This document shows positions 1-64,000 of a DNA stretch of 64,000 bases, piece after piece. Every line of letters begins with the position of its first letter. Position 1 is the stretch's first letter. Under the pieces are notes generated by a model. It made no database searches and was not told the DNA's origin. It saw only the letters and a list, made by a program, of their open reading frames with translations. The DNA is from Oscillospiraceae bacterium (GTDB lineage: Bacteria; Bacillota; Clostridia; Oscillospirales; Oscillospiraceae). Both the position numbers and the translations under genes were made by a program. The DNA lies in the NCBI GenBank assembly GCA_910575505.1, contig CAJTFK010000001.1, positions 186,001 to 250,000 of the forward strand, given 5' to 3'.

Positions 1-1
1 G

Positions 2-67
2 ACCTATGTCCAGACTCATGAGGCGGCCTGCGGGCCCTATTTCTACCCGCCGGAAAACCGCCTGTGA
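2..67 (+). CDS. C-terminal end of an unidentified protein (partial)
   Basis: An open frame enters from the window edge and ends at TGA (65-67). Only about 21 residues are visible, ending HEAACGPYFYPPENRL. Its stop overlaps the GTG start of the next gene (GTGA), the usual geometry of translational coupling, which supports it being a real upstream gene. The fragment is too short to assign a family. Confidence 0.4.
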   Translation, partial: TYVQTHEAACGPYFYPPENRL

Positions 68-264
68 ACTGCAAATGCCCCTGCTGCGGTTTCTATACGC
101 TTCCGGGAAAACCGCCCGGAACCTACGATATCTGCCCCGTGTGCTTCCAGGAAGACTCCTTTTATAAATACAGTGCTCCGGATGCGGTATGCAGCTGCAA
201 CCATGTGAGCCTGAATGAGTCACGAAAAAATTTCGCAGTCTTCGGCGCCTGCATGGAAACCTGA
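64..264 (+). CDS. CPCC family cysteine-rich protein
   Basis: A 66-residue protein opens with CKCPCCGFYTL and carries a second pair, CPVC, about 18 residues later. This is the pattern of the small CPCC (cysteine-rich) family of bacteria, thought to be zinc ribbons. The GTG start at 64 overlaps the stop of the upstream frame, so it is probably the last gene of an operon cut by the window edge. Eight cysteines in 66 residues suggest metal binding. The family has no proven function; members often occur in accessory or toxin-immunity neighbourhoods, but nothing here shows that. Confidence 0.75.
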   Translation: MNCKCPCCGFYTLPGKPPGTYDICPVCFQEDSFYKYSAPDAVCSCNHVSLNESRKNFAVFGACMET

Positions 265-338
265 AAGAATACGTCCAGCCGCCTCGGAAGGACGAACGGG
301 GCTCGGCTGACTCCCCCCTTCCCTGCAAATAGAATGCA

Positions 339-376
339 AAAAGCGGACTTCGAAATTCCATCCGAAGTCCGCTTTT
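339..376. terminator. Bidirectional intrinsic terminator
   Basis: A perfect 14-bp inverted repeat (AAAAGCGGACTTCG, 339-352, and its complement, 363-376) with a 10-nt loop is flanked by A on one side and T on the other. It lies between convergent genes, the CPCC gene from the left and the small membrane protein from the right, and can serve both. Confidence 0.85.
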
Positions 377-380
377 CAGT

Positions 381-524
381 TCATTTCCTGCGCAGCTCTT
401 TGAAAACGCTCACGGCGATGTATGTCAGATAGCCCAGGAACAGCAGTCCCATGGGCAGCAGCACCAGGACGCCGATCACCTTTCCCACCATGCCGCAGAC
501 CGCCGCCTCTACGATGGAGCCCAT
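381..524 (-). CDS. Small membrane protein of unknown function
   Basis: A 47-residue protein begins MGSIVEAAVCGMVGK. The open frame extends upstream, but the ATG at 524 is preceded by a GGGGGGA purine run about 7 nt away, so this start is preferred. The middle (VIGVLVLLPMGLLFLGYLTYIAV) is a single long hydrophobic segment or tight hairpin and the end is basic (KELRRK), predicting an inner-membrane protein with a cytoplasmic C-terminus. It lies downstream of rplT in the same direction but beyond the rplT terminator. No family is recognised. Confidence 0.5.
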   Translation of the reverse strand: MGSIVEAAVCGMVGKVIGVLVLLPMGLLFLGYLTYIAVSVFKELRRK

Positions 525-589
525 CGCCGTCCCCCCTGTCTTCTTGAAGATATTTTTATTGTAACAGATATTCTCCCCCAAGGCAAGAA

Positions 590-624
590 AAAAGACTCCG
601 GAACACACATTCCGAAGTCCTTTT
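590..624 (-). terminator. Terminator of the infC-rpmI-rplT operon
   Basis: An imperfect hairpin (TTCCGAAGTCC side 610-620, CTCCGGAA side 596-603) has an ACACAC-type loop and T-rich flanks. It starts 16 nt beyond the rplT stop on the minus strand. Confidence 0.7.
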
Positions 625-639
625 CTGCTTTTTCAGTTC

Positions 640-990
640 TCAGGCCTTCTTGGCAATCTCGGTGAGCTGGGTGAAGGCGGCGGCATCACTGATGGCCAGC
701 TCCGCCAGCATCTTCCGGTTGATCTCCACGCCGGCGGTCTTCAGACCGTGCATGAAGGTGGAATAGTTCATTCCGTTGAGCTTGCAGGCAGCGGAAATAC
801 GGGTGATCCACAGGGAACGGAAGTCGCGCTTCTTCAGCTTGCGGCCGGTGTAGGCATAGCTCAGGGACTTCATGACAGCCTGGTTAGCTACCCGGAAATG
901 CTTGGACTTGGAACCCCAATAGCCTTTCGCCAGCTTCAGGATTTTATTTCTTCTTTTGCGCGTCATCATCGCGCCTTTGACTCTAGCCAT
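640..990 (-). CDS. rplT: 50S ribosomal protein L20 (bL20)
   Basis: A 116-residue basic protein begins [20 protein letters not shown] and holds the conserved bL20 core ([23 protein letters not shown], then RRDFRSLWI-type and [10 protein letters not shown] segments). L20 is needed early in assembly of the large subunit and binds 23S rRNA. The length is close to the usual 117-119 residues. It is third in the minus-strand operon infC-rpmI-rplT. In Firmicutes this protein also represses its own operon through the infC leader RNA, which fits the hairpin seen upstream of infC here. Confidence 0.97.
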
Positions 991-1023
991 TGATAAAAGC
1001 CTCCTATTCTAAAAGTATAGCCC

Positions 1024-1221
1024 TTACTTGTAGGGGATCATCTTGCGGATGGCGTCCACGTTGGTGGCGTCGGCATAGCCGCCGGTCCGGAGACGGCGGG
1101 TCCGCTTGGTGTCTTTCTTGGTCAGGATGTGACTTTTAAAGGCTTTGGCGCGCTTGACCTTGCCGGTCTTGGTGAGGTTGAATCTCTTTTTGGCGCCGCT
1201 GTGGGTCTTCAGTTTCGGCAT
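1024..1221 (-). CDS. rpmI: 50S ribosomal protein L35 (bL35)
   Basis: A 65-residue basic protein begins [20 protein letters not shown], the conserved N-terminus of bL35, and continues with [16 protein letters not shown]. It is a small structural protein of the large ribosomal subunit. It lies between infC and rplT on the same strand with short gaps, the normal arrangement in Firmicutes. Its 65 residues match the family length. Confidence 0.97.
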
Positions 1222-1289
1222 GACAATAGCTCCTTCCGTGATGTTGAAATATCATTTGCGTTCGTTCCGAAAACGGGAAACGTCCGGCG

Positions 1290-1814
1290 TCACTTGCCGG
1301 TCTTGGGTGAGAGAAAAATGGACATCATACGGCCTTCCAGCTTGGCGGGACGGTCCAGATTGGCGACCTCGGCGCACTGCTCGGCGAAACGGGTCAGAAG
1401 ATCCCGGCCGATGTCGGTATGCGCCATCTCCCGGCCGCGGAAGCGGACGGAGACCTTGACCCGGTTACCGTCGGCAATGAACTTCTGCGCATTCCGGAGC
1501 TTCGTATTGAAATCCCCGATATCAATGCCCGGGGACATCCGAATCTCCTTGATCTCCACCACATGCTGGTTCTTCCGGGCTTCCTTCTCCCGCTTGCTCT
1601 GCTCAAACCGGAACTTGCCGTAGTTCATCAGCTTGCAGACCGGGGGCGACGCCTGGGGTGAGATCTTGACCAGATCCAAGCTCTGCTCCTCGGCAATCCG
1701 CAGCGCCTGAGCGGGGGCCATGATGCCCAATTGCTCGCCGGCGGGGCCAATCAGACGGATCTCCTTGTCGCTGATCGCCTCATTCAGTTCATGCACTTGC
1801 TTACTAATGGTCAA
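1290..1814 (-). CDS. infC: Translation initiation factor IF-3
   Basis: A 174-residue protein with the two IF-3 domains. The N-terminal domain includes EIRLIGPAGEQLGIM and the SLDLVKISPQASPPVCKLMNYGKF signature. After the basic linker (QSKREKEARKNQ) comes the C-terminal domain (VEIKEIRMSPGIDIGDFNTKLRNAQKFI and KVSVRFRGREM). IF-3 binds the 30S subunit, prevents subunit joining and checks initiator tRNA and start codon. It is first in the operon with rpmI and rplT. Its promoter and a leader hairpin are visible upstream, so expression is probably set by transcription attenuation. Confidence 0.97.
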   Translation of the reverse strand: MTISKQVHELNEAISDKEIRLIGPAGEQLGIMAPAQALRIAEEQSLDLVKISPQASPPVCKLMNYGKFRFEQSKREKEARKNQHVVEIKEIRMSPGIDIGDFNTKLRNAQKFIADGNRVKVSVRFRGREMAHTDIGRDLLTRFAEQCAEVANLDRPAKLEGRMMSIFLSPKTGK

Positions 1815-1830
1815 AGCACCTCCATCCTAA

Positions 1831-1865
1831 AATCACAAAACGCGGACGCCCCGAGGGCATCCGCG
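1831..1865 (-). promoter_or_regulatory. infC leader attenuator hairpin (L20-leader-like)
   Basis: On the minus strand a GC-rich hairpin, CGCGGATGCC with loop CTCG and complement GGCGTCCGCG (1841-1865), is followed by GTTTTGTGATTTT and then by the infC ribosome binding site (GGAGGTGC). It sits in a leader of about 150 nt between the promoter and infC. In Firmicutes, leaders of this operon respond to free L20. That it does so here is inferred from position and shape only. Confidence 0.6.
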
Positions 1866-1973
1866 CAACAGCAAACCGCCTTCCCCGGCAGTCTGACATG
1901 TGCTTTCTGAACCTCTTTGCTGAAGCGCTGGAGGTGAGGCGGATGCAACCGGCCTTCTTTGTTTTGCCTGATC

Positions 1974-2002
1974 AGTATACCAGCCTCTTCCGCGCCTGTC
2001 AA
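1974..2002 (-). promoter_or_regulatory. Sigma-A promoter of infC-rpmI-rplT
   Basis: The -35 box TTGACA (complement of 1997-2002) is separated by 17 bp from the -10 box TATACT (complement of 1974-1979). This is a near-consensus promoter about 160 nt upstream of infC. Confidence 0.85.
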
Positions 2003-2041
2003 GGAGATTCGGAAATTTTTCCTTGATTTTTTTGATCTTCT

Positions 2042-2071
2042 GCATAATTTCCCTGCTGTCCGGCAAGAATA
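2042..2071 (+). promoter_or_regulatory. Possible forespore (sigma-G/F-like) promoter
   Basis: GCATA (2042-2046), 18 bp, then AAGAATA (2065-2071), 5 of 7 to the CATWHTA type of -10. It lies 37 nt upstream of the microprotein start. The -35 match is good and the -10 match moderate, so this is only a suggestion. Confidence 0.25.
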
Positions 2072-2108
2072 AGCCCTGTACTCACGAGAGTCGAAAGGGG
2101 GTGTCCGT

Positions 2109-2213
2109 ATGCAGAACCGCGACAGCCAGAACCAGGGCCGGGAGCAGAACCAGCGCGAGCAGAGTCAGCAGAACCAGCAGAAAGAGCGCAATCAGAAGGA
2201 AAACCGCAAGTAA
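2109..2213 (+). CDS. 34-residue Gln/Asn-rich microprotein
   Basis: ATG at 2109, with an AAAGGGGG ribosome binding site about 7 nt before it, opens a 34-codon frame ending TAA at 2211-2213. Of 34 residues, 11 are Gln, 6 Asn, 5 Arg, 4 Glu and 3 Lys; there are no hydrophobic residues apart from the initiator Met. It begins MQNRDSQNQGREQNQ and ends KENRK. A strong hairpin follows 20 nt later, and the gene is divergent from infC. The composition recalls small Gln/Asn-rich spore proteins (gamma-type SASP), but the length is much shorter and no homology can be claimed. Translation is likely because start signal, frame and terminator agree. Confidence 0.55.
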   Translation: MQNRDSQNQGREQNQREQSQQNQQKERNQKENRK

Positions 2214-2232
2214 GCGCGGCCGTCCTTTTCTT

Positions 2233-2274
2233 GAAGACAGCGCGGCAGGCCTGTGAGCCCGCCGCGCTGTCTTC
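2233..2274 (+). terminator. Terminator after the microprotein gene
   Basis: A perfect 14-bp stem, GAAGACAGCGCGGC (2233-2246) with complement 2261-2274, 14-nt loop, followed by TTCGTTTC. It lies 20 nt after the microprotein stop. Confidence 0.7.
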
Positions 2275-2395
2275 TTCGTTTCAGGGCCTGTCTTCAGCGG
2301 CCGGAGAACAACGGATAAACGAAAAGCTCCGGCATCCCCCGGGACAAGCGCCGGGGCATCCGCCGGTTCGGCAGCTTTAAGAACCTGCATTCACA

Positions 2396-2540
2396 ACCAT
2401 TGAATACTGTCTGAGCGGCCTTTTTCCCGCCATACCGCGTCGATTCCCCTGCAATCTGTCAGGATTGCAGGGGAAGTCTCCTTGTTTGGCAGAAAAATTC
2501 TCACCTATCCGGCATCTCCCGGCTATGAATACAGGTTCTA
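2396..2540. repeat. Dispersed intergenic repeat R1, copy A
   Basis: This stretch of about 145 bp aligns by eye along its length, in the same orientation, with 57641-57790. Shared words include GTCTGAGCGG, CCCCTGCAAT followed by GTCAGGA, and CCCGGCTATGAA. Both copies end at the 3' end of a minus-strand gene (the MarR gene here, rnc there). Copy A holds a palindrome, CCCCTGCAAT ... ATTGCAGGGG. It fills most of the gap from 2214 to 2551, in which no gene is seen. Confidence 0.65.
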
Positions 2541-2551
2541 AATCCGGACGC

Positions 2552-3010
2552 TCATTCCTCCGCCGCCTCTTTCGGCAGCCGCACCTCCGGCATCAGCTCC
2601 CGGCTGACGATGACCAGCATCCGTTCCAGCCGGGCGCAGTCCTCCGGGGAAAACCGGGAAGCCACCCGCTCCATCACCGTAACCAGATAGTCACTGGAAA
2701 TATTATAATAATCGATATACTTCTGTGTCAGCTCCAGATGATACTCCCGCCGGTCGTCGGGAGACTGGACCTTGCGGATATAGCCCTTCTTCACCAGGCT
2801 GTTCACCTTATAGGCGGCGTTGGGCGGCGAAATCCGCATAAAACTGGCGAATTCATTCACCGTGGGGCTGCCCAGCGCCTGAATGGATTCCATGCAAAAG
2901 GTCTCCATGGTGGTCAGGCTGGCCTCCCGGTCCTGAAAGCGGCGGAAAATCTCCTGATAGAAATGAAGCTTGAATTTTGTATACACCTTCACAAACGCCT
3001 GATGCAGCAT
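2552..3010 (-). CDS. MarR family transcriptional regulator, FabT-like
   Basis: A 152-residue winged-helix protein of the MarR family. The DNA-binding core is visible (ALGSPTVNEFASFMRISPPNAAYKVNSLVKKGYI, then the wing RKVQSPDDRREYHLELT). The frame extends upstream past an ATG at 3055, but a good promoter ends only two bases before that ATG, which would then lie upstream of the transcript. MLHQAFVKVY at 3010, preceded by GGGGAAG, is therefore the better start. It sits at the far end of a complete fatty acid synthesis cluster. MarR proteins in this position (FabT of streptococci) repress fab genes, sensing acyl-ACP. That role here is inferred from context. Confidence 0.8.
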   Translation of the reverse strand: MLHQAFVKVYTKFKLHFYQEIFRRFQDREASLTTMETFCMESIQALGSPTVNEFASFMRISPPNAAYKVNSLVKKGYIRKVQSPDDRREYHLELTQKYIDYYNISSDYLVTVMERVASRFSPEDCARLERMLVIVSRELMPEVRLPKEAAEE

Positions 3011-3056
3011 CTTCTTCCCCGCCTCTCCGCGACCGCGTTGAACTTGATTCGACATT

Positions 3057-3085
3057 AGTATACCATTCTCGCGGAAAAACGGCAA
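3057..3085 (-). promoter_or_regulatory. Promoter of the MarR/FabT-like gene
   Basis: TTGCCG (complement of 3080-3085), 17 bp, TATACT (complement of 3057-3062). The MarR gene thus has its own promoter beyond fabZ. An imperfect palindrome, TTGAA-N5-TTCGA (about 3038-3052), lies at the expected start of transcription and could be an autoregulatory site. Confidence 0.7.
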
Positions 3086-3219
3086 CTGTCTTTCTCCCTT
3101 TGAAAATTTTTCCCTTTCGGCCTGACCGTTTTCCGGCCGCAGGCGTAAAATTTCCGAGTTTATCCGCCTCTTTGGCTCCTCGGGACGCGGCCTGGGGGGA
3201 AGCAGGCTCTGTTCTCCCG

Positions 3220-3663
3220 TCACGCTTCCGCGGAGGAGATGGCAAATGTAATCTCCGCCGTTGCAACGGTCTCCCCGTTTACCGTGGCCGCGCACTCCCC
3301 CACGCCGATGGGACCCCGGCGGCGGGTAAGGCGGCATTCCATCTCCACCACGTCCCCGGGGACCACCTGGCGCTTGAACCGGGCGTCCTTCACCCGGCCC
3401 AGGAAGGCCAGCTTCTCCCGGTTCTCCGGCAGGGCCAGAATGGCCACGCCGCCCACCTGAGCCATAGCCTCGATGAGAAGCACGCCGGGCATCACGTGTT
3501 TTCCCGGGAAATGGCCCTGGAAAAAGGGCTCGTTAACCGTGACGCACTTCACGCCCTTCGCCCACTGCCCCGGTTCGCCGTCCACAATTTTGTCCACCAG
3601 GGCAAAGGGATAGCGGTGGGGAAGAATTTCGGCGATCTGGTTGGAATCATACTGCATACCCAT
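3220..3663 (-). CDS. fabZ: 3-hydroxyacyl-[acyl-carrier-protein] dehydratase FabZ
   Basis: A 147-residue hot-dog fold dehydratase that removes water from 3-hydroxyacyl-ACP in chain elongation. The signature [23 protein letters not shown] holds the catalytic His (about 51) and Glu (about 65). The ATG at 3663 follows a GGAGGG site and lies 2 nt after the fabF stop; an in-frame ATG further upstream lies inside fabF and is less likely. No FabA, FabM or FabN gene is in the cluster, so how unsaturated chains are made cannot be told from this window. Last enzyme gene of the fab operon. Confidence 0.96.
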
Positions 3664-3665
3664 GC

Positions 3666-4907
3666 TTATCCCTCCCATTTTCTGAACAGCAGACTGCCGT
3701 TGTGCCCGCCGAAGCCCAGGGAATTGGACAGAGCGAAGCGGATGTCCGCCGCCCGGCCCTGGTTGGGCACGATGTCCAGGTCACATTCCGGGTCCGGCGT
3801 CCGGTAGTGGATGGTGGCGGGAATGAAGCCGTCCTTCAGGGCCATGGCGGTAAAAATGGCCTCCACGGCTCCGGCCGCTCCCAGCATATGACCGGTCATG
3901 GACTTGGTGGAGCTCATAGCCAGCTGATAGGCGTGAGCACCGAAGACCGTCTTGACCGCGGCGGTCTCCCCTGCGTCGTTCAGGTGGGTGGACGTGCCGT
4001 GGGCATTGATATAGTCCACCGCCTCCGGTTCCACACCGCCGTCCGCCAGAGCCTGCGCCATGGCCTTGGCTCCGCCGCTGCCGTCGGGCAGGGGGGCCGT
4101 CATGTGATAGGCGTCGCAGGTGGCGCCGTAGCCCACAATCTCCGCATAAATATTTGCTTTCCGGGCCAGGGCGTGCTCCAGGCTCTCCAGCAGCAGGATT
4201 CCCGCGCCCTCGCCCATAACAAAGCCGCTCCGCTCCGCATCAAAGGGGATGGAGGCCCGCTCTGGATCTGTGCTCTGGGACAGGGCCCGCATCGAGGTAA
4301 ACCCGCCGATAGCCAGAGGCGTCAAGGCCGCCTCGGTGCCGCCGCAGAGCATCACGTCGGCATAGCCGTCCCGGATATAGCGAAAGGCGTCGCCCACGGC
4401 GTTGGTGCCTCCGGCGCAGGCGGTAACGGGGCAGGTGCACATTCCCCGGAAGCCCGCGTCAATGGCAATGCGCCCCGCCGCCATGTTGCAGATGCCCATG
4501 GGAATATAGAAGGGGGACACCCGGTCCCAGCCCTTTTCCTTTCCCTTGTCGTGCTCTTCCTCCGTGATGGCGATGCCGCCGATGCCGCTGGAGACGATAA
4601 CACCGCAGCGGTCCAGGTCGGTGTCTTCCTTTTGAAATCCGCCGTCCTCCAGCGCCTCTTTGGCGGCGGCGGCGGCAAACTGGGTAAAACGGCCCATGCG
4701 CTTGGCCTCGGCCCTGCTGAAACAGGTCTCCGGGTCAAAGCCCTTCACCTCGGCGGCCAGCTGAACCTTCATGTCCGCCGGGTCAAACAGGGTAATGGGC
4801 GCAACGCCGCACTTCCCTTCCCGCACGGCCCGCCAGCTCTCCCCGGCGGTCAGTCCGATGGGGGTAATCGCCCCCAGGCCGGTGATGACGACTCTCCGTC
4901 GTTCCAT
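3666..4907 (-). CDS. fabF: 3-oxoacyl-ACP synthase II (FabF)
   Basis: A 413-residue condensing enzyme that extends acyl-ACP with malonyl-ACP. It begins MERRRVVITGLGAITPIG. The catalytic Cys is in PVTACAGGTNAVGDA, and the two active-site His are in NAHGTSTHLND and STKSMTGHMLGAAG. The ATG at 4907 has GGAGG 7 nt upstream; an in-frame TTG two codons earlier is less likely. Length matches KAS II. An 85-bp gap with heptamer repeats separates it from fabG upstream, unlike the tight spacing elsewhere in the operon. Confidence 0.96.
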   Translation of the reverse strand: MERRRVVITGLGAITPIGLTAGESWRAVREGKCGVAPITLFDPADMKVQLAAEVKGFDPETCFSRAEAKRMGRFTQFAAAAAKEALEDGGFQKEDTDLDRCGVIVSSGIGGIAITEEEHDKGKEKGWDRVSPFYIPMGICNMAAGRIAIDAGFRGMCTCPVTACAGGTNAVGDAFRYIRDGYADVMLCGGTEAALTPLAIGGFTSMRALSQSTDPERASIPFDAERSGFVMGEGAGILLLESLEHALARKANIYAEIVGYGATCDAYHMTAPLPDGSGGAKAMAQALADGGVEPEAVDYINAHGTSTHLNDAGETAAVKTVFGAHAYQLAMSSTKSMTGHMLGAAGAVEAIFTAMALKDGFIPATIHYRTPDPECDLDIVPNQGRAADIRFALSNSLGFGGHNGSLLFRKWEG

Positions 4908-4960
4908 AATCAAACCTCCATTTCACATAGAGAGGAGATGGGGACGTGAAGACAATCTGT

Positions 4961-4996
4961 GATCTCAACTCTCAACTCTTCACTCTCAACTCTCAC
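4961..4996 (-). repeat. Degenerate heptamer repeat (TGAGAGT type) at the fabG stop
   Basis: On the minus strand the fabG stop codon TGA is itself the start of a run of heptamers: TGAGAGT, TGAGAGT, GAAGAGT, TGAGAGT, TGAGATC. It lies in the fabG-fabF gap. A related array with the same heptamer types lies at 45322-45407. Confidence 0.75.
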
Positions 4997-5736
4997 ATTG
5001 CCATTCCGCCGTCCACAGCCAGCACCTGGCCGGTGATGTAGGCGGCCTCATCGCCTGCCAGGAAGGCCACGGCCTTCGCCACGTCCTCCGGTGCGCCCAG
5101 CCGGCCCATGGGAATGGAGCCCTGAGCGGCAGACCGGGCGGCGTCGGTCAAAACGGCGGTCATATCCGTCTCGATGAAGCCGGGAGCCACGGCGTTTACA
5201 GTGACGCCCCGGGCCGCCAGCTCCTTGGCCAGGGATTTCGTCATGCCGATGACGCCGGCCTTGCTGGCGGCGTAATTCACCTGTCCGGCGTTGCCCCGGA
5301 GCCCCACAACGCTGCTGAGATTTACAATCCGGCCATAGCGCTGCTTCAGCATCAGCCGGGAAACGGCCTTCATGCAGAGAAAGGCCCCCTTGAGATTGGC
5401 GGCGATCACCGCGTCAAACTCCGCCTCGCTCATGCGCATCAGCAGATTATCCCGTGTGATACCGGCGTTGTTCACCAGAATGTCCACCCGGCCGAAGGTC
5501 TCCACAGCGGTCTTTGCCAGCCCCTCCGCCTGAGCGGCGTCAGACACGTCGCAGTGCACCGCCAGAGCCTTGGCCCCCAGGGCTTCCACGGCCCGGACGG
5601 TCTCCTGTGCCGCCGCCTCGTTTCCGGCGTAGCACAGGACCACGTTGGCCCCGCCCTTCGCCAGCTCCAGACACACCGCCCGGCCAATGCCCCGGCTTCC
5701 GCCGGTGACAATGGCGGTTTTTCCTGTAAAATCCAT
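4993..5736 (-). CDS. fabG: 3-oxoacyl-ACP reductase FabG
   Basis: A 247-residue short-chain dehydrogenase that reduces 3-oxoacyl-ACP with NADPH. The Rossmann motif TGGSRGIG is at residues 11-18, the NNAG motif at about 89-92, and the catalytic Ser142, Tyr155 and Lys159 are in place (NLSSVVGLRG and YAASKAG). The C-terminus GGMAM is typical. It follows fabD by 5 nt on the same strand. Its stop codon forms the first bases of a heptamer repeat array. Confidence 0.96.
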   Translation of the reverse strand: MDFTGKTAIVTGGSRGIGRAVCLELAKGGANVVLCYAGNEAAAQETVRAVEALGAKALAVHCDVSDAAQAEGLAKTAVETFGRVDILVNNAGITRDNLLMRMSEAEFDAVIAANLKGAFLCMKAVSRLMLKQRYGRIVNLSSVVGLRGNAGQVNYAASKAGVIGMTKSLAKELAARGVTVNAVAPGFIETDMTAVLTDAARSAAQGSIPMGRLGAPEDVAKAVAFLAGDEAAYITGQVLAVDGGMAM

Positions 5737-5741
5737 ATTTT

Positions 5742-6749
5742 TTATTCCTCCTGCGCCCTCTTGGCGGCCGCCGTCTTCCCGTCCTTCTCCGCTTCCTTTT
5801 TATCCAGTTCCCTTTTCAGCGCATCTGTCAGACCCTCCACGTCCGCCGCCGTCTCCACGGCGCAGACCGGGGTCTCCGGCACGGTTTTTTTGGCAAAGCC
5901 GCTGAGGGCCTTGCCGGGACCAATCTCCACCAGCGCGTCCACCTTGATGGGACCCACGGCCATGCTTCGGATGCACTGCTCCATATAGACGCTGCTCTGG
6001 ACCTGGCGGACCAACAGCTGGGGAATGTCGGTTTTAGGTCCTGCGGCAAAGTCACCCAGGCAGTTGAAGAGGACGGGAATCCGCGCCTCCCGGAACGTGA
6101 TGTCTCTGAAATACGCCCGGAGGGCCTCCCCTGCCGGGGCCATCAGCGGCGTATGGAAGGGGCCGCTGACCTTCAGGGGCAGGCAGCGCCGGGCCCCCTT
6201 CTCCTTCGCAATGGCGGCGGCCTTCTCCACCGCTGCCCGGTCGCCGCCAATCACCAGCTGACCGGGACAGTTGTAGTTGGCAATCACCGCCACGCCCAGG
6301 CCGGAGGCAGCCTCGCAGGCCTCCCGGAGGGGCTCCTCCTCCAGACCCAGCACCGCCATCATGGCGCTGTCGTGTCCGGCGGCAGCCTCCTCCATAGCTT
6401 TGCCCCGGAAGGCCACCAGCTTCACCGCTGTGGCGGCATCGAAGACTCCGGCGGCATGGAGCGCAGAATATTCTCCCAGAGAGAGTCCCGCCGCCGCAGA
6501 GGGAAAGATTCCCTTTTCCGCCAGCACCGCCGTCAGTCCGGCGGCGAAGGCCACCATGCAGGGCTGGGTGTACCGGGTCTGATTCAGCACCCCGTCCGGA
6601 TCCTGGAAGCAGACGGCCTTCAGATCAAAGTCCACCTGCTCCGCCGCGGTGTCGAACACCTGCCGGAAGGCCGGATAGGCCTCGTATAAATCCGCCCCCA
6701 TGCCGGGGTGCTGACTGCCCTGACCGGCATACAGGAAACCGAGTTTCAT
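5742..6749 (-). CDS. fabD: Malonyl-CoA:ACP transacylase FabD
   Basis: A 335-residue acyltransferase that loads malonyl groups onto ACP. It begins MKLGFLYAGQGSQHPGMG. The nucleophile is Ser90 in GLSLGEYSAL and the partner His lies in SGPFHTPLM. The ATG at 6749 overlaps the stop of the upstream gene (ATGA), with GGAGG 8 nt before it. After the catalytic domain the protein ends in a charged Lys/Glu-rich tail of about 25 residues (KKEAEKDGKTAAAKRAQEE), longer than usual and probably disordered. Confidence 0.95.
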   Translation of the reverse strand: MKLGFLYAGQGSQHPGMGADLYEAYPAFRQVFDTAAEQVDFDLKAVCFQDPDGVLNQTRYTQPCMVAFAAGLTAVLAEKGIFPSAAAGLSLGEYSALHAAGVFDAATAVKLVAFRGKAMEEAAAGHDSAMMAVLGLEEEPLREACEAASGLGVAVIANYNCPGQLVIGGDRAAVEKAAAIAKEKGARRCLPLKVSGPFHTPLMAPAGEALRAYFRDITFREARIPVLFNCLGDFAAGPKTDIPQLLVRQVQSSVYMEQCIRSMAVGPIKVDALVEIGPGKALSGFAKKTVPETPVCAVETAADVEGLTDALKRELDKKEAEKDGKTAAAKRAQEE

Positions 6750-7834
6750 GGCGCGGTCCTCCATTCATTCATGATTTGGTCCATCTGCTCTTTGACCGTG
6801 GAGAGACGGTTGACCTCTCCGACGTTGGCCCCGCAGAAAAAGAGGCCGTTTTCCCAGTCCCCCCGGACCGCGGCAATCAGCGCCCGGGAAATGCAGTAGG
6901 GAGCGGTTTTGCAGTCGCAGGCGGCAAGGCAGCGGTCACAGCGCCGGATGGGGGGCTGCGTCCCCGCCTCCACCCGTTCAATCAGCGGACTGTGAAGCGC
7001 CCGCCCCGGCATACCCACAGGGCTTTGAACAATGGTGATATCTCCGGCGTCCGCCGACAGCAGGGCCTGCTTAAAGCCCTCGCCGGCGTCGCATTCCTCC
7101 GTGGCGATGAACCGGGTGGCAAACTGGGCTCCGGCGGCGCCCTGGTCCATGTAGCGGCGCATTTCGCCGCCGTTTCTCACGCCTCCGGCCACAAAAACCG
7201 GGATATCACGGCCATATTTCTCACGGAAGGGGGCCAGCGCCTCCAGCACCTCCCCCAGAAGACCGGAGAGAGACCTGGGCCTGCCGGCCTGGGCCTCCCG
7301 GGCCTCCTGAGGCGAGAACCCCAGGTGTCCCCCGGCCAGGGGGCCCTCCAGCACCACAAAATCGGGGGCCCGGCCATAATGCCGGTCCCAGAGCTTGCAG
7401 ATCAGTCCGGCGGAACGGCCTCCGCTGACCACCGGAGCAATGGCGGCATTGCTCTCCGGCACCTCCGCCGCCAGAGCCGGCAGGTCCCGGGGCAGGCCCG
7501 CGCCGCAGACCACCGCGTCCACCCCCGCCCGCAGGGCGGTGCGGACGCTGTCGGCATACTGGGCGGCGGCCACCATGACGTTCACCGCCACCAGTCCCGC
7601 GCCCCTGGCAATTTCACGGGCTCTGCCGATCTGCCGGGCCAGGGCCCGGAGATTGGCGGCTCTGGGGTCCGCATCAAAGTCCGGCTCGTCAAAGCCGCAG
7701 AAGGCGGCGGAGAGGGTTCCCATGCCGCCGCAGGCGGCCACACCCCCCGCCAGCTTCTCCAGGCTGACGCCGATACCCATTCCGCCCTGCACAATGGGCA
7801 GGGCCAGGGTCTTCCCCCGGATGCTTACCGCCAT
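6746..7834 (-). CDS. FabK-like / nitronate monooxygenase-like flavoprotein
   Basis: A 362-residue FMN-dependent TIM-barrel protein of the 2-nitropropane dioxygenase family. It carries IVQGGMGIGVS near the N-terminus, the FMN phosphate segment FVAGGVRNGGEMRRYMDQGAAGAQFATRF, and EGPLAGGHLG. It is a distant paralogue of the fabK product beside it and overlaps it by 10 bases. Unlike that protein it has an extra C-terminal part with five cysteines (RRCDRCLAACDCKTAPYC). Embedding inside the fab operon suggests a role in fatty acid synthesis or flavin redox support. The exact reaction is not known. Confidence 0.8.
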   Translation of the reverse strand: MAVSIRGKTLALPIVQGGMGIGVSLEKLAGGVAACGGMGTLSAAFCGFDEPDFDADPRAANLRALARQIGRAREIARGAGLVAVNVMVAAAQYADSVRTALRAGVDAVVCGAGLPRDLPALAAEVPESNAAIAPVVSGGRSAGLICKLWDRHYGRAPDFVVLEGPLAGGHLGFSPQEAREAQAGRPRSLSGLLGEVLEALAPFREKYGRDIPVFVAGGVRNGGEMRRYMDQGAAGAQFATRFIATEECDAGEGFKQALLSADAGDITIVQSPVGMPGRALHSPLIERVEAGTQPPIRRCDRCLAACDCKTAPYCISRALIAAVRGDWENGLFFCGANVGEVNRLSTVKEQMDQIMNEWRTAP

Positions 7835-8784
7835 TCCTGATTCACCGACTCCAAAACGGCCTTTCCGCCTGTGTACAACTCTTCAAAAATCTGCCGGACA
7901 GGCCTGATCTCATGGAGCAGTCCGGCCACCTGGCCCATCATGACGCTGCCGTGTTCCACATCGCCCTCCAGCACCGCCCGGCGGAGTCCGCCGATGGTGA
8001 CGGTCTCCAGCTCCTCCAGGGTGGCGCCCCGCTTTTCAAGAGCCAGATACTCCCGGGCCATCTTGTTTTTCAGCACCCGCACCGGACCGCCGATGGAGCG
8101 GCCCGTTACGGCGGTGTCGGTGTCCTTGGCCTTCAGAACGGCCTGCTTGTAGTTCTCATGGACAGGACACTCCACGCTCGCCAGCAGGCAGGTGCCCACC
8201 TGAACGCCGCAGGCCCCCAGGGCCATGGCCGCCGCCATCTGCCGTCCGTCGGCAATGCCTCCGGCGGCCACCACGGGGACGCTCACAGCGTCGATGACCT
8301 GGGGCACCAGGGCCATGGTGGTCATCTCTCCCACATGTCCACCGGACTCCGTGCCCTCGGCAATCACGGCGTCCACGCCGTAGCGCTCCAGACGCTTGGC
8401 CAGCACCGCCGCCGCCACCACCGGCAAAACCTTGATGCCGGCCTCTTTCCAGGCGGGAATATATTGACCGGGGTTGCCTGCGCCGGTGGTGACCACCTGG
8501 ACGCCCTCGTCCAGAATCACCTGGGCGATGTCGTCGGCGCAGGGGTTCATCAGCATCAGGTTCACGCCAAAGGGCTTTTTGCCCTCTGTCAGCTTCCTGG
8601 CCCGGCGGACCTCCTTCCGGACCCGGTCCGCGTCCCAGGCCCCTGTGGCAATCATGCCCAGAGCCCCGGCGTTGGAGCAGGCGGCGGCAAATTCGCCGGT
8701 GGCGATGTTGGCCATGCCGCCCTGAATGATGGGGTACTGGGTCCCCAGGATTTCATTTAATTTCTTCACGTTTATCTCCTTCAT
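7825..8784 (-). CDS. fabK: Enoyl-ACP reductase II (FabK)
   Basis: A 319-residue FMN enzyme of the FabK type, which reduces trans-2-enoyl-ACP with NAD(P)H in the last step of the elongation cycle. Visible motifs are YPIIQGGMANIATG at the N-terminus, GTESGGHVGEMTT (substrate and FMN site) and PVVAAGGIADGRQMAAAMALGACGVQVGTCLLA (FMN phosphate site). Length fits FabK. No FabI or FabL gene is in the window, so this is probably the main enoyl reductase. A heptamer stem-loop lies between fabH and its start. Confidence 0.93.
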   Translation of the reverse strand: MKEINVKKLNEILGTQYPIIQGGMANIATGEFAAACSNAGALGMIATGAWDADRVRKEVRRARKLTEGKKPFGVNLMLMNPCADDIAQVILDEGVQVVTTGAGNPGQYIPAWKEAGIKVLPVVAAAVLAKRLERYGVDAVIAEGTESGGHVGEMTTMALVPQVIDAVSVPVVAAGGIADGRQMAAAMALGACGVQVGTCLLASVECPVHENYKQAVLKAKDTDTAVTGRSIGGPVRVLKNKMAREYLALEKRGATLEELETVTIGGLRRAVLEGDVEHGSVMMGQVAGLLHEIRPVRQIFEELYTGGKAVLESVNQEWR

Positions 8785-8785
8785 A

Positions 8786-8868
8786 ATCAGGAGTTAGGAA
8801 TGAGGAATTAGGAATTTCTCCTGGTTTCGTTACAATTCCTAATTCCTAATCCCTAATTCCCAATTGCC
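8786..8868 (-). repeat. Heptamer stem-loop repeat (TAGGAAT type) between fabH and fabK
   Basis: Two opposed runs of degenerate heptamers (ATTCCTA, ATTCCTA, ATCCCTA, ATTCCCA on one arm; the complementary type on the other) form a long hairpin with a loop of about 17 nt inside the operon. Related copies are at 49094-49150 and 60186-60252. Confidence 0.8.
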
Positions 8869-8882
8869 GAAAACATTCTTCA

Positions 8883-9833
8883 TTAAGCAAATTCAATCAG
8901 GCACCCGCCCCAGGTCAGTCCGCCGCCGAAGCCCACCAGCAGCACCCGGCTCCCCGGGCCCACCTTTCCCTGTTCCCGCAGCTCGCTGAGGACCAGAGGA
9001 ATGCTGGCGGCGGAGGTGTTGCCGTAGTCCTGAATGTTTTTATAGTACTTTTCCGGGGGAATGCGGTATTTGCGCACCGCCAGGTCGATGATCCGGGCGT
9101 TGGCCTGGTGGAACACGAAGAAATCCACATCCTCCACGGTCTTCCCGGACTGCTTCAGGGCCTGGTCCACGCACCAGGGCACCACCTCCACGGCAAACTT
9201 GAACACCTTCGTGCCCTCCATGGAAATCAGGCTCCGCCCCCCTGCCTCCGGGCCGGGAACCCGCAGCAGCCCGTCGTTTCCGCAACAGCCCATGACGGCG
9301 GAAATCGAGGGCCAGCCCTCCCGGCACTCCACCACGGCGGCCCCGGCCCCGTCTCCGAAGAGGATGCAGGTGCCCCGGTCCTCCCAGTTAATCAGGCGGC
9401 TGAGGTTCTCCGCGCCCACCACCAGCCCGTATTTCCGGGGCGAGGCGTTCAGCAGGCATTCCATCGTGTGGAGGCCGAAGAGAAAGCCCGTGCAGGCGGC
9501 CCCCAGGTCAAAGCACGGAATGTCCATGGGCAGGCCCAGCGCCCGCTGGAGCATACAGGCGGCGGAGGGCACCAGGGTGTCCCCCGACAGGGTCGCCACA
9601 ATGCAGGCCCCGATTTCCTCCGGCTCCACTCCGGCGCTCTCCAGCGCCCTCCGGGCGGCGGCGGCGGTGATGGAGGAAAAGGTCTCCTCCCCGGCGCAGA
9701 AATGGCGGCTTTGGATGCCGGTGCGGGAGGTAATCCACGCATCCGAGGTCTCTACAATCCGCTCCAGGTCCTGGTTGGTGACGATGTTGCCGGGCACCCC
9801 CCGGCCGACGCCCCGAATTTTAATTCCCTTCAT
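8883..9833 (-). CDS. fabH: 3-oxoacyl-ACP synthase III (FabH)
   Basis: A 316-residue condensing enzyme that starts fatty acid synthesis by joining acyl-CoA and malonyl-ACP. The catalytic Cys114 is in DLGAACTGFLFGL, the His in FVFHQANARI and the Asn in YGNTSAASIPLVL. The C-terminus (RVLLVGFGGGLTWGGCLIEF) is the normal FabH end. Its start overlaps the accA stop by 4 bases. Straight or branched primer preference cannot be judged from the sequence. Confidence 0.96.
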   Translation of the reverse strand: MKGIKIRGVGRGVPGNIVTNQDLERIVETSDAWITSRTGIQSRHFCAGEETFSSITAAAARRALESAGVEPEEIGACIVATLSGDTLVPSAACMLQRALGLPMDIPCFDLGAACTGFLFGLHTMECLLNASPRKYGLVVGAENLSRLINWEDRGTCILFGDGAGAAVVECREGWPSISAVMGCCGNDGLLRVPGPEAGGRSLISMEGTKVFKFAVEVVPWCVDQALKQSGKTVEDVDFFVFHQANARIIDLAVRKYRIPPEKYYKNIQDYGNTSAASIPLVLSELREQGKVGPGSRVLLVGFGGGLTWGGCLIEFA

Positions 9834-10663
9834 GGCTCCTCCCTGGGCGGCGCGGCCTCTTTGGACTGAGACACACCCATTTTTCTGAATTTCAGATAGC
9901 GCTTTGCCGCCAGATTGGGGCCGCTCTCCTTTAAAAGCGCCGCCAGATGGCGGCTGAGGGCCCGGTCCACCTCCCGGATGGTCCGGGCCGGGGCCAGATG
10001 GGCTCCGCCCTCCGGCTCCGGAATCAGATCGTCCGTTACGCCCAGCGCCAGCAAATCCGGCGCAGTGAGCTTCATCAGGCCGCAGGCCTCCTCGTGCCGG
10101 GCCGCGTCCTTCCAGAGGATGGAGGCGAAGCCCTCCGGGGACAAAATGGCATAGACGGCGTTTTCCAGCATCAGCACCCGGTCCGCCACCGCCAGGGCCA
10201 GCGCCCCGCCGCTGTTGCCCTCGCCGGTGATGACGGTGATGACCGGCACGGTGAGGCGGCTCATCTCATAGAGGTTCCGGGCAATGGCCTCTCCCTGTCC
10301 CCGGGCCTCGGCCTCCAAACCGGGATAAGCGCCCGAGGTATCCACAAAGGTGAAGACGGGCCGGCGGAACTTCTCCGCCTGGCGCATCAGCCGCAGGGCC
10401 TTCCGGTAGCCCTCGGGCCCCGGCATGCCGAAGTTGCACCGGATGCTCTCCTCCGCCGTCTTCCCCTTCCGGGTGCCGATGACGGTGACGGGCCGGTCAT
10501 GGTACAGCGCCACGCCGCCTAAAATCGCCGGGTCCTCCCGGCAGAGCCGGTCCCCCTTCATCTCAAAGAAATCGGTAAACAGGCCGTCGATATAATCCGT
10601 GATATTGGGCCGCTGGGGGTGGCGGGCAATGGCCACCCGCTCCGCGGCGGTCAGGTTCTTCAT
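9830..10663 (-). CDS. accA: Acetyl-CoA carboxylase carboxyltransferase, alpha subunit
   Basis: A 277-residue crotonase-fold subunit. With AccD it moves the carboxyl group from biotin to acetyl-CoA to make malonyl-CoA. Typical segments are [68 protein letters not shown] and [22 protein letters not shown]. It overlaps accD and fabH by 4 bases on either side, showing tight coupling. It is shorter than the E. coli protein (319 residues) mainly at the termini. Confidence 0.96.
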
Positions 10664-11514
10664 GAGCGGCCTCCCTTCTCATGGAGCCGCAGCAGCCGGG
10701 ACAGGGTCTCCCGAAGCTGGCTCCGGGGCACCACAGCGTCCACAAAGCCGTGCTCCTCCTGGTATTCCGCCCGCTGGAAGCCCTCCGGCAGGGTCTCGCC
10801 AATGGTCTGCTGAATCACCCGGGGCCCGGCAAAGCCAATCAGAGCGCCGGGCTCCGCCAGAATGATGTCTCCCAGGGACGCGAAGCTGGCGGTCACGCCG
10901 CCGGTGGTGGGATCGGTCAGCACGGAGATGTACAGCAGGCCCTTTTCTGAAAACCGGGCCAGGGCGGCGCTGGTCTTGGCCATCTGCATCAGGGACAGAA
11001 TACCCTCCTGCATCCGGGCCCCGCCGCTGGCGCAGAATAGAATCAGGGGCAGCTTGTTCTTTGCGGCGTACTCAATGGCAAGGGTGATTTTCTCCCCCAC
11101 CGCCGCGCTCATGCTGCCCATGAAAAAGCGGCTGTCCATCACGCCCACCACGCATCTCCTGCCTCCGATGGTCCCGGTGGCGGTGACGGCGGCCTCGTTG
11201 AGGCCGGTTTTCCGCTGGGCCGTTCTCTGCTTTTCCCGGTAGCCGGGAAAGGACAGGGGATCGGCGGCCAAGAGCTTTTCATTCAGCTCCCGGAACGAGC
11301 CGGAATCCAAAATCATGCTCAGCCGGTGATAGGCCCCCAGGGGGAAGTGATACCCGCAGCCAGGGCAGACAAAGAGATCCTTCGCCACCGCCCCCCGCTG
11401 ATGCTCCTGGCCGCATTTCGGGCAGACCGTCAGCCGGTCGCCGGGGATATAGTTATCCCGCAGAGCCTTCATGGCCAGCAGGCGGTTCCGGCGCTTGGCA
11501 AAAATGCTGTTCAT
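10660..11514 (-). CDS. accD: Acetyl-CoA carboxylase carboxyltransferase, beta subunit
   Basis: A 284-residue carboxyltransferase subunit. The N-terminal zinc ribbon is complete (CPKCG, then CPGCG about 18 residues later). The crotonase core follows with [49 protein letters not shown] and [34 protein letters not shown]. It overlaps accC by 4 bases and accA by 4 bases. The order accB-accC-accD-accA is that of Clostridia. Confidence 0.96.
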
Positions 11515-12896
11515 GTGTCAGCCTCCCTCTCCCCTACCCGGCGGCTGAAATCCAGCAGGGCGGGCAGGTACTCGTCCAAAAAGCCCGTTGTGCAGCGGCC
11601 CCGGACAAACACGGGATGGAACAAAATCTCATAGGCCAGCTCGGCGTTGGTGGGAAATCCCTCCAGTGTGAATTCCTCCAGACAGCGGCGCATTTTCCGG
11701 ATGGCCTCCAGGCGGGTGCCGCCATAAACCAGAAGCTTCGCCGCCAGGGAATCATAATAAGGGGACATCACACAGCCGTTATACAGGCAGGAATCCACCC
11801 GGACCCCCGCGCCGCCTGGGAAATGGAGAAACTCCACCTTGCCGGGACAGGGGCGGAAATCCGCCTCTGGGTCCTCGGCGTTGATCCGGCACTCCAGCGC
11901 ACAGCCCCGAACCCGGACATCCTCCTGCCGGATATCCAGAGGCAGGCCGGAGGCAATCCGCAGCTGCTGGCGCACCAGGTCCACACCGGTTACCAGCTCC
12001 GTCACGCCGTGTTCCACCTGGATGCGGGTATTCATCTCCATGAAGTAAAAGCTATCCCCGTCCACCAGGAACTCCACCGTCCCGGCGCCCTCGTAGCCCA
12101 CGGCCCGGGCGGCCTTTACGGCGGCCTCTCCCATGGCCTGCCGCAGCGCAGGGCTGAGGCCGGGGGCGGGGGCTTCCTCGATGAGCTTCTGGTTCCGCCG
12201 CTGGACGGAGCAGTCCCGGTCCCCCAGGTGAATCACATGGCCCTGGCGGTCCGCCAGAATCTGCACCTCCACATGACGGGGGCTCAGCACCAGCTTTTCA
12301 AGATACATCTCGTCGTTTCCAAAGCAGGCGGCAGCCTCGGCCTTGGCCTCGGCATAGGCGGCGGGCAGATCCGCGGCGCCGCCGCAGCGCCGGATGCCCC
12401 GGCCTCCGCCGCCGGCGGAGGCCTTCAGCAGCACGGGCCAGCCCACGGCCTCCGCCGCCTCCAGGGCCTCCTCCACAGAGGAGACAGGCCCGTCGGAGCC
12501 GGGCGTCACCGGAACCCCCGCCGCCTTCATCAGGTCCCGGGCGGCGGACTTGGAGCCCGCCTTGCGGATGGCGTCCCCGGAGGGCCCGATGAAGATCAGG
12601 CCGGCCTTGGCGCAGGCGTCGGCAAACTCCGGATTTTCAGATAAAAAACCATAGCCAGGGTGGACGCCGTCGCAGCCGGAGGCTTTGGCCACCGTCAGCA
12701 GGGCGCCCTGATTGAGGTAGCTGTCCGCCGCCCGGGCGGGACCGACGCACACCGCCTCCGTGGCCAGCTGGACGTGGAGCGCCTCGGCGTCGGCCTCGGA
12801 GTAGGCCGCCACCGTCTCAATCTCCATCTCCCGGCAGGCCCGGAGAACCCGCAGGGCAATCTCCCCCCGGTTGGCAATCAACACCCGCCTCAGCAT
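11511..12896 (-). CDS. accC: Biotin carboxylase
   Basis: A 461-residue ATP-grasp enzyme that carboxylates biotin on the AccB protein. It begins [24 protein letters not shown]. The glycine-rich ATP loop is [13 protein letters not shown], and the metal and substrate residues are in [18 protein letters not shown] (usually QVEHPVTE; here Gly replaces Pro). The ATG overlaps the accB stop by 7 bases. Length is close to the usual 450. Confidence 0.96.
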
Positions 12897-13312
12897 GGCT
12901 TATAGCGCATCAGCGCCTCACCGAAGGAGGCCAGCTCCCCATTGGCCTTCAGCACCTCGGTAATCTCGCAGTCACAGGGGGCGGGAACCTCAATCATGGT
13001 CTTCATAGCCTCAATGAGGCAGACTGTCTGTCCCTTTTTCACCCGGTCCCCAGGACGGACAAAGGGGGGCTGCTCCGGGGCGGGGGCAGCGTAAAAGGTG
13101 CCCACCAGCGGAGCGGAAACGGCGGGTGCCTCTTCCGCCTCCACCGGTGCGGAAACCACCGCTGCGGCCGCGGCCACAGCCGCAGCAGGGGCGGAAGCCA
13201 CGGCGGCGGCCTTGCCCAGTTCTATGGTAAAATCCCCCCTGGACAGCTTCAGCGTCTGCAGGGTGCTGCTGTCAAAGCGGGCCATCAATTCGTAAATTTC
13301 CTGATTGGTCAT
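12890..13312 (-). CDS. accB: Biotin carboxyl carrier protein
   Basis: A 140-residue BCCP. The N-terminal part (NQEIYELMARFDSSTLQTLKL) is followed by an Ala/Pro-rich linker of about 40 residues and the biotinyl domain. Lys104 in LIEAMKTMIEV is the biotin site; the usual MKM is MKT here. The ATG at 13312 has AAGGA 6 nt before it. Another ATG at 13330 (MKKGTT...) also has a good GGAGG site, so the protein may carry six extra residues. Confidence 0.93.
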   Translation of the reverse strand: MTNQEIYELMARFDSSTLQTLKLSRGDFTIELGKAAAVASAPAAAVAAAAAVVSAPVEAEEAPAVSAPLVGTFYAAPAPEQPPFVRPGDRVKKGQTVCLIEAMKTMIEVPAPCDCEITEVLKANGELASFGEALMRYKPC

Positions 13313-13424
13313 AGTCGTTCCTTTCTTCATGGAAAGGCCTCCGCCGCAGGGATCGCACAGCCTGCGACGGAGACCGGAACAGGGACCCTTCCAGGCCTCC
13401 GTTTCCAATGGGTCTATGTCCGGA

Positions 13425-13652
13425 TTACTTATGAGCCTCCAGATAGGTCATGATGTCGCCCACGGTCTTGAACCCGGCCACGTCCGCATCGTCAATTTTG
13501 ATGCCGGCGGCCTCCTCCAAAGCCATGACCAGTTCCACGGCGGCCAGGGAATCGGCCCCCAGATCGTCGGCCAGAGAAGCCTCCAGAGTCACCTGCTCTG
13601 CGTCGCAGGCCAGGGTCTCAACAATGATATCGCGTACTTTCTCGAATTCCAT
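13425..13652 (-). CDS. acpP: Acyl carrier protein (fab operon copy)
   Basis: A 75-residue acidic helical carrier. The phosphopantetheine attachment Ser35 is in LGADSLAAVELVMALEE. It is the first gene of the fab operon, directly behind the promoter and palindromic operator. A second ACP lies at 58766-59014 beside plsX and rnc; the two differ in sequence and in the helix after the serine (DSLAAVEL against DSVDLVEL). Confidence 0.95.
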   Translation of the reverse strand: MEFEKVRDIIVETLACDAEQVTLEASLADDLGADSLAAVELVMALEEAAGIKIDDADVAGFKTVGDIMTYLEAHK

Positions 13653-13697
13653 GTCGGTCTTTCTCCTTGTATGTCAAAATATAAATTATTTTAACTA

Positions 13698-13719
13698 AAT
13701 TATTTTAATTAAAATAATT
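13698..13719. promoter_or_regulatory. 22-bp perfect palindrome, probable operator of the fab operon
   Basis: AATTATTTTAA and its reverse complement TTAAAATAATT join without a spacer. It lies 6 to 7 bp downstream of the acpP -10 box, about where transcription should start. The left arm word TAAATTATTTTAA is repeated 14 bp away (13682-13694 and 13696-13708). This suits a repressor such as the MarR/FabT-like protein coded at the other end of the cluster. Confidence 0.65.
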
Positions 13720-13725
13720 GAACTT

Positions 13726-13754
13726 ATTTTACAGGGAGAAGCAGGGCTTGTCAA
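13726..13754 (-). promoter_or_regulatory. Promoter of the acpP-acc-fab operon
   Basis: TTGACA (complement of 13749-13754), 17 bp, TAAAAT (complement of 13726-13731). Single strong sigma-A promoter ahead of twelve closely packed genes. Confidence 0.85.
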
Positions 13755-13800
13755 GGAAAATTTTTGTCAAATAGGTATTCCTTTTTTCATCGGTTTCTTA

Positions 13801-13806
13801 TATAAT
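13801..13806 (+). promoter_or_regulatory. -10 box of trkA
   Basis: A perfect TATAAT lies about 100 nt upstream of trkA. No convincing -35 box is seen 17 bp before it (TTCCTT), so an activator or a weak promoter is possible. Confidence 0.45.
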
Positions 13807-13906
13807 TTGTAGAGATTTGAGCGCTCCCCTTTTGTTCGCCCGTTTCTCAGCGCTCAGATCGGCTTATATATCACCGGACCAGTCCGGCGCAAAGCGGGAG
13901 GGACCC

Positions 13907-15271
13907 ATGAAAATCACCATTGTAGGCGCGGGCAAGGTGGGCTCGGCGCTGACCCAGCAGCTCTCCGCCGACGGGCACAATGTCACCGTCATAGATCAGA
14001 ACCCCAAACTGATTGACAACATTATCAATATTTACGATGTCTATGGCGTCTGCGGAAACGGAGCCGTCTACGGCGTGCAGAAGGAGGCGGAGGTAGACAA
14101 AAACGAGCTGCTGATTGCCACCACCAGCAGCGACGAGCTGAATATCCTCTCCTGTCTGGTGGCCAAGAAGCTGGGCGCCAAGCACACCATCGCCCGTATC
14201 CGGAACCCGGAGTATGAAAAACAGCTCCGATTTATGCGGGAGGAGCTGGGCCTTTCCATGGCCATCAATCCCGAGCGGGCCGCCGCCCGGGAAATCGCCC
14301 GGGTCCTCCGCTTCCCCGCCGCCATGAAGGTGGAATCCTTCTCCAAGGGGCGGCTGGAGCTGGTGGAATACCGTCTGCCCCAGGACTCCGCCCTGGACGG
14401 GCTGGCCCTGGTGGACCTCTACCGCAGCATCCGGGTCCGGGTGCTGATCTGCGCGGTGAGCCGGAAGGGCGAGACCATCATCCCCTCCGGCGACTTCGTG
14501 CTGCGGTCTGGGGACAAGATCTACCTCACTTCCTCGCCGGGGCAGCTGGCTCAGTTCTTCCGGCATCTGGGCGTGTTCCGAAGCAGGGCTTCCACCGTCA
14601 CCATCGTGGGCGCCAGCAAAATCTGCTACTATCTGGCTTCCGAGCTTCTGAACATGGGCATGGCGGTGAAGATCATCGACCGGGATGAGCAGCGCTGCAT
14701 TCAGATGAGCGAGCAGCTGCCCCGGGCCCTGGTCATCGTGGGAGACGGCACCGACAGCGACCTGCTCCACGAGGAGGGCATCCAGCAGACCGACGCGTTC
14801 GTGGCCATCACCGGAATCGACGAGGCCAACATCCTCATGAGCATGTGCGCCGCCAAACAGGCGGACAAGTGCAAGGTGGTGGCGAAAATCAACCGGAAAT
14901 CTCTGGTGGACCTGGTGAGCAACGAAAGCATGATTGACAGTGTCATCTCCGCCCGCTCCACCACCACGGAGCTCATTGTCCAGTACGTCCGGGCCATGGA
15001 AAGCGCCTCCGGCGCCAAAATCAAGACCCTCCACCGGCTGGTGGACGGCGCGGTGGAGGCCCTGGAGTTCGGCGTGACGGCGGACGTGCCCTTCATCGGC
15101 GTGCCGCTGAAGGATTTGAAGCTGCGGAACGGCCTGCTGCTGGCTGGCATCGTCCAGCAGAACGGAAAAATCATCATCCCCTCCGGCGGCGACTGCCTGA
15201 GCCTGGGGGATGACGTGATTGTCGTCACCACGGACACCTCTCTCCAGGACATCCACGATATTCTGCAATAA
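13907..15271 (+). CDS. trkA: Trk potassium uptake regulatory protein TrkA
   Basis: A 454-residue cytoplasmic protein built of two RCK units. The first Rossmann motif is MKITIVGAGKVGSALTQQL at residue 1 and the second is VTIVGASKICYYLASEL in the middle; each NAD-binding domain is followed by a TrkA-C domain (for example GETIIPSGDFVLRSGDKIYL and GKIIIPSGGDCLSLGDDVIVV). It gates the TrkH channel in response to nucleotides. The ATG at 13907 has GGGAGGG upstream; an in-frame ATG 30 codons earlier lacks a site. trkH follows after 12 nt. Confidence 0.94.
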   Translation: MKITIVGAGKVGSALTQQLSADGHNVTVIDQNPKLIDNIINIYDVYGVCGNGAVYGVQKEAEVDKNELLIATTSSDELNILSCLVAKKLGAKHTIARIRNPEYEKQLRFMREELGLSMAINPERAAAREIARVLRFPAAMKVESFSKGRLELVEYRLPQDSALDGLALVDLYRSIRVRVLICAVSRKGETIIPSGDFVLRSGDKIYLTSSPGQLAQFFRHLGVFRSRASTVTIVGASKICYYLASELLNMGMAVKIIDRDEQRCIQMSEQLPRALVIVGDGTDSDLLHEEGIQQTDAFVAITGIDEANILMSMCAAKQADKCKVVAKINRKSLVDLVSNESMIDSVISARSTTTELIVQYVRAMESASGAKIKTLHRLVDGAVEALEFGVTADVPFIGVPLKDLKLRNGLLLAGIVQQNGKIIIPSGGDCLSLGDDVIVVTTDTSLQDIHDILQ

Positions 15272-15283
15272 GGGGGCCCTTTC

Positions 15284-16738
15284 TTGAATTATAAAATGAT
15301 TGGCTACGTCATCAGCCGGATTCTCTGGACGGAGGCGGCTCTCCTCCTCCTTCCCGCCCTAGTGGCGCTGCTGTACCAGGAAGCCCTGCTTCCCTTCCTG
15401 ATCCCCATTCTGATTCTGGCCGTTCTCGGGCTGCTGCTGGGGCGCAGGCCCAGGCAGACGGCCCTCTACGCCCGGGACGGCTTCGCCGTGGTGGCTCTGG
15501 CCTGGGTGGGCATGTCGGCCTTCGGGGCGCTGCCTTTCGTTCTCGCCGGGGACATTCCCAACTACATCGACGCCTTTTTTGAGACCGTCTCCGGCTTCAC
15601 CACCACCGGAGCCTCCATTCTCACCGCCGTGGAGCCCCTGAGCCGGGGCGGCCTGTTCTGGCGAAGCTTTACCCACTGGGTGGGAGGCATGGGCGTGCTG
15701 GTGTTCGTCATGGCCGTCCTGCCCATGACCGACGGCCACGGGATGCACCTGCTCCGGGCAGAAATGCCGGGGCCCTCGGTGGGCAAGCTGGTGAGCCGCA
15801 TGAGCGACACCGCCAAAATCCTCTACGGCATCTACCTGGTCATGACCCTGATTGAAATTGTCCTGCTGGTGCTGGGCCGGATGCCCCTGTTCGACGCCTG
15901 CATCCACGCCTTCGGCTCCGCCGGAACCGGCGGCTTCAGCAACCGGAATCTCAGCGTGGGGGCCTATGACAGCGCCTACTGCGACGTTGTGATTGGTATT
16001 TTCATGCTGCTCTTCGGCGTGAACTTCAACCTCTATTACTTCCTGCTCATCCGCCGCTTCCGGGACTTCTTCCGCTCCGAGGAGCTGCGGGCCTATCTGC
16101 TCATTGTGGGAGCGGCAGTGCTGGCCATCGCGGCAGATATCCTTCACATATACGGTTCCCTGCTGGAAAGCCTGCGGTACTCCTTTTTCCAGGTGTCCTC
16201 CATCATCACCACCACCGGCTTCGCCACGGCGGACTTCAATCTCTGGCCCACCTTCTCCAAGTCCATTCTGGTGGTGCTGATGTTCATTGGGGCCTGCGCC
16301 GGGTCCACCGGCGGCGGCATCAAGGTGGCCCGCATCGTCATGCTGGCGAAAAGCGCCTGGAGCGACATGCGGAAAATGCTCCACCCCAACGCCGTTTCCA
16401 CCACACGTTTCGAGGGCAAGGCCCTCAGCGACGCACAGGTGCGCAGCGTCCACGTGTTCCTGACGGTGTATCTGCTGGTGTTTACCGTTTCCTTCCTTCT
16501 GCTGAGCCTGGAGCAGTTCGACATCGTAACCACCTTCACCGCCCTGACGGCCTGCATCAACAACATCGGGCCGGGTCTGGAAATGGTGGGCCCCACCGGG
16601 AATTTTTCCCAGTTCTCCTGGGCCTCCAAGCTGCTGCTGTCCTTCAATATGCTGGTGGGCCGGCTGGAAATCTTCCCCATGCTGCTGCTGTTCGCCCCCT
16701 CCATCTGGACCCGGGGACGGATTATCCGGCGGCTTTGA
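15284..16738 (+). CDS. trkH: Trk-type potassium channel subunit TrkH/TrkG
   Basis: A 484-residue integral membrane protein of the TrkH/KtrB family. Four pore-loop signatures with the selectivity glycine are visible in order: VSGFTTTGAS, GSAGTGGFSN, SSIITTTGFAT and TACINNIGPGL. It starts at TTG (15284), 7 nt after AGGGGG; the next ATG is four codons later. It forms an operon with trkA and is closed by a strong terminator. Together they take up K+ driven by the membrane potential. Confidence 0.93.
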   Translation: MNYKMIGYVISRILWTEAALLLLPALVALLYQEALLPFLIPILILAVLGLLLGRRPRQTALYARDGFAVVALAWVGMSAFGALPFVLAGDIPNYIDAFFETVSGFTTTGASILTAVEPLSRGGLFWRSFTHWVGGMGVLVFVMAVLPMTDGHGMHLLRAEMPGPSVGKLVSRMSDTAKILYGIYLVMTLIEIVLLVLGRMPLFDACIHAFGSAGTGGFSNRNLSVGAYDSAYCDVVIGIFMLLFGVNFNLYYFLLIRRFRDFFRSEELRAYLLIVGAAVLAIAADILHIYGSLLESLRYSFFQVSSIITTTGFATADFNLWPTFSKSILVVLMFIGACAGSTGGGIKVARIVMLAKSAWSDMRKMLHPNAVSTTRFEGKALSDAQVRSVHVFLTVYLLVFTVSFLLLSLEQFDIVTTFTALTACINNIGPGLEMVGPTGNFSQFSWASKLLLSFNMLVGRLEIFPMLLLFAPSIWTRGRIIRRL

Positions 16739-16753
16739 GGAGAAATTGGATAT

Positions 16754-16788
16754 AAAAAAGCGGCTGACCTATAGGCCAGCCGCTTTTT
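16754..16788. terminator. Terminator of trkA-trkH
   Basis: AAAAAGCGGCTG ... CAGCCGCTTTTT forms a long stem with a short loop, 16 nt after trkH. A and T runs on both sides allow it to work for the convergent minus-strand unit as well. Confidence 0.85.
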
Positions 16789-16831
16789 GTGCGTTAGACA
16801 CCGTTCTTGTCTTTCCCGCAAACTGAAATTG

Positions 16832-17164
16832 TCATTCCGGGAAAACCATCAAACAGTTTTCCAACTCATCCGTATCTTCTTTGGAAATATAAATTTGAGC
16901 GGACTCGGACAAATCGTTTCCCATAAACTCTTCGCTTTGGAACAAGCTTCTAATAACCGGCCAGCTCTCGCCTGCATCTTCGGTCTTCAGCCAAATTCCC
17001 ATCAGCGGTCCGGGCTGCCCAGGTTCTGTGTCAATGAAATTGTAACCATTATCCTGAATGAAAGATTTAGATGCCTCTTCAATTCGTTCCGGAACGCAGT
17101 AGCATAAATCCATATCCGGATTTTTGAGTTTCCCCGGATTCAGCAACACAATAATTGTCTGCAC
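16832..17164 (-). CDS. Hypothetical protein, 110 residues
   Basis: An open frame of 110 residues (MQTIIVLLNPGKLKNPDMDLCY...) in the same direction as valS and about 40 nt beyond its stop. It is acidic and soluble, with no signal peptide and no membrane segment. Its base composition is visibly more A/T-rich than the neighbours, which hints at later arrival. It may be the last gene of the T-box unit. Small acidic proteins of this kind include many immunity proteins, but no family is recognised. Confidence 0.6.
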   Translation of the reverse strand: MQTIIVLLNPGKLKNPDMDLCYCVPERIEEASKSFIQDNGYNFIDTEPGQPGPLMGIWLKTEDAGESWPVIRSLFQSEEFMGNDLSESAQIYISKEDTDELENCLMVFPE

Positions 17165-17205
17165 AGATGGCCTCCTTTTCCTTACCCTGGCTGATTACGC
17201 CGTGC

Positions 17206-19857
17206 TCAGTTTCCCAGGGCCTTCACGGATTCCTCCAGCTTGGCGATGAGCTCACGGAGCTTCGCGGCCTTCTCCCGCTCCACGTTCACCACCGCCTCCG
17301 GAGCCCGGGAGACGAATTTCTCGTTGGAGAGCTTCTGTTCCACAATCCGCAGTCCGTTCTCCGCCTTCTCCTTCTCCCTGGCGATGCGCTCCCGCTCCGC
17401 GTCCAGGTCCACCAGCTCGCTGAGGGGCAGGTAGGCCGTGGCGTTGTGGGTGACGATGCTCACCTGGCCGGAGACGTCCTCCGGGGCCTCCTCCGCAAAG
17501 CGCACCTGAGAGGCAAAGGCCAGCCGCTGAAGGAAGTGCAGGCCCTGCTCATAAGGCGCCCGCGCCGCGGTCACCAGGAGCACCTCCGCCTTCCTGCTGG
17601 GAGGCACGTTCATCTCCGCCCGGCGGGCCCGGATGGCTTTGATGGTGTCCATCACCGCCTCCATGGCGGTCTCCTCCTGGGGGAAGCTGAGACCGTCCCG
17701 GTACTCCGGCCACTTCGCCAGCATGATAAACCGGTCGTCAGTGCCTTTCCGGCGAGGCAGAGCCTGGAAGATCTCCTCGGTGATGAAGGGCATGAAGGGA
17801 TGCAGCAGCTTCAGCAGCTCCACCAGCACATAGCACAGCACGTTCTGGGCCGTCCGCCTGGCGGCGGCGTCCTCGCCGTTCAGCCGGGTCTTGGTCAGCT
17901 CAATATACCAGTCGCAGTAGGTGTCCCACAGGAAGTCGTAAACCTTGGAGGAGGCCACGCCGATCTCATAGCTGTCCAGATTTTCGGTGACCTCCTTTAT
18001 CAGCGTGTTCAGCCTGGAGAGCACCCATTTGTCCTCCTGCTCCAGCGCCTCCGCCGCCGGCAGCTCGTATTCGCTCAGGTCTCCCAGATTCATCATGACA
18101 AAGCGGCTGGCGTTCCAGATTTTATTGGCGAAGTTCCGCATGGCCTCGCACTTTTCCGTGTAGAACCGCATATCGTTTCCGGGGCTGTTGCCGGTGATGA
18201 GGTTGAACCGCAGGGCGTCCGCGCCGTATTTCTCCGCCACCTCCAGGGGGTCGATGCCGTTGCCCAGGGATTTGGACATCTTCCGGCCCTTGTCGTCCCG
18301 GACCAGACCGTGAATCAGAACGGTGTGGAAGGGGATTTTCTTCATCTGCTCGCAGCCGGAGAAGATCATCCGGGCCACCCAGAAGAAAATGATGTCGTAG
18401 CCCGTGACCATGACGCTGGTGGGATAGTAAAAATCCAGGTCCTCGGTCTGCTCCGGCCAGCCCAGAGTGGAGAAGGGCCACAGGGCGGAGCTGAACCAGG
18501 TGTCCAGCACATCGGGGTCCCGCTGGATATTGGAGCTGCCGCACTTGGCGCAGCAGGTGGGGTCCGTGCGGTCCACGGTGATATGGCCGCACTCGCCGCA
18601 GGTCCAGGCAGGAATCTGATGACCCCACCACAGCTGACGGGAGATGCACCAGTCATGGACATTCTCCATCCAGTTGGTGTAGGTCTTGGAAAAGCGCTCG
18701 GGGACGAACTTCACTTCGCCCTCCCGGACCACCCGAAGGGCCTCCTGCGCCAGGGGCTCCATCTTCACGAACCACTGGGCGGAGATCAGGGGCTCCACGT
18801 CGTTGTGGCAGCGGTAGCAGGTGCCCACGCTGTGGCTGTAGTCCTCGGTCTTCACCAGATAGCCCTGTTCCTCCAGGTCCTTCACAATCTGTTTGCGGCA
18901 CTCATAACGGTCCATTCCATTGTAGGGCCCGCCGTTTTCGTTGATCCTGCCGTCGTCGGCAATGCAGCGGATGGTCTCCAGGTTGTGCCGGAGGCCCACC
19001 TCGAAGTCGTTGGGGTCGTGAGCGGGGGTCATCTTCACCGCGCCGGTGCCGAAACCCAGCTCCACGTAGCCGTCGGCCACAATGGGAATTTCCCGATTCA
19101 TAATGGGCAGGATGCAGGTCTTGCCCACCAGGTGCTTGAACCGCTCGTCCTCCGGATTCACGGCCACGCCGGTATCGCCCATCATGGTCTCAGGACGGGT
19201 GGTGGCGACGACCAGATCCCCGGAGCCGTCGGCCAATGGATAGCGGACATGCCACAGATGGCCGGGCTTGTCCTGGTATTCCACCTCGGCGTCGGATAGG
19301 GCTGTCACGCAGTGGGGGCACCAGTTGATGATGCGGCTTCCCTTGTAGATGAGGCCCTTGTCATAGAGCTCGCAGAAGGTTTCCCGGACGGCCTTGGACA
19401 GCCCCTCGTCCATAGTGAAGCGGGACCGGGACCAGTCGCAGGAGACGCCCAGCTTTTTCTGCTGCTGGACAATGCGGTTTCCATACTTCTCCTTCCACTT
19501 CCAGACCCGCTGGAGGAATTTTTCCCGGCCCAGGTCATAGCGGCTCAGGCCCTCGTTCACCCGCAGGTCCTCCTCCACCTTCACCTGTGTGGAAATGCCG
19601 GCATGGTCCACGCCGGGAACCCAGAGGGCGGAATAACCCTGCATCCGCTTGAAGCGTGTGAGGATGTCCTGAAGGGTGGAGTCCATGGCGTGGCCCATGT
19701 GGAGCTGGCCAGTGACGTTTGGAGGCGGCATGACGATGGAAAAGGGCTTTTTGGAGCGGTCCGGATCGCCCTTGAAGCAGCCGCTTTCCTCCCACATCTC
19801 GTAGATGCGGCCCTCCACCTGCTGGGGTTCATACACTTTCGGCAATTCTTTTCTCAT
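17206..19857 (-). CDS. valS: Valyl-tRNA synthetase
   Basis: An 883-residue class I synthetase. The HIGH-type motif is PPPNVTGQLHMGHAMD (about residues 47-62) and the KMSKS motif is GRKMSKSLGNGIDPLEV (about residue 525). The editing domain lies between, with a zinc-like CGECG ... CCAKCG insert, and the C-terminus is the coiled-coil arm (LDAERERIAREKEKAENGLRIVEQKL). Its ATG overlaps the stop of the preceding YcxB-like gene (ATGA) and its GGAG site lies within that gene. The valine T-box is more than 1.9 kb upstream, beyond three YcxB-like genes. Confidence 0.97.
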   Translation of the reverse strand: MRKELPKVYEPQQVEGRIYEMWEESGCFKGDPDRSKKPFSIVMPPPNVTGQLHMGHAMDSTLQDILTRFKRMQGYSALWVPGVDHAGISTQVKVEEDLRVNEGLSRYDLGREKFLQRVWKWKEKYGNRIVQQQKKLGVSCDWSRSRFTMDEGLSKAVRETFCELYDKGLIYKGSRIINWCPHCVTALSDAEVEYQDKPGHLWHVRYPLADGSGDLVVATTRPETMMGDTGVAVNPEDERFKHLVGKTCILPIMNREIPIVADGYVELGFGTGAVKMTPAHDPNDFEVGLRHNLETIRCIADDGRINENGGPYNGMDRYECRKQIVKDLEEQGYLVKTEDYSHSVGTCYRCHNDVEPLISAQWFVKMEPLAQEALRVVREGEVKFVPERFSKTYTNWMENVHDWCISRQLWWGHQIPAWTCGECGHITVDRTDPTCCAKCGSSNIQRDPDVLDTWFSSALWPFSTLGWPEQTEDLDFYYPTSVMVTGYDIIFFWVARMIFSGCEQMKKIPFHTVLIHGLVRDDKGRKMSKSLGNGIDPLEVAEKYGADALRFNLITGNSPGNDMRFYTEKCEAMRNFANKIWNASRFVMMNLGDLSEYELPAAEALEQEDKWVLSRLNTLIKEVTENLDSYEIGVASSKVYDFLWDTYCDWYIELTKTRLNGEDAAARRTAQNVLCYVLVELLKLLHPFMPFITEEIFQALPRRKGTDDRFIMLAKWPEYRDGLSFPQEETAMEAVMDTIKAIRARRAEMNVPPSRKAEVLLVTAARAPYEQGLHFLQRLAFASQVRFAEEAPEDVSGQVSIVTHNATAYLPLSELVDLDAERERIAREKEKAENGLRIVEQKLSNEKFVSRAPEAVVNVEREKAAKLRELIAKLEESVKALGN

Positions 19858-20510
19858 ATTGGTTCTCCTTTATATGGTAAATTCTGATTGATGATTTTTC
19901 CCTGGAGATATGGCAGGAAGTCCCCCGCCTCTCCTGCAATCAAATCCTTCTTTTGCAGCAACAATGCCTGCTTCGTCCCGTCCACCAGCAGCCAAAGCCG
20001 CTCCGTCTCAAACACGCTTCGCAGGTCTTCATAGGCTGTCCGGCTTTCTCCCTCCGCAGTCCTGACAGACCAGCCGGCTTCATCAAAGCGGACCTCCGCC
20101 CGGAGGGCGTCCCAGTCTGTCTCCCGGCGGGTTTTCAGCAGCGCCGCCGCTTCTCTCCGGCAGGAGGCCGGGGGCCGGAGGGGTTTTCGCTCTTGGAGGC
20201 TGACGCTCCATATGCCCCAGACAATCGCAAGGGTCCCTGTCACGATCAGGCCGGGTATCCGGGGCTCCACCAGGCCGGGGACCAGGGCGAACACGCCCAG
20301 GGCAATCAGGATAACGCCATAAACCTTGTAACGCTGCCGCGTCCTCCGGCCCGGGCCCTTGGCGGCGTGGGCGTTCAGACGGTCCGTGACCCTCCACACC
20401 CCCGGCGCCGCCTGACGGCTCCTCGCCTCCAGCCGCTGGCGGAGCAGCTCCACCGTCTCTGTTTCTAATTCGGGGGAGTCATAATTGCTCACATGGAAGA
20501 TAAATTCCAC
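19854..20510 (-). CDS. YcxB-like membrane protein C
   Basis: A 218-residue protein with two adjacent membrane segments in the middle (VYGVILIALGVFALVPGLV and IPGLIVTGTLAIVWGIW) and a C-terminal beta-rich YcxB-like domain (VRFDEAGWSVRTAEGESRTAYEDLRSVFETERLWLLV and KKDLIAGEAGDFLPYLQ). Third of three related genes in a row. Its last codons (KGEPI) contain the valS ribosome binding site, so translation of valS is probably coupled to it. YcxB-like domains have no established function. Confidence 0.75.
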   Translation of the reverse strand: MEFIFHVSNYDSPELETETVELLRQRLEARSRQAAPGVWRVTDRLNAHAAKGPGRRTRQRYKVYGVILIALGVFALVPGLVEPRIPGLIVTGTLAIVWGIWSVSLQERKPLRPPASCRREAAALLKTRRETDWDALRAEVRFDEAGWSVRTAEGESRTAYEDLRSVFETERLWLLVDGTKQALLLQKKDLIAGEAGDFLPYLQGKIINQNLPYKGEPI

Positions 20511-20511
20511 T

Positions 20512-21165
20512 CTATTTCCCCCTCCTTCTGTCCGGCGTCACTTCCCCCACGGTCTTTCCCGTGTGCGCCTGCCAGAAGGCCGGCAGATCTGCCGGATCTC
20601 CGGTGGTAAACCGGGCCTTGTTCAGAATATGGGACCCTCCACGATTGGACAGCACCAGATAAAAACGGTCCGCGTCCTCCCACAGCGCTTCTATAAATTC
20701 GTAGTCATAGCGGTGATCGCTTTTGCTGTCATAGACCCATACACCGTCCTCGCCGAAATGGCAGCGATACAAGGGGCCGCCGGCCTGATATTTCTTCCAG
20801 GCATTCCGAACCCAGCGGGGATAGGGCGGACGCAGGAGATAGGACGCCGGAGCCTGCTCCAGGACCCACAGCCCCCAGATGCCAAAGGCCATTTCCAAAA
20901 TGCCGCCTAAAGGCGTGGTCAGGAAGAGGTTCCAGAGAATCCCGGCCTCCTCCATATACATCCGCCGCCCCTGGATGAGGCTGTTCGCAATACTGACAGC
21001 CCCCATTACCACGAAAAACCAGCAGAAAAAGCAGCCTACTCTCCGGGCCCACTTCGGCGGGTCGTCGGAGAGACTCAAGGGCTTCCCCGCCTTTTTACGG
21101 ACAAAGCCATACCAAAAGGCGGCCAAGTCCTCGATCGTATTGTCCAAACAAATTTCAAATTCCAA
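20512..21165 (-). CDS. YcxB-like membrane protein B
   Basis: A 217-residue protein starting at TTG (21165), 7 nt after AGGAGG; the frame runs further upstream but only through the previous gene. It begins LEFEICLDNTIEDLAAF, has two membrane segments (VGCFFCWFFVVMGAVSIANSLI and TPLGGILEMAFGIWGLWVL) and the C-terminal YcxB-like fold (CHFGEDGVWVYDSKSDHRYDYEFIEALWEDADRFYLVL). One nucleotide separates it from gene C. Part of the valine T-box unit. Confidence 0.72.
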   Translation of the reverse strand: MEFEICLDNTIEDLAAFWYGFVRKKAGKPLSLSDDPPKWARRVGCFFCWFFVVMGAVSIANSLIQGRRMYMEEAGILWNLFLTTPLGGILEMAFGIWGLWVLEQAPASYLLRPPYPRWVRNAWKKYQAGGPLYRCHFGEDGVWVYDSKSDHRYDYEFIEALWEDADRFYLVLSNRGGSHILNKARFTTGDPADLPAFWQAHTGKTVGEVTPDRRRGK

Positions 21166-21176
21166 GGTCCCGCCTC

Positions 21177-21719
21177 CTAATCCAACCACTCCGCCGGCTT
21201 CCCGGTCCGCTCCGCCAGGAACTGCCGGAACCCGTCGGCCGTCCCCTGGGTAAAGCCGGTCTTGTCTACCACCATGCCATGACCTGTGTCCATCTGGAGC
21301 ACAAAATAGCCCTCGGTTTCCCAAACGCCCTTGACGGTCTCATAGGCGAACCTCGTCTCCATACCGGGCTGGGAACCCTGGAAACCTTCAGCGGAAAAAA
21401 TGAAGCGGCGCTCCATAGAGTCCCCCTGCTTCCAGAGACTCCGACGGGTGCTCCAGGCCATGATGCGCCGAAGGAACACACCTTCGCCCAAGGCGGCAAC
21501 TCCCACGATCAACCCGGCGGCGCAGATAACCCGGCTTCCGGTATCCAGCGCGGAGAAGACCATCAGCAGCACCAGCCCGCCGGTAAGGGCAATGCCTCCC
21601 ACCACCAGCAGAAACAGCCTCCTCAGCAGAAACCGCTTCCGCTGGACCGTCCGGGAAAATACCAAGGTCAGCGCCCAAACGGCGTTTTTGTCGTATCGGG
21701 TCGTATTCTCATAGGTCAT
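21177..21719 (-). CDS. YcxB-like membrane protein A
   Basis: A 180-residue protein beginning MTYENTTRYDKNAVW, with two membrane segments (FLLVVGGIALTGGLVLLMVFS and VICAAGLIVGVAALGEGVFL) and a C-terminal YcxB-like domain (FIFSAEGFQGSQPGMETRFAYETVKGVWETEGYFVLQMD). First gene behind the T-box. An alternative ATG four codons upstream abuts the AGGAGG and is less likely. A 19-bp direct duplication (21733-21770) doubles its upstream GGAG. Confidence 0.72.
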   Translation of the reverse strand: MTYENTTRYDKNAVWALTLVFSRTVQRKRFLLRRLFLLVVGGIALTGGLVLLMVFSALDTGSRVICAAGLIVGVAALGEGVFLRRIMAWSTRRSLWKQGDSMERRFIFSAEGFQGSQPGMETRFAYETVKGVWETEGYFVLQMDTGHGMVVDKTGFTQGTADGFRQFLAERTGKPAEWLD

Positions 21720-21732
21720 AGCCCTTCCCATC

Positions 21733-21770
21733 CTCCTGACTGCGCGATTTGCTCCTGACTGCGCGATTTG
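21733..21770. repeat. 19-bp perfect direct duplication
   Basis: CTCCTGACTGCGCGATTTG occurs twice without a gap (21733-21751 and 21752-21770). It lies between the T-box terminator and the first YcxB-like gene, and each copy carries a Shine-Dalgarno core on the minus strand. Confidence 0.95.
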
Positions 21771-21776
21771 GGCAGA

Positions 21777-22072
21777 ATAAAACGCCCCAAGCCTTTCGGC
21801 TCAGGGCGGACAAGGGTCCGCGGTACCACCTGAATTCGGAGACACGGTCCCCGCGCTCATGGGCGCGTCCGCCGCGCCCGCCCCGATAACGGAGGGAATT
21901 CCGCCAAAGCTTACTGACTGTTCAGCCTCGGTGCTCCGGGACGACTTCCCCGGCGGCCTCTCAGACGCTCACACCAACCGCGTCCTCTCTTTGCTTCCGC
22001 CTGCCGGATACTGCTCCCCATCCTTGCATCTGTTTTTTTGCCTTATATGGTACAGGATGTAAGACCTGCACG
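21777..22072 (-). promoter_or_regulatory. T-box riboswitch leader, valine type
   Basis: The minus strand reads AGGTGGTACCGCGG (complement of about 21819-21832), the conserved T-box antiterminator sequence that pairs with the uncharged tRNA end. It is followed by a hairpin CCGCCCTGAGCC ... GGCTTGGGGCG and TTTTATT, the terminator (21781-21809). Upstream are the stem I signals AGTA, AAAGAGAGGA and GGTTGGTG, and GGGGAAGTCGTCCCGG, in which GTC codes for valine. Uncharged tRNA-Val should cause read-through. The specifier assignment is inferred by position and agrees with valS in the same unit. Confidence 0.88.
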
Positions 22073-22078
22073 GACGAT

Positions 22079-22107
22079 AGTATAATATACCCGCCTGCGG
22101 TTGTCAA
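22079..22107 (-). promoter_or_regulatory. Promoter of the T-box unit
   Basis: TTGACA (complement of 22102-22107), 17 bp, TATACT (complement of 22079-22084). Near-consensus sigma-A promoter just before the T-box leader. Confidence 0.88.
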
Positions 22108-22139
22108 GCCGAAGACCGCAAAAACCGCAAAACCGCCGT

Positions 22140-22832
22140 TTACAGAAACCGGCACAGCAGCACCGGCAGGAAGATGGCCGGGACATAGTTCATCATCTTC
22201 AGCTTGGTTACGCCCATGACGTTCAGGCTCAGACCCATAATCAAAACCGAGCCCACCACCGTCATCTCCGGAATGACGGCGGCATTCTGCTGGAGGGCGG
22301 GGGCCACCAGGCTGGCAAGGCACGCGATGCCGCCCTGGTACACAAAGACCGCCGCCGCCGACAGCATGACCCCTATCCCCAGAGTAGAGGCAAACACCGT
22401 GGCGCTGATAAAGTCCAGAACCGACTTGGCAAACAGCATCTCGTGGTTTCCGGACAATCCGTCGTTCAGGGCTCCTACCACTGCCATGGCCCCCACACAG
22501 AAGAGCAGGGATGCCGTGACAAATCCCTCCGCCAGGGAGGGCCCGCCGCTGTTTTTCTTCCGAAGGTGCTGCTCCATCATCCCGGCGAAGCGGTTCAGCC
22601 GTCCGTCCAAATCACAGAGCTCGCCAATCACCGCGCCAACCGCTATGGAGATGATGGTAATCAGGCTGTTCTCCCCGCCCGACAGGCCTGTAATGCCGAT
22701 GTACAGCGTGCACAGACCCAGTCCCTTCATCAGCGTATCCCGCAGATGGTCCGGCAGGATATTGCCCAGAAGCATTCCAATCAGAGCGCCGCAGACCACC
22801 GCGGCGGTATTGACCAAAGTACCCACCAACAT
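22140..22832 (-). CDS. DUF554 family membrane protein (YdfK/YqgA-like)
   Basis: A 230-residue hydrophobic protein with about six membrane segments. It begins MLVGTLVNTAAVVCGALIGMLLG, and has the family segments GLCTLYIGITGL, AVGAVIGELCDLDGRLNRF and KSVLDFISATVFASTLGIGVMLSAAAVFVYQGG. The ATG at 22832 follows GGAGAG. The family is widespread and possibly a transporter, but the substrate is unknown. It stands alone between a hairpin upstream and the T-box promoter downstream. Confidence 0.88.
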   Translation of the reverse strand: MLVGTLVNTAAVVCGALIGMLLGNILPDHLRDTLMKGLGLCTLYIGITGLSGGENSLITIISIAVGAVIGELCDLDGRLNRFAGMMEQHLRKKNSGGPSLAEGFVTASLLFCVGAMAVVGALNDGLSGNHEMLFAKSVLDFISATVFASTLGIGVMLSAAAVFVYQGGIACLASLVAPALQQNAAVIPEMTVVGSVLIMGLSLNVMGVTKLKMMNYVPAIFLPVLLCRFL

Positions 22833-22896
22833 AGACCGTTTCTCTCCTTTTTCTGCCTGCGCCAGTGTTCCAAACCCCTCCATTCGGGCACAAACC

Positions 22897-22920
22897 GGGG
22901 CCGGCTCAAAAGCCGGCCCC
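22897..22920 (-). terminator. GC hairpin between the foldase gene and DUF554
   Basis: GGGGCCGGCT, loop CAAA, AGCCGGCCCC: a perfect 10-bp stem after the foldase stop on the minus strand. The T-run after it is poor, so termination may be partial or need a factor. Confidence 0.5.
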
Positions 22921-22947
22921 ATGGGTTCTTGTCTCCGCAGGTGTGTC

Positions 22948-24510
22948 TCAGCCGACGAATTTCAGGCCGCCGCTGCGAAGCTCGGCGCTGACGCCCTCCA
23001 CCAGGCTGTCCTCCCACTCGGTGTAATCCTCGTTTTGCAGAACCGTGGAGGCCTGGGTCTTCCAGGCGATGCCGGAGCCCACGAAATACATGACATGAGC
23101 GCCATACTGGGTGTCCACGATGCCGGTGTCGCCGGGCTTCCGGGCGGAGTCGAAGCACCAGTCGTTGAATTCAGTCACCATCCGGCCCTCGTAGACGTTG
23201 GTGTAGAGGCCGCCGTCATACTTGGAGTCGTCGGCGGACTCGGTCATGGCCAGTGCGCCGAAAGAGTCCTCGGTGGCCTCTCCGGACTGCCACTGGGCCA
23301 GCAGCTCTTCGGCCTTGGCGTGGGCGTCGGCCTTCAGCTGGGCCTGCTCGTCCTCATAGCCCTCCTCGCCCTCGGCGATGGTTCCGGTGCCCAGGGACAC
23401 CAGGATATGACGGATGTCAATGCGGGGGTCCTCGTTCCGGCTGCGGCCGTGGAACACCACCACATAGACGGTGCTCCCGTCCTCCAGCACGGCGGCGTCG
23501 CCGTCCTTCCGGGCGTCGTCAAAGAGCCACTGGCTCATGACGCTGGTGGAATAGGCTCCGCTTTCATTATTGTAATAGGTGGTGTCATGGGTCTCGGCCA
23601 GGTCTTCCAGAGCCTCGCCGTTCTCCACGGCGTCCAGCATCTCATTGGCGGTGGCCCGAGCGGCCTCCATGGCGGCGGCGGACTCCTCTTCGGTGGGCTC
23701 CACGGTGTTGCCGTCGGCGTCCGTGGTGCTTTCCGCCGCGCCGGAAATGGTGGCGTTTTCATAGGAGACGTGGTCATAGCTGTTCCGGTCCTCATTGTAG
23801 ACCGCTTCCAGGTCGCTGTCGGAATAGACCAGGCTGTTCTGATAGCTCTCGGCGTACGCGCTGTAGCGCAGCACCCGCAGCAGCTGGTCTCCATAGACCT
23901 TTTCCGTGATGCCCGCGCCGAAGTTGCCCTTCAGGTACTGGCTCACGGACATGCCGCTGGCCGCGGCGGCGGAACGGAGGGAGCTCATGCTGTCCTCATA
24001 CTGGACCTGCACGCCGTCAGGATACGCGTAGCCCTCGGCCTCGGCGGCCTTCAGGCTGGCCTGAATGACGGTCATGTTGTTCAGCGCCTGGTCCAGGAAA
24101 TAGTCGTGCCAGGTCTGCGTCTCCCCTTCCTCCAGCTCCAGACCCAGCATGGCGGCGGCGGTCTCATTGACGGTCTGGCTCTTCAGAGAGGAGCTGGTGT
24201 CCAGTCCGAAGTAGCTGATGAAATAGGAATTCTGATTGACAAAGTTGCGGTATGCGCTCTGGTAATAGTAGTTTACCTCGGCGGCGTTATAGCTTTCCCC
24301 GTCAATGACGGCGGCTGTGCTCATTCTGGGAATGATGTCTGTCCGCCAGACCAGGGAGACAATCACCACGGCCACAAAGGCCAGGGCAATCAGTCCATAG
24401 AGGATACTGCTGCGCTTCTGTTCCCTGCGCTGCTGGGCCTCACGGGCGGTCTTGGGGTTCGTCTGGCCAGCCTGTGCCTGACGGTTCTGTTTTTCTCTTG
24501 ATGCGCTCAT
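22948..24510 (-). CDS. Membrane-anchored PpiC-type foldase (peptidyl-prolyl isomerase, PrsA-like)
   Basis: A 520-residue protein. A basic Gln-rich cytoplasmic N-terminus of about 35 residues is followed by one membrane segment (ILYGLIALAFVAVVIVSLVW). The SurA/PrsA-like N-terminal region begins with STAAVIDGESYNAAEVNYYYQS. The parvulin-like domain at the C-terminus has IDIRHILVSLG, DDSKYDGGLYTNVYEGRMVTEFNDWCF and YGAHVMYFVG. It probably helps secreted proteins fold outside the membrane. It is anchored by a membrane helix instead of the lipobox usual in PrsA. The start at 24510 is preferred over an upstream in-frame ATG without a binding site. Confidence 0.82.
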   Translation of the reverse strand: MSASREKQNRQAQAGQTNPKTAREAQQRREQKRSSILYGLIALAFVAVVIVSLVWRTDIIPRMSTAAVIDGESYNAAEVNYYYQSAYRNFVNQNSYFISYFGLDTSSSLKSQTVNETAAAMLGLELEEGETQTWHDYFLDQALNNMTVIQASLKAAEAEGYAYPDGVQVQYEDSMSSLRSAAAASGMSVSQYLKGNFGAGITEKVYGDQLLRVLRYSAYAESYQNSLVYSDSDLEAVYNEDRNSYDHVSYENATISGAAESTTDADGNTVEPTEEESAAAMEAARATANEMLDAVENGEALEDLAETHDTTYYNNESGAYSTSVMSQWLFDDARKDGDAAVLEDGSTVYVVVFHGRSRNEDPRIDIRHILVSLGTGTIAEGEEGYEDEQAQLKADAHAKAEELLAQWQSGEATEDSFGALAMTESADDSKYDGGLYTNVYEGRMVTEFNDWCFDSARKPGDTGIVDTQYGAHVMYFVGSGIAWKTQASTVLQNEDYTEWEDSLVEGVSAELRSGGLKFVG

Positions 24511-24590
24511 TTGTTGTTTCAGTCCTCTCAAGTATTTCAGAATCAATGCCTGATGCATAAAATTGGGGTATCTCCGTAACGCACCTGCCT

Positions 24591-24619
24591 ATTATAACGG
24601 ATGAATTCCCATAGTGCAA
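24591..24619 (-). promoter_or_regulatory. Promoter of the foldase gene
   Basis: TTGCAC (complement of 24614-24619), 17 bp, TATAAT (complement of 24591-24596), about 80 nt upstream of the start. Confidence 0.75.
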
Positions 24620-24873
24620 GCATAAAATCGATTTTCTGCCGGATATTTGTCATTTTGTCCTCTCCGCAGGCCGGAGAGCAGGGATTTTTTTCAGTTTACG
24701 CTCCCCTGCTGAAAATTATCTGAAAATTCTCCTTCCCCGGACGCCGGGGCAAAGAAAATCGCCGGCGTCCACGCCGGGCAAATACCGGCGGACCGCGGCG
24801 AACAGGCGAATGCGGGGGCGCAAAAAAGACAGGAGGCAAAAGCCGGCCTGCAGAACCTGATATACTAAAAAGT

Positions 24874-25036
24874 AAAAAGCACCCCGCGAAAGCCGTGTAG
24901 ACCCCGTTATAACCTGCACCTTCCAAGGACAGGTGGGTCGCCTCCAGCACGCTTTACCGCTTCCAACTTCCAGCCGCGAACGGCAGCCGGGAGGCCTGCG
25001 AACCACGGGCTGATCCAGCGTCCCTTATAACGAAAT
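24874..25036. ncRNA. Candidate structured RNA, possibly 6S-like
   Basis: This gap (24511-25172) holds no credible coding frame, yet it has paired words. CGTTATAA occurs near each end on opposite strands (24905-24912 and 25025-25032). A UUCG-type apical hairpin (GCCG-TTCG-CGGC on the minus strand) lies in the middle, and a second hairpin is ACCTG-TCCTTGGA-AGGTGCAGGT. Read on the minus strand it ends TACACGGCTTTCGCGGGG and then GCTTTTTACTTTTT, faintly like the 3' end of 6S RNA. An extended -10 (TGATATACT, 24858-24866) points the other way, so the strand is undecided. Identity is a guess. Confidence 0.3.
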
Positions 25037-25172
25037 GTGGGTTAAAAAAAGATCTATCACGCACTCCGCAGGGTACCTTTTTTCAATTATTCAGTCATCT
25101 ACTTGTCCGGCGGCTCCCATTCCCCGCCGCCCCGGATGCTTTCATGCTATGCACCGCCGCATCCAAAGGTGC

Positions 25173-25457
25173 TCAGTCCTCCTCATCCTCAAACAGGGCT
25201 TCCACAAAGAGGTTATAGACCGCTTCCAGCTCCTCATCGGAATCCAGGGTGGAGAGGACGTCCTCGCCGTCCTCATGGAGGACCTTCAGAATCACCAGGC
25301 CGCTGTCCGGGTCCTCCTCCTCCCCCTCCGTCTCGGCGGGGAAAAAGGCCTGATACATCTGCCCGTTATACTCCAGGGCGTCTATAAACTCCAGAACGAT
25401 CTCCTGACCGTCCTCGTCGGTGACGGTGATAAAAGTGGGGCCAAACTCCTCGCTCAT
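25173..25457 (-). CDS. DUF1292 family protein (YrzB-like)
   Basis: A 94-residue very acidic protein: GPTFITVTDEDGQEIVLEFIDALEYNGQMYQAFFPAE, then a Glu-rich stretch, then LVILKVLHEDGEDVLSTLDSDEELEAVYNLFVE. This is the DUF1292 pattern common in Firmicutes, usually near genes of RNA or Holliday junction processing. The function is unknown. It has its own promoter and stands alone here. Confidence 0.9.
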   Translation of the reverse strand: MSEEFGPTFITVTDEDGQEIVLEFIDALEYNGQMYQAFFPAETEGEEEDPDSGLVILKVLHEDGEDVLSTLDSDEELEAVYNLFVEALFEDEED

Positions 25458-25487
25458 ACACGGGCCTCCTTTTTCTTGCTGAGGCTA

Positions 25488-25516
25488 TTTTACACGATGC
25501 CGGAGATAATTGCAAG
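25488..25516 (-). promoter_or_regulatory. Promoter of the DUF1292 gene
   Basis: TTGCAA (25511-25516 on the minus strand), 17 bp, TAAAAT (complement of 25488-25493), about 30 nt upstream of the start codon. Confidence 0.75.
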
Positions 25517-25791
25517 AGGGAAAATGGTGAAAAACACAAAAAGGCGGCAAAATGTCCCGGCGCTATTTTGCCCATATTCCATAAATCCATCCGTTCCGGG
25601 AACTTTTTTTCGGGAAAATACGACATTTTCAATATTGACAGAGGGTGGTACAATAGTACATATTGCCGCGTTTTCCAGGTTTTCCGGTCGGTCCGTTTCA
25701 GGACAGGCCTGGAGACTTCCTCTAAAACCGCGCATAACACCCCCAAAAGACAGAAAAACGGAACAAAAACCAACAAAGGAGGTGCATCCGC
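25517..25791 (+). other. Upstream region of the penicillin-binding protein gene
   Basis: No gene is seen between the DUF1292 promoter and the penicillin-binding protein. The stretch is A/T-rich. TTGACA at 25635-25640 followed after 16 bp by TACATA (25657-25662) is a possible sigma-A promoter. The binding site AAAGGAGG lies before the ATG at 25792. Confidence 0.4.
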
Positions 25792-28560
25792 ATGGAGCAC
25801 GGGAACGGTAAAAGAGAACAGCCCGCCGGACAGGCCCAGCCGGTCCGGCGGAAGCGGAAGAAGAAGTCGGCGCTCCGCCGCGTCCTCGGCGTCTTCAAGG
25901 GCATCTTTCTGACGCTGTGGACGGTGCTGCTGGTAGGCGTGGGCGCGTCTCTGGTGGGCCTGCACTTTTTCAAGCAGTATGTGGAAACCACCCTGGCGCC
26001 CTCTCTGGAGGTCCGGGCCGAGGACTACACCATGAACCTCAGCTCCTTCATCTACTATCAGGATAAGGAGACGGGGACCTGGAAGGAGCTCCAGAGCGTC
26101 CACGGCGAGGAAAACCGCATCCTGGTGGATTTCGACGAGATGTCCGACTATCTGTGGCAGGCCGCCGTGTCCATTGAGGACGAGCGCTTTTTCGAGCACC
26201 AGGGCGTGGACTGGAAAAGCACCGCCAGGGCTGTGTACCAGCTGGCCCAGGGCGACAGCAGCCGGGGCGGCTCCACCATCACCCAGCAGGTTCTGAAAAA
26301 CATGACAGAGGACGACAAGCCCTATGTCAACCGGAAGATCCGGGAGATTTTCCGGGCCCTGGAGTTTGAGAAAAACTACAGGAAAGAGCAGATTCTGGAG
26401 CTCTATCTGAACTTCATCTATCTGGGTCAGCACTGCTACGGCGTCCAGACGGCGGCCCAGTATTATTTCGGCAAGGACGCCAAGGACCTGAGCCTGGCGG
26501 AGAGCGCCTGCCTGATCGCCATCACCAACAACCCCTCGCTGTACGGTCCCATGTATGACATCACCTACACCAGGAAAGACGGGACCAAAATCACGCCCCG
26601 GGAGCTGAACAAGGAGCGTCAGGGCTGGGTCCTGGATAAAATGGCGGAAATCATCAATCCCGAAACCGGCCTGCCCTATATCACCGAGGCCCAGCGGGAC
26701 GCCGCCAAGGCGGAGGTTCTCCACTTCGCTGACGGCTCCACCTCCGCCGATGACATTGTTGAGGCTGCCACCGGCAAAATCGAGATCAACTCCTGGTTCG
26801 TGGACCAGGTGCTCCGTGACGTGTCGGCGGACCTGGCGGCGGAATACAAGATCGACACGAAGGACGCGCTGAAACGGCTGTACAACAGCGGCTTTAAAAT
26901 CTACACCACCCTGGACCCGGACATTCAGTCCATCGCCGAGAGCGTCTATGAGGACCGAAGCAACCTGGACGTCACTTCCCGCAGCGGCCAAAAAATTCAA
27001 TCCGGCATCACGATCATTGACCCATATACCGGCAATATCGTGGCCATGGTGGGTAAAATCGGCGAAAAAGAAGGCAACCTTATCTGGAACTACGCCACCG
27101 GCAAACGGCAGGTAGGCTCCTCTATCAAGCCCTTGACAGCCTATGCCCCCGCCCTGGACGCCGGGACGATCACCCCTGCCTCCACCTTTGACAATTACCC
27201 CGTCCGTCTTCTGAACGGCACCCCCTGGCCTAAAAACTCCCCCAGCACCTACACTGGGTGGACCTCTGTCCGCATTGGCATTCAGGACTCTATCAACACC
27301 ATCGCCCTCCAGGCTATGGAATCCGTGGGCGTGGAGGAATCCTACCGCTTCGCTACGGAAAACCTGAATCTGAGCCTGGTGCCCGACGACATGGCCCCAG
27401 GCGCGCTGGGTATGGGCGGCCTGACCCAGGGGCTGAACACGGTGGAAATGGCGGCAGCTTACGCCTGTTTTGCCAACAGTGGCGTTTATAACGAACCCCG
27501 CACCTATCTCCGGGTCACTCGAACTGATTCCAGCGGTCAGGAAGTCGTGGTGCTGGAAAATGAGGCGGAAAGCCACGTAGCCATGAAGGAAACCACCGCT
27601 TACCTCATGACGGACATGCTCAAACAGGCCATTCGGGCCGGCACCGGCGGCTCCGCCAATTTCAGCGGGATGACCATTGCCGGCAAAACGGGAACCACCA
27701 ATAAAAATTACGACCGTTACTTCGTAGGCTTCACTCCCTACTATGTGGCGGCGGTCTGGACGGGCTACGACCAGAATGAGGCTATCAGCTACAGGGGCAA
27801 CCCTGCCATCACCATGTGGAAAAAAGTGATGCAGCAGGTTCATGCGGAGCTGCCCAACAAGAATTTTGACCTGTCTTCCGCCGGTCTTGAGACCGTTGTG
27901 GTCTGTGCCGACAGCGGCAAGCGCTGCACCGACGCCTGTTCCGCCGATGTGCGGGGCACCACCCGGGCCTTCTCCTTCCTGGTCCCGGCGGGCCAGGGCC
28001 CCGGTCCCGACGATACGTGCCCTCTCCACACCATGGTGGACTACTGCACCGAGGGCCACTGTCTGGCCACAGAGAACTGTCCGGAAGAATTTGTCGTGCA
28101 GAAGGGCGTGCTGGACTATGTCCGAGAGGACTACGGCCCCGGGGTCAAGGCCTCCGACGACGCCTATCTCCTGGTGAACATGCAGAAAGCCCTGGAGCCT
28201 ACGGAGGAGAATCCCCTGGGCGGCTGTCCCGCCCACAACGGCCTGCCCCCTGCGGGGGAGGAAAACCCGGAGGACCCCCTGGACCCCGAGAATCCCAATC
28301 TGCCGTCGGACCCCAGCGATCCCAGCTTCCCCATGCTGCCGCCCTCCGGCGGGACCGTCACCCCCTCGCCGGGGGACAGCCACGACGGCTATGGCGGCGG
28401 GCCTTCCACCCCGCCTGTTACGCCTCCCGTCACGCCTCCCGTAACCCCAGCCCCGGAGCCGGAACCGGAGCCCACAGCGCCTCCCAGCGAGCCCACGGAG
28501 CCAACGGTCCCACCCCAGGAAGGCGAAAACTGGTTTGACGATCTCTGGAATAACACCTAG
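25792..28560 (+). CDS. Class A penicillin-binding protein (PBP1A type)
   Basis: A 922-residue bifunctional cell wall enzyme. A basic cytoplasmic N-terminus is followed by one membrane anchor (about residues 35-60). The glycosyltransferase 51 domain has SIEDERFFEHQGVDW (catalytic Glu about 129), GGSTITQQVLKN and KIREIFRALEFEKNYRKEQILELYLN. The transpeptidase domain has SSIKP (serine nucleophile about 443), DSIN and KTGTT (about 631). After it come a segment with about nine cysteines (27900-28240) and a Pro/Thr/Glu-rich tail with TPPV repeats. It polymerises and cross-links peptidoglycan outside the membrane. A single-gene unit with its own terminator. Confidence 0.93.
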   Translation: MEHGNGKREQPAGQAQPVRRKRKKKSALRRVLGVFKGIFLTLWTVLLVGVGASLVGLHFFKQYVETTLAPSLEVRAEDYTMNLSSFIYYQDKETGTWKELQSVHGEENRILVDFDEMSDYLWQAAVSIEDERFFEHQGVDWKSTARAVYQLAQGDSSRGGSTITQQVLKNMTEDDKPYVNRKIREIFRALEFEKNYRKEQILELYLNFIYLGQHCYGVQTAAQYYFGKDAKDLSLAESACLIAITNNPSLYGPMYDITYTRKDGTKITPRELNKERQGWVLDKMAEIINPETGLPYITEAQRDAAKAEVLHFADGSTSADDIVEAATGKIEINSWFVDQVLRDVSADLAAEYKIDTKDALKRLYNSGFKIYTTLDPDIQSIAESVYEDRSNLDVTSRSGQKIQSGITIIDPYTGNIVAMVGKIGEKEGNLIWNYATGKRQVGSSIKPLTAYAPALDAGTITPASTFDNYPVRLLNGTPWPKNSPSTYTGWTSVRIGIQDSINTIALQAMESVGVEESYRFATENLNLSLVPDDMAPGALGMGGLTQGLNTVEMAAAYACFANSGVYNEPRTYLRVTRTDSSGQEVVVLENEAESHVAMKETTAYLMTDMLKQAIRAGTGGSANFSGMTIAGKTGTTNKNYDRYFVGFTPYYVAAVWTGYDQNEAISYRGNPAITMWKKVMQQVHAELPNKNFDLSSAGLETVVVCADSGKRCTDACSADVRGTTRAFSFLVPAGQGPGPDDTCPLHTMVDYCTEGHCLATENCPEEFVVQKGVLDYVREDYGPGVKASDDAYLLVNMQKALEPTEENPLGGCPAHNGLPPAGEENPEDPLDPENPNLPSDPSDPSFPMLPPSGGTVTPSPGDSHDGYGGGPSTPPVTPPVTPPVTPAPEPEPEPTAPPSEPTEPTVPPQEGENWFDDLWNNT

Positions 28561-28566
28561 CACAGA

Positions 28567-28593
28567 GCCGCCGCCCGTTTTACGGGCGGCGGC
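28567..28593 (+). terminator. Terminator of the penicillin-binding protein gene
   Basis: GCCGCCGCCCG, loop TTTTA, CGGGCGGCGGC, then TTCTCGTTTTC; begins 7 nt after the stop codon. Confidence 0.8.
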
Positions 28594-28660
28594 TTCTCGT
28601 TTTCTCAGGCCAGCCTTTCCGGCAGGCTGCGGCCGGTTCTCAGCATCCCTGCGCTTTATA

Positions 28661-28735
28661 GTCAGCACACAGGGAAATCCGGGCAGCGTCTCCGCCGCTG
28701 TTTGGAAACCGGTACCAGTTTTCGGCTGTGCTGAC
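28661..28735. repeat. Dispersed intergenic repeat R2, copy A
   Basis: A 75-bp element bounded by inverted ends GTCAGCACA (28661-28669) and TGTGCTGAC (28727-28735), with an inner GCAGCG-N-CCGCTG type hairpin. A similar element in the same orientation lies at 30695-30773. The two copies flank the spoIIGA-sigE pair. The gap 28594-28921 holds no gene. Confidence 0.75.
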
Positions 28736-28813
28736 GACAAACCGGCGGACCGGACAGACCCGGACGCCGCGTCCGTGCAGGTGCTGTCTTTTACACGTCT
28801 TTCCGCTTCCCAA

Positions 28814-28895
28814 GTCAAAACCCTTCGGTTTTTTGACGCCTCAAGCCGCTGTCCCCCGATTCCGACTGCTTTTCCGCTCCCCCCTGTCCTATAAT
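28814..28895 (+). promoter_or_regulatory. Promoter region of spoIIGA-sigE with possible Spo0A boxes
   Basis: TATAAT lies at 28890-28895, 27 nt before the spoIIGA start, with no good -35 at 17 bp. Upstream are two inverted words, GTCAAAACC (28814-28822) and GGTTTTTTGAC (28827-28837), about 55-75 bp before the -10. In B. subtilis this promoter has a wrong-spaced -35 and is activated by Spo0A binding to TGTCGAA-type boxes; the words here match 5 of 7. The inverted repeat could instead be a simple hairpin. Confidence 0.35.
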
Positions 28896-28921
28896 GATCT
28901 CCGAACGAGAGGTGGCGGGTC

Positions 28922-29923
28922 ATGACAGTTATTTATATCGACAGCGTATTCCTCCTTAACGGAACCATGGACTATCTGCTGCTTCTGGCGGCGGCCCGGC
29001 TGGCGGGACTCCCCCTGCGGCGGCGGCGCTATCTGCTGGGGGGCCTGGCCGGAGGCGCTTACGCGGCGGCGGTGTTCCTGCCGGGGCTGGCCTGGCTCAG
29101 CGCCACGCCGGTAAAGCTGGCGGCTGGGGTGCTGCTGTGCCTGATTGCCTACGGCGGCGAACGCCGCCTGCTCCGGCTGACGCTGCTGTTCTTCGCTGTT
29201 TCCTGCGCCATGGCCGGCTGTGTGCTGGGGCTGGGCCTGCTGTCGGGAAGAGGCGTGCCAGTGGTCAGCGGCGTGTTTTACACCAACGTGGACGCCAGAG
29301 TTCTGCTGATTGCCGCCGCGTCGGCCTACGCTGTACTGACGGTGGTATTCCGGGCAGCAGCCAGCCATGCCGCGGCAGGCATGCTGCTGCCGGTCCGGCT
29401 CCGCCTCCGAAACCGGACGGCGGAGTTCACCGCCTTGTGGGACAGCGGCAACAGCCTTCGGGAGCCCTCCAGCGGCCGGCCGGTGCTGGTAGTCTCCCCC
29501 GGCGTTCTGGACGGAGTCCTGGGCACGCCGCTGACCGCGGAGCGCCTGCGCTGTCCCGAAACACTGCTGGAGCCCCTGCGCCGTGAAGCGCCAGAACTGC
29601 GGCCCCGACTGCTTCCCTATCACGCAGTGGGAACAGCAGGCGGACTGCTTTTGAGCATCCGAACAGAGTGGACAGAAATCAATGGGATACGGTATCCCGG
29701 GCTGACGGCGGCCCTGTCTCCCACGGAGCTGGGAGCGGGAGCCCTCTGGGGCGGTCCGGTAAAAAAGGAGGGCGCACATGAACATGTTACAGACAGCACG
29801 GCGGCTGCTGGTCAGACTGGGGCTGCTGCCGCAGGAGGGCATCCACTACATCGGAGGCAGCGACACCCTGCCGCCGCCCTTGAGCCGGGAGCGGGAAGCG
29901 GAGCTTCTGGCCGACCTGAATGA
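28922..29923 (+). CDS. spoIIGA: Sporulation sigma-E processing peptidase SpoIIGA
   Basis: A polytopic membrane protease that cleaves pro-sigma-E in the mother cell. The N-terminal half has about five membrane segments (starting [27 protein letters not shown], a SpoIIGA hallmark). The C-terminal half holds the aspartic protease motif [22 protein letters not shown] (catalytic Asp174). The frame does not stop before sigE but runs 146 nt into it, giving a low-complexity Ala/Gly/His/Arg tail of about 50 residues unlike the family. A stop (TAA at 29760) lies in the next frame, so a frameshift or an unusual overlap must be considered. The genuine end is probably near 29760. Confidence 0.85.
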
Positions 29924-30476
29924 GGACGCCCGGCAGGAGCTGATTGAACATAATTTGAGACTGGTGGTATACATCGCCCGGCGCTTTGAGAATACGGGCA
30001 TCAATATTGAGGACCTGATTTCCATTGGAACCATCGGCCTCATCAAGGCAGTGGGAACCTACCGGACAGACAAGAACATCAAACTGGCCACCTATGCCTC
30101 CCGGTGCATCGAGAACGAAATCCTGATGTATCTGCGCAAAAACGCCAACCGCAAGGGAGAGGTCTCTTTTGACGAGCCCCTGAATACCGACTGGGACGGC
30201 AATGAACTGCTGCTCTCCGACGTATTGGGCACCGACGAGGACGTGGTGATGCGGCCTCTTGAGGAGGATGTGGACCGCTCTCTGCTGGCGGCGGCCATTA
30301 ATGTCCTCTCCCCCCGTGAAAAGCAGATCATCACCCTCCGCTTTGGTCTGGGGGGGCGGCAGGAACAGACTCAAAAGGAGGTGGCGGACCAGCTGGGCAT
30401 CTCCCAGAGCTATATTTCCCGCCTGGAAAAACGGATTATCAACCGCCTGAAAAAGGAAATCCTGCGGCTGAGCTAA
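29778..30476 (+). CDS. sigE: RNA polymerase sporulation sigma factor sigma-E
   Basis: A 232-residue sigma-70 family factor of the mother cell. The pro-sequence covers about residues 1-23; the cleavage region [17 protein letters not shown] matches that of known sigma-E. Region 2 ([34 protein letters not shown] and [20 protein letters not shown]) is almost identical to the family, and region 4 ends [26 protein letters not shown]. The ATG at 29778 has GGAGG 6 nt before it. It follows its processing protease gene, as in other spore formers. No sigG lies downstream within the window. Confidence 0.97.
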
Positions 30477-30573
30477 GTCAGGCTGGATTCCCTGGGCTTC
30501 AATGACGGAATAACATTGCTGCCGGCAGCCGTGAAAAACGGTCCTCCCTCAGTTCTTTAACACGGCTGACAGA

Positions 30574-30618
30574 CGGGCACGTCCGCTTACACATTTTATA
30601 GTCACCGCAGTTGAAAAG
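30574..30618. repeat. Dispersed repeat R3, copy A
   Basis: GTCCGCTTACACATTTTATAG and the adjoining CCGCAGTTGAAAAG recur in reverse complement at 55908-55950 with few differences. The word CATTTTATA also appears at 36282 and, in variant form, at 54471. Confidence 0.7.
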
Positions 30619-30694
30619 AGGCATCTGCTTTTTTCAACAAGTACGGCGATCATTCGCCGCACAGGCCGCAAAACGGCCTGCGGTGGTCTTCATA

Positions 30695-30773
30695 GTCAGC
30701 ACACAGGAATATCCGGGCAGCGGCTCCGCCGCTGTTTAAAAACCGGTATCTACCGATTTTCAACTGTGCCAGC
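30695..30773. repeat. Dispersed repeat R2, copy B
   Basis: Shares GTCAGCACACAGG, ATCCGGGCAGCG and CTCCGCCGCTGTTT and the following AACCGGTA with copy A (28661-28735). The right end is degraded (TGTGCCAGC instead of TGTGCTGAC). Confidence 0.75.
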
Positions 30774-30865
30774 TATTACTACCGAGACGAAAGATCGGAG
30801 TAATATGTGCCATGTTATGCAGTTGACGCCGTTTATGGCAGCGGGCAAAACAGATGAAATCATAT

Positions 30866-30975
30866 ATCAGAATAAGGAGGCCGGCTCTGTCCCGCCCTGT
30901 TTTCTGGAAGTGCTCAGCTTTCAGGAGACGGGACGGAGCCCGGCCCCTGCTGCATAAAAATGCCGAACGGAAGCC
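30866..30975. repeat. Dispersed repeat R6, copy A
   Basis: An imperfect inverted element with GGCTCTGTCCCG on the left and CGGGACGGAGCCCGGCCCC on the right. A related element in the same orientation lies at 54498-54600 (GGGCTCTGTCCCCTCCCG and ACAGAGCCCGGCCCCC). Confidence 0.6.
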
Positions 30976-31081
30976 TCCCCTGACAGACCATTTGAGTGAA
31001 GGCGGTTTTCCTCGCCCTGACCGCCTCAGGCATTCAGCTCTGTGGGCCGGTCTCCGCAAGCGCCAGATCGAACCGCGGCGC

Positions 31082-31117
31082 AAAAAGGTCCGCGGCCAAT
31101 TTGGCCGCGGACCTTTT
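31082..31117 (-). terminator. Terminator of tuf and the str operon
   Basis: AAAAGGTCCGCGGCCAA pairs with its complement up to the TTTT at 31114-31117 in a nearly perfect stem of about 16 bp. It lies 14 nt beyond the tuf stop. Confidence 0.9.
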
Positions 31118-31130
31118 AAAGCGGTGGAAA

Positions 31131-32333
<1,203 letters not shown>

Positions 32334-32398
32334 TTGAAAATCCTCCTACTTCATTTCAAAATCCAATTGCGGCAGGTCGAATCAATTCGGTACTGCCT

Positions 32399-32427
32399 AT
32401 TTTACAGCATTCCGCCTGGAAAATCAA
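32399..32427 (-). promoter_or_regulatory. Separate promoter of tuf
   Basis: TTGATT (complement of 32422-32427), 17 bp, TAAAAT (complement of 32399-32404), about 65 nt upstream of tuf and inside the fusA-tuf gap. Confidence 0.75.
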
Positions 32428-32525
32428 TCCCTTTTTCCCGTTTTCAGTCAAAAGGTCAAAAACGATTCTCCAATCAGTTTTCCCGGTTTATTTCCGGTCT
32501 TTCCCGGCGGAGGCATGGCGGAAAC

Positions 32526-34631
<2,106 letters not shown>

Positions 34632-34648
34632 ACCTGTTTTCTCCTAAC

Positions 34649-35119
34649 TTACCAGCGGAAGTGTGCGAAGGCCTTGTTTGCCTCGGCCTGCTTGTGCACA
34701 TCTTCGCGCTTTTTCACAGCCGCGCCGGTGCTGTTGGCGGCGTCCATAATCTCGCCGGCCAGCCGCTCGGCCATGGTGCGCTCGCCCCGGGCGCGGGAAT
34801 AGGCGGTCAGCCACCGCAGACCCAGCGTGGTGCGCCGGGCGGGCCGGACCTCCATGGGGACCTGATAGTTGGCGCCGCCCACCCGGCGGGCCTTGACCTC
34901 CAGCGTGGGCATGATGTTGTCCATCGCCTGGGTGAACACTTCAACGGGGTCCTTTCCGGTCTTTTCCTTGATCTGGTCAAAGGCGCCGTAGACCACCTTC
35001 TGCGCCACGCCCTTCTTGCCGTCCAGCATCACATTGTTGATGAGACGGGTCACCAGCACGGAGCCGTACATAGGGTCGGGCAGAATTTCTCTCTTGGGAA
35101 CATTACCTCTTCTGGGCAC
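34649..35119 (-). CDS. rpsG: 30S ribosomal protein S7
   Basis: A 156-residue protein that nucleates the 30S head. It begins [36 protein letters not shown] and ends [11 protein letters not shown], both typical. The GTG start at 35119 lies 8 nt after GGAGG; an ATG six codons upstream in frame is placed within the binding site region. Third gene of the str operon. Confidence 0.97.
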
Positions 35120-35274
35120 TATGCTTCCCTCCTTCATAATAATTCTATGATCTCATAGGTACTCAAAAGGCTTTCGATCAACGAAAAAGCCTTCCGTGAA
35201 TGCCTCTGCCGAAGGGCCATGCCCCGCATTTATATAAATGCCTGTTCGGCAAAGTGATTCGTTAAGGGTGGTCC

Positions 35275-35691
35275 TTACTTGGACTTGGGCCGCTTTGCGC
35301 CGTATTTGGAACGGCTCTGCATCCGACCGGAGACGCCCTGAGTATCCAGAGAGCCGCGGATGATGTGATAGCGGACGCCGGGGAGGTCCTTGACACGGCC
35401 GCCGCGGATCATGACAACGGAGTGCTCCTGAAGGGAATGGCCCACGCCGGGAATATAGGCGGTGACCTCATAGCCGTTGGTCAGACGCACACGGGCGATC
35501 TTGCGGAGGGCGGAGTTGGGCTTCTTGGGGGTGGCGGTTCTCACGGCGGTGCAGACGCCTCTCTTCTGGGGAGAAGGCTGATTGGTCGTCCGGGTCTTCA
35601 GTGTGTTCAGACCGAACTGCAGAGCGGGAGAGGTGGACTTGTAGGTAGCCTGTTCTCTGCCTTTGCGGACCAGCTGGTTAAAAGTAGGCAT
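35275..35691 (-). CDS. rpsL: 30S ribosomal protein S12
   Basis: A 138-residue decoding-centre protein. [13 protein letters not shown] at the start, [20 protein letters not shown] and [33 protein letters not shown] are conserved. The lysine in KKPNSALRK, a site of streptomycin resistance mutations in other species, is the wild type. The gap to rpsG (155 bp) holds a perfect 16-bp palindrome, GCATTTATATAAATGC (35227-35242), which could affect expression. Confidence 0.97.
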
Positions 35692-35778
35692 TGAATTTCT
35701 CCTTTCTTTCATATTTTTTGCAGGTATATTTATTTTTTACGGAAAGCCAGTTGGCTATTCCGAAAAAACCAAAAAATA

Positions 35779-36021
35779 TCAGCGCAGCAAAACAGCCACA
35801 GAGGCTCCCACCGCTACGCGGCAGGCCGTGCCGATCTGGGCCATGGTACAGCCAGTTTCCACTGGGATTTCAGCTCTTGCGCACTCGGCGGCCAAGGGTT
35901 CGGTGATTGCCCGGTCAGCATCGCAGGCGAGGTAGACGCGCTTGGCGCGGCCCTCACGGATGGCCTTACGGGACTGTTTCACACCGGCTACCCGTTTTCC
36001 AGAGGCAAGCTCCGACAGCAT
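35779..36021 (-). CDS. L7Ae-family ribosomal protein (YbxF/RplGB-like)
   Basis: An 80-residue L7Ae/L30e/S12e/Gadd45 fold protein: VAGVKQSRKAIREGRAKRVYLACDADRAITEPLAAECARAEIPVETG and IGTACRVAVGASVAVLL. Such proteins bind kink-turn RNA, and this one is the usual first gene of the str operon in Firmicutes. The ATG at 36021 lies 8 nt after AAGGAGG. Confidence 0.9.
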   Translation of the reverse strand: MLSELASGKRVAGVKQSRKAIREGRAKRVYLACDADRAITEPLAAECARAEIPVETGCTMAQIGTACRVAVGASVAVLLR

Positions 36022-36128
36022 AGGGAATGCCTCCTTCCACAATTGGCACAACACAGTTTTCCATCCATAGGGCGCATAAAAATCTGCACACACAGCAAAA
36101 TTCGCGGTATCCACCCACGCAGTTCGGT

Positions 36129-36157
36129 ATTATAGCACTTGTTTTCTCGTCCGTCAA
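36129..36157 (-). promoter_or_regulatory. Promoter of the str operon
   Basis: TTGACG (complement of 36152-36157), 17 bp, TATAAT (complement of 36129-36134), about 100 nt upstream of the L7Ae-like gene. Confidence 0.88.
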
Positions 36158-36289
36158 GCATTTTTAACAAATTGATGGTAATTTTCCCACTTTTAGAAAA
36201 ATTTTGCCAGAGATGCGTATTCCAGTGAGAATCCATGATACAAACTGCCTATTTTGCGGGCAATGCAGTCATCCGGATACATTTTATAA

Positions 36290-37132
36290 TTAGAACACGG
36301 GCGGCCACAGGAAACCGATCAAGGCTAGGATGGCAAAATGAGCGGGATAAAAGGAATACATGAAATATTGGAAGCCCTTGCCTGCCCGGCCCTTCTCACC
36401 GTTGTAGGATAACGTGACCAGCATTCCAAAATAGTTGCCTGCGGTGTTTAAAAGGCAGTTTATGAGAGCACCGCTAAACATTTCTGTACCCACGCTTTCC
36501 AAAACCCACAAAATCAGGCCATAACGGGATACCATCACGGCAGGAATGAACAAGAGTGTTTTCTGCCAGCGGGGACAGTTCCGGCTTACGTAGTAAACAA
36601 ATATTAGGATAATATAGCCCTTTCCTCCCTCAAAGTTCAGCTGATATCCCAGCCAACTTGCAGCTGCAACCACTATTGGACTTAGAAGAACAAGTTTTGG
36701 GTTCCGGCGTTTCAGCTTTTCGTGAACGACTAGAACGATTAGGCCAAGAGCCAAAGTAAAGAGAATATTCAGGCCGGTTTCCCGCCAATCGCCTTCAAGG
36801 CCATAGATATGCTGTTCTGCTAAATCGAATAATGTATATGGTATCTGCGCAATAAGTGCTGTTACGAAAATCCGCCGCAGATAGCGCCAGACGTTGGAGG
36901 TGTGGAGAAAGCCCAGAGTGATGCAGTAGAGGAAAATTGGCGCGGCCAAGCGTCCGATTAACATTAAATAACTGGGTAGGTCATTCAAAAGCCAATCCGC
37001 CGGACCATTCCAGCCGCAGCTCCAAAAGAAGTCTGCAAGCGGTCCAAAGATATAGTACAGCGGAAAGATTCGGACAACATGGTCGAAAACCATGCAGCAC
37101 ACGGCAAAAATTTTCAGATGTTTGTAGTTCAT
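36290..37132 (-). CDS. TraX family membrane protein
   Basis: A 280-residue protein with about eight hydrophobic segments. The N-terminus MNYKHLKIFAVCCMVFDHVVRIF and later LMLIGRLAAPIFLYCITLGFLHTSNVWRYLRRIFVTALIAQIPY are typical of the TraX family, membrane acyltransferases named after the F-pilin acetylase. The C-terminus YFMYSFYPAHFAILALIGFL is also typical. Chromosomal members in Firmicutes have no known substrate. It stands alone, and its sequence is less G/C-rich than the neighbours. Confidence 0.85.
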   Translation of the reverse strand: MNYKHLKIFAVCCMVFDHVVRIFPLYYIFGPLADFFWSCGWNGPADWLLNDLPSYLMLIGRLAAPIFLYCITLGFLHTSNVWRYLRRIFVTALIAQIPYTLFDLAEQHIYGLEGDWRETGLNILFTLALGLIVLVVHEKLKRRNPKLVLLSPIVVAAASWLGYQLNFEGGKGYIILIFVYYVSRNCPRWQKTLLFIPAVMVSRYGLILWVLESVGTEMFSGALINCLLNTAGNYFGMLVTLSYNGEKGRAGKGFQYFMYSFYPAHFAILALIGFLWPPVF

Positions 37133-37353
37133 CGCGTAATCTCCTCCTTATGTGCGGCGCACCGCCGCTTTTGAGGAGAGTATACAGGGTATTTCTTACA
37201 AACAACTCGACAAAATTCTTAAGGTTTTCTGAAGCTTTCTCCTCTCCCGGAGGCCTCCCGAAACCGTCGGCGCCCACGAATCCCTCTACCGAACATGCCG
37301 GCCTCCCGGAAAACAGGCCGGCGGCCTGGAAGCGTCCTATCCGGAGATGTCAT

Positions 37354-37446
37354 GCAGAGGCCGGGCTCTGTCCCGGCTCATCCATCGGGCTCCGGCACAA
37401 TTAGGAAAACAGGCGGGCACAAAGGCCCGTCCCTGCAGGCGTTATT
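37354..37446. repeat. Dispersed repeat R4, copy A
   Basis: About 90 bp that recur in the same orientation at 55732-55822. Shared words: GCAGAGGCCGG, CTCTGTCCCGGC, CCGGCACAATT, GGAAAAC and GGCGTTATT/GCCTTATT ends. It lies in the 490-bp gene-free stretch between the TraX-like gene and greA. Confidence 0.75.
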
Positions 37447-37517
37447 GCAGGGTCAGGCGTAACCCCTCCCCCCCTGATAAAATGCATGAACGGTCAGGCC
37501 CCGGCGGTCTCCCGCCC

Positions 37518-37546
37518 TTGACATTTCCGGATGCCTTCTATATAAT
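37518..37546 (+). promoter_or_regulatory. Consensus promoter of greA-lysS
   Basis: TTGACA (37518-37523), 17 bp, TATAAT (37541-37546): a perfect sigma-A consensus, 75 nt before greA. Confidence 0.92.
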
Positions 37547-37620
37547 ATCACTTTGTAAATTTGTACCCCGGGGGCCCGCCGGGCTCAAAACCGGATATCG
37601 GAAGAAAGGATCTGTCTGAC

Positions 37621-38094
37621 ATGGCAAAAGAAGGATACAAGATGAGTCAGGCTCGTTACGACGAGCTGCAGGAAGAACTGAACTACCTCAAAACCACCCG
37701 TTCCGACGAGGTTGCGGAGCAGATCAAGGTAGCCCGCGGCTTTGGAGACCTCAGTGAAAACAGCGAATACGACGAGGCCAAAAACGAACAGGGCAAGCTC
37801 TATTCCCACATCGCCGAGGTGGAGGAGATTTTGCAGCACGCCGTTATTGTGGACGAAAGCAGCAGCACCGACGTGGTGGCCATCGGCTGCAAGGTGACGG
37901 TAGCCGGCGCGGACGGCAGGGCCCTGCCCGCTTACACGATCGTGGGTTCCCAGGAATCCGACCCCATGCACAGCATCATCTCTGAGGAATCCCCCTTCGG
38001 CAAGGCCCTGATCGGCGCGAAGGAGGGCGACACTGTCACCGTGGACGCGCCCCGCGGCCCAATCCCCTACACTGTGCTGAAAATCGAGCGGTAA
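37621..38094 (+). CDS. greA: Transcription elongation factor GreA
   Basis: A 157-residue factor that enters the RNA polymerase channel and stimulates cleavage of backtracked RNA. The N-terminal coiled coil carries the catalytic acidic tip (FGDLSENSEYDEAKNEQGKL), followed by the FKBP-like domain (YTIVGSQESDPMHSIISEESPFGKALIGAKEGDTVTVDAPRG). The ATG at 37621 follows AGAAAGGA. lysS starts 28 nt downstream, a common pairing. Confidence 0.96.
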   Translation: MAKEGYKMSQARYDELQEELNYLKTTRSDEVAEQIKVARGFGDLSENSEYDEAKNEQGKLYSHIAEVEEILQHAVIVDESSSTDVVAIGCKVTVAGADGRALPAYTIVGSQESDPMHSIISEESPFGKALIGAKEGDTVTVDAPRGPIPYTVLKIER

Positions 38095-38122
38095 GACGCT
38101 CTTAAAATAAAGGAGAGAGAGC

Positions 38123-39616
38123 ATGGCCGAACAGATGAAGAACCCTGAACAGGATCTGAGCCAGCAGACCAGAGTCCGCCGGGAAAAGCTGGCGGCGCTC
38201 CAGGCGGCGGGGGAGGATCCTTTCCGGCTGACCCGTTTTGACTGGAACGCCACGTCCCGGCAAATCAAGGACCATTTCGACGAAATGGAGGGCGCCCCCG
38301 TCAAGGTGGCGGGCCGCCTCATGAGCAAACGGGGCATGGGCAAGGTCAGCTTCTGCGACCTCCAGGACCGGGAGGGCCGCATTCAGCTTTACGCCCGTCA
38401 GGACGAGATGGACGAGGCGGTTTATAAGGCATTCAAAAAGTTTGACATTGGCGACATTGTGGGTGTGGACGGCGAGGTTTTCCGCACCCAGCGGGGCGAA
38501 ATGAGCGTCCGGGCAAAGAACATCACCCTGCTCTCGAAATCTCTGCTGCCCCTGCCGGAGAAGTTCCACGGCCTTCAGGACAAAGAACTGCGCTACCGGC
38601 AGCGGTATGTAGACCTGATGGTGAACCCGGAGGTAAAGAACAATTTCCTGGTCCGGTCGAAATTTATCAAGCACGTGCGGGATTTTATGGATGGCCGGGG
38701 TTATATTGAGGTCGAGACCCCCGTGTTGAATACCATTTCCGGCGGAGCTACCGCTCGTCCTTTTATTACCCATCACAACACCCTGGATATTGACATGTAT
38801 ATGCGCATTGCCACGGAGCTGCCTCTGAAGCGGCTGATTGTCGGCGGCATGGACCGGGTCTATGAGATTGGCCGCATTTTCCGCAACGAAGGCATGGACC
38901 CTAAGCACAACCCTGAGTTCACCACCATTGAGCTGTATCAGGCCTATGCAGATTTCAATGATATGATGGACCTTTTTGAAGACCTGCTATCCTCCGCCGC
39001 CCAGAAGCTGCTGGGGACTTATCAGGTACGGTGGCAGGGTGAGGACATCGACCTGACCCCCGGCTGGCCCCGTATGCCCATGCATGAGGCGGTGAAGCAG
39101 TATTGCGGCGTCGACTTTATGACAATCGGCTCGGATGAGGAGGCGGTCGCCGCCGCCAAATCCATCGGTGTGGAGCTGCCGGAAACAGCGGACAAGACCT
39201 GGGGAAACGCCTTGTATGAGTGCTTTGACCAGAAAGTGGAAGAAAAGCTGATTCAGCCCACCTTTATCACCATGCACCCGGTGGATGTTTCGCCGCTGGC
39301 AAAGCGGTCCCCCAAGGACCCCCGGCTTACGGAACGGTTTGAACTGTTTATCTGTCACAGTGAAATGGGGAATGCTTTCTCCGAGCTCAATGACCCCATT
39401 GACCAGCGCCAGCGTTTCCAGAAGCAGGCAGAAATGCGGGCCAAGGGAGACGACGAGGCTGGTATGATGGATGAGGATTTTATCACGGCTCTGGAATACG
39501 GTATGCCCCCTACCGGCGGCCTGGGCATTGGCATCGATCGCTGTGTCATGCTGCTCACCGGAGCGGATACCATCCGGGACGTAATCCTGTTCCCCACGAT
39601 GAAGCCCCTGGATTGA
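38123..39616 (+). CDS. lysS: Lysyl-tRNA synthetase (class II)
   Basis: A 497-residue class II synthetase. The N-terminal OB domain includes [29 protein letters not shown]. Motif 2 is [26 protein letters not shown] and motif 3 is [15 protein letters not shown]. It charges tRNA-Lys. Co-transcribed with greA and closed by a strong terminator. Confidence 0.97.
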
Positions 39617-39697
39617 CCGAGCGAACGTCTTCCGGGGCAAAGGCGGGCATCCCGTCCCGGTCCCCTGACACCCTGGTACGGATTTGACTCAAAGAAA

Positions 39698-39729
39698 TGT
39701 CCTGCGCCATTATGGCGCAGGACATTTTT
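39698..39729 (+). terminator. Terminator of greA-lysS
   Basis: TGTCCTGCGCCAT and its complement ATGGCGCAGGACA with a 1-nt centre, followed by TTTTT, about 80 nt after lysS. Confidence 0.88.
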
Positions 39730-39782
39730 ACAGACCTCAAGCCACCGACCGGGCCAACGGTTTCCAGTCTCCGATGAGAGAA

Positions 39783-39813
39783 GGAGAGACGCCGGAAACC
39801 GGCGTCTCTCTTT
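39783..39813. terminator. Bidirectional hairpin after the dehydrogenase gene
   Basis: GAGAGACGCCGG, AAA, CCGGCGTCTCTC, then TTTG; it lies 7 nt beyond the stop of the minus-strand dehydrogenase gene. Confidence 0.75.
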
Positions 39814-39819
39814 GCATGC

Positions 39820-41007
39820 TTAGAAGCACTTCCGATAGATGGCTTCCTCGGATTCCAGGTCGAAGGGATAGTAGGCGTTGGTCATCAGGCGCTGCTGGTT
39901 GGCCTCCACGCTCTGGGGGAACTTCTTGAAGTCCTCCTCGGTGAAGCCGCAGTCCCGCAGGGGACGCAGGGGCAGGATGCGCTGGAGCAGGGCGTTCATT
40001 TCGGGGATGGCGTTCCTGGCCTCGCAGCCCAGGATACGGGCCACCAGCTCCTTGAACCGCATGATCTCCCCGTCGGGATTCTTCTCGTCATAGTAGTCCA
40101 TGATGGCGCCGAAGAGCATGTAGTTGCTCTCGCCGTGGGCCACGTGGTAGGTGCCGCCCAGGGGGAAGCTCATGCCGTGGACAGGGCCGCAGCCCGCCTT
40201 CAGGAAGGCGATGCCGGCATAGAAGCTGGCGGTGACGAACTCGTCCAGGTACTCGAACCGGGCGTCCTGGCCCTTTTCGTCGATGAGCTTGAAGCCCTTG
40301 AGAATCATGTCCATGGCCTTCTCGGAGAACAGCTCGCTGGTCATGGTCTTCCGGTGGGGGCTGAGGAAGGACTCGGTGGCGTGGACCAGGGCGTCAATGG
40401 CGGAGCAGGCGAAGGGCTTGTAGGGCAGGGTCTTGATGAGGTCCGGAATCAGGCAGACCTTGTTGGGGATGATGTCGTCGGACACCAGACCCAGCTTGGT
40501 TTCGCCGCCGGTGAGCACGCCGTCTTTTTCGTCCTTGACAATGGCCACGGAGATGTTGGTGCACTCCGAGCCTGTGCCGCAGGTGGTGGGGATGGCGATG
40601 ACGTCTTTTTCATGCTGGACGGGGAAGCGCTTGAAATACAGGTTGTGCACCGTGTCGGGACGCTTGCAGCCCAGCAGCTTGCACAGGTCCATGATAGCGC
40701 CGCCGCCGACCGCAATAACCCGGTCGTAGCTCTCATAGGGGATGGCGTCGTACATGGTCTGGATCATGGCCTCGCTGGGCTCGCCGGCGCCGAACTTCTC
40801 CTGGAACACATACTGGCACTTGAGGTTCAGGTCCTTCATGAAGGGGGTGTAGATGAACTCGTTGGTCAGCACCACGTCCCGCTCGTTCAGCTTGAATTCC
40901 TCCGCCATGGCGGTGAAGGTGTCGAACTTGTACACGGTGGGAGCAAAGATGATTTCACGCTTGTCGGCCATCAGAGCGGCGGAAAAAGCGTCCATTTTCT
41001 GAGCCAT
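39820..41007 (-). CDS. Iron-containing alcohol dehydrogenase, 4-hydroxybutyrate dehydrogenase-like
   Basis: A 395-residue family III (iron) alcohol dehydrogenase. The NAD site VIAVGGGAIMDLCKLLG, the conserved IAIPTTCGTGSECTNISVA, and the metal-ligand region (SAIDALVHATESFLS, then GCGPVHGMSFPLGGTYHVAHGESN) are present. Several stretches (VYKFDT, LTNEFIYTPF, VFQEKFGAGEPSEAMI) resemble the Clostridium kluyveri 4-hydroxybutyrate dehydrogenase, which interconverts 4-hydroxybutyrate and succinate semialdehyde, as recalled from memory. No other gene of that pathway lies nearby. It follows the 122-bp repeat array, in the same direction as the transketolase genes. Confidence 0.75.
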   Translation of the reverse strand: MAQKMDAFSAALMADKREIIFAPTVYKFDTFTAMAEEFKLNERDVVLTNEFIYTPFMKDLNLKCQYVFQEKFGAGEPSEAMIQTMYDAIPYESYDRVIAVGGGAIMDLCKLLGCKRPDTVHNLYFKRFPVQHEKDVIAIPTTCGTGSECTNISVAIVKDEKDGVLTGGETKLGLVSDDIIPNKVCLIPDLIKTLPYKPFACSAIDALVHATESFLSPHRKTMTSELFSEKAMDMILKGFKLIDEKGQDARFEYLDEFVTASFYAGIAFLKAGCGPVHGMSFPLGGTYHVAHGESNYMLFGAIMDYYDEKNPDGEIMRFKELVARILGCEARNAIPEMNALLQRILPLRPLRDCGFTEEDFKKFPQSVEANQQRLMTNAYYPFDLESEEAIYRKCF

Positions 41008-41046
41008 AATGAATCAGTCTCCTTTATTTTTATTGCCTTCGGCACC

Positions 41047-41534
41047 ACACTTTTTCTTGAAAGAAAAAGTGTGCAAAAAGAACTTTTGTTTCCCGCTTCG
41101 CGGGCCTTTTCTATCGGAGGCCCCTTGTTCGCAGGAGCAGGCACAGGGTAACCAAAAGCTTTTCTTTGCATCCTTTTCCTGAAAGAAAATGCAGGCAAAA
41201 AGAACTTTTGTTCCCCGCTTCGCGGGCCTTTTCTATCGGAGGCCTCTTGTTCGCAGGAGCAGGCACAGGGTAACCAAAAGCTTTTCTTTGCATCCTTTTC
41301 CTGAAAGAAAATGCAGGCAAAAAGAACTTTTGTTTCCCGCTTCGCGGGCCTTTTCTATCGGAGGCCTCTTGTTCGCAGGAGCAGGCACAGGGTAACCAAA
41401 AGCTTTTCTTTGCATCCTTTTCCTGAAAGAAAATGCAGGCAAAAAGAACTTTTGTTTCCCGCTTCGCGGGCCTTTTCTATCGGAGGCCCCTTATTCGCAG
41501 GAGCAGGCACAGGGTAACCAAAAGCTTTTCTTTG
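41047..41534. repeat. Tandem array of a 122-bp unit, about four copies
   Basis: Units start at 41169, 41291 and 41413 (period exactly 122 bp, nearly identical), preceded by a copy with a diverged left end (41047-41168). Each unit contains GAACTTTTGTT, the hairpin CCCGCTTCGCGGG, CTATCGGAGGCC, TTCGCAGGAGCAGGCACAGGG and AAAGCTTTTCTTTG. Differences between units are single bases (TTCCC/TTTCCC, CCTC/CCCC). The array separates the transketolase genes from the dehydrogenase gene. Short open frames inside it are artefacts of the repetition. Confidence 0.95.
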
Positions 41535-41562
41535 CATCCTTTCTTTTTCAAAAGAAAGGATG
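41535..41562 (-). terminator. Hairpin at the end of the repeat array
   Basis: CATCCTTTC, TTTTTCAAAA, GAAAGGATG forms a perfect 9-bp stem directly after the last 122-bp unit and about 45 nt beyond the transketolase stop on the minus strand. A second hairpin, GCAGGGGC AGA GCCCCTGC, lies at 41569-41587. Either may end the transketolase transcript. Confidence 0.55.
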
Positions 41563-41605
41563 CGGGGTGCAGGGGCAGAGCCCCTGCATCATGACCCTCT
41601 GCGCG

Positions 41606-42586
41606 TTACTTCCGTGCGACAGCCTTCTTGACGGCCTCCACGATGTTGGCCGCCCGCAGGCCGTAGGTGTCCATCAGGAAATTCTGGGGGCCCACCTGGC
41701 CGAACTGGTCCTGCACGCCCACGAACTCCTGCACCATCGGGCAGTTCTTCGCCAGGCAGTTGGCAACAACGGAACCCAGGCCGCAGCAGGTGTTGTGGTT
41801 TTCGGCGGTGACAATGGCCCCGGTTTCCCTGGCGGCCTTGATGACCAGCTCCTCGTCCAGGGGCTTCCAGGTGAACATGTCGATGACCCGGACGCTGATC
41901 CCCTCGGCCTGGAGGGCCTCGTAGGCTTTCAGGCTCTCGTCCACCATGATGCCGGAGGTGATGATGGTAGCTTTGTCGTCGGCGCTCTCGTGGAGCACCA
42001 CGCCCTTGCCGATCTCAAACTCGCTGCCCTCGCCGTAGACCTGAATCACGTCCTTCCGGACGAAGCGGGTGAAGCTCACGCCCTCCACATTCACAAGGCC
42101 ACGGGTTACGCTGGCCAGCTGGTCGTAGTCGGCGGGGTCGATCACCGTGGCGGTGGGGATGCTCAGGTACATGGCCGCGTCCTCCAGAGGCATGTGGGTG
42201 CCGCCGTTGAAGGCCGCCGTCACGCCCGCGTCGGAGCCCAGCACCCGGACGCTCAGGCCCGCGTAGGCGGCGCTCATGTAAATCTGGTCATAGCACCGGC
42301 GGCTGGAGAAGGTGCCGAAGGAGTGGAAGAAAACCTTCTTCCCTGTGGCGGCCAGGCCCGCAGCCACACCGGCGGCGTTGCCCTCGGCGATGCCGGCCTC
42401 AAAAGCCCGGTCGGGATAGTTTTTCGCCAGCATCTTTGTGTTGATGCAGCCCATCAGGTCGCAGTCCACATAGACGATGCTCTTGTCCTCGGCCATCAGC
42501 CCGTTCAGGGTCAGAGCCAGGCCGTCCCGGCAGGCCCGGGAATCCTTTTCATGCTTACCGATCAGTTTCACATTCATCTCTCTCAC
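41606..42586 (-). CDS. Transketolase, C-terminal subunit
   Basis: A 326-residue protein with the pyrimidine-binding and C-terminal domains of transketolase: GLMAEDKSIVYVDCDLMGCINTK, the conserved acidic residue in AFEAGIAEGNAAGVAAGLAATG, VFFHSFGTFSSRRCYDQIYMSAAYAGL and a C-terminal VIDMFTWKPLDEELVIKAARETGAIVTAENHN. It pairs with the N-terminal subunit 6 nt upstream to form a split enzyme that transfers two-carbon units between sugar phosphates. Specificity within the family is not visible from sequence. Confidence 0.9.
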   Translation of the reverse strand: MREMNVKLIGKHEKDSRACRDGLALTLNGLMAEDKSIVYVDCDLMGCINTKMLAKNYPDRAFEAGIAEGNAAGVAAGLAATGKKVFFHSFGTFSSRRCYDQIYMSAAYAGLSVRVLGSDAGVTAAFNGGTHMPLEDAAMYLSIPTATVIDPADYDQLASVTRGLVNVEGVSFTRFVRKDVIQVYGEGSEFEIGKGVVLHESADDKATIITSGIMVDESLKAYEALQAEGISVRVIDMFTWKPLDEELVIKAARETGAIVTAENHNTCCGLGSVVANCLAKNCPMVQEFVGVQDQFGQVGPQNFLMDTYGLRAANIVEAVKKAVARK

Positions 42587-42592
42587 CCTCCT

Positions 42593-43426
42593 TTAAGCGT
42601 TCTTTGCGGCTTCCAGCTCTTTTTCGGAAGCGGCGATGGCCTCCAGCCACTGTTCTTCCTTGGGCTGGGAGGAATGGTCGTGCTTGGGCTCCGCAAACGT
42701 CGCGCCTTTGCCCTTGCTGGTGTTCAGCACAATGCAGGAGGGCACGCCCTTGGCCGCTTTCGCCGCTTCAATGGCCTCATAGATGGCTTTCACGTCATGT
42801 CCGTCGATGACCTGGGTGTGGAGGCCGAAGCCCTCCACCTTTTTCGCCATGTCTCCGTGAGCCAGGATGTCGTCGGTGGGGCCGTCCAGCTGGTAGCCGT
42901 TGTTGTCGATGAAGTAAATGATATTGTCCAGCTTGTGGGCACAGGCAAAGTGGAAGCCCTCCCAGACCTGGCCCTCGTCCGCCTCGCCGTCTCCGATGAC
43001 GCAGTAGACGTAGTTATCCCGTCCGTCGATCTTATTGCCCAGAGCCGCGCCGGTAGCGGTGGAGACGCCCTGGCCCAGGGAGCCGGTGGTGAGGTCCACG
43101 CCGGGGGTAAGCTTGCGGTCCGTGTGGCTGGGGAATTTCGTGCCGGGCTGGTTCAGGGTGTAGGCGTCCTCCATGGGATAGAAGCCCATCAGGCCGAAGG
43201 TGGCGTAGGCCACGGGGCCCGCGTGGCCCTTGGAGAGCACCAGCCAGTCCCGGTCCTCCCAGCGGGGGTTCTTCGGGTCGTATTTCATGACCTCCCCGTA
43301 CAGCACCGCCATCAGGTCCGCCAGGTCCATGGACCCGCCCACATGGCCGAACCCGCGGCTGTGGATCACCTTCAGCGTCTCCAGACGGATTTTCGCCGCC
43401 AGGACTTTGAGATTTTTCTCATTCAT
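42593..43426 (-). CDS. Transketolase, N-terminal subunit
   Basis: A 277-residue protein with the thiamine diphosphate domain: GFGHVGGSMDLADLMAVLYGEVM, KGHAGPVAYATFGLMGF, TTGSLGQGVSTATGAALGNKI, and the metal-binding GDGEADEGQVWEGFHFACAHKLDNIIYFIDNNGYQLDGPT. Split transketolases are common in Clostridia. It has its own promoter upstream. Genes for phosphoglycerate mutase and HAD proteins lie upstream on the same strand but probably belong to a separate unit. Confidence 0.92.
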   Translation of the reverse strand: MNEKNLKVLAAKIRLETLKVIHSRGFGHVGGSMDLADLMAVLYGEVMKYDPKNPRWEDRDWLVLSKGHAGPVAYATFGLMGFYPMEDAYTLNQPGTKFPSHTDRKLTPGVDLTTGSLGQGVSTATGAALGNKIDGRDNYVYCVIGDGEADEGQVWEGFHFACAHKLDNIIYFIDNNGYQLDGPTDDILAHGDMAKKVEGFGLHTQVIDGHDVKAIYEAIEAAKAAKGVPSCIVLNTSKGKGATFAEPKHDHSSQPKEEQWLEAIAASEKELEAAKNA

Positions 43427-43587
43427 TGGTGTCGCTTCCTTTCCTGTTACTATACTGAGCGCCGAGCCGGGTGGCGTTCGGAGACGAACGCCGAAAACCT
43501 CCCGTTCCCTGGTCCTGCACCTTCCGCGCCGCCCCTGGTCCCGGAATCTTTTCGCCCACTTCCCAGCTGGGTCTTTTCTCGTGCCCT

Positions 43588-43617
43588 ATTTTACCCCACA
43601 GGGAGCCGCCCAGTCAA
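43588..43617 (-). promoter_or_regulatory. Promoter of the split transketolase
   Basis: TTGACT (complement of 43612-43617), 18 bp, TAAAAT (complement of 43588-43593). It leaves an untranslated leader of about 150 nt. The surrounding gap (43427-43726) holds no gene. Confidence 0.7.
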
Positions 43618-43691
43618 TGACAATCTGAATTTTAACAAACATCTTTCAACTCCCTGCCGGAAAAGGGGTTCGTTTCCTCCGGAACAGGCCG

Positions 43692-43713
43692 CAGGGCCCC
43701 GGAGAGGGGCCCT
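43692..43713 (-). terminator. GC hairpin after the phosphoglycerate mutase gene
   Basis: CAGGGCCCC, loop GGAGA (minus strand TCTCC), GGGGCCCTG. It begins 14 nt after the stop. There is no T-run, so it may only partly end transcription. Confidence 0.5.
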
Positions 43714-43726
43714 GACTGCTCATTCA

Positions 43727-45295
43727 TTATTCGTACTGCGTGCCGGCGCCTTCCACCATGGCGTCATAGGCCCGCTTGACCTTATCGTAGTTTTTGTCCC
43801 GGTCCAGGGCCACGCCCCGGCCCACGCCGTCCACGATGCGGCCCACGCCGATGGCCTTCAGCTTCTCGTCGGTCTCCGCCAGCAGCGCCGGAGCAGAGCC
43901 GGGGTCGGTGGAACGGCCGTCAAATATGATGTGGAGATAGACCCGGTCCAGCCCGTTGTCCCGTGCCATTTCACAGATGTTCAGAGGATAGTCGATGCAG
44001 CCGTGAGAAGACTTGTAGGTCAGATAGGCCAGCAGGTGCAGCGCCGTGCCGTTCTTCCTGGCATGCTCAATGGCCTGGAGGAAAATGGGATTCTGCTTGA
44101 AGCTGCCGTCCTTCACGGCGGCGTCCAGCCGGACGTCGTCCTGCATTACGCAGCGGCCCGCGCCCAGGTTGGAGTGGCCCGCCTCGGAGTTGCCGGCCTT
44201 GCCGGCCCCCAGACCCACAAACTCGCCGGAGGCATGGAGCCTGGACCAGGACTGCTCTGCCAGCAGGGAATCCCAATAGGGGGTATCGGCGATGTGAATG
44301 GCGTCGCCCTCGTCTCCGGTGCCCAGACCCCAGCCGTCGCAGATAATCAGCAGCATTTTCCGGCCCTCGCCCCAGTCCTTGCCCTCACAGAGGGACCTGC
44401 CGTCCATCTCGGCGGGCTGGGGGATGCCCAGCACATCCAGAACCGTGGGAGACACGTCGCCCAGAGAGCCGTCCCGGAGGGCGATGGGGCTCTTGTCTGC
44501 GGGGTCGATCATGATGAAGGGCACCAGGTTGGTGGTGTGGGCTCCGTCGGGCTTTCCGGCGGCAGTGTAGAGCTTTTCAATGTTGCCGTGGTCGGCGGTG
44601 ATGGCCACCACATAGCCTTTGCCCAGGGCGTCGTTGACCACTTTGTCCAGGTACTGGCTCACATAGCCGCAGGCCTTGATCTTGGCCTCGGTATTAGAGG
44701 TATGGCCAATGACGTCGCCGTTGGCGAAGTTGGTCACAACGAAGTCATATTTGCCCAGGGCGTCCATGACGGTGTCCGCCACCTTGGGCAGGGACAGCTC
44801 GGGCTGCTGGTCGAAGTCGATGCCCTTGGGAGAGGGGATGCACACGTCGTCCTCTCCGGGGAAGGGATTGTTCTCGCCGCCGTTGAAGAAGAAGGTCACA
44901 TGGGCGAATTTTTCCGACTCGGCGCAGTGGAACTGGGTTTTCCCGGCCTCGCTGAGCACCTGGGCCAGGGGCTTCACCACCTTGGCCGGAGCAAAGGCGA
45001 TGGGAAGATCCTTGAACTTGTCGTGGTACATGGTCATGATGACGAAATCCAGATCTCGGAGCATCCGGCGTTCCACCTTATCGAAATCCGGCTCGGTGAA
45101 CATCTCGGTGAGCTCGATTTCCCGCTCGCCCCGGCGGCAGCAGAAGATAGCGGCGTCGCCGTCGGAAATCCTGCCCACGGGCTCCCCATTTTCCACCAGG
45201 ACCATGGGCTCCAGATGATAGTCGTCCTGACCCAGCTCATATGCTTTCTTGACGGCCTCAGCCAGCTGAGCGCCGCCGCGCTTGATATCAGACAT
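43727..45295 (-). CDS. Circularly permuted 2,3-bisphosphoglycerate-independent phosphoglycerate mutase
   Basis: A 522-residue iPGM whose two halves are swapped. Residues about 8-303 match the usual C-terminal half: RRGER (Arg55, Arg58), AESEKFAHVTFFFNGG (Lys129), NFANGDVIGHT (Asp194, His198), TADHGN (Asp235, His236) and AHTTNLVPF (His253). Residues 314-522 match the usual N-terminal half: LLIICDGWGL (Asp320), AGNSEAGHSNLGAGR (nucleophile Ser370), His431, FDGRST (Arg461) and GRGVALDRD (Arg493, Arg499). Spacings between these residues equal those of the standard enzyme. One change is Ser462 where Asp normally follows Arg. The ATG at 45295 lies 9 nt after GGAGG. It interconverts 3- and 2-phosphoglycerate if active. 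It follows three HAD genes in one unit. Confidence 0.9.
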   Translation of the reverse strand: MSDIKRGGAQLAEAVKKAYELGQDDYHLEPMVLVENGEPVGRISDGDAAIFCCRRGEREIELTEMFTEPDFDKVERRMLRDLDFVIMTMYHDKFKDLPIAFAPAKVVKPLAQVLSEAGKTQFHCAESEKFAHVTFFFNGGENNPFPGEDDVCIPSPKGIDFDQQPELSLPKVADTVMDALGKYDFVVTNFANGDVIGHTSNTEAKIKACGYVSQYLDKVVNDALGKGYVVAITADHGNIEKLYTAAGKPDGAHTTNLVPFIMIDPADKSPIALRDGSLGDVSPTVLDVLGIPQPAEMDGRSLCEGKDWGEGRKMLLIICDGWGLGTGDEGDAIHIADTPYWDSLLAEQSWSRLHASGEFVGLGAGKAGNSEAGHSNLGAGRCVMQDDVRLDAAVKDGSFKQNPIFLQAIEHARKNGTALHLLAYLTYKSSHGCIDYPLNICEMARDNGLDRVYLHIIFDGRSTDPGSAPALLAETDEKLKAIGVGRIVDGVGRGVALDRDKNYDKVKRAYDAMVEGAGTQYE

Positions 45296-45321
45296 AGTGC
45301 TTTACCTCCACACTTCATATT

Positions 45322-45407
45322 CAGAGTAAAGAGCCGAGAATCGAACGCGGAGATATGAGACGCCGGGGCGTCTTCACGCTTCACTCTGCACTCTTCACTC
45401 TCAAAAA
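45322..45407 (-). repeat. Heptamer stem-loop repeat (TGAAGAG type) before the mutase gene
   Basis: Starting four bases after the stop of the HAD gene, the minus strand runs TTGAGAG, TGAAGAG, TGCAGAG, TGAAGCG, TGAAGAC. It then has an inner hairpin GACGCCGGGGCGTC and a partly complementary arm near 45322-45335. Same heptamer type as at 4961-4996. Confidence 0.75.
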
Positions 45408-46184
45408 TCACTGTCCGTCGTCCGGTGCAATCAGCTTCTCCACAGCCACCTTTCCCCGCTCCGGGAAGATGTCCAGCAGCTGGGGGAAGGTGTAGATCTT
45501 GCCGTCGGGCATATTCTCCTCCGTCAGCTTCAGGGGCTTCTTTCGGTTATACTGCACCGCAACCGTCATGCCGAAGTCCACGGCCTTGGCCCCCACGATG
45601 TCCCGATTCAGGTTGTCGCCTACATAGCAGCAGTTCTCCGGCTGAGCCCCCGCCTCTTCCATGGCATAATAATAGATGGCGGGGCCGGGCTTGCGGATGT
45701 AGGTGATGGAGGACTGCTGAACGGTCTTGAAATAGGGCCGCAGGCCGTCGGCGTCCAGCCACTCGTCCACCTCACGCTTGCCCACCAGATCGCTGATGAT
45801 GCCCATGGTATAGCCCCGGGCGCACAGCTCCCTGACGGTGTCCGCGCCGCCCTCCACCACGGTGCGGCGGCCCTTGGTCTGGCGGTACTGATAGGTCAGC
45901 TCGGCGGCGTTCTTCAGAATGCGCTCCCGATCCATATCATAGGCCAGCCACCTGGTCCACAGGACTTCCTCCGGGGCCTCGCACATGAATTTCAGGGCCC
46001 ACTCCCGGTATTTGTCATACCGTTTGTCAATCACGTCGCTGAACCACTGGTTGGGGTTGTCGGTCTCCACTCCGCAGAGCTCCGCGATTTTCGCCCGGGC
46101 GGCGGAGAGATAAGCCGGGTCCTCGTCAATGACCCGGAAGGTCCCCCCCAGGTCCAGAAAAATATAACGGATATCGGTATTCAT
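45408..46184 (-). CDS. HAD superfamily protein (third of three), DxGGT variant
   Basis: A 258-residue HAD type IA protein. Motif I is FLDLGGTFR: the nucleophile Asp11 is kept, but the Asp two residues later, the usual acid/base of phosphatases, is Gly. Motif II lies in GIISDL, motif III is IRKPG and motif IV is YVGDNLNRDIVGAKAVDFGM. The cap region contains KYREWALKFMCEAPEEVLWTRWL, shared with the two upstream paralogues. The reaction is unknown; with the changed motif it may not be an ordinary phosphatase. Confidence 0.82.
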   Translation of the reverse strand: MNTDIRYIFLDLGGTFRVIDEDPAYLSAARAKIAELCGVETDNPNQWFSDVIDKRYDKYREWALKFMCEAPEEVLWTRWLAYDMDRERILKNAAELTYQYRQTKGRRTVVEGGADTVRELCARGYTMGIISDLVGKREVDEWLDADGLRPYFKTVQQSSITYIRKPGPAIYYYAMEEAGAQPENCCYVGDNLNRDIVGAKAVDFGMTVAVQYNRKKPLKLTEENMPDGKIYTFPQLLDIFPERGKVAVEKLIAPDDGQ

Positions 46185-46274
46185 TAGCGGTTAGCCTCCT
46201 TGTCATTTTGGAGCGTTTCCCCCCGGCTCTCCTCGGAACCGTCCGCGAAACGGACTGAGGATGTTCCGGTTCCC

Positions 46275-47012
46275 TCACTTCAGGGAGGGAAGCAAATTGA
46301 GAATCTCCCGGAAATCCTCCACCACGGCGTCGGGCCGGTTCTCCTCGGTAAACTTCACCGGGTGCTTCTTCTCCGGGGAGGAAAAGATGATATTGAAGCC
46401 GATTCCGGCCTCCTTCGCCCCGGTGATATCCCGCTTGACATTGTCCGCCACGGACACGCAGTCCTCCGGCGCCACGCCGATGTCCTTGCAGGCCACTCTG
46501 TAGATTTCGGAACAGGGCTTGCGCAGTCCGCAGACGGAGGAGAGAATCACACTGTCGAAATACTCCGCCAGTCCGTCCTCCTCCAGCCAGTCGGGAACCT
46601 CGTTCTCCCCAATGAGGTTGGAGATGATGCCCAGCTTGTAGCCCCGCTCATGGAGTCCCCTGATGACCTCCACGCCGCCGTCCACAACGACCCGGCGGCC
46701 CTTGCACTGGCGGTACTGGAAGCTCAGCTCATGGCAGACCTGACGGATTCGCGCCCGGTCATAATCCGGCAGCAGCCACTTGCACCAGAGTTCCTCGTCA
46801 TTGGACTCCTTGTTCTCCCCCAGGGCCCACTTGCGGTAGGGCTCATAGCGCTCCTCAATCATCTGATAGAATTCCTCATAGGGCACGGGAGACCCGGCAA
46901 TCTCCGCCATCTTCCGGCGGGCGTGCTTCATATAGGGCTCCTCCAGCAGCGCGATGCGGAGGGTGCCGCCCAGGTCAAAAAAGACGGCCTTGTAGCGCTT
47001 TGTCATGTCCAT
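46275..47012 (-). CDS. HAD superfamily protein (second of three), DxGGT variant
   Basis: A 245-residue paralogue of its neighbours. Motif I is VFFDLGGTLR (Asp13 present, second Asp replaced by Gly15), motif II GIISNL, motif III LRKPC, motif IV SVADNVKRDITGAKEAGIG, in which the usual VGDN is VADN. The cap segment PYRKWALGENKESNDEELWCKWLLPDYDRARI aligns with the other two. It follows the first HAD gene by 15 nt. Translation may start at the Met two codons inside (MTKRYK). Confidence 0.82.
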   Translation of the reverse strand: MDMTKRYKAVFFDLGGTLRIALLEEPYMKHARRKMAEIAGSPVPYEEFYQMIEERYEPYRKWALGENKESNDEELWCKWLLPDYDRARIRQVCHELSFQYRQCKGRRVVVDGGVEVIRGLHERGYKLGIISNLIGENEVPDWLEEDGLAEYFDSVILSSVCGLRKPCSEIYRVACKDIGVAPEDCVSVADNVKRDITGAKEAGIGFNIIFSSPEKKHPVKFTEENRPDAVVEDFREILNLLPSLK

Positions 47013-47027
47013 TGGCGTTCCTCCTTA

Positions 47028-47762
47028 TCAAGTGCGCATGGGGAAGATGTCCAGCAGCTGGCTCAGGGCGGTGATTACGTGGTCGGGCGTGAACTCTTTC
47101 CCGGTGGCGTGCTCATTGTTCAGGGTATCGGGCTCGTCAATGCGGATCATCATGCCGAAGCCTGCCGCCTGGGTTCCCTCCACGTCCCGGACCGGGTTGT
47201 CGCCCACATAGGCGCAATTGGCCTCGGGCGTGCCGATGCAGCGGCACGCCAGGTGGTAAATCTCCGGGTTGGGCTTGCGCAGACGGACCTTGGAGGAGAG
47301 AATAGTGGTCTTGAAGCACTGGGCCACGCCGTCGGCGGCCATCCAGTCGGGAATCTCGGTCTCGGTGACGGTATTGGCGATGATGCCCAGCGTATAGCCC
47401 CGGGCGCAGAGCTCCTTGATGGTATCCACCGCGTCGGCCCGGGCCACACGGCGTCCGTCGTGGTCCCGCCACAGACGGGTGAGCTTCGCCGCGTTGGCGA
47501 AAATCATGTTGGCGTCATACTCCGGCAGCATATATTGGGTCCACAGCTCCCCTTCCGAGGCGTCCAGCAGGGTGGTCTTGGACATTTTGCGGTACTTGCT
47601 CCAGCGCTCCTCCAGCTTGGCAAAGAGCTCGTCGTGGGTCTCTGTGGTGTGAATCAGCTCCATCAATCCGGCCTCCGCCTGGTCGATGAAGTCCTGTTCC
47701 TTCAGAACGATGCGCAGGGTGTTGCCCACGTCAAAGAAAATGGTTTGGATATCCGGGGTCAT
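47028..47762 (-). CDS. HAD superfamily protein (first of three), DxGNT variant
   Basis: A 244-residue HAD type IA protein, first gene of the unit behind the LacI-type operator. Motif I is IFFDVGNTLR (nucleophile Asp11; second Asp replaced by Gly13). Motif II is GIIANT, motif III LRKPN and motif IV YVGDNPVRDVEGTQAAGFGM, all intact. The cap is helical. Three paralogues in a row with the same altered motif suggest an old duplication and a shared, special chemistry. Confidence 0.82.
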   Translation of the reverse strand: MTPDIQTIFFDVGNTLRIVLKEQDFIDQAEAGLMELIHTTETHDELFAKLEERWSKYRKMSKTTLLDASEGELWTQYMLPEYDANMIFANAAKLTRLWRDHDGRRVARADAVDTIKELCARGYTLGIIANTVTETEIPDWMAADGVAQCFKTTILSSKVRLRKPNPEIYHLACRCIGTPEANCAYVGDNPVRDVEGTQAAGFGMMIRIDEPDTLNNEHATGKEFTPDHVITALSQLLDIFPMRT

Positions 47763-47832
47763 GGAATCGTCCTCCTTTTATGTATGTAATGGTATCCGGG
47801 GCGGCGGACCGCGGGCCCTGAGGCTGCACTGT

Positions 47833-47843
47833 AAACGTTTGCG
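47833..47843. promoter_or_regulatory. LacI-type operator before the HAD-mutase unit
   Basis: AAACGTTTGCG, with the palindromic core AAACGTTT typical of LacI-family sites, lies 15 bp downstream of the -10 box. An identical 11-mer in the same orientation occurs before lacI (48042-48052). Confidence 0.75.
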
Positions 47844-47857
47844 GTCTTTTCATGCTT

Positions 47858-47887
47858 ATTCTAAATGAAACAGCGGTCTCTTGTCAA
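47858..47887 (-). promoter_or_regulatory. Promoter of the HAD-mutase unit
   Basis: TTGACA (complement of 47882-47887), 18 bp, TAGAAT (complement of 47858-47863). The operator lies just downstream, suiting repression. Confidence 0.78.
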
Positions 47888-47958
47888 TATGCCAAACGCC
47901 AAAGAGTTCAATAAATTTTCGTTTTTCTGCCCAAAAGCATGAAAAATACAGAATGATA

Positions 47959-47987
47959 TTGACATTGCGCCGAAAATCATATATTCT
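47959..47987 (+). promoter_or_regulatory. Promoter of lacI-type regulator gene
   Basis: TTGACA (47959-47964), 17 bp, TATTCT (47982-47987), divergent from the HAD promoter. Confidence 0.75.
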
Positions 47988-48041
47988 AAACTTGACAATC
48001 TGAAGCGGCCGGGCTTTGTCCGGTTTTCGCAAAAAAATCGG

Positions 48042-48052
48042 AAACGTTTGCG
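48042..48052. promoter_or_regulatory. LacI-type operator before lacI
   Basis: AAACGTTTGCG, identical to 47833-47843, between the lacI promoter and its start codon: probable autoregulation. Confidence 0.72.
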
Positions 48053-48082
48053 ATTTTCTATAGCTGGAAAGGACGCTGCGTT

Positions 48083-49093
48083 ATGAAAAATGTAACACTG
48101 AAGGATGTCGCCAAGGCCGCGGGTGTCTCCTATGCCACCGTTTCCAGAGCCCTCTCCGGCAGCCACCAGATCGGCAGCGACACCCGGGAGCGCATCATCA
48201 AGCTCTGCGACGAAATGGGCTACACCACCAACTATGTGGCCCGCTCCATGGTGACAAAGAGAACCGGCCTCATTGGCCTGGTGGTCCCCTCCATCGACAA
48301 TCAGTTCATGTCCGAGCTGGCCTACTACGCCGAGATGAGCGCCAGGGGACACGGATACAACATCATGCTCTGCAACTCCGGTCCCGACCTCAAGCAGGAG
48401 AAAACCGTGGTCAAGCTGCTGCTGAGCCGCCAGGTGGACGGCATTCTGATTGTCCCCCAGAGCCCCAGGACCTATGAAAACATCCGGGCCTACACGGACC
48501 AGGTGCCTACGGTTTTCCTCAGCGAGAATCTCCGGGACCAGCCCCAGAGCTATGTGGCCGTGGACAACAGCCGGGGCACCTACATCGGCGCCCGGTATCT
48601 CTATGAGCTGGGCCACCGGGATATTCTCTATTTTGGCCGCCGCCACACCACCACCCACCAGCTCCGGGCGGAGGGGTACATCCGGGCCTGCCAGGAGCTG
48701 AACCTCCGTCCCCGGTTTTTCAACAGCGAGTTCTCCCGCTCCTCCATCAACACCGGCTACCAGCTGGCACAGGAGCTGTTCTCCAGGCCCATCGACTACA
48801 CCGCCATTTTCGCCTCCACCGATTCCAACGCCCTGGGCGTTCTGAAGGCGGCGGACAACGCGGGCATTGACATCCCAGGTCGGCTAAGCCTGATTGGCTT
48901 TGACAATATCTCATCCACCGCCCTGCCCCGCATCGACCTCACCACCATTGAACAGCCCAAGCGGGAAATGGCGGTCCAGGCGGTGGACATGCTCCGGGAC
49001 AAGATTGAAAACGGCACCCAGGGCTATGTCCATCAGATTCTCATGCCCGTGCTGATTAAGCGGGGCACCTGCCGGGACCTCCTGAATCATTAG
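48083..49093 (+). CDS. LacI family transcriptional regulator
   Basis: A 336-residue repressor. The N-terminal helix-turn-helix is TLKDVAKAAGVSYATVSRALSGSHQIGSDTRERIIKLCDEMGY, followed by the hinge and a periplasmic-binding-protein-like effector domain (GLIGLVVPSIDNQFMSELAYYAE, YFGRR, FASTDSNALGVLKAADNAGIDIPGRLSLIGFDNI). It is divergent from the HAD-mutase unit and is followed by PHP and sugar-kinase-like genes. The effector is probably a sugar or sugar phosphate. Identical operator words lie before both units. Confidence 0.93.
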   Translation: MKNVTLKDVAKAAGVSYATVSRALSGSHQIGSDTRERIIKLCDEMGYTTNYVARSMVTKRTGLIGLVVPSIDNQFMSELAYYAEMSARGHGYNIMLCNSGPDLKQEKTVVKLLLSRQVDGILIVPQSPRTYENIRAYTDQVPTVFLSENLRDQPQSYVAVDNSRGTYIGARYLYELGHRDILYFGRRHTTTHQLRAEGYIRACQELNLRPRFFNSEFSRSSINTGYQLAQELFSRPIDYTAIFASTDSNALGVLKAADNAGIDIPGRLSLIGFDNISSTALPRIDLTTIEQPKREMAVQAVDMLRDKIENGTQGYVHQILMPVLIKRGTCRDLLNH

Positions 49094-49150
49094 AAATCAG
49101 GAATGAGAACTCAGGAATCATCCTGTCATTTCAGCCATTCCTAACTCATA
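49094..49150 (+). repeat. Heptamer stem-loop repeat (TAGGAAT type) after lacI
   Basis: Begins right after the lacI stop codon. The left arm (ATCAGGAATGAG, CTCAGGAAT) pairs with ATTCCTAACTCAT on the right; the loop holds TCCTGTCATTTCAG, nearly the same as at 60200-60218. Confidence 0.78.
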
Positions 49151-49171
49151 TCGGAAAGAAGGCTTTGAACT

Positions 49172-49900
49172 ATGAACGGCTATCGCTACGATCCCCATAC
49201 GCACACCGCCGAAACCAGCCGCTGCGGCCACCTCTATGCCGCCGACGTAGTGGACCGGTATGTCCGCAACGGCTTCACCGGCCTGGTGGTCACGGACCAT
49301 CTGCACCCCGAGTACCTCTCCCGCATCGACACCGAGCACAACTGGGACCTCGTGTGCGACCACTACCTCAGCGGGTATCACGCCTCCAAAAAGCGGGGCG
49401 ACGAGGTGGGCTTCGACGTCATTCTGGGCGCGGAATTCCGCTTTCCCGAGAACGACAACGACTACCTGGTTTACGGCATCGACGAACAGTGGCTCCGCTC
49501 CCACCCCTATGCCTGCTGCATGAGCGCCCAGGAGTTCTTCGACAAGTTCCACAGCGAGGTCCTCATCATCCACGCCCATCCCTTCCGCAAGGGCAGCGCC
49601 CCGGTTCAGGAGACCGCCGTCCACGGCGCGGAAATCATCAACGGAAACCCCCGCCATGAAAACAACAACGACAAGGCCCTGTCTCTCTGCCGCCGCCACC
49701 CGGAGTACTACCGTCTGGCCGGGTCCGATACCCACCGGGACGGCGACGAGGCCCGGACCGCTGTCATTCTGCCGGAGCGGGTCCATGATTCTTTCGCCTA
49801 TAAGCATTTGATTGAAACCCGGCAGTTCCACCTGTGGAGCCCGGAATTCCAGGAGTTTGTGGAGGCCGACGAGGCCATTCGGAAGGAGGAGACGAAATGA
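49172..49900 (+). CDS. PHP domain phosphoesterase
   Basis: A 242-residue PHP-superfamily metal-dependent phosphoesterase. Metal-binding motifs in order: DPHTHT (about residue 7), VVTDHLH, LGAEFRF, IIHAHPFRKG and LAGSDTHRDGDEA. Such proteins hydrolyse small phosphate esters. Its stop overlaps the start of the PfkB gene (ATGA), so both are made together under the LacI-type regulator. The substrate is unknown. Confidence 0.88.
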   Translation: MNGYRYDPHTHTAETSRCGHLYAADVVDRYVRNGFTGLVVTDHLHPEYLSRIDTEHNWDLVCDHYLSGYHASKKRGDEVGFDVILGAEFRFPENDNDYLVYGIDEQWLRSHPYACCMSAQEFFDKFHSEVLIIHAHPFRKGSAPVQETAVHGAEIINGNPRHENNNDKALSLCRRHPEYYRLAGSDTHRDGDEARTAVILPERVHDSFAYKHLIETRQFHLWSPEFQEFVEADEAIRKEETK

Positions 49901-50778
49901 GCCGGTTTGATTCTCTCATCATCGGCGAAACCGCCGTGGATACCAATGTGGACTATGACGGCACGGTGCTCCAGGCCACCGGCGGCGCGGTGTATTACTC
50001 CGGCTTCGCCGCCGCGGGCATCGGCCACAAAATCGCCGTCCTGCCCAAGGCGGACACCGCCCAGGTGGACCTGACCGCCGCTTTTGCCGCCGCCCCCAAC
50101 ATCACCGTTTTCCCGCTTCACAGCACCCATTCCTTCGTCACCAAAAACGTCTATCACACCCCGGATCGGGAGCGGCGGACCTCCACCGTGGACAGCAAGA
50201 TTGATCCCTACCGCCCCGAGGAGGTCCCGGAAGAGATCGACGCGAAAATCTGGCATCTGGCGGGCCTGGTGGGGGGCGACATCCCCGACGGGTTCCTGCC
50301 CTTCGCCGCGAAGCGCGCCATGCTGGCCATTGACGTGCAGTGCATGCTCCGCTGGGAGGAGAACGGCGGCATGGTCTATCGTGACTGGGCGGCCAAAAAG
50401 GAGCTGCTGCCCTATGTCCGCTTTCTGAAGACCGACGCCGCCGAGGCGGAGATCCTCACCGGCCTCACCGACCGGGCGGAGGCCGCCAAGGTCCTCTACG
50501 GCTGGGGCGCCCAGGAAATCCTGATTACCCACAACACCGAGGTCCTGGTCTATGACGGCAAGGAGGTCTACACCTGCCCCATCAAGGCCCGGAACCTCTC
50601 CGGCCGCACCGGCCGGGGGGACACCACCTTTGCCGGGTACATCAATGAGCGGCTGACCCAGGACATCCCCACAGCCCTCCGGACCGCCACGGCCCTGGTC
50701 TCCCTGAAAATGGAGACGCCGGGCCCCTACATGGGCACCCGTGCCGACGTGGAGGCGTACATCAGGGAATTCTATTAA
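49897..50778 (+). CDS. PfkB family carbohydrate kinase
   Basis: A 293-residue ribokinase-like protein. The N-terminal part has GETAVDTNVDYDGTVLQATGGAVYYSGFAAAGIGHKIAVLPK, and the C-terminal signature is SGRTGRGDTTFAGYINERL with the catalytic Asp in GRGD (usually GAGD). It probably phosphorylates a sugar or nucleoside. The ATG at 49897 overlaps the PHP stop and is preceded by GGAGGAGA. Last gene of the lacI-side unit, before a strong terminator. Confidence 0.88.
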   Translation: MSRFDSLIIGETAVDTNVDYDGTVLQATGGAVYYSGFAAAGIGHKIAVLPKADTAQVDLTAAFAAAPNITVFPLHSTHSFVTKNVYHTPDRERRTSTVDSKIDPYRPEEVPEEIDAKIWHLAGLVGGDIPDGFLPFAAKRAMLAIDVQCMLRWEENGGMVYRDWAAKKELLPYVRFLKTDAAEAEILTGLTDRAEAAKVLYGWGAQEILITHNTEVLVYDGKEVYTCPIKARNLSGRTGRGDTTFAGYINERLTQDIPTALRTATALVSLKMETPGPYMGTRADVEAYIREFY

Positions 50779-50785
50779 ATAGGCG

Positions 50786-50816
50786 AAGGCCCCCGGCGTC
50801 AGCCGGGGGCCTTTTT
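50786..50816 (+). terminator. Terminator of the PHP-pfkB unit
   Basis: AGGCCCCCGGC, GTCA, GCCGGGGGCCT, TTTTG: strong intrinsic terminator just after the stop. Confidence 0.92.
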
Positions 50817-51016
50817 GCATTTTTACATCCTTGCTTCTGCCTCTTTTCCGCAGAGGCGGGCCTCCCCGTCCGGCAAGCGGGAGCGCCCTGCTCGCGGTTT
50901 TTTCCGGGGGCCGCGTCCCGGCCCGTCCGGAGCGGGCCCCCGCGGCGGCGAAACTTCCGCATAGGGAAACACACATCTACAGCCGGAAATCCCCTCTGCC
51001 TTTCGGGGAGCACGGG

Positions 51017-52486
51017 CTACACCAGCTTCTCAAAGTAGTAAAACGTCTCGTCCTCTCCCTTCCGCCGCATGAAGGAGGACAGCATTTTGAAGGACGTCTG
51101 ATTCTCCTTGAAGCACCGGGCCAGCACCCGGCTCAGGTGGACCTTGTACAGCCCCCAGTCCGCCGCCGCCGTGATGGCCTCCGTGCCGTAGCCGCAGCCG
51201 GCGTAGGCCGGGGCAATCCGGCAGCCAACCTCTGCGCCGCCCCGGCTGTCGAACCCGTGGAGAACCGCCTCGCCAATCAGCTTCCCGTCCAGACGCACGG
51301 CAAACGTCACCATCTTACGGCTGTCGAAGTCGTGCCAGGCCTCCTTGATGAAGCGGCCCGCGTCCTCCTCCACCTCGTGCGCAAACGGCACCTCCGCAGG
51401 CACGGCCCTGCCGTTCACATAGGTAAAGTCCCACCAGCGGTTCCACTCCCGGTCCAGCACCAGGGCGTTGTAAGCGGAGGCATCCTCCATTGTCAAGGCG
51501 GAGAGGGTCAGGCGCTGGGTCTTCAGCTCCGGAATCTCCCCCACATGGCGGTGCAGGGCGTTCTGAGGCACAAAGCAGTATTTGGGAGCCAGCTTCACCG
51601 GTCCATATTGGAGCTTGGAGGTCCTGAGCCCCTTATCCGCCGCGTCGTCCTCCCGGTTGACCCACTGGCAGTCCCGGCCAAAGGCGTCCGCGAAGGCCTG
51701 GACAAAGGTGGGATACACCCCGGTGTAGGAATACAGCGCCTTTTCAATGTGAATAATGAGGGTCTCGCCGCATTTCTCCGCCAGGGCCAGGGCAATCAGC
51801 TTGTCCCCGTCGAACATGCCCCCGGCCACAAACCAGGGCTTTCCCGCCATTTTCAGCATGTCCTTGGCCCGATTCAGCTCCACCAGCGCCTTTTTGTTGT
51901 CCCCCTTGGGGAATTCCGCCTCGTAGTCCGCCCAGAACCGCTCAATCACAGGGGCGTCCGCCGCCGTCAGCCGCCGGACCTCCGCGTCGGGCCACTGGGC
52001 CCGGAATTTCTTGATGTGGTTCCGCTGGCCGGAGTACCGCCGCCCCGCGAAGAGCTGGAGATCCTTCCGGTCATAGATATAGTCCCGCCAGGTGCGGATG
52101 TCGCTGACCTGAACATAGGGATAGCGGGTCAGCAGCCGGGCCGCCTTGCACTCCGGCACCACAGAGATTACCGGAACAGCTTCGTTTTCCAGGCAGTAGG
52201 CCTCAATGGCGTCCAGGGCGGCGTCCTCGTCCCCCTCGGGGCCGGGAACGGGATAGTCAAAGAGCCATTTTCCCTCGTCGGTGTTCCGCACCACCAGACA
52301 GCCGGCCACCTCCGCCCAGACCGGGTGATATTTGAAGCCCCACATGAGCTTCGTGCCCAGCGAATATTCGCACAGGCCGTAGTCGCAGTTCTCATAGTAG
52401 CTTCGCAAAGTCTCCAGACTGGAGATCCGGGTCTCCGGGCTGGAGCTCCGCTTCTTCTGTAACATTACCGGCTTAAAATCAATCAT
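51017..52486 (-). CDS. DUF2156-GNAT fusion protein
   Basis: A 489-residue protein of two acyltransferase-like halves. The N-terminal 300 residues are of the DUF2156 type (the C-terminal domain of lysyl-phosphatidylglycerol synthases): YGLCEYSLGTKLMWGFKYHPVWAEV, QRNHIKKFRAQWPDAEVRRL, GGMFDGDKLIALALAE, VNREDDAADKGLRTSKLQYGPVKL. The C-terminal 180 residues are a GNAT acetyltransferase (ELKTQRLTLSALTMEDASAYN, LIGEAVLHGFDSRGGAEVGCRIAPAYAGCGYGTEAITAAADWGL). No membrane segment is seen. The target is unknown. The start at 52486 is chosen because the frame upstream is unlike the family. Confidence 0.82.
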   Translation of the reverse strand: MIDFKPVMLQKKRSSSPETRISSLETLRSYYENCDYGLCEYSLGTKLMWGFKYHPVWAEVAGCLVVRNTDEGKWLFDYPVPGPEGDEDAALDAIEAYCLENEAVPVISVVPECKAARLLTRYPYVQVSDIRTWRDYIYDRKDLQLFAGRRYSGQRNHIKKFRAQWPDAEVRRLTAADAPVIERFWADYEAEFPKGDNKKALVELNRAKDMLKMAGKPWFVAGGMFDGDKLIALALAEKCGETLIIHIEKALYSYTGVYPTFVQAFADAFGRDCQWVNREDDAADKGLRTSKLQYGPVKLAPKYCFVPQNALHRHVGEIPELKTQRLTLSALTMEDASAYNALVLDREWNRWWDFTYVNGRAVPAEVPFAHEVEEDAGRFIKEAWHDFDSRKMVTFAVRLDGKLIGEAVLHGFDSRGGAEVGCRIAPAYAGCGYGTEAITAAADWGLYKVHLSRVLARCFKENQTSFKMLSSFMRRKGEDETFYYFEKLV

Positions 52487-52661
52487 GATCTCGATCCCTG
52501 TCCTTTTCCTGTTCTCTTTGGTTTTCCGTATGCCTGTATATTTTAAACATTTTTTCGCTTTTTCTTCCGCCGCGCCGCCTCTGTCTCCGGCCTTCCGGCA
52601 GACCGCCTGTCCATCCCAGACGGACACCTTCCCCCACATCTGTGTATTTTTCCAGTTCTCC

Positions 52662-52690
52662 TTGACGCAATCGCGAAAATATAGTATATT
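52662..52690 (+). promoter_or_regulatory. Promoter of the symporter gene
   Basis: TTGACG (52662-52667), 17 bp, TATATT (52685-52690), about 35 nt before the start codon. Confidence 0.8.
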
Positions 52691-52726
52691 TTACTTACAT
52701 TATAGAATGGATAGGAGATGAAAGCA

Positions 52727-54301
52727 ATGGGAAATGGGAATGAAAGAGGCTCCTGGGGGAGCAACATCGGCTTTCTGATGGCGGCGATCGGCTCCGCTGT
52801 CGGCCTGGGCAACATCTGGGGCTTTCCCTATAAAATGGGCAAGTCCGGCGGCTTTACCTTCCTGATCATCTACTTGCTGCTGGCAATCTTCGTGGGCTTC
52901 AGCATCATGATGGCGGAACTGGCCATGGGCCGCAACACCGGCAAGGGCACCATCGGGGCGTACCACGCCCTGTCCGGACGCTTCAAGTGGGTAGGCTGGC
53001 TGGCGGTGTTCTCCCCCTTCGTAATCCTCAGCTTTTACACGGTTCTGGGAGGCTACTGCATTGAGTATATGTCTCTGAACCTCAGCAACCTGGCCTTTGC
53101 CGGGGCGGAGGTCAAGACGGGCTCGGACCTCTTCGGGGCCATGCTGACCAACCCCTTCGGCTGCGTCATGTTCACGTTCCTCTTCATGATTATCTGCTAC
53201 CTCATCAACCGGGGCGGCATCTCCGGGGGCATTGAGAAGTTCAACAATGTGGGTATGCCGGCCCTGTTCGTGATGCTCTGCATCATCATCATCCGGTCCC
53301 TGACCCTGCCCGGCGCCATGGAGGGCGTGAAGTTCATGTTCCTTCCTGGCTACGCGGTGCAGGCGGGCTTTATTGAGGAGGCCCCGGGCCTGATCTCCGT
53401 GCTGGCCACCGCCGGCGGGCAGATGTTCTTCTCCCTGTCTCTGGCCATGGGCATCACCATCACCTACGGCTCCTATATGAAGAAGTCGCAGAATATTGTG
53501 AAGAACTCCGTGGTGGTGGTCTTTGCGGACACCCTGGTGGCCATCATGGCGGGCATCGCCGTCATCCCCGCCGCCGTGGCGACCTACGGCCCCAGCGCCA
53601 CCCTCAGCGGCCCCAAGCTGCTGTTCATCACCCTTCAGGACGTGTTCCAGGCCATGGGCGCCGTGGGCCCCCTGTTCGGCGTGATTTTCTATCTGCTGGT
53701 GCTGATCGCCGCCATTTCCTCCGCCATCGCCCTCATTGAGGTGGTGGTCACCTTCCTGCTGGACCACGCGGAAACCAAGGGCAGGCAGGGCAACCGTCCT
53801 AAAACCGTGTTCTGGGTGTGCTTCGCCGTCATGGTGGAGGCCGCCATTGTGGCCCTGGACGGCCTGGGCAGCAACGTGGATGCCGCAGGCAAGGCTTTGT
53901 TTGTACCCGTACCCTTCCAGTCCATCGTCATCGGTCCCTGGAATGACAACTGGCTGGACTTCATGGATATGATGTCCGAGGGCATCGCCATGCCCGCCGG
54001 CGCGCTGCTGATGAGCATTATGATTGGCTGGGAGATTGGCGTCAAGCCCATCACCGACGAGATTCACCACGGCGCGGAGCAGATTCACTGGCTGAACAGG
54101 TTCATGCAGTTCTGCCTGATGTTTATTGTGCCCATCGCCATGGCCTTCATCCTGGGCGGTCAGATCGGCGATTTCTTCACCACCGACGCGGAGACCCAGG
54201 GCCAGACCATCTATTATATCGGCTATGCCGTGGGCGCGGTCATCCTGATTGTATCCTGGTTTGTGGCCTTCACCTCTCCCAAGCGGAAGGAACGGCTGTA
54301 A
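52727..54301 (+). CDS. Sodium-dependent transporter of the NSS family
   Basis: A 524-residue membrane protein with about 12 segments, of the neurotransmitter:sodium symporter family. The sodium and substrate site lies in GFLMAAIGSAVGLGNIWGFPYKMGKSGG, and GGQMFFSLSLAMGITITYGSYM forms TM6. Bacterial members import amino acids with Na+. The ATG at 52727 is chosen because the GGAG lies 9 nt before it; an ATG three codons earlier abuts the GGAG. Single-gene unit with its own promoter and terminator. Confidence 0.93.
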   Translation: MGNGNERGSWGSNIGFLMAAIGSAVGLGNIWGFPYKMGKSGGFTFLIIYLLLAIFVGFSIMMAELAMGRNTGKGTIGAYHALSGRFKWVGWLAVFSPFVILSFYTVLGGYCIEYMSLNLSNLAFAGAEVKTGSDLFGAMLTNPFGCVMFTFLFMIICYLINRGGISGGIEKFNNVGMPALFVMLCIIIIRSLTLPGAMEGVKFMFLPGYAVQAGFIEEAPGLISVLATAGGQMFFSLSLAMGITITYGSYMKKSQNIVKNSVVVVFADTLVAIMAGIAVIPAAVATYGPSATLSGPKLLFITLQDVFQAMGAVGPLFGVIFYLLVLIAAISSAIALIEVVVTFLLDHAETKGRQGNRPKTVFWVCFAVMVEAAIVALDGLGSNVDAAGKALFVPVPFQSIVIGPWNDNWLDFMDMMSEGIAMPAGALLMSIMIGWEIGVKPITDEIHHGAEQIHWLNRFMQFCLMFIVPIAMAFILGGQIGDFFTTDAETQGQTIYYIGYAVGAVILIVSWFVAFTSPKRKERL

Positions 54302-54334
54302 GCCTCCTGAACAGAACCCCATGGAACCATGAAA

Positions 54335-54366
54335 CGGGCGGAGCTTCGGCTCCGCTCGTTTTTTTG
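54335..54366 (+). terminator. Terminator of the symporter gene
   Basis: CGGGCGGAGC, TTCG, GCTCCGCTCG, then seven T: strong intrinsic terminator. Confidence 0.92.
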
Positions 54367-54497
54367 CTTTTTTGATTTTTAGTGCCTTTGGGTCTTTTCG
54401 ACCTCTACCACTATACCAAATTCCCCGGAAATTGCAAGCCCCGCCTTGCCAGGGAACGTATCCCCTCACGCATTTTATTACAGGACCATGATGTAGG

Positions 54498-54600
54498 GGA
54501 GGGGCTCTGTCCCCTCCCGTTCTTCCGGGCGCTCCATGCTTTCGGAGGACGGAACAGAGCCCGGCCCCCACATCAGGCCGCTCAACGGGGCGGCCTCTAC
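54498..54600. repeat. Dispersed repeat R6, copy B
   Basis: Inverted element with GGGGCTCTGTCCCC on the left and GGAACAGAGCCCGGCCCCC on the right; resembles 30866-30975. It occupies most of the gene-free stretch between the symporter terminator and 54689. Confidence 0.6.
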
Positions 54601-54689
54601 AAGATAAAATCTGCCAGCAGGACATTCCCCCTTGCCGGTTTTTTGCTTCCGCCCGGCGTTTTTTTGGTACCGCCCTTCGGCGGTCTTTT

Positions 54690-55088
54690 TTATTGGAAGC
54701 CCTCCAGGGCCTGCCGCTCCCTCTGCAATTCCCGATAGAGCCGGGCGGCGGTCCAGCTCCGGTTCCGCTCCGTGAGTACAGCCTTGACGCAGCCCGCCCC
54801 GGCGGCCCTCAGGGCCGGCAGCAGGGCATCCAGCTCCCCGTCCAGACCGCAGAGCACCAGCATCTGCCCGGCGGCGTCTCCGGCAGTCCCAGCCTCCGGA
54901 CAGGGGCCTTTTTCCGCCAGCTCCCCCAGGGTCTGACCCCAGCAGTCCCGGGGCACTGCCGCTGTCTCCGCCCCAAAGGACCGGGCAGCCGCCTCCACTG
55001 CCAGAATCATCCGCAGGTCCTCAAAGCCAAAGAGGAGTATCTTTTTGACGCTCTCCGTCTTCTTCAGAGCCTTTTTGTTCTTCTTCAT
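54690..55088 (-). CDS. DUF3783 family protein
   Basis: A 132-residue soluble protein. The basic start (MKKNKKALKKTESVKKILLFGF) leads into an alpha/beta region; the end MLVLCGLDGELDALLPALRAAGAGCVKAVLTERNRSWTAARLYRELQRER is the DUF3783 signature. Its function is unknown. It starts 34 nt after the NUDIX gene on the same strand. Confidence 0.78.
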   Translation of the reverse strand: MKKNKKALKKTESVKKILLFGFEDLRMILAVEAAARSFGAETAAVPRDCWGQTLGELAEKGPCPEAGTAGDAAGQMLVLCGLDGELDALLPALRAAGAGCVKAVLTERNRSWTAARLYRELQRERQALEGFQ

Positions 55089-55122
55089 GGTCCATGCCTT
55101 CCATTTTTGAATTCCGCCCCGG

Positions 55123-55593
55123 TCAGCGGTCCAGCTCTTTTCCGTTCAGAACGGCCTGAATCAGCCGCTCCCCCTCATAGCGGAGCTTCAGCGAGAAAAA
55201 AGCTGCCTCTGTCTCCAGCAGATCCAGGAAAATCCTGTCCCCCTCCCACATGGTCAGAGACAGCAGCGCCGTTTTTTCTATCCAGGCCAGTTCCCCCTCG
55301 TCGCAGGGATGAGGCTCCCCCGTCCAGGCCGTGGCGGTGAAGAGATGCATGTATTCCGTGGGGGCCTGGTCAGATACAAAGGTCACCAGCCCCCGATAGC
55401 GGTAGTCCGTCAGGGTCAGCCCCGTTTCCTCCCGGCACTCCCGTAGGATGCAGTCCTCGGGACTCTCTCCCTCCTGAAATTTACCGCCCACGCCAATCCA
55501 CTTTCCCTGATTCAGGTCTCGTTCTTTTTTTACCCGGTGGAGCATCAGGTATTCCCCGTCCCGCTCCAGATAGCACAGTGTTGAGTGCAGCAT
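55123..55593 (-). CDS. NUDIX hydrolase (8-oxo-dGTP diphosphatase-like)
   Basis: A 156-residue pyrophosphohydrolase. The Nudix box is GGKFQEGESPEDCILRECREETGL, matching GX5EX7REUXEEXGU. The N-terminus STLCYLERDGEYLMLHRVKKERDLNQGKWIGVGGKF resembles the MutT/YtkD type that cleans oxidised nucleotides. The ATG at 55593 is preceded by AAAGGAG; the frame upstream is not family-like. Confidence 0.9.
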   Translation of the reverse strand: MLHSTLCYLERDGEYLMLHRVKKERDLNQGKWIGVGGKFQEGESPEDCILRECREETGLTLTDYRYRGLVTFVSDQAPTEYMHLFTATAWTGEPHPCDEGELAWIEKTALLSLTMWEGDRIFLDLLETEAAFFSLKLRYEGERLIQAVLNGKELDR

Positions 55594-55731
55594 CCGTCCG
55601 TTTCTCCTTTCTCCGTCATGGCTCCCCATCATTATACCCTCATCCACCCCAAAGGGAAAGGCCGAATTTTTCCCGCCTCCCGAAAGGCGGACCGGTCCCC
55701 TGATAAAACGGAAGCATCCTCCGGTTTTCCG

Positions 55732-55822
55732 GCAGAGGCCGGCCTCTGTCCCGGCCCATCAATCGGAAGCCGGCACAATTGGGAAAACGGGTGGGCGCAG
55801 AGGCCTGCACCCACGCCTTATT
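55732..55822. repeat. Dispersed repeat R4, copy B
   Basis: Same orientation as 37354-37446; shared GCAGAGGCCGG, CTCTGTCCCGGC, CCGGCACAATT and GGAAAAC words in the same order and spacing. Confidence 0.75.
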
Positions 55823-55907
55823 CACCTGATATCGTCAACGCAAAAGGCCGTACATGCGGCCCGATGCGCTGCATAGCTGCGCTTCGCTGAAAAGAATCCA
55901 ATGGATT

Positions 55908-55950
55908 CTTTTCAACTGCGCCGGCTATAAAATGCGTAAGCGGACGCGCC
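55908..55950. repeat. Dispersed repeat R3, copy B
   Basis: Reverse complement of 30574-30618, with CTTTTCAACTGCG, GCTATAAAATGCGTAAGCGGAC and GCGCC in order. Confidence 0.7.
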
Positions 55951-56069
55951 TGATTTCAACAAACCCCTTTACAAATCAGAACGATTGTTCTATACTGAAG
56001 GCAGAAACCCGGCGGTCCGCGGAGCGCCGGGTCCGAAAACCGGTCTGCCGGGAGAAAGGAGGTCCCGCC

Positions 56070-56579
56070 ATGCCCCAACGGCTGACCAGCTGCTGTTTCA
56101 CCGGCCACCGCCCCGAAAAGCTCCCCTGGCGGTATGACGAAAGGGACCCCCGCTGCCGGGACCTGAAGCGCCGCATTGCCGATGCGGCGGAATCTGCCTA
56201 TCAAACCGGCTTCCGCCATTTCCTCTGCGGCATGGCTCTGGGCTGCGATCTCTTTTTCTGCGAGGCAGTTCTGGCCCTTCGGGAAACCTGCCCCGGCATC
56301 ACGCTGGAGGCGGCCATCCCCTGTCCCGGTCAGGACGGCGCCTGGCCTCCGGACCAGCGGGCCCGCTATGCCCGCCTGGTGGCGGCCTGCGACTTTGAGA
56401 CCCTGGTCTCCTCCAGCTACACGCCCTACTGTATGCAGCGCCGGGACCGCTACATGGTGAACCACGCTTCCCTGCTGATTGCGGTGTTCAGCGGCAGTCC
56501 CGGCGGCACCCGCTACACGATGGATTACGCCATGAGACGGGGGTTGACCATTGTGGACCTGCCTGTCACGGCAGAGTAG
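56070..56579 (+). CDS. SLOG family protein (DUF1273, YpsA-like)
   Basis: A 169-residue Rossmann-like protein: SCCFTGHRPEKLPWRYDE at the N-terminus, FRHFLCGMALGCDLFFCEAVLALRE, and the nucleotide-site GSPGGTRYTMDYAMRRGLTIV at the C-terminus. The SLOG superfamily binds nucleotides or their derivatives. YpsA relatives affect cell division in Bacillus, but the biochemical role is unclear. The ATG at 56070 lies 7 nt after AAAGGAGG. Confidence 0.87.
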   Translation: MPQRLTSCCFTGHRPEKLPWRYDERDPRCRDLKRRIADAAESAYQTGFRHFLCGMALGCDLFFCEAVLALRETCPGITLEAAIPCPGQDGAWPPDQRARYARLVAACDFETLVSSSYTPYCMQRRDRYMVNHASLLIAVFSGSPGGTRYTMDYAMRRGLTIVDLPVTAE

Positions 56580-56589
56580 CGCCGCCTTT

Positions 56590-56620
56590 GTATATTGCGC
56601 CCTCAAACGCGGAACTCTAT
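56590..56620 (+). promoter_or_regulatory. Possible forespore promoter of gpr
   Basis: GTATA (56590-56594), 16 bp, GGAACTCTAT (56611-56620), roughly the sigma-F arrangement (GYATA then GGNNANAHTR) with two mismatches. Expected for gpr in spore formers but weak here. Confidence 0.35.
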
Positions 56621-56650
56621 AGGCGAATGCTTTGAGGGGAGGAGCGCTCT

Positions 56651-57547
56651 ATGTTCACAAAACGTACAGACCTGGCCCTGGAGGCCCGGGAACTCTGGCA
56701 GGAATCAGCCGAAAAAACCACCCGCCTCACCGGCGTGAAGGCCAGCAAGCAAAAAGAGGAGGGCTACCCGGTGACCCGGGTGGATATCCTGGACCATCGG
56801 GGCGAGGAAGCCCTGGGCAAGCCCCAGGGCAGTTATCTCACCATTGATCTCAGCAGCTTCTGGCAGCGAAAGGCGGACTTTTTCGAGCGGGCCGTCCGGG
56901 CTGTGGGCGGTCAGCTGAAGGCCATGCTGCCGGCGGAGGGTCCCGCCCTGGTGGTGGGTCTGGGAAACAGGGCTATGACGCCGGACGCCGTGGGCCCCCT
57001 GTCTCTGGACAGTGTACTGGTCACACGGCACCTGGTGTCCGCCATGCCCAGGCACTTCGCCGGCTTCCGCCCTGTGGCGGCCTTCCGGACGGGCGTGCTG
57101 GGCCTCACCGGCGTGGAGTCCGCCGAGACGGTGCGGGGCCTGGCGGCAGAGGTGAAGCCCGCCCTGATTATCGCCGTGGACGCCCTGGCGGCCCGGCGGG
57201 TGAACCGGATGTGCACCACAGTCCAGCTCACCGACACCGGCATTGTCCCCGGCTCCGGCGTGGGGAACCACCGGGCGGCGCTGAACCGGGAGACCCTTGG
57301 CGTCCCGGTTCTCTCCATCGGCGTTCCCACTGTGGTGGACGCCGCCACCCTGGCGGCGGACCTGCTGGAGGAGGCGGGCATCCCGGAGCTGGACGAAACC
57401 CGCCTCCGCCACGGAAAGGCCCCTTTGATGGTCACCACCCGGGACATCGACCAGCAGGTCCGGGAGCTGAGCAGGGTTGTGGGCTATGGCATTAACTGGG
57501 CCCTTCAGGACCTGGAGATCGAGGAGATGAACGCCCTCCTGGCCTGA
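56651..57547 (+). CDS. gpr: Germination protease GPR
   Basis: A 298-residue spore protease that degrades small acid-soluble proteins at germination. It begins with a short propeptide before TDLALEARELW, and shows the family segments LVVGLGNRAMTPDAVGPLSLDSVLVTRHL, VLGLTGVESAETVRGLAAEVKPALIIAVDALAARRVNRMCTTVQLTDTGIVPGSGVGNHR and PVLSIGVPTVVDAATLA. It is made in the forespore as an inactive zymogen. Confirms a spore-forming organism. Single-gene unit ending in a terminator. Confidence 0.96.
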   Translation: MFTKRTDLALEARELWQESAEKTTRLTGVKASKQKEEGYPVTRVDILDHRGEEALGKPQGSYLTIDLSSFWQRKADFFERAVRAVGGQLKAMLPAEGPALVVGLGNRAMTPDAVGPLSLDSVLVTRHLVSAMPRHFAGFRPVAAFRTGVLGLTGVESAETVRGLAAEVKPALIIAVDALAARRVNRMCTTVQLTDTGIVPGSGVGNHRAALNRETLGVPVLSIGVPTVVDAATLAADLLEEAGIPELDETRLRHGKAPLMVTTRDIDQQVRELSRVVGYGINWALQDLEIEEMNALLA

Positions 57548-57554
57548 GCGGCAT

Positions 57555-57622
57555 CAAAAAATATCTAAAAATATCTAAAAATATCTAAAAACACGGGCGT
57601 CCGGTGGGCGCCCGTGTTTTTT
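57555..57622 (+). terminator. Tandem 10-bp A/T repeat and terminator after gpr
   Basis: AAAAATATCT occurs three times in a row (57557-57586), then ACACGGGCG (57591-57599), loop, CGCCCGTGT (57609-57617) and a T-run. The short tandem repeat directly in front of the hairpin is unusual. Confidence 0.85.
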
Positions 57623-57640
57623 TAAGCTCCTGAATTCAAA

Positions 57641-57790
57641 ACCGTTGAACACCGTCTGAGCGGTTTTCCCAGCCAACCCGCGCCGGTCTCCCCTGCAATC
57701 CGTCAGGACTGCCGCAGGCCACGAAAAATCTCCCTGTCCGGCGGGAAACATCCCCGCCCGTCCGGCGCCCCCCGGCTATGAAGGTTCTTA
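57641..57790. repeat. Dispersed intergenic repeat R1, copy B
   Basis: Aligned with 2396-2540 in the same orientation; shares GTCTGAGCGG, CCCCTGCAAT, GTCAGGA and CCCCGGCTATGAA. It runs into the last codons of rnc at 57788. Confidence 0.65.
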
Positions 57791-58489
57791 TTCCGCCCCC
57801 ATGTCTTCCAGGGCCTTGCGGGCGGCGGACTGCTCCGCCTCTTTTTTGCTGTGGCCGGAGCCGCTTCCGATGGGCGACCCATTCAGCAGAACTTCGGCGG
57901 AAAAAGTCTTGGCGTGGTCCGGCCCCTGTTCTCCCACCATGCGGTAAGTCAGCACCTGGTCCACCTGCCTCTGTACCCGCTCCTGCAAGGCGGTCTTGTA
58001 GTCCCGGCGGCGCTCCTCCACCTCTTCCTCCCGCTCCGCGTCCAGGAGACAGCGGTGAATCAGCGCCGACGCGGCGGCGATGCCTCCATCCAGATAGACG
58101 GCGGCAAAGACGGCCTCGGTGGCGTCCGCCAGAATGGAAGTCCGGGTCCGGCCGCCGCCGGCTTCTTCTCCCCGGCCCAGCTTCAAGTAGCGGCCCAGGT
58201 CCAGCTGCCGCGCCACCTCGTACAGGCTCTGCTCGCACACAAGAGCCGCCCGGATGCGGGTCAGGTCCCCCTCCGGCAAATCCGGATGCTGGGCAAAGAG
58301 CCATTCCGCCGACACGAAGCCCAAAACAGAGTCCCCCAGGAATTCCAGGCGCTCGTTGCTGGAGAGCCCGGCAGTCCGGTGCTCATTGGCATAGGAGCTG
58401 TGGCAGAGTGCCTCCTCCAGAAGGGCCGGGTCATGGAAGTCATAATTCAGTTTTTCTTCCAGCTTTTCCAGTTTTTCCAATTCCAGCAT
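57788..58489 (-). CDS. rnc: Ribonuclease III
   Basis: A 233-residue double-strand-specific RNase. The catalytic signature NERLEFLGDSVLGF lies at about residues 45-58, with the second acidic site in TSILADATEAVFAAVYLDGG. The C-terminal double-stranded RNA-binding domain begins DYKTALQERVQ and ends SGSGHSKKEAEQSAARKALEDM. Usual context plsX-acpP-rnc. Its stop lies within repeat R1. Confidence 0.96.
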   Translation of the reverse strand: MLELEKLEKLEEKLNYDFHDPALLEEALCHSSYANEHRTAGLSSNERLEFLGDSVLGFVSAEWLFAQHPDLPEGDLTRIRAALVCEQSLYEVARQLDLGRYLKLGRGEEAGGGRTRTSILADATEAVFAAVYLDGGIAAASALIHRCLLDAEREEEVEERRRDYKTALQERVQRQVDQVLTYRMVGEQGPDHAKTFSAEVLLNGSPIGSGSGHSKKEAEQSAARKALEDMGAE

Positions 58490-58512
58490 GATGGTCCTCT
58501 CTGAAAGTCCGG

Positions 58513-58536
58513 AGACGCCGCCCCAGGGCGGCGTCT
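58513..58536 (-). terminator. GC hairpin between acpP and rnc
   Basis: AGACGCCGCCC, CA, GGGCGGCGTCT: a perfect 11-bp stem about 25 nt before rnc on the minus strand, with no T-run. It could be an RNase III processing site in the rnc leader or a weak terminator. The rest of the 270-bp gap has an imperfect repeat around CTCTGCCG ... CGGCAGAG. Confidence 0.45.
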
Positions 58537-58765
58537 GAGACTGTCGGTCATACGCGGCTTCTTCTCACTTCGGAAAGGAGAAGGAAACCTGTCAGGGGTT
58601 CCCTTCGTCTGCAGTCAGGAAGCTTCCAGAATCGTTCTCAGGGTTTTGAAACCCTGGCCCACTCTGCCGAACGGGCTTTTTCGACTTGGCTTTTCGTCCT
58701 GGCTCTTCCGGCAGAGTGAGCGCTGCTCCGGGGCGGTGCCTCCGGGCTTTTTCAACTATCAAGTA

Positions 58766-59014
58766 TTATTTATTGAGCCTGCCGGCGATGTAGTTCACCG
58801 CGTCGCCCACCGTTTTCAGAGCGCTCAGCTCCTCTTCCTCGATTTCGCCGACCTCAAACTCCTCTTCCATGGCCATGACCAGTTCCACCAGATCCACGGA
58901 GTCAGCTCCCAGGTCGCCCTCAAAGGCGGTGTCCATGGTGATCTCCTCGGCATCCTTGGCGAACTGCTCCGCTACGAGGTTCTGCAAAACCTGAAAAATC
59001 TCTTCGTTTGACAT
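58766..59014 (-). CDS. acpP: Acyl carrier protein (second copy)
   Basis: An 82-residue acidic carrier with phosphopantetheine Ser39 in LGADSVDLVELVMAMEEEF. It lies between plsX and rnc, the standard place for the primary ACP in Firmicutes. The ATG at 59014 is preceded by GGAG 11 nt away. Having a second ACP at the head of the fab operon is less usual; which one serves bulk fatty acid synthesis is unclear. Confidence 0.95.
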   Translation of the reverse strand: MSNEEIFQVLQNLVAEQFAKDAEEITMDTAFEGDLGADSVDLVELVMAMEEEFEVGEIEEEELSALKTVGDAVNYIAGRLNK

Positions 59015-59143
59015 TGCTTGCTTCACTCCTCAGGAAATTTTGGGGACGTCCCCCTGCATATTGTCACGAGCCCATCATACGCAACTGCCGCCTCTCTGTC
59101 AAGAGGCATCCACCACATTTTGTCTAAATCTCTTCCGGTGGGC

Positions 59144-60160
59144 TCACTCCACCTTCATGGATTCGATATTTGCCTGAATGTCGGCAATGAAACCGCTCTC
59201 GGCGTACTCCTTCGCCCGGAGCACCGCATTGCAGATGGCATGGGCGTCAGAGGAGCCATGGGCCTTCACCACAGGCCTGGAGATGCCCAGGAAGGGCGTG
59301 CCGCCGATCTCGCCGGGGTCCAGCATCTTTTTCATCGCCGCCAGGTCCTTCTTCACCAGTCCCGCCGCAATTTTCGTCTTGGTGCTGGAGAGAAATACCT
59401 TTTTCAGCTCCTTCAGCAGGAGCTTTCCGGTGCCCTCCAGGGATTTCAGCATAATGTTGCCGGAAAACCCGTCGGCCACCAGCACGTCCGCCCCGCCCAG
59501 CATGGCGTCGTTGGCCTCGATGTTCCCCACAAAGCGGATGCGCCCCGCCTCCCCCGCCGCCGTCAGCAGGGTATGGGTCTCCCGGCGGAGCTGGTCCCCC
59601 TTCTCCGGTTCGGCCCCGATGTTCAGAAGGCCCACCCGGGGGTTCTCCACCTTCAATACCCGCTTGGCGTAATAGCTCCCCAGATAGGCGAACTGAAGCA
59701 GGAATTCCGGCGTGCAGTCGGTATTGGCCCCGCAGTCGCAGAGAATGGCCCGGCCCCCGGCGGTGGGAATGACCGGTCCCATGGCCGCCCGGCGGATGCC
59801 CTTAATGGTCTTGGGAATCAGTGTAGCCCCTGCCAGCAGGGCCCCGGTGGACCCGGCGGACACCAGGGCGTCTCCCTCGCCGTCCCGCAGCATCCGCAGG
59901 CCCACGGCCAGAGAGGAATCCTTTTTCTTCAAAAACACCCTGGCCGGGTTGTCTGCGATCTCCACCACCTCCGAGGCGTCCCGGATTTCCACCCCGGCGG
60001 GCAGGTTTTTCTCGCCGCACTGCTCCACGGCCCGCAGCACCTCCGCCGCCCGGCCCACCAGAATCACGTCCGTGCCGTGGGCCCTGTGGGCCTCCAGCGC
60101 TCCCTGCACAATCGCCCCGGGGGCGTTGTCGCCGCCCATGGCGTCTACGATAATCTTCAT
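59144..60160 (-). CDS. plsX: Phosphate acyltransferase PlsX
   Basis: A 338-residue enzyme that makes acyl-phosphate from acyl-ACP, feeding phospholipid synthesis through PlsY. It begins MKIIVDAMGGDNAPGAIVQGALEA and has VSAGSTGALLAGATLIPKTIKGIRRAAMGPVIPT and FSGNIMLKSLEGTGKLLLKELK. The ATG at 60160 lies 7 nt after GGAGG. Upstream is trmFO with a heptamer stem-loop between; downstream is the second acpP. Confidence 0.95.
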   Translation of the reverse strand: MKIIVDAMGGDNAPGAIVQGALEAHRAHGTDVILVGRAAEVLRAVEQCGEKNLPAGVEIRDASEVVEIADNPARVFLKKKDSSLAVGLRMLRDGEGDALVSAGSTGALLAGATLIPKTIKGIRRAAMGPVIPTAGGRAILCDCGANTDCTPEFLLQFAYLGSYYAKRVLKVENPRVGLLNIGAEPEKGDQLRRETHTLLTAAGEAGRIRFVGNIEANDAMLGGADVLVADGFSGNIMLKSLEGTGKLLLKELKKVFLSSTKTKIAAGLVKKDLAAMKKMLDPGEIGGTPFLGISRPVVKAHGSSDAHAICNAVLRAKEYAESGFIADIQANIESMKVE

Positions 60161-60185
60161 GCCAGTTCCTCCCTGTCTCTCTTTC

Positions 60186-60252
60186 AATCAGGAATGCGGA
60201 ATTGTCCCGTCATTTCAGTCATTCCTAATCCCCGACTCCTAATTCCCGATTC
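60186..60252 (-). repeat. Heptamer stem-loop repeat (TAGGAAT type) overlapping the trmFO stop
   Basis: On the minus strand: GGAATCG, GGAATTA, GGAGTCG, GGGATTA, GGAATGA. The trmFO stop TAG lies inside the second heptamer, so the last codons are part of the repeat. The opposite arm is CATTCCTGATT near 60186-60196 and the loop contains CTGAAATGACGGGAC. Confidence 0.8.
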
Positions 60253-61558
60253 CTTCCAGCACGGTTCCCTTCATCCCCTCGATGATTTCCAGGGACCGCC
60301 GGGACAGCTCCGCGTTTTTGTTCCGTTTCCCCCGGACCCGGTGATCCAGAGGCGGCATAATGCCGAAATTGATGTTCATGGGCTGGAACGCCGTCACCGA
60401 TTCATTGGACACGTACAGCGCCAGGGCTCCCACGGCGGTCTCCCGGGGAAAGTCTGCCGGCGGCAGGCCCCGCAGCCGCCGGGCCAGCTCCACGCCCGCC
60501 AGAAAGCCGCTGGCGGCGGACTCCACATAGCCCTCCACCCCGGTCATTTGCCCGGCAAAGTTGATACGGGGCTCCTTTTTCAGCCGGTAATAGCGGTCCA
60601 GCAGACGGGGGGAATTTAAAAATGTGTTCCGGTGCATCACCCCGTAACGGAGGAATTCCGCATCATGGAGAGCGGGAATCATGGAAAACACCCGCTTTTG
60701 CTCCGGAAACCGCAGGTGCGTCTGGAAGCCCACCAGGTTATAAATGCTGCCCTCCTGGTTATCCCGCCGCAGCTGCACCACCGCATAGGGCTCCTTCCCT
60801 GTCCGGGGGTCTTTCAGCCCCCGGGGCTTCAGCGGCCCATAGCACAGGGTTTCCCGGCCCCGCCGGGCCATGACCTCCACGGGCATGCAGCCCTCAAATA
60901 CCTGTTTGTCCTCGAAGCCGTGGACCTCCGCCTCCCGGGCGGTGGTCAGGGCCTGCCAAAAGGCGTCATATTCCGCCTCGGTCATAGGGCAGTTGACATA
61001 ATCCGCCGTTCCCCGGTCATAACGGGAACCCATCCAGGCCCGTTCCATGTCTACGCTCCCGGCGGACACCAGGGGGGCCGCCGCATCGTAGAAATGCAGT
61101 GAGGACTCCTCGCCCAGCAGCCCCCGCAGCCGCTCAGCCAAAAGGTCGGAGGTCAGGGGTCCCGAGGCGGTCACCACCTCCCCCTCCGGAAAGTCCGTCA
61201 CCTCGCCGGGGACCACGGTGATGTTGGGGTGTCCGGCCACACGCTCCGTCACCAGCCGGGCAAACCCGTGGCGGTCCACCGCCAGGGCCCCGCCGGCCTC
61301 CACCCGTGTAGCGTCGGCGCAGGACAGAATCAGAGAGTCCAGCCGCCGCAGCTCCTCCTTCAAAAGGCCCACCGCGTTCTCCAGCTGGTCGCTCCGCAGG
61401 GAGTTGGAACAGCAGAGCTCAGCAAAATAATCGGTTGTGTGGGCCGGGGTCCTCTTCTCCGGCTTCATCTCCCGGAGCGTCACCCGGACGCCCCGCTGTG
61501 CCAGCTGCCAGGCGGCCTCGCTTCCGGCCAGCCCCGCGCCAATGACTGTCGCTTCCAT
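60239..61558 (-). CDS. trmFO: tRNA (uracil-54) methyltransferase TrmFO
   Basis: A 439-residue folate- and FAD-dependent enzyme that makes ribothymidine 54 in tRNA. The FAD motif ATVIGAGLAGSEAAWQLAQRG is at the N-terminus, with ELCCSNSLRSDQLENAVGLLKEELRRL, VFEGCMPVEVMARRGRETLCYGPLKPRGL and GQMTGVEGYVESAASGFLAG. The ATG at 61558 is taken because it directly precedes the FAD motif. It is next to topA (one small XRE gene between), a known Firmicutes pairing. Confidence 0.95.
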   Translation of the reverse strand: MEATVIGAGLAGSEAAWQLAQRGVRVTLREMKPEKRTPAHTTDYFAELCCSNSLRSDQLENAVGLLKEELRRLDSLILSCADATRVEAGGALAVDRHGFARLVTERVAGHPNITVVPGEVTDFPEGEVVTASGPLTSDLLAERLRGLLGEESSLHFYDAAAPLVSAGSVDMERAWMGSRYDRGTADYVNCPMTEAEYDAFWQALTTAREAEVHGFEDKQVFEGCMPVEVMARRGRETLCYGPLKPRGLKDPRTGKEPYAVVQLRRDNQEGSIYNLVGFQTHLRFPEQKRVFSMIPALHDAEFLRYGVMHRNTFLNSPRLLDRYYRLKKEPRINFAGQMTGVEGYVESAASGFLAGVELARRLRGLPPADFPRETAVGALALYVSNESVTAFQPMNINFGIMPPLDHRVRGKRNKNAELSRRSLEIIEGMKGTVLEGIGN

Positions 61559-61562
61559 CCCT

Positions 61563-61790
61563 TCACTCCTTTTCGCATGGCCGCCGCACATCCGACCTGC
61601 CCAGCAAATAGTCCGTTGTCACGCCGAAAAAGTCCGCCAAAGCAATCAGCATTTCATAATCGGGCCGGTGGTCGTCGCCCTCATAATATTGGTACGTCCG
61701 CACGCCGATGCCCAACAATTTCGCGACATCCGCCTGCCGCAGATTCCTTTCTTTACGCAATGCTCTCAGGCGCTCTGCAATTTTTACCAT
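61563..61790 (-). CDS. XRE family helix-turn-helix regulator
   Basis: A 75-residue protein that is little more than a lambda-repressor-like domain: IAERLRALRKERNLRQADVAKLLGIGVRTYQYYEGDDHRPDYEMLIALADFFGVTTDYLLGRSD. It is transcribed away from a small gene at 61874, with a perfect 12-bp inverted repeat between the two. It sits between topA and trmFO, which are usually adjacent, so it and the small gene look like an insertion. Confidence 0.9.
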   Translation of the reverse strand: MVKIAERLRALRKERNLRQADVAKLLGIGVRTYQYYEGDDHRPDYEMLIALADFFGVTTDYLLGRSDVRRPCEKE

Positions 61791-61807
61791 AATTCTGAAA
61801 TCACCTC

Positions 61808-61836
61808 TTGACACGCCTGAATTATTCGTGTAGTAT
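61808..61836 (+). promoter_or_regulatory. Promoter of the small gene facing the XRE gene
   Basis: TTGACA (61808-61813), 17 bp, TAGTAT (61831-61836). The -10 lies within the operator, so the repressor would block polymerase. Confidence 0.82.
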
Positions 61837-61849
61837 ATACACGAATAAT
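61821..61849. promoter_or_regulatory. Perfect inverted repeat, operator of the XRE regulator
   Basis: ATTATTCGTGTA (61821-61832), spacer GTATA, TACACGAATAAT (61838-61849). It covers the -10 box of the rightward promoter and lies about 30 nt before the XRE start codon, so one site can govern both directions. Confidence 0.85.
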
Positions 61850-61873
61850 CTATGCGTAAAAGGAGAAATTTTT

Positions 61874-62122
61874 ATGTCACCCCTCATGCAAACCATCTGT
61901 GACCATCTTACCGATTGCTGTCTGGAACGCTACATAGACGGCTGTGAACGAGACACCAACGCCATGGAGCGGGAACAGGTCCGCAAAGCCCTCTCCGCTG
62001 CCCTTCCAGACAGCTGTCAGGAGCTGCTCAGCCAGTACGACAATCTCCATCTCTGCCGCCTCCATCTGGAGAACGAAGCCATGTTCCAAGCCGCCTTTGC
62101 CGCCGCCAAAGAGCTCTCTTAG
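61874..62122 (+). CDS. Small protein of unknown function
   Basis: An 82-residue protein (MSPLMQTICDHLTDCCLERYIDGCERD ... LLSQYDNLHLCRLHLENEAMFQAAFAAAKEL), predicted all-helical and soluble, with four cysteines. A clear promoter, operator and AGGAGAAA site precede it. Its last four bases overlap the end of topA, coded on the other strand. It resembles small helical proteins found next to XRE regulators in mobile regions; no function is known. Confidence 0.7.
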   Translation: MSPLMQTICDHLTDCCLERYIDGCERDTNAMEREQVRKALSAALPDSCQELLSQYDNLHLCRLHLENEAMFQAAFAAAKELS

Positions 62123-64000
62123 CCCTCCGGCGTCTCGGTTTTCTTGGCGGCGGTCTTTTTCGCCGCAGGTTTCTTGACCGTGGCGGTCTTTTTCGTTTTC
62201 TTTTCCGAAGCCGCTTTTGTGGTTTTCGCCGCCGTCTTTTTGACAGTCTTCTTGGCGGCCGTCTTTTTGGCCGTGACGGTCTTTTTCGCCGCTGTCTTTT
62301 TCACGCCGCTCTCAGCGGCGGCGGCCTCCGACGCTTCCGCCTCTCCTTCCTTTGGGGCGGCGGGACGGCGGGGATAGCCCCGCTTCTCCTCCGGCAGGAA
62401 GTTGGCGCAGGCCGGATTGATGCAGAAGGGTTTCCGGGCCCCCCGACCCGCCTTCTTGAACATCGTGTGCCCGCAGAGGGGACAGTCGTCCTTCACCGGC
62501 ACATCCCAGCTCATGAAGTCGCACTTCTGGGCCTCGTCCTTGCTGGTGAGGTGCTCACAGCAGAAATAGGTGTACTGCCGCCCGTTTTTCTTGCTCTTGC
62601 CGGTGCGCTTCATCAGCCGCCCGCCGCACTGGGGGCAGCGGCCCGGCATCTCCTCCACCATCGGCATGGTAAAACTGCACTCCGGGAATCCCGGGCAGGC
62701 CAGAAAGCGGCCAAACCGCCCGATTTTCACCACCAGATTCCGGCCGCACTCCGGACAGATCTCCGTGGAGACCTCGTCGGGCACCTTGATGCGCACGCCG
62801 TCCAGGTCCTGCTCCGCCTGCTTGAGATTCCGGTCGAAATCCCCGTAAAAGTCCCGGAGAACACCCTTCCAGGGGGTATTCCCCTCCTCCACAGAGTCCA
62901 GTTTTTCCTCCATGTGGGCGGTAAAGCTCAGATCGGCGATATCGGTGAATTTGTCCTTCATCAGCTCCGTCACCACACGGCCCAGGTTGGTGATTTTCAG
63001 ATATTTCCCATCTTTTTCCACATAGGCCCGGTCCAGAATGGTGGAGACCGTCGGCGCGTAGGTCGAGGGGCGGCCGATGCCCTGTTCCTCCATGGCCCGG
63101 ATGAGAGAGGCGTCCGTGTACCGGGCGGGAGGCTGGGTGAAATGCTGGTCCCGGGAGAACGCTTTGAGGTCCACTGTCTCCCCTTCCTTCAAATCCGGCA
63201 GGGCGGAGGCCTTCTCCTCCTTCTCCTCGTCCTTGCCCTCCTCATAGACGGCGGTATAGCCGGCAAATTTCAGGCTGGAGGAGCTGGTGCGGAAATCATG
63301 GCCCGCCGCCTCGATCTCCACGGACACGCTGTCATAAACGGCGTTGGACATCTGACAGGCCACAAACCGGCTCCAGATCAGCCGGTACAGCCGGTACTGC
63401 TCCCCGGTGAGGTCGGCCTTCAGGTCCTCCGGCGTCCATCGGACATTGCTGGGGCGGATGGCCTCATGGGCGTCCTGGGCGTTGGCCTTGGCCTTGTAGC
63501 GGTTGGTTTTGGCATAGGGCCCGCCGTAGCGGCCCAGGATAAACTCCTTTGCATCCGCCAGAGCCTCCTCGGAAATCCGCAGGGAGTCGGTACGCATATA
63601 GGTAATCAGACCCACGGAGCCCTCGCCGGCGATGTCCACGCCCTCATAGAGCTGCTGGGCGATGGCCATGGTCCGCCGGGGAGTCATACTGAGCTTCCGG
63701 GAAGCCTCCTGCTGCATGGTGGAGGTGGTGAAGGGGGGCGAGGGGCTGCGCTGCTTGTCGGTGCGCTTCACGCTCTTCACGGAAAAGACGGCGTTTTCCG
63801 TCTCCCGGACCACAGCCTCCACGTCCCCGGCGGATTTCAGCTCTGCTTTTTTACCGCCCCTGCCGTGATAGCGGGCGGAAAAGGGCTTATTCTGTCCAAA
63901 AAGGTTGGCGTCCAGGGCCCAGTATTCCTCGGGCTCAAAGGCCTCGATCTCCCGCTCCCGGTCGTCCACCATCCGGGTAGCCACAGACTGCACCCGCCCG
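62119..64000 (-). CDS. topA: DNA topoisomerase I (partial, N-terminus beyond the window)
   Basis: The frame is open to the window edge (GRVQSVATRMV is conserved topoisomerase I sequence, so the gene continues). The active-site tyrosine is in SVGLITYMRTDSLRISEEAL. Later come ARYTDASLIRAMEEQGIGRPSTYAPT, three C-terminal zinc-finger-like units (CPECG, CPQCG, CPLCG types) and a tail of about 65 residues made of KKTAAKK-type repeats. The enzyme relaxes negative supercoils. The Lys/Ala/Thr tail resembles histone H1 and probably adds DNA affinity. Confidence 0.96.
   Translation of the reverse strand, partial: GRVQSVATRMVDDREREIEAFEPEEYWALDANLFGQNKPFSARYHGRGGKKAELKSAGDVEAVVRETENAVFSVKSVKRTDKQRSPSPPFTTSTMQQEASRKLSMTPRRTMAIAQQLYEGVDIAGEGSVGLITYMRTDSLRISEEALADAKEFILGRYGGPYAKTNRYKAKANAQDAHEAIRPSNVRWTPEDLKADLTGEQYRLYRLIWSRFVACQMSNAVYDSVSVEIEAAGHDFRTSSSSLKFAGYTAVYEEGKDEEKEEKASALPDLKEGETVDLKAFSRDQHFTQPPARYTDASLIRAMEEQGIGRPSTYAPTVSTILDRAYVEKDGKYLKITNLGRVVTELMKDKFTDIADLSFTAHMEEKLDSVEEGNTPWKGVLRDFYGDFDRNLKQAEQDLDGVRIKVPDEVSTEICPECGRNLVVKIGRFGRFLACPGFPECSFTMPMVEEMPGRCPQCGGRLMKRTGKSKKNGRQYTYFCCEHLTSKDEAQKCDFMSWDVPVKDDCPLCGHTMFKKAGRGARKPFCINPACANFLPEEKRGYPRRPAAPKEGEAEASEAAAAESGVKKTAAKKTVTAKKTAAKKTVKKTAAKTTKAASEKKTKKTATVKKPAAKKTAAKKTETPEG

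Follow-up and report, generated by a model that had tools for sequence, protein, structure and literature searches.

A permuted relative of cofactor-independent phosphoglycerate mutase in Bacillota, probably distinct from the housekeeping enzyme

Among the relatives of cofactor-independent phosphoglycerate mutase (iPGM, encoded by gpmI), PhpG, the CMP-5'-phosphonoformate--3-phosphoglycerate phosphonoformyl transferase (NF038358), is presumably one that has another function. In iPGM itself we take D12, D403, H407, D444 and H445 to be the metal ligands. The reaction proceeds via phosphoserine (PMC5382265, available part), the roles of S62 and H462 are taken here from the available parts of PMC3886921 and PMC12077085 respectively, and nine residues contact the substrate, namely S62, H123, R153, D154, R185, R191, R261, R264 and K336 (PMC3886921, same part); Asp154 was met in the literature only as an entry in that contact list. 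Paralogs of iPGM are called rare in the accessible text of PMC2964296. The other described system to be considered is the methanogen synthetase of cyclic 2,3-diphosphoglycerate (cDPG), a compound said to occur in hyperthermophilic methanogens only and reported at 0.3-1.1 M in some methanogens (PMC10690619, available part), the formation of which is reckoned exergonic by about 10 kJ/mol (PMC12136491, available part).

The window analysed here, a stretch of 64,000 nucleotides from the genome of an Oscillospiraceae bacterium, encodes an iPGM-like protein that we call cpPGM. GpmI is homologous to both of its parts over nearly their whole length, with the same metal ligands, the same catalytic serine and eight of the nine substrate contacts, whereas cpPGM has its parts swapped, its ends in the transferase domain, a serine instead of Asp154, changed residues around His123 and Arg261, and other operons. 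The archaeal-type enzyme apgM (TIGR00306) matches weakly, at the metal-binding end (33.8 bits against a cut-off of 320), and PhpG gives no real sequence match (E 0.14, 10.9 bits against a cut-off of 545). The cDPG synthetase (8ork, 8oru) is clearly homologous to an operon partner of cpPGM in part of a second subfamily, with the difference from the methanogen system that the bacterial homolog stands with an importer and cpPGM. Open-access papers on circular permutation together with phosphoglycerate mutase, or with Oscillibacter, revealed no such enzyme, as judged mostly by titles and the starts of abstracts, and the word start 'permut' is absent from PMC2964296 and PMC12077085; this agrees with an earlier sequence-only reading of the window, which knew of no described example.

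Order of the parts and position of the break

Both iPGM parts are present, in swapped order, within a single frame of 522 codons on the minus strand (Table 1). The sequence-only reading, which had proposed a circular permutation of iPGM, placed the gene correctly and gave no strand; its proposal is borne out by the single frame, by the spacing of the residues and by conservation in dozens of assemblies. In phmmer comparisons, residues 13-302 of the protein (P0002) correspond to 1ejj 218-508, and the second part aligns to the same enzyme without a gap. Pfam and NCBIfam both give the two parts in swapped order, and the Pfam iPGM_N profile is itself split, with its positions 2-131 at the C-terminal end of cpPGM and 129-216 at the N-terminal end. 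When the halves are aligned separately, as that reading had advised, to the standard GpmI of the same genome, they score 221 and 172 bits with 43-44% identity each, against 25 bits for the best of 200 shuffled versions of P0002. A GGAGG motif lies 9 nt upstream of the ATG, in support of a genuine start at the new N-terminus. That we might be dealing with two genes, or with a fusion of strangers, is ruled out by the single frame, by its own ribosome-binding site and by the fact that the halves belong to one family. An open frame of 1263 codons runs antisense to cpPGM and its neighbours (41567-45358, plus strand) and is probably a composition effect.

Table 1. Features of the cpPGM region, in coordinates of the window
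Feature	Position	Strand	Remark
Permuted iPGM-like gene cpPGM, 522 aa (P0002)	43727..45295	-	frame, Pfam/NCBIfam, phmmer, relatives
cpPGM residues 1-302, standard C-terminal part, now first	44390..45295	-	coordinates from residue numbers
cpPGM residues 303-313, linker between old C- and N-termini	44357..44389	-	
cpPGM residues 314-522, standard N-terminal part, now second	43730..44356	-	314-521 = 1ejj 6-213
Ser462 codon, replacing substrate-contact Asp154	43910..43912	-	residue mapping, alignment
GGAGG ribosome-binding site of cpPGM	45305..45309	-	sequence
HAD1, HAD-family phosphatase-like gene	45408..46184	-	adjoins cpPGM in many relatives
HAD2, HAD-family phosphatase-like gene	46275..47012	-	
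HAD3, HAD-family phosphatase-like gene	47028..47762	-	
Promoter-like site TTGACA-18-TAGAAT before HAD3	47858..47887	-	11/12 consensus
AAACGTTT palindrome, probable LacI-family operator	47828..47845	.	12 nt downstream of promoter-like site
Second AAACGTTT palindrome, near LacI gene	48034..48057	.	
LacI-family regulator	48083..49093	+	
Split transketolase, N-terminal subunit	42593..43426	-	neighbour, possibly separate transcription unit
Promoter-like site of split transketolase	43588-43617		
Split transketolase, C-terminal subunit	41606..42586	-	neighbour
Iron-containing alcohol dehydrogenase	39820..41007	-	neighbour

The division into two parts proposed in the sequence-only reading stood inasmuch as both are there and swapped, but it has to be refined: the break lies inside the transferase domain, not between the domains. 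The linker joins the old ends of iPGM, while both new ends fall within a single loop of the transferase domain. In both permuted subfamilies the old junction counts 20-22 residues between two flanking conserved columns; in 19 standard enzymes the site of the new ends is a stretch of 13-14 residues, before one border of which the permuted proteins carry 12-24 residues and after the other 3-12. We can therefore understand the arrangement as one in which the standard ends were joined and a transferase-domain loop was opened. The permutation was probably a single event, as the shared break and the shared residues point to one. With its cut inside the transferase domain of a classic glycolytic enzyme, this natural permutation tests how well that fold copes with new ends.

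Relatives and their distribution

A scan of public genomes yielded at least 80 stretches with the pattern, in at least 48 loci, 42 of which are named, full-length and in the permuted order, with 62-99% identity. Their titles comprise Oscillibacter, Dysosmobacter, Lachnospiraceae, Angelakisella, Erysipelotrichaceae and [Clostridium] asparagiforme (a complete genome); the loci with this order include a complete genome, CP102272.1 (L064), and the isolates Oscillibacter valericigenes An860 and An890 and Oscillibacter sp. 1-3. In a set of 149 nearby genomes, which overlaps with the public-genome loci, the permuted form, complete or truncated at a contig end, was found in at least 34 of the 86 congeneric ones (own genome included) and, among the matches listed, in none of five from other genera of the family and in one of the 58 from the rest of the order. 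A class sample gave two of 391 genomes at E 1e-100, own included, and the searches for the permuted order covered the window's own phylum.

A sample of 398 genomes of the phylum brought in a second subfamily (B, the window-type sequences being A), again in the permuted order, with 11 members (L084-L094, the last cut by a contig end) at 38-41% identity to P0002; a twelfth, in genome G226, came from a re-search of genomes with the synthetase homolog. An insert of about 55-60 residues separates the His462 motif from the LSDVAPT motif in the first part (the standard C-terminal one) of this last protein (L134:3083-4828).

Since the window genome is a draft in 115 contigs, an artefact of assembly or of gene fusion has to be weighed. 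Yet the same order and the same break are found in the 42 named loci, a complete genome and isolates among them, and the divergent subfamily B shares the permuted order, by which the artefact is already refuted and its probability negligible. In a tree of 23 A, 10 B and 19 standard sequences a branch sets off each of A, B and the standard enzymes, with a support of 100/100 for the one between permuted and standard forms; it is to be read as an unrooted tree, for which the tool warns of meeting long branches, and its standard sequences are not random, being 18 of the best standard scorers of the 398-genome sample and the window genome's own. We read cpPGM as a naturally permuted iPGM that probably arose once, as a paralog, and that has rather likely taken on a new role in Bacillota.

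Spread of cpPGM by plasmids or phages was considered and set aside, as tblastn matched 22 plasmid and 21 phage records, counted by similarity alone, all below 60% identity. In the single-contig genome G037 (contig C1), cpPGM and gpmI each appear broken into two frames (1650260-1651809 and 2251207-2252702), for which base errors of the assembly are a possible reason.

A conserved catalytic centre in a remodelled pocket

The map of the active site drawn in the sequence-only reading is correct at all 15 positions tested, the serine at 462 in place of Asp154 included. The 14 positions that it named besides Asp154 are invariant in the window protein and its 42 named full-length relatives (43/43) and likewise across 23 A, 10 B and 19 standard sequences (52/52; this alignment took 23 of 43 A sequences and left out L094, L134, L145, L123 and L124). 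The metal ligands and the nucleophile (D12, S62, D403, H407, D444, H445, H462) are thus all kept in cpPGM, and Asp154 is the only one of the nine substrate contacts to have changed: it is a serine in all 43 window-type proteins, and over the three groups the position is D in 19/19 standard and S in 33/33 permuted sequences. L134 shows the same SSHG and DGRS motifs.

Other positions that are invariant in the standard enzymes are altered in both subfamilies, among them 58, 121, 122, 124, 125, 155, 189 and some around Arg261, and the shared changes cluster at 58, 121, 122, 124 and 125 and around Arg261. Both subfamilies have N replaced by C and F by R before Arg261, and A by E after Arg264 (P0002 residue 59); P0002 has gained Arg54 beside Arg55 (standard 260 and 261), and position 58 is basic in all A and in six of ten B sequences. 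Catalytic residues that are kept, together with clustered changes in the pocket, lead us to see an enzyme in which the phosphatase machinery was retained while the part holding the acid was remodelled. The loss of Asp154, the gain of Arg54 and the basic residue 58 suggest a substrate that carries more negative charge than phosphoglycerate does, a bisphosphoglycerate for instance, or else a larger phospho-sugar acid; the change from A to E at residue 59, which adds a negative charge, counts against a simple charge argument.

The sequence-only reading had also advised a search for a standard gpmI elsewhere in the genome, and there is one, on another contig, so that cpPGM is probably not the housekeeping phosphoglycerate mutase. 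Of the genomes of the genus with cpPGM, at least 34 in number, 30 of 34 have a standard gpmI, whole or partial: 27 at the first search and three more on re-search, where the gene is cut short (G004, G074) or lies in two frames (G037). In the other four, which are 67, 71, 80 and 91% complete, only cpPGM was found. Genomes G142 and G907 carry both genes, and of 11 genomes with subfamily B, in which both GpmI and apgM were looked for, eight have a standard GpmI over the cut-off and the other three an apgM over the cut-off.

It is at this point that an ordinary isozyme must be discussed, that is, a permuted but fully competent mutase, a conditionally expressed second copy of GpmI. The metal ligands, the catalytic serine and the eight retained contacts speak for it, and would allow full or residual phosphoglycerate mutase activity; so do the NCBIfam model pgm_bpd_ind, which gives the whole protein a score of 465 against a cut-off of 331 (with a match in two stretches), and a phosphoglucomutase-family gene that adjoins cpPGM in three loci of one family of subfamily B. 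Against it stand the strict split at position 154 with its clustered pocket changes, the presence of another mutase in most genomes checked, and neighbours that are often importers, phosphatases or a cDPG synthetase homolog, and we hold it to be unlikely. For similar reasons the identity as a phosphoglycerate mutase that the sequence-only reading had given to the protein was not borne out: an ordinary gpmI is present, Asp154 is replaced, and the genes around it are for the most part regulators, phosphatases and importers, not glycolysis genes. Annotation pipelines probably call such genes gpmI, despite the swapped parts and the lost substrate contact, since the whole-protein score exceeds the NCBIfam cut-off.

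Operons and candidate substrates

With the isozyme considered, a neofunctionalised phosphatase or phosphomutase acting on an imported phosphoglycerate-like acid appears as the most likely interpretation of residues and gene neighbourhoods. The protein would fold like iPGM; by homology with that enzyme, a small phosphorylated acid would bind, its phosphate would move to Ser370 (standard Ser62) with the help of two metals, and would then be released or passed to another hydroxyl, the whole process taking place in regulated uptake or catabolic operons. The changed pocket and these operons together suggest that the phospho-acid is imported, and more highly charged or larger than the usual substrate. 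The neighbourhoods vary between lineages, and the substrate may vary too.

Of the 47 named loci, in a count uncorrected for contig ends, 36 have the LacI gene seen in the window, in most cases with HAD genes and cpPGM after it. In all 36 a palindrome around AAACGTTT lies within 700 nt after the LacI gene, a raw count over related loci without shuffled control. In three loci (L051, L054, L058) the LacI gene directly precedes cpPGM, with the palindrome between them and no HAD genes; in three others (L068, L071, L077; families scanned for L071) cpPGM is the last gene of an ABC importer operon, and in L064 it stands beside TctA/TctC and an RpiR-type regulator. Promoter-like sites number six in the region against 2.6 in shuffles, which is not proof of a promoter. 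For HAD3, the one of the three that was compared with solved relatives, none was informative for the substrate.

The split transketolase and the alcohol dehydrogenase were rejected as parts of the system, as only some of the Oscillibacter-type loci have them after cpPGM and the transketolase has a promoter-like site of its own. Between these two neighbours lie four near-identical 122-bp tandem repeats (41052-41542), with a CCCGCTTCGCGGG hairpin in each. A homolog of inositol 2-dehydrogenase is found between cpPGM and the transketolase genes in L041, L044, L046, L052 and L055 (at L041:7601-8620 it is over the TIGR04380 cut-off, L041 being the locus scanned for families), and another after cpPGM, near a contig end, in L073.

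Six loci of subfamily B (L113-L116, L121, L134) show the order synthetase, binding protein, permease, ATPase, cpPGM; a GntR gene stands in front in L113, L114, L116 and L121, and in L115 and L134 the contig stops at that point. The families of this importer operon were scanned in L113, whose binding protein (L113:4254-5231) has its closest matches, below the family cut-offs, among proteins of PhnS2 type and those that bind Fe3+ or pyridoxal phosphate, and whose synthetase matches the solved cDPG synthetases 8ork, 8oru and 9sxb at about 1e-133; the synthetases of the other loci match that of L113. Such homologs lie at L113:2864-4204, at L134:9039-10382 and in six other genomes, several in importer operons; no Pfam or NCBIfam model matches that of L113, and no NCBIfam model that of L134. 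At E 1e-20 the synthetase is found in eight of 398 genomes of the phylum, six of which had cpPGM at the first search and a seventh (G226) on a targeted re-search, while in the eighth, 72% complete, the contig breaks off within the ATPase gene. The Fisher p of 4.6e-11 for this co-occurrence is too strong, the genomes being related and G226 having come from the targeted re-search.

A specific form of the preferred interpretation would then be that subfamily B handles 2,3-bisphosphoglycerate derived from, or destined for, cDPG, with the window subfamily carrying out related chemistry on another bisphospho-acid or sugar acid. Gene order, the strength of the synthetase match and co-occurrence all argue in this direction, and 2,3-bisphosphoglycerate is our best single guess for the substrate of subfamily B. 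We nevertheless keep this form as a tentative one, somewhat short of an even chance: five of the 12 B genomes (G210, G283, G313 and G388, all four of family f86, and G373, whose contig starts in the ATPase gene) have no synthetase match, nor does the window genome; the compound is described as exclusive to hyperthermophilic methanogens; its exergonic formation speaks against easy reversal; and the synthetase homologs may have another substrate. The link between the synthetase homolog and an importer in one subfamily does provide a concrete, testable substrate, in bacteria from which cDPG is unreported in the accessible parts of the literature on it. Going one step further, one might imagine a Bacillota pathway that imports cDPG or a relative, opens it by a synthetase homolog running in reverse, and uses cpPGM to remove or move a phosphate of the resulting 2,3-bisphosphoglycerate, the window family being a spin-off for some other imported phospho-acid in gut bacteria; this extension is speculative and, on balance, rather improbable.

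Family f86 of subfamily B, in which an importer operon in front of cpPGM is absent (families scanned for L118 only), is organized otherwise: rapZ precedes cpPGM in all three loci that show that side (L118, L119, L122), and the phosphoglucomutase-family gene follows it in three of four (L117, L118, L122).
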